The position numbers and the translations under genes are program-made. From positions 1 through 8,004 of the forward strand of contig JACOWJ010000023.1 of NCBI GenBank assembly GCA_016176845.1: 8,004 nucleotides of DNA, given 5' to 3'. Under the pieces are notes generated by a model. That model had not been told where the DNA came from. It worked only from the letters and a program-made list of their open reading frames with translations, and made no database searches. The DNA is from Nitrospinota bacterium. GTDB lineage: Bacteria; 2-12-FULL-45-22; JACOWJ01. Positions 1 to 8,004 of this stretch are shown in pieces (position 1 is the stretch's first letter; each line of letters begins with the position of its first letter).

Positions 1-105
1 CTGGCCCGGAATCAGGGAGCGCTGGAGGTCACGGCCGAGCTGATCGAGGAGGCCAAGGGCCAATGGAAACAGGGGAGGCCCTTTTCAGGGAGCCGTGAGG
101 AGTAG
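1..105 (+). CDS. C-terminal end of an unrecognised protein (partial)
   Basis: Frame 1 is open from the first base to a TAG at 103-105, giving the last 34 residues of a protein whose start lies outside the window. The first half (LEVTAELIEEAKG) reads as an amphipathic helix and the end (FSGSREE) as a polar tail. Codon use is GC-rich like most of the window. I do not recognise the family. The nearest terminator-like hairpin downstream is at 249-272, inside an inserted repeat element. The reading frame is short, so its reality rests on codon bias and the lack of competing frames. Confidence 0.5.
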   Translation: MARNQGALEVTAELIEEAKGQWKQGRPFSGSREE

Positions 106-148
106 AAGCGCTTTCGGGCGCGACAAGTTAGTATCACCCCCACCCTAA

Positions 149-171
149 CCCTCCCCCATCAAGGGGGAGGG
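149..171. repeat. GC-rich REP-like hairpin
   Basis: CCCTCCCCC (149-157) and GGGGGAGGG (163-171) form a perfect 9-bp stem around the loop ATCAA, preceded by ACCCTAACC. This is a palindromic intergenic repeat rather than a terminator, since no T-run follows. A related sequence in the opposite orientation lies at 463-498, so the two look like the inverted halves of a composite repeat that has been split by later insertions. Its last three bases also form the start of the direct repeat flanking the element at 180-356. Confidence 0.7.
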
Positions 172-179
172 AACTACCG

Positions 180-356
180 CATAGGCGCCAGGTTAAGGAA
201 TTAACCCTTGAAAACACAGGGGTTTGCGAGGAATGCGAAAGGACCCTGAAAGCAGCCAAAACGGCTGTTTTTGTATCCCGGAACCGCAAGACGGGACATG
301 GGAATGCCTTACATCCCTTGTAAAATAAGGTCATTGGGCTTAACCTGGCGCCTATG
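180..356. mobile_element. MITE-like element, 177 bp, 18-bp terminal inverted repeats
   Basis: CATAGGCGCCAGGTTAAG (180-197) is the exact reverse complement of 339-356, giving perfect 18-bp terminal inverted repeats. Immediately outside, GGGAACTACCG occurs at 169-179 and again at 357-367, an 11-bp direct repeat that looks like a target-site duplication; a C following both copies makes the limits uncertain by one base. The interior has no convincing coding sequence, so the element would be non-autonomous and moved by a transposase elsewhere. It sits inside a pre-existing palindromic repeat cluster. Direct repeats of 11-12 bp are longer than those of most IS families, and I cannot assign a family. 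Confidence 0.7.
249..272 (+). terminator. Possible intrinsic terminator inside the MITE-like element
   Basis: CAGCC (253-257) pairs with GGCTG (263-267) around the loop AAAAC. The stem can be extended by a G-T wobble and A-T pairs, and TTTTT follows at 268-272. The short GC core with a T-run fits a weak rho-independent terminator on the + strand, placed to end transcription from the gene stopping at 105. The stem is only five strong pairs, so function is uncertain. Confidence 0.4.
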
Positions 357-365
357 GGGAACTAC

Positions 366-456
366 CGCCCCCTTCAGGGGCGAAATGCAAATTGAAAATT
401 GATAATTTTAAATTTGCATTTTTCAATTTCCAATTTTCAATGGAGCAAAGCGACAG
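366..456. repeat. Composite AT-rich inverted repeat with CAATGGAGC(A/G)AAGCGACAG tail
   Basis: CGCCCC (366-371) pairs with GGGGCG (377-382). Next, AAATGCAAATT (383-393) is the exact reverse complement of 411-421, followed by further AATTG/CAATT arms to about 440. The block ends in CAATGGAGCAAAGCGACAG (438-456). The same architecture, AT-rich arms of GAAATTG/CAATTTC followed by the same tail with one difference, recurs at 5841-5956. Two copies in 8 kb at gene boundaries indicate a dispersed non-coding repeat. Open frames that cross it, including an ATG at 392, should not be read as protein. Confidence 0.65.
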
Positions 457-462
457 TGACTC

Positions 463-498
463 CCCTCCCCTGGTGGGAGGGATCAGGGGGAGGGGGAC
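463..498. repeat. GC-rich REP-like hairpin, inverted relative to 149-171
   Basis: CCCTCCC (463-469) pairs with GGGAGGG (475-481) around CTGGT, and a second G-rich arm follows (AGGGGGAGGGGG, 486-497). Read on the minus strand, the block resembles the sequence at 135-171, including the CCCT-AA/GA-CCCTCCC core. Together with 149-171 it makes an inverted pair of repeats just upstream of the radical SAM gene. The G-rich arm can also mimic a ribosome-binding site for an ATG at 504 that opens only a short frame. Confidence 0.55.
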
Positions 499-550
499 GA
501 AAAATGGAAATCCTATACCATCGAGGTATAAGAAGAGGGGAAGAGAGGCC

Positions 551-1615
551 GTGGAATTCCAGCTCCATTCCATCTCCTGGAACCTGACCCGGCGGTGCAA
601 CTTGCGGTGCGCCCATTGCTACCTGGATGCCTCCTCTCCGGAAGAGGAGGCCCAAGGGGAGCTCTCCACTGAGGAGTGCCTGCGGACCCTCGACCAGATC
701 GCCCGGGTCAACCCCCACCCCTTCCTGATCCTGACCGGCGGCGAGCCGCTGCTGCGCGAAGACCTCTTCGAGATCGCCCATTACGCCGCCTGCCGGGGCT
801 TCACGGTGGTCGTGGGGACCAACGGGACGCTGATCGATGCTGCCGTGGCCCGCCAGATGGCCCGCCACCAAATTCAGGGGGCCAGCATCAGCCTGGACTC
901 CCCCGAGCCCAGCCCGCACGATCTCTTCCGGGGGGTCAGCGGGGCCTGGGAGGGGGCCATCCGGGGGGCGGAGGCCCTGAAGGAGGAGGCCCTGGGCTGG
1001 CTGGCCGAGGCCCAGAAAGCGAATGGCCCCGGGCTGCTCATCTCGGCCCGCTGTGCCCCCCACTACCGGCGGGTCCTCTATCAGCGAGGGGCCCCGCCTT
1101 CCCGGTGGCGGGCCTATGCTGGCGGCTGCCCGGCCGGGACCCATTATTGCCGCATCACTCCCGAAGGGGAGGTGACTCCCTGTCCCTACCTGCCCCTGTC
1201 GGCGGGGAGCCTGCGGGAGAGGGAGTTCGCCGAGCTCTGGTGGCAGGGGGAGATCTTCGGCCGCCTGCGGGGCCGGGGCCGGGAGGGGCGCTGCGGGAGG
1301 TGCGAGTTTCGGGCCCTGTGCGGGGGGTGCCGGGCCCGGGCCTACGCCTTCAGCGGCAACTGCCTGGGCGAGGACCCCTGGTGCCTCCACCGGCCGGGCA
1401 GCAGCGGGGGCCAGGAGGTCCTGCTGCCCGAGGAGGAGACCCTGGGCCTGGAGTCGGAGTTTGCGCTGCGCTGGACCGCCGAGGCCCGGGAGCGGCTGGA
1501 GCGGGTCCCCTCCTTTGCCCGGGGGATGGTGATCCGCGTCGTGGAACGCTTCGCCCGCGAAACCGGCTGGACAGTGGTGAGCCCCGAGATCATGCGAAGG
1601 GCCAAAAAAAGATGA
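551..1615 (+). CDS. Radical SAM/SPASM protein with C-terminal PCP_red-like domain, probably internally deleted
   Basis: The protein should cleave S-adenosylmethionine at a [4Fe-4S] cluster and use further clusters in a SPASM region. The radical SAM motif is CNLRCAHC (Cys 16, 20 and 23), with TGGEP at 62-66. The SPASM region, Cys 193 to 278, includes CPAGTHYC and CGRCEFRALCGGC and resembles the NirJ/AhbD haem-modifying radical SAM group. Residues 308-352 (from WTAEARERLERVPSFAR) match the PCP_red domain of protochlorophyllide reductase subunits. I chose GTG 551 because GAGGGG lies 10 bases upstream and the open frame further upstream runs through non-coding repeats. Around residues 144-147 (ALKEEALGWL) about 60 residues expected in this family, the central barrel strands, seem absent, so activity is doubtful. 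The substrate is unknown. Family assignment is firm; the deletion is inferred from remembered family structure. Confidence 0.85.
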   Translation: MEFQLHSISWNLTRRCNLRCAHCYLDASSPEEEAQGELSTEECLRTLDQIARVNPHPFLILTGGEPLLREDLFEIAHYAACRGFTVVVGTNGTLIDAAVARQMARHQIQGASISLDSPEPSPHDLFRGVSGAWEGAIRGAEALKEEALGWLAEAQKANGPGLLISARCAPHYRRVLYQRGAPPSRWRAYAGGCPAGTHYCRITPEGEVTPCPYLPLSAGSLREREFAELWWQGEIFGRLRGRGREGRCGRCEFRALCGGCRARAYAFSGNCLGEDPWCLHRPGSSGGQEVLLPEEETLGLESEFALRWTAEARERLERVPSFARGMVIRVVERFARETGWTVVSPEIMRRAKKR

Positions 1616-1785
1616 TCGTGAGATGATCATGATAGGACGTCCCGGTTAAATGGCCATAGCGTGGCCCTCTTGAGGGCCCTTAGGACTGGCGACCAAATAA
1701 CTTTCCCATGGTCGAATGGGATAATAGGTTTTAAGTTTTAGGTTTTAGGGCTTAAAACTTAAAACCTAAAACCTAAAACTACGGG
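1616..1785. other. Intergenic region with small hairpins, no gene seen
   Basis: No coding frame is convincing here. A hairpin GGCCCT-CTTG-AGGGCC (1663-1678) lies about 45 bases after the radical SAM stop codon and has no T-run. CCCAT (1705-1709) can pair with ATGGG (1716-1720). The TAAAACC-type inverted repeat, listed separately, fills 1725-1780. The region separates the radical SAM gene from the DUF3179 gene, so co-transcription is not certain. Confidence 0.5.
1725..1780. repeat. TTTTAGG/CCTAAAA inverted repeat
   Basis: TAGGTTTTAAGTTTTA (1725-1740) is the exact reverse complement of 1753-1768. In a second register, AGTTTTAGGTTTTAG (1734-1748) pairs with 1766-1780. Both arms are built from a 6-8 base unit (TTTTAGG, TTTTAAG), so several foldings are possible. 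It ends six bases before the DUF3179 ATG and could affect translation initiation or be only a dispersed low-complexity repeat. Confidence 0.6.
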
Positions 1786-2769
1786 ATGGGCTTTTTTGTG
1801 TCAGCGAATTTAAGGTGGCTTCGCTCAGGCATAGGGAGTCTTTTGTGGGCGGTTACAGCATGTGCCGCTCCCCTTGGCCATCCAGCTATAGTACGCGACG
1901 CTTTTCCGGTGTTTGATCATCCTGTCATGCTCGCGGCCGCTGAGGCCGAGCGGGAAAGGGTGGTTTTTGACTGGGACGCCGTGATCGGCGTTCAGTATGG
2001 CAAGGAAGCCAAAGCCTATCCCATTGCCGTGATGGGGGTCCACGAGTTGGGGAACGATACCATCGATGGGATTCCCATTGCAGTGAGCTGGTGACCGCTC
2101 TGTCAAACGGCCATCGTGTATGACCGTCGGGCCAACGGGAAAGTTTTAAGTTTTGGCCATACAGGAGTTCTGCACAAAAACTCCTTTGTGATGTATGACA
2201 GGCAAACTGGATCACGATGGGTCCAGGTGACCGGCGAAGCCGAAAAAGGTCCTCTAAAAGGACAGCAGTTGAAATTCATACCTTCCACGGTGACCACCTG
2301 GGCAAGGTGGAAACAATCTTATCCCAATACTCTAATATTACCAGGATATCGTCGTGGTGCATTCATAGCCTATAAGGGTATCGATTATTACGAAGATGTT
2401 GGTTTATCTGTTGTAGTAAAATTTCAAGCCAAACTTTATCCATTTTTGCGTTTGAAGCGTAGTACTATTGTCAACGATCAGTTTAATGGTGAAGATTTAT
2501 TCATCATTTATTCCCATGAATCAAAAATAGCCACAGCCTGGAGTCGAAAGCTCAATGGGAAAACATTAACTTTCAAAAAAATGACCGAAAAAGATGACGA
2601 AGGAAATATTTTGATCCGGGATGAACAAACAGGGAGCTCATGGTCGTGGCTGACCGGTGAAGCGGTGGAAGGCGAGCTCAAAGGTCAGAGGTTAAAACAG
2701 TTGTCCTATCATCCAATCCTAATCGAACGGTTTCATGCCTTTTATCCGAATGGTCCGGTCTTCCGATAA
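1786..2769 (+). CDS. DUF3179 family protein, candidate selenoprotein (in-frame TGA at the CPLC Cys)
   Basis: One frame runs to TAA at 2767-2769 with a single internal stop, TGA at 2092-2094 (codon 103). Reading through gives 327 residues, about full length for DUF3179, whose biochemical role is unknown to me. Family features are DAFPVFDHP near residue 38, AYPIAVMGVHELGND (78-91; the family has WHEIVND), VSW-TGA-PLCQTAIVYDR where the family has VTYCPLCxTAxVFDR, MYDRQTGSRW, PLKGQ, PSTVTTWARW, and a C-terminal FHAFYPNGPVF. The TGA therefore replaces the first Cys of CxxC, and Cys 106 is kept. A SECIS-like hairpin follows at 2102-2132. The N-terminus has a hydrophobic segment ending in VTAC (Cys 26), a possible lipobox. 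ATG 1786 lacks a clear ribosome-binding site; GTG 1798, seven bases after GGGATGGG, is an alternative. From about 2330 the gene is clearly more AT-rich than its neighbours, which suggests transfer. A plain nonsense mutation is the alternative reading. Confidence 0.8.
2102..2132 (+). promoter_or_regulatory. Candidate bacterial SECIS hairpin
   Basis: In the mRNA, ACGG (2107-2110) pairs with CCGU (2124-2127). After a C/A mismatch, CAU (2112-2114) pairs with AUG (2120-2122), leaving the apical loop CGUGU (2115-2119). Below a 2x2 internal loop, GUC (2102-2104) can pair with GGC (2130-2132) using one G-U pair. Counting the U of UGA as 1, the loop G and U are at 25 and 26; in E. coli fdhF the key loop G and U are at 23 and 24. 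A short stem, a G in the first two loop positions and this spacing fit the loose bacterial SECIS rules. Such rules are permissive, so the hairpin supports but does not prove recoding. Confidence 0.45.
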
Positions 2770-3040
2770 ACGCTTCGACGCGACCCTAAGTGGTTTGGGG
2801 TAAGTTTCTGGATAATGATAGCCCCTGGATCCGTGGGGAAAGCGGTTGGGGACGGGCATCGGACCCAGGGGGACTACACCTTCACCATCCAACCGTAAGG
2901 GTGGAGCAGGGAGAGGGACCCCACTCCGAATTTTTTTCGCTTTCCGGGAATAAAAGGATCGCTCCCTTGGTTGTAAACATTGTCGAACCTGTTGCGGTCA
3001 CGCAGGTCAGGGGGATCTTTCGGGCTCCTAAGGCCGCAGA
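2770..3040. other. Region between DUF3179 and the broken DUF1329 gene, no intact gene
   Basis: I find no gene with a start signal and family-like sequence. A + strand frame crosses 2790-3107, but its product has no recognisable feature and runs out of frame into the DUF1329 remnant. The DUF1329 frame begins only after a TAA at 3029-3031, so the signal peptide and first residues of that gene are missing here. On the minus strand, about 2985-3018 reads DPPDLRDRNRFDNVYNQGSD, which looks protein-like and could be a scrap of another gene; I cannot place it. Confidence 0.4.
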
Positions 3041-3985
3041 AGCCCGGCCGATCCGGAACCGGCGCAGGAGATCCAGAAGTACGGCTACACCGCCCTGGAG
3101 CTCATGACTTACATGGACAGCAACCGCGAGACCCGGGGCAAGCCCGACTTCAGCGTCTATCACCTCTGCGTCAACGTCACCCGCCGGGGCGGCAACATCC
3201 GAGAGGGGGGCATCCTCCAGAAGTACAAGTTCTACTACCAGGGCTACGCGGCCCGCCTCAAGCAGAAAGGGATCCAGCCGGGGGACGTCTAGTACCGCTC
3301 CCTCTCCCTGCTGACCAGCCCGGCCGAGAACCGGGGCGATACCACCATGCGGACCTATTACCTGCAGGTGCCGGGGAAGCGCAAGGACAGCGACAGCTGG
3401 CGCTATAGCAAAAAGGCCCGCAAGGTCACCCGCGACGTGGCCTCCGATCGCCAGGACGACCAGGGCAGCATGCACACCACCCGCGACGACAACGAGGGAC
3501 GGGAGCCCTGGCAGGAGAATCACCGGATCCTGGGGGAGGATCTCTACAAGGGACAGGCCTGCTTCGTGGTCGAGAGCGTCCATCGGTCCAAAGATTACTA
3601 CCTGGGCAAGCGGGTCATCTGGGTGGAGAAGACCAACTTCCTGGACCTCCACGAAGAGCAGTACGACCCGGAGGGCCGCCTCTGGAAGATCCTCGAGAAG
3701 GAGTGGTTCCAGGTGAGGCCTGGAAACTGGTGGTTCCCTCGGCTGATGAACAGCATCAAGCTCCCCATGGGGCGAAGGACGATCCATCAGACCCCCATCT
3801 ACCGGATCCATGAGGGGCCTGTGAAGGACGACTACAATATGCAGGGCCTCCGCAAGCAGGTCCCCTGGATCGAAGTCGAGGGCGTGCTGCCCCCCAAGAG
3901 CAGCTACGCTGACCTGCCTCCCGAGCCCTAGCCCAGGCGGGAGTTCTGGGAGAAGAGAGGGATCAAGATCCGGGTGAAGCAGTAA
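3041..3985 (+). pseudogene. Broken DUF1329 gene: no 5' end, two in-frame TAG codons
   Basis: One frame holds DUF1329-like sequence from about 3041 (SPADPEPAQEIQKYGYTALE) to TAA at 3983-3985. It is interrupted by TAG at 3290-3292 (GDV-TAG-YRSLSLL) and again at 3929-3931 (PPEP-TAG-PRREFWEKRG). Sequence stays protein-like after each stop, and a Tyr codon (TAC or TAT) is one base from TAG at both places. Motifs shared with the downstream paralogue include the W-Y-S-(+)-R-(+)-V-TR core, a DRQD segment, DD-EGR-W/PW-E, H-LIGED-like text and IxWxEK. No start codon or signal peptide lies upstream. DUF1329 proteins are exported and envelope-associated, with a LolB/LppX-like fold. The simplest reading is a decaying paralogue of the genes at 4411 and 7814. 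Amber recoding is possible but less likely because the 5' end is also lost. Confidence 0.75.
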
Positions 3986-4410
3986 AGCGTCGCAGAGCGT
4001 GAGACTTTGAAAGCCCTGGACTGAAAGGGGGTGATGCCTATGAGGGCAAGTGGAAAACGGTGAGCAGCCAGTGAAATGGCTTACTGCTCCTGAACCGGAG
4101 GACATTCAGAAATTCTGCCGATCCTTCGATCCTTAGCACCACCCAGGAACGATTTGACCCTCCCTGCTCCTTCCGATTTGACGCAATTCCAACGCTAAAG
4201 AGCGATCAGCGATTCCCCTGACCTCAGCAGGCAGCTCCTCGCTGACGGCCATCCGCGGAAAATTTCTGAATGACTTCCGGGTTTCCTCCAGGCTGATGGA
4301 GCCTGGAGAGGCAACCACCCATCTCGTGGGCCATCCGCGATCGGCATCGGCTGCCGGCCTTCATCCGGATGGCTGAGAGTCGAAGGCTTTCACTCAAGGG
4401 AGGGTTAATC
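3986..4410. other. Long intergenic region, no supported gene
   Basis: Nothing here carries a clear gene. AAAGGGGGTG (4024-4033) resembles a ribosome-binding site before ATG 4040, but that frame stops after seven codons. Minus-strand frames at 4133-4318 and 4224-4412 give unfamiliar peptides with no start signal and are probably chance. A perfect hairpin at 4286-4308 is listed separately. AGGGAGGG at 4397-4404 is the ribosome-binding site of the next gene. The 425-base length would accommodate the promoter of the 4411 gene, but I see no confident promoter boxes. Confidence 0.5.
4286..4308. repeat. Perfect 9-bp hairpin in the leader of the 4411 gene
   Basis: CTCCAGGCT (4286-4294) pairs perfectly with AGCCTGGAG (4300-4308) around the loop GATGG. 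There is no T-run, so it is not an intrinsic terminator. It lies about 100 bases before the start codon of the DUF1329 gene and could be a leader structure, a protein-binding palindrome or a repeat remnant. Confidence 0.35.
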
Positions 4411-5821
4411 ATGAAGCTTAAGGCTTATCTCTCGGCAGGTCTGTTCCTGGTCTCCCTGCTGGCGTTTCTCCCGCTCTCTCAGGGACCCCACCTACCCCTG
4501 GCTCCCCAAGGACCCCTACCCCTTCACCCAGCCCTACACCGGGGTGGAGCTGGCCTACCTCACCTTCTTCGACCACAAAGTCTACGGGGCCAAGTATCAG
4601 GACTACTCGCTGATCTCGGCCCGGTTGAACAAGCGGGGGCTGATGACCCAGCGGAAGGCGTATATCAAACGGGAGCTCCTCTATGACCATTACAAGGACC
4701 TGATGGACTACAGCGAGGGCAAGGTCAAGATCGGAGAGGCGACGACCAGGCGAATGCTGATCTACGAGACCCCGGCGGACGTGCGGGGTCTCGGGTCGAC
4801 CAAGATCACTCACCTCAACAGTCCGGTCAGTAAGTGGAGGATGGCGGACTCCTGGACTTACTCCCCCGGCCTTCGGAGAGTCACCCGCTCGCAGGGGGGA
4901 GACCGGCAGGACGAGATCCTGGGAACCCCGGTGACCAACGACGATGAGGGAGACCGGGAGGTCTGGGAGGAGGACCACGAGCTGATTGGAGAGGACGTCC
5001 TCTACATGCAGATGCTCGACCCCCAGATCGTCGCGCCGGACCGTGAGATGAACACCGGGGACCTGAAGGTGGACGGCCAGTGGTTCGTCAAGAACATGGA
5101 CCCCAGCCGGGGCGAGCTGAAGCTGAGCCCTTACCGGCCCGATGGCGGCATCGAGTGCTTTGTGGTCAAGAGCACTTGGGCCAAACGGAAGGAAGGGTTT
5201 GGCTCCCATGTCTTCCCTGACCCGAAGCAGTATTACCTGAAGTACCGGATCAGCTGGATCGAGAAGGTCTCGAAGGCCTTCATCCGGGAGGAGCAGTATG
5301 ACCACGATGGGCGGCTCATCAAATTCATGATGATGAATCAAGACTTCTACCCCGGAGGCGTGATCGAGGGCGGCATGAACCGCACGCAGTACCAGATGTA
5401 CGATTACCGGCGGCATTTCCGGTCCTGGGGGAGGTACGACCGGGCCGATATGGGGACCAAGTTCAAGGCCCCCGAGGACTGGTTCACCCCCGAGCACCTC
5501 TTCCGGGAGTACTTCTGGAAGAAGACAAAGATCCCCATGATGAAGAGCATCTCGGAGTTCGGCCCTCCTCCAGAGCTGTGGCGGGCCAAGTTCCCCAAGT
5601 ACCGCAAGGGGACGAGCGATTGGATCGTGAAGTCGAAGGAGGACATGGAGTACATCACCAGGGTCTGGAAAGAGCACGGCTTTACCGACGAGGAGATCGA
5701 CGCCCTGACAAACGGGGATGGGATGATCCGCAAGGGCGGTAAAGCCATCCCGGTCCGGCGCCCCTATCGGCCGGCCTTTATCCACGGCAAGCCCCTGCCG
5801 GTGAAGTTCCCCACGGGCTAA
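4411..5821 (+). CDS. DUF1329 family exported protein, one-base frameshift in the signal peptide
   Basis: ATG 4411 has a strong ribosome-binding site (AGGGAGGG, six bases away) and opens a classic signal peptide, MKLKAYLSAGLFLVSLLAFL. That frame leaves coding sequence after LPLSQ. The mature protein continues in the next frame (DPTYPWLPKDPYPFTQPYTG, then VELAYLTFF) to TAA at 5819-5821. Removing one base from GGG (4482-4484) or CCCC (4486-4489) joins them into 469 residues. Without that, the long frame has no start before GTG 4544 and no export signal. Family traits shared with the remnant at 3041 are DSWTYSPGLRRVTR, GDRQDEI, DDEGDREVWEEDHELIGED, YRISWIEK and EEQYDHDGRL. DUF1329 proteins act in the cell envelope; ligand and partner are unknown here. 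The shift may be a sequencing error in a homopolymer or a true recent mutation. Confidence 0.8.
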
Positions 5822-5822
5822 G

Positions 5823-5841
5823 CGACCTTCTGCGAAGGTCG
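5823..5841. terminator. Hairpin right after the DUF1329 stop codon
   Basis: CGACCTTC (5823-5830) pairs perfectly with GAAGGTCG (5834-5841) around TGC, one base after the TAA. Position suggests a role in transcript ending or 3'-end stability, but no T-run follows, so it is at best an imperfect terminator. It also directly borders the AT-rich repeat at 5841-5956 and may be part of it, matching the GC hairpin (366-382) that borders the first copy. Confidence 0.35.
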
Positions 5842-5956
5842 AATTGGAAATTGAAGATTGGAAATTGGAAATTGCAAAATGTAAAGGAGACGCATGCTTT
5901 AAAATCTCTCGATTTGCACTTTGCACTTTCCAATTTCCAATGGAGCGAAGCGACAG
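5841..5956. repeat. Second copy of the AT-rich inverted repeat with GGAGCGAAGCGACAG tail
   Basis: ATTGGAAATTGG (5857-5868) is the exact reverse complement of 5930-5941. The left arm repeats the unit ATTG(G)AA several times. The block ends in CAATGGAGCGAAGCGACAG (5938-5956), differing by one base from 438-456. As with the first copy, it sits just upstream of a gene on the + strand. Codons can be read across it in frame with the next gene, including an ATG at 5941, but they are repeat sequence. Confidence 0.65.
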
Positions 5957-5993
5957 GAGCGTGTCCCTCAGCTTATCGGATAGGAGGTGTCAA

Positions 5994-6812
5994 ATGGCAT
6001 ATTGGGCCTATTTACTGATCCTGCCCATTTTGGCCTTTAGTTCCCCGAGATCTCAAGCCCTTGAACCAGAGGAAGGCATCCTCGGCAAGATGGTATACAT
6101 CCCCGAAGGGGAGTTCATCATGGGCAGCGATCATGATGATAAAGACCTTAAAACCTATCATGACATTTGGGGATATGAGGTAAGGCCCCGGAAGGAGGGG
6201 AAGGAAGAGGTAAAGATAGGGCCGGCAAAAAAGGTATCTCTAAAGGGTTTTTACATCGATGCTCATGAGGTAGCCAATGCCCAGTATAAGAAATTTGTGG
6301 ATGCTACAGGATACAGACTGCCTACGCAATGGGAAGATAGTGGAACTTATCCTGAAGGAGAGGATAATTACCCTGTATACAATGTGAGTTGGAATGATGC
6401 CAATGCATATGCCAGGTGGGCAGGCAAACGTTTGCCAACAGAGGAGGAGTGGGAAAAAGCAGCAAGGGGAAAAGATGACAGGTTATACCCATGGGGTAAT
6501 GAGAAAATAAAAGAGGCTGTAAAAACATGGGATTCCATGAGGGGATATGCTCAGGAAACAGGAAAGAATAAATATGATAGAAGCCCTTATGGGGTATATG
6601 ATATGGCAGGTAATCTGATGGAGTGGACAGCAACGAAGATAGAAAATTCTATAAGATGGGGCCATAGTCTGGAAGAAACCGGTTATGAGACAGGTGTCAT
6701 TATAAAAGGTGGTGGATGGGGTGTAGAGCTTGACGAAGCAAAGATCCCAAGAAAAGTCCTCGCTTCACCAGATTCAGTGATCAATGGTATAGGTTTTAGA
6801 TGTGCCAAGTAA
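5994..6812 (+). CDS. Exported FGE-sulfatase-fold protein (SUMF1/PvdO-like), paralogue 1
   Basis: The start ATG 5994 follows AGGAGG (5982-5987) by six bases; the frame upstream is repeat sequence. The 272-residue product opens with a signal peptide (cleavage likely after SQA, residue 22). The FGE-sulfatase domain follows: MVYIPEGEFIMGSD, GFYIDAHEVANAQYKKFV, NYPVYNVSWNDANAYARWAG, KRLPTEEEWEKAARG, YPWGN, DRSPYGVYDMAGNLMEWTA, KGGGWG, and GIGFRC at the end. True formylglycine-generating enzymes need a Cys pair after the KGGS(W/F) motif. Here that stretch (KGGGWGVELDEAKIPRK) has no Cys, so sulfatase activation is unlikely; related folds serve in PvdO, NirV and EgtB, and the role here is unknown. 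From about 6240 the gene is AT-rich, unlike its GC-rich paralogue 32 bases downstream, with which it probably forms an operon. Confidence 0.88.
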   Translation: MAYWAYLLILPILAFSSPRSQALEPEEGILGKMVYIPEGEFIMGSDHDDKDLKTYHDIWGYEVRPRKEGKEEVKIGPAKKVSLKGFYIDAHEVANAQYKKFVDATGYRLPTQWEDSGTYPEGEDNYPVYNVSWNDANAYARWAGKRLPTEEEWEKAARGKDDRLYPWGNEKIKEAVKTWDSMRGYAQETGKNKYDRSPYGVYDMAGNLMEWTATKIENSIRWGHSLEETGYETGVIIKGGGWGVELDEAKIPRKVLASPDSVINGIGFRCAK

Positions 6813-6844
6813 AAACGTTATTTAGTTGTAATTAAGGAGGGACT

Positions 6845-7657
6845 ATGGGAAAGTCAGGCATCTCCGTGGGAATGATGATCTTCCTTCTGGTGCTCCTGTC
6901 CGCCTCCATGAGAAAAGAAGAGGTGATCCTGGGCAAGATGATCTACATCCCGGAGGGGCAGTTCACCCTGGGCAGCGATGACCCGGAACTGCGGAGCTAC
7001 TTTGCCCTCCTCGGCGGCAAGGCCAAGCTTCAGCGGCCGGTGGGAGCTGCCCGAAAGGTCCACGTGAAGGGCTTCTACATCGATGCTCATGAGGTAACCA
7101 ACGCCCAATATAAGAAGTTTATCGACGAGGCGCATCATCCTCCCCCTGAGTACTGGAAGGACGGGACCTTCCCGGCAGGAGAGGAGAACTACCCCGTCCA
7201 TAGCGTGAGCTGGTACGATGCCCGGGCTTACGCCAAGTGGGCGGGCAATCGGCTGCCTACCGAAGAGGAGTGGGAGAAGGCCGCCCGGGGAAAGGATCGG
7301 CGGGCCTTCCCGTGGGGCGACCAGGCCCAGGGACCGATGGCCCAGGCGTGGGAAGCGGCCTGGGGGAAGGCCGAAGGGCCCCAGCCCATCGGGAAGTTCA
7401 AGTCCGACAGGAGCCCTTACGGGGTGGCGGATATGGCGGGCAACCTCTCGGAGTGGACCGCCTCGACCTACGAGTATGAAGGGGTGGTCACCAAGGGCCG
7501 TGCCTCGGAGGAGACCAGCTCCGGAGCGGAGATCGTCGTCAAAGGAGGGAACTGGAGCTTCCCGATCGCGGAGGCCAAGATCTCGCGAAAGATCTTTCAT
7601 CCGCCGGATGAGATCAGCAATGGGATCGGGTTTCGGTGTGTAAAGGATGCCCCATGA
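6845..7657 (+). CDS. Exported FGE-sulfatase-fold protein (SUMF1/PvdO-like), paralogue 2
   Basis: ATG 6845 follows AAGGAGG (6834-6840) by four bases. The 270-residue product has an N-terminal hydrophobic segment (MMIFLLVLLSAS) that should act as signal peptide or anchor. It mirrors paralogue 1 along its whole length: MIYIPEGQFTLGSD, GFYIDAHEVTNAQYKKFID, VSWYDARAYAKWAG, RLPTEEEWEKAARGKD, PWGD, DRSPYGVADMAGNLSEWTA, VKGGNWS and NGIGFRC. It likewise lacks the Cys pair of catalytic FGE. Codons are GC-rich like the rest of the genome, yet 21 bases (TACATCGATGCTCATGAGGT plus A, 7076-7096) are identical to 6252-6272 in the AT-rich paralogue. Function is unknown; the context suggests an envelope or periplasmic protein linked to the DUF1329 proteins. 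Confidence 0.88.
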   Translation: MGKSGISVGMMIFLLVLLSASMRKEEVILGKMIYIPEGQFTLGSDDPELRSYFALLGGKAKLQRPVGAARKVHVKGFYIDAHEVTNAQYKKFIDEAHHPPPEYWKDGTFPAGEENYPVHSVSWYDARAYAKWAGNRLPTEEEWEKAARGKDRRAFPWGDQAQGPMAQAWEAAWGKAEGPQPIGKFKSDRSPYGVADMAGNLSEWTASTYEYEGVVTKGRASEETSSGAEIVVKGGNWSFPIAEAKISRKIFHPPDEISNGIGFRCVKDAP

Positions 7658-7813
7658 TGGAGGGCCAGCGACTCCGGCCAGAAAGGAGGGGGAAAAAAGG
7701 AGAAGGTCTCTTCGCTATCCGGCCAGACACCTTGAAGGTCGCGGGCTGGGGCCTTTCCGGTTCCATCCGGTGACCTATCATCCACAACTTCTTCAGCCAA
7801 GGAGGACCGATTT

Positions 7814-8004
7814 ATGAACACTCCAAGAAAACGCTCTATGATCCTGGGGGCTGCTGCCCTGGCTTGGTTCCTGGCCCTGGCCTGGACGGGTCTGGCCCTT
7901 GCCGTCGACAAATATGCCCCCGCCCCCAGCGCTATCAAGGGCTGGACCGAATACAAGGAGCCCATTAAGGACCTGCGGGACCCGGCCCACCGCAACCCCA
8001 AGTA
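7814..8004 (+). CDS. DUF1329 family exported protein, N-terminal part (cut by window end)
   Basis: ATG 7814 follows AAGGAGG (7799-7805) by eight bases. The 63 visible codons give a signal peptide (MNTPRKRSMILGAAALAWFL, then a cleavage site near ALA-VDKY). The mature start, YAPAPSAIKGWTEYKEPIKD and LRDPAHRNPKY, is typical of DUF1329 proteins. This is the N-terminal region missing from the broken copy at 3041, whose first readable residues (DPEPAQEIQKYGY) would follow just after a segment like LRDPAHRNP. The gap from the FGE-like gene is 156 bases with no clear terminator, so shared transcription is possible. The frame is open to the last base of the window. Confidence 0.8.
   Translation, partial: MNTPRKRSMILGAAALAWFLALAWTGLALAVDKYAPAPSAIKGWTEYKEPIKDLRDPAHRNPK

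Follow-up and report, generated by a model that had tools for sequence, protein, structure and literature searches.

DUF3179 domain-containing proteins (PF11376) are already listed among the prokaryotic selenoproteins, with a UxxC/T motif, in two reviews (PMC9312934, PMC13188914); the entries of both for this family give Zhang and Gladyshev 2007 as the source, with the delta-proteobacterial symbiont of Olavius algarvensis. Judged from those entries, the gene described here shares with the catalogued members its Pfam family and a TGA as the opening codon of the UxxC motif, and belongs to another organism, a Nitrospinota bacterium (contig JACOWJ010000023.1). It is thus an added member and not a new family, and the suggestion of a new selenoprotein made in a preliminary description of this DNA has to be dropped. 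Cys-form DUF3179 proteins (e.g. those of Litoreibacter and Tropicimonas) are homologous to it across the first repeat, with Cys in the Sec column; they differ in having no SECIS hairpin, and in several of them the well-matched region stops earlier. Rieske [2Fe-2S] ferredoxins (e.g. 2qpz, 3gce and NirD 2jo6) resemble each DUF3179 repeat in its predicted fold, but share no hhalign or Pfam similarity with it, and DUF3179 is without the conserved CxH...CxxH ligands.

In the window (the whole stretch of DNA that was analysed, 8,004 nt), the gene and its elements are arranged as follows.

1786-2769, + strand: predicted DUF3179 (PF11376) selenoprotein gene, 327 aa, U as residue 103, TAA stop at 2767-2769
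1786-1869, + strand: putative N-terminal signal sequence with a possible lipobox, VTAC, as read from the translation with a putative start codon
1894-2355, + strand: first repeat, with H-E (WHEIVND-like) and U-P-L-C, from Pfam, alignment, model and hhalign
2092-2094, + strand: TGA, predicted to encode Sec, in the first-Cys column of CPLC, from the translation and the homologue alignment
2107-2127, + strand: SECIS-like hairpin ACGG.CAT-CGTGT-ATG.CCGT, loop at 2115-2119, from pairing and published rules
2407-2769, + strand: second repeat, without the CPLC motif, from Pfam, model and hhalign

The TGA at 2092-2094 is the sole interruption of the frame, which is otherwise open, with no other lesion in 327 codons. 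Around this codon the readthrough product reads ...GIPIAVSWUPLCQTAIVYDRR... PF11376 matches flank the TGA on both sides, and the whole readthrough belongs to DUF3179 with 227.6 bits (gathering cut-off, 27 bits). The preliminary description had given the frame, its single stop and the conserved sequence on either side exactly as translation and Pfam do; it had also placed the TGA at the first Cys of CPLC, and the alignment puts the codon precisely in that column. The local motif is SWUPLC, not TYUPLC.

A search of the host genome for the sel genes had been proposed at the outset, and all of them are present. This genome, a MAG of 1.53 Mb that is 68% complete, encodes SelA (608 bits), SelB (378 bits), SelD (381 bits) and a tRNA-Sec with anticodon tca (70 bits). 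SelD has its own in-frame TGA at the canonical active-site position (SHGAGUACK), which makes it a second selenoprotein gene of the genome and an internal control. Other genes of the window terminate with TGA (1613-1615 and 7655-7657), so the codon is not generally reassigned in the host. The SelA/SelB/SelD/tRNA-Sec system of the host would decode the TGA at 2092-2094 as Sec.

The nearest homologue found, in a SAR324 bacterium (L034, JACZRV010000028.1), is 59% identical across the whole readthrough and carries TGA at the same codon; its genome encodes SelA, SelB and tRNA-Sec. Between these two genes, 16% of second and 58% of third codon positions are changed upstream of the TGA, and 26% and 71%, respectively, downstream of it. 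Since third positions change far more than second ones behind the TGA too, that part is selected as protein.

We surveyed 386 genomes, 53 of them DUF3179-positive, and took the homologous Sec/Cys column from every DUF3179 locus. The Sec form occurs in 17 of these 53 genomes. TGA stands exactly in the Sec column at 21 loci in 18 genomes of different lineages, which is the independent recurrence that the preliminary description had proposed to look for; elsewhere the column holds Cys (about 35 distinct loci) or, in a few cases, Ser, Asn or Asp. SelA is found in 16 of 17 TGA genomes of the survey, compared with 18 of 36 DUF3179 genomes without TGA (Fisher p=0.0014). SelB scores above its cut-off in 17 of the 18 TGA genomes, and the same 17 have tRNA-Sec. 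In one genome (G193, 98% complete) SelA, SelB and tRNA-Sec were not found despite four TGA copies of DUF3179 (L083, L087, L088 and L094), whose TGA codons occupy the Sec site and are accompanied by SECIS-like hairpins; missing contigs, a binning error or unusual decoding may account for this. On the DUF3179 tree the Sec label must change 7 times, and well-supported branches force at least 2 of these changes. Most Sec forms cluster, the window gene among them; examples outside this main group are L046, beside a Cys clade of 16 members (99% support), and the pair L003/L068.

The hairpin directly downstream of the TGA would direct Sec insertion. Published rules for bSECIS elements specify a loop of 3-9 nt at a distance of 16-37 nt from the UGA, with G within its first two positions, a stem of 4-16 bp and an MFE <= -7.5 (PMC13188914). 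The window hairpin, whose 5-nt loop (CGTGT) starts 20 nt past the TGA and has G as its second position, agrees with them at -12.9 kcal/mol over 52 nt; the hairpin alone has -5.1 kcal/mol, with one C-A mismatch in its stem. At most Sec loci a hairpin lies 15 to 35 nt past the first TGA base, with the loop CGTGT, GGTCT, AGTTT or TGTGT. The mean seven-pair score is 5.67 for TGA loci versus 3.0 for Cys loci (p=1.6e-7), and the pairing of TGA loci is lost when the partner strand is shifted along as a sliding control. None of 1000 synonymous recodings reaches the observed pairing for TGA loci; for Cys loci, 177 of 1000 do. The hairpin covaries as well: 24 double-change cells were counted versus 7.0 in shuffles, none of 500 shuffles being equally high. 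Taken by itself, the window sequence forms a hairpin no more stable than its shuffles, and 13% of its synonymous recodings pair equally well. With this unremarkable energy, support for the SECIS is comparative and comes from the family.

On the sequence evidence, the odd TGA codon of the window DUF3179 gene almost certainly encodes selenocysteine; what had been put forward as a candidate is now strongly supported by the sel machinery, by TGA in independent lineages and by a SECIS hairpin with covariation. The neighbourhood could be taken to suggest a pseudogene, that is, a Cys codon mutated to TGA within a decaying region. Such a mutation is a one-base change, and the real lesions in neighbouring genes that the preliminary description had mentioned do exist, as in-frame TAGs and a frame change in nearby DUF1329-like genes. 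Decay is nevertheless very improbable here, given 327 codons without further lesion, a 59%-identical homologue with the same TGA and a downstream part under purifying selection, and TGA in this same column in 18 genomes.

Less probable still is a sequencing or assembly error. The draft MAG is incomplete and other genes in it are broken, but an error would not hit the very codon at which the nearest homologue and further genomes also have TGA, and a SECIS hairpin stands behind this one. We give hardly any weight to a reassignment of TGA in the host to Trp or Cys instead of Sec: the in-frame TGA of SelD, which might speak for it, is a canonical Sec site, the host genome holds a complete Sec machinery, and TGA still ends other genes of the window. 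Sec decoding at a position that would form a reactive site with His-Glu, in what is probably an extracytoplasmic selenol/thiol enzyme, is the best explanation as a whole, and we put its probability at roughly 95%.

The product is probably exported, as its N-terminal sequence indicates, and would act outside the cytoplasm, in the cell envelope. A single domain is repeated in its two halves (probability 99.9 and 28% identity in hhalign), with the CPLC/UPLC site confined to the first. The AlphaFold2 model of the protein is confident (pLDDT 92). In VIA-align both halves match Rieske ferredoxin folds; the best rows reach Z 8-9 over ~90-100 residues, close to the tool's quoted background; all 50 of the 50 structural matches listed are Rieske-type proteins. 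A Foldseek search of the model returned no match at E <= 0.001, no Rieske family came up in Pfam scans extended to E=10, six Rieske-type sequences compared by hhalign did not match, and a sequence search for relatives of solved structure found none. With hhalign and Pfam silent on Rieske kinship, only the resemblance in fold remains. Among 33 aligned members the invariant residues are H60, E61, N64, C77, P78, L79, G101, L103 and G129 (aligned-fragment numbering), and the pattern of Rieske cluster ligands, CxH...CxxH, is not found among them. CPLC can be aligned by eye with the Rieske CPxH loop, but the VIA residue ranges point to cluster loops located more downstream, and we do not assert that correspondence. 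We regard the tandem Rieske-like fold predicted by the model as a good lead, not as membership.

The reactive residue would be Sec/Cys77 of the first repeat, probably together with the invariant His60-Glu61 of the (W)HEIVND motif; Cys would fill the role of Sec in other lineages. A selenol/thiol-dependent enzyme of this kind would probably carry out redox chemistry. The CxxC redox pair proposed in the preliminary description fits the window copy, which retains the second Cys (UPLC), and does not extend to the Sec homologues as a group, whose U+3 position can hold C, T, S, A, V, I, Q or E. A conserved second Cys for a selenenylsulfide, as in a thioredoxin-like UxxC pair, was not found among the Sec homologues, which rules out an intramolecular selenenylsulfide as the general mechanism. 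With a resolving Cys optional at U+3, the selenol would more likely be resolved by an external thiol or a partner protein. A more speculative proposal, which we consider rather unlikely, would make DUF3179 a tandem Rieske-type fold whose iron-sulfur cluster was lost and which gained a selenol/thiol site of Sec/Cys and the invariant His-Glu, as a widespread exported selenol-dependent enzyme. If true, such a cluster-free Rieske-type protein would be an enzyme kind not yet described biochemically.

To the catalogued family we add the breadth of Sec use, a looser motif, a covarying SECIS and a predicted tandem Rieske-like fold, none of which was found in a small literature sample naming DUF3179. 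Compared with the catalogued UxxC/T, the 18 genomes hold UPLS, UPLA, UPLV, UPLI, UPLQ, UPLE and UPVC besides UPLC and UPLT; SECIS covariation is likewise shown here. Found in about one third of the sampled DUF3179-positive genomes, Sec in this family is no isolated curiosity, and annotation pipelines that halt at TGA probably truncate many of its proteins. The variable U+3 position and the predicted tandem Rieske-like fold offer concrete hypotheses for an uncharacterised family, and a cluster-free site is directly testable.

Gene neighbourhoods of the DUF3179 loci indicate no functional partner or substrate. A short-chain dehydrogenase gene adjoins Sec-DUF3179 in only three Sec loci (L003, L068 and L076, from three genomes of different families). 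In the window, the frame of a DUF1329/LolA-like gene at 3104-3985 continues past in-frame TAGs at 3290-3292 and 3929-3931; that of another, at 4414-5821, changes near 4480, and position 7814 may mark the start of a third copy. Positions 392-1615 encode a Radical SAM/SPASM protein with a C-terminal PCP_red domain, whose closest models are those of heme b synthase AhbD, with a score well under their cut-off. A TTTTAGG-type inverted repeat (1725-1780) lies directly 5' of the DUF3179 start codon. A related intergenic element occurs at 391-456 and 5843-5956, with inverted AATTGGAAATTG repeats and the end CAATGGAGCRAAGCGACAG; its copies are 89% identical over 45 nt and perhaps represent a dispersed repeat of the host genome. 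Two adjoining genes with sulfatase-modifying-factor (FGE) domains, at 5844-6812 and 6845-7657, are diverged tandem duplicates of markedly different base composition.
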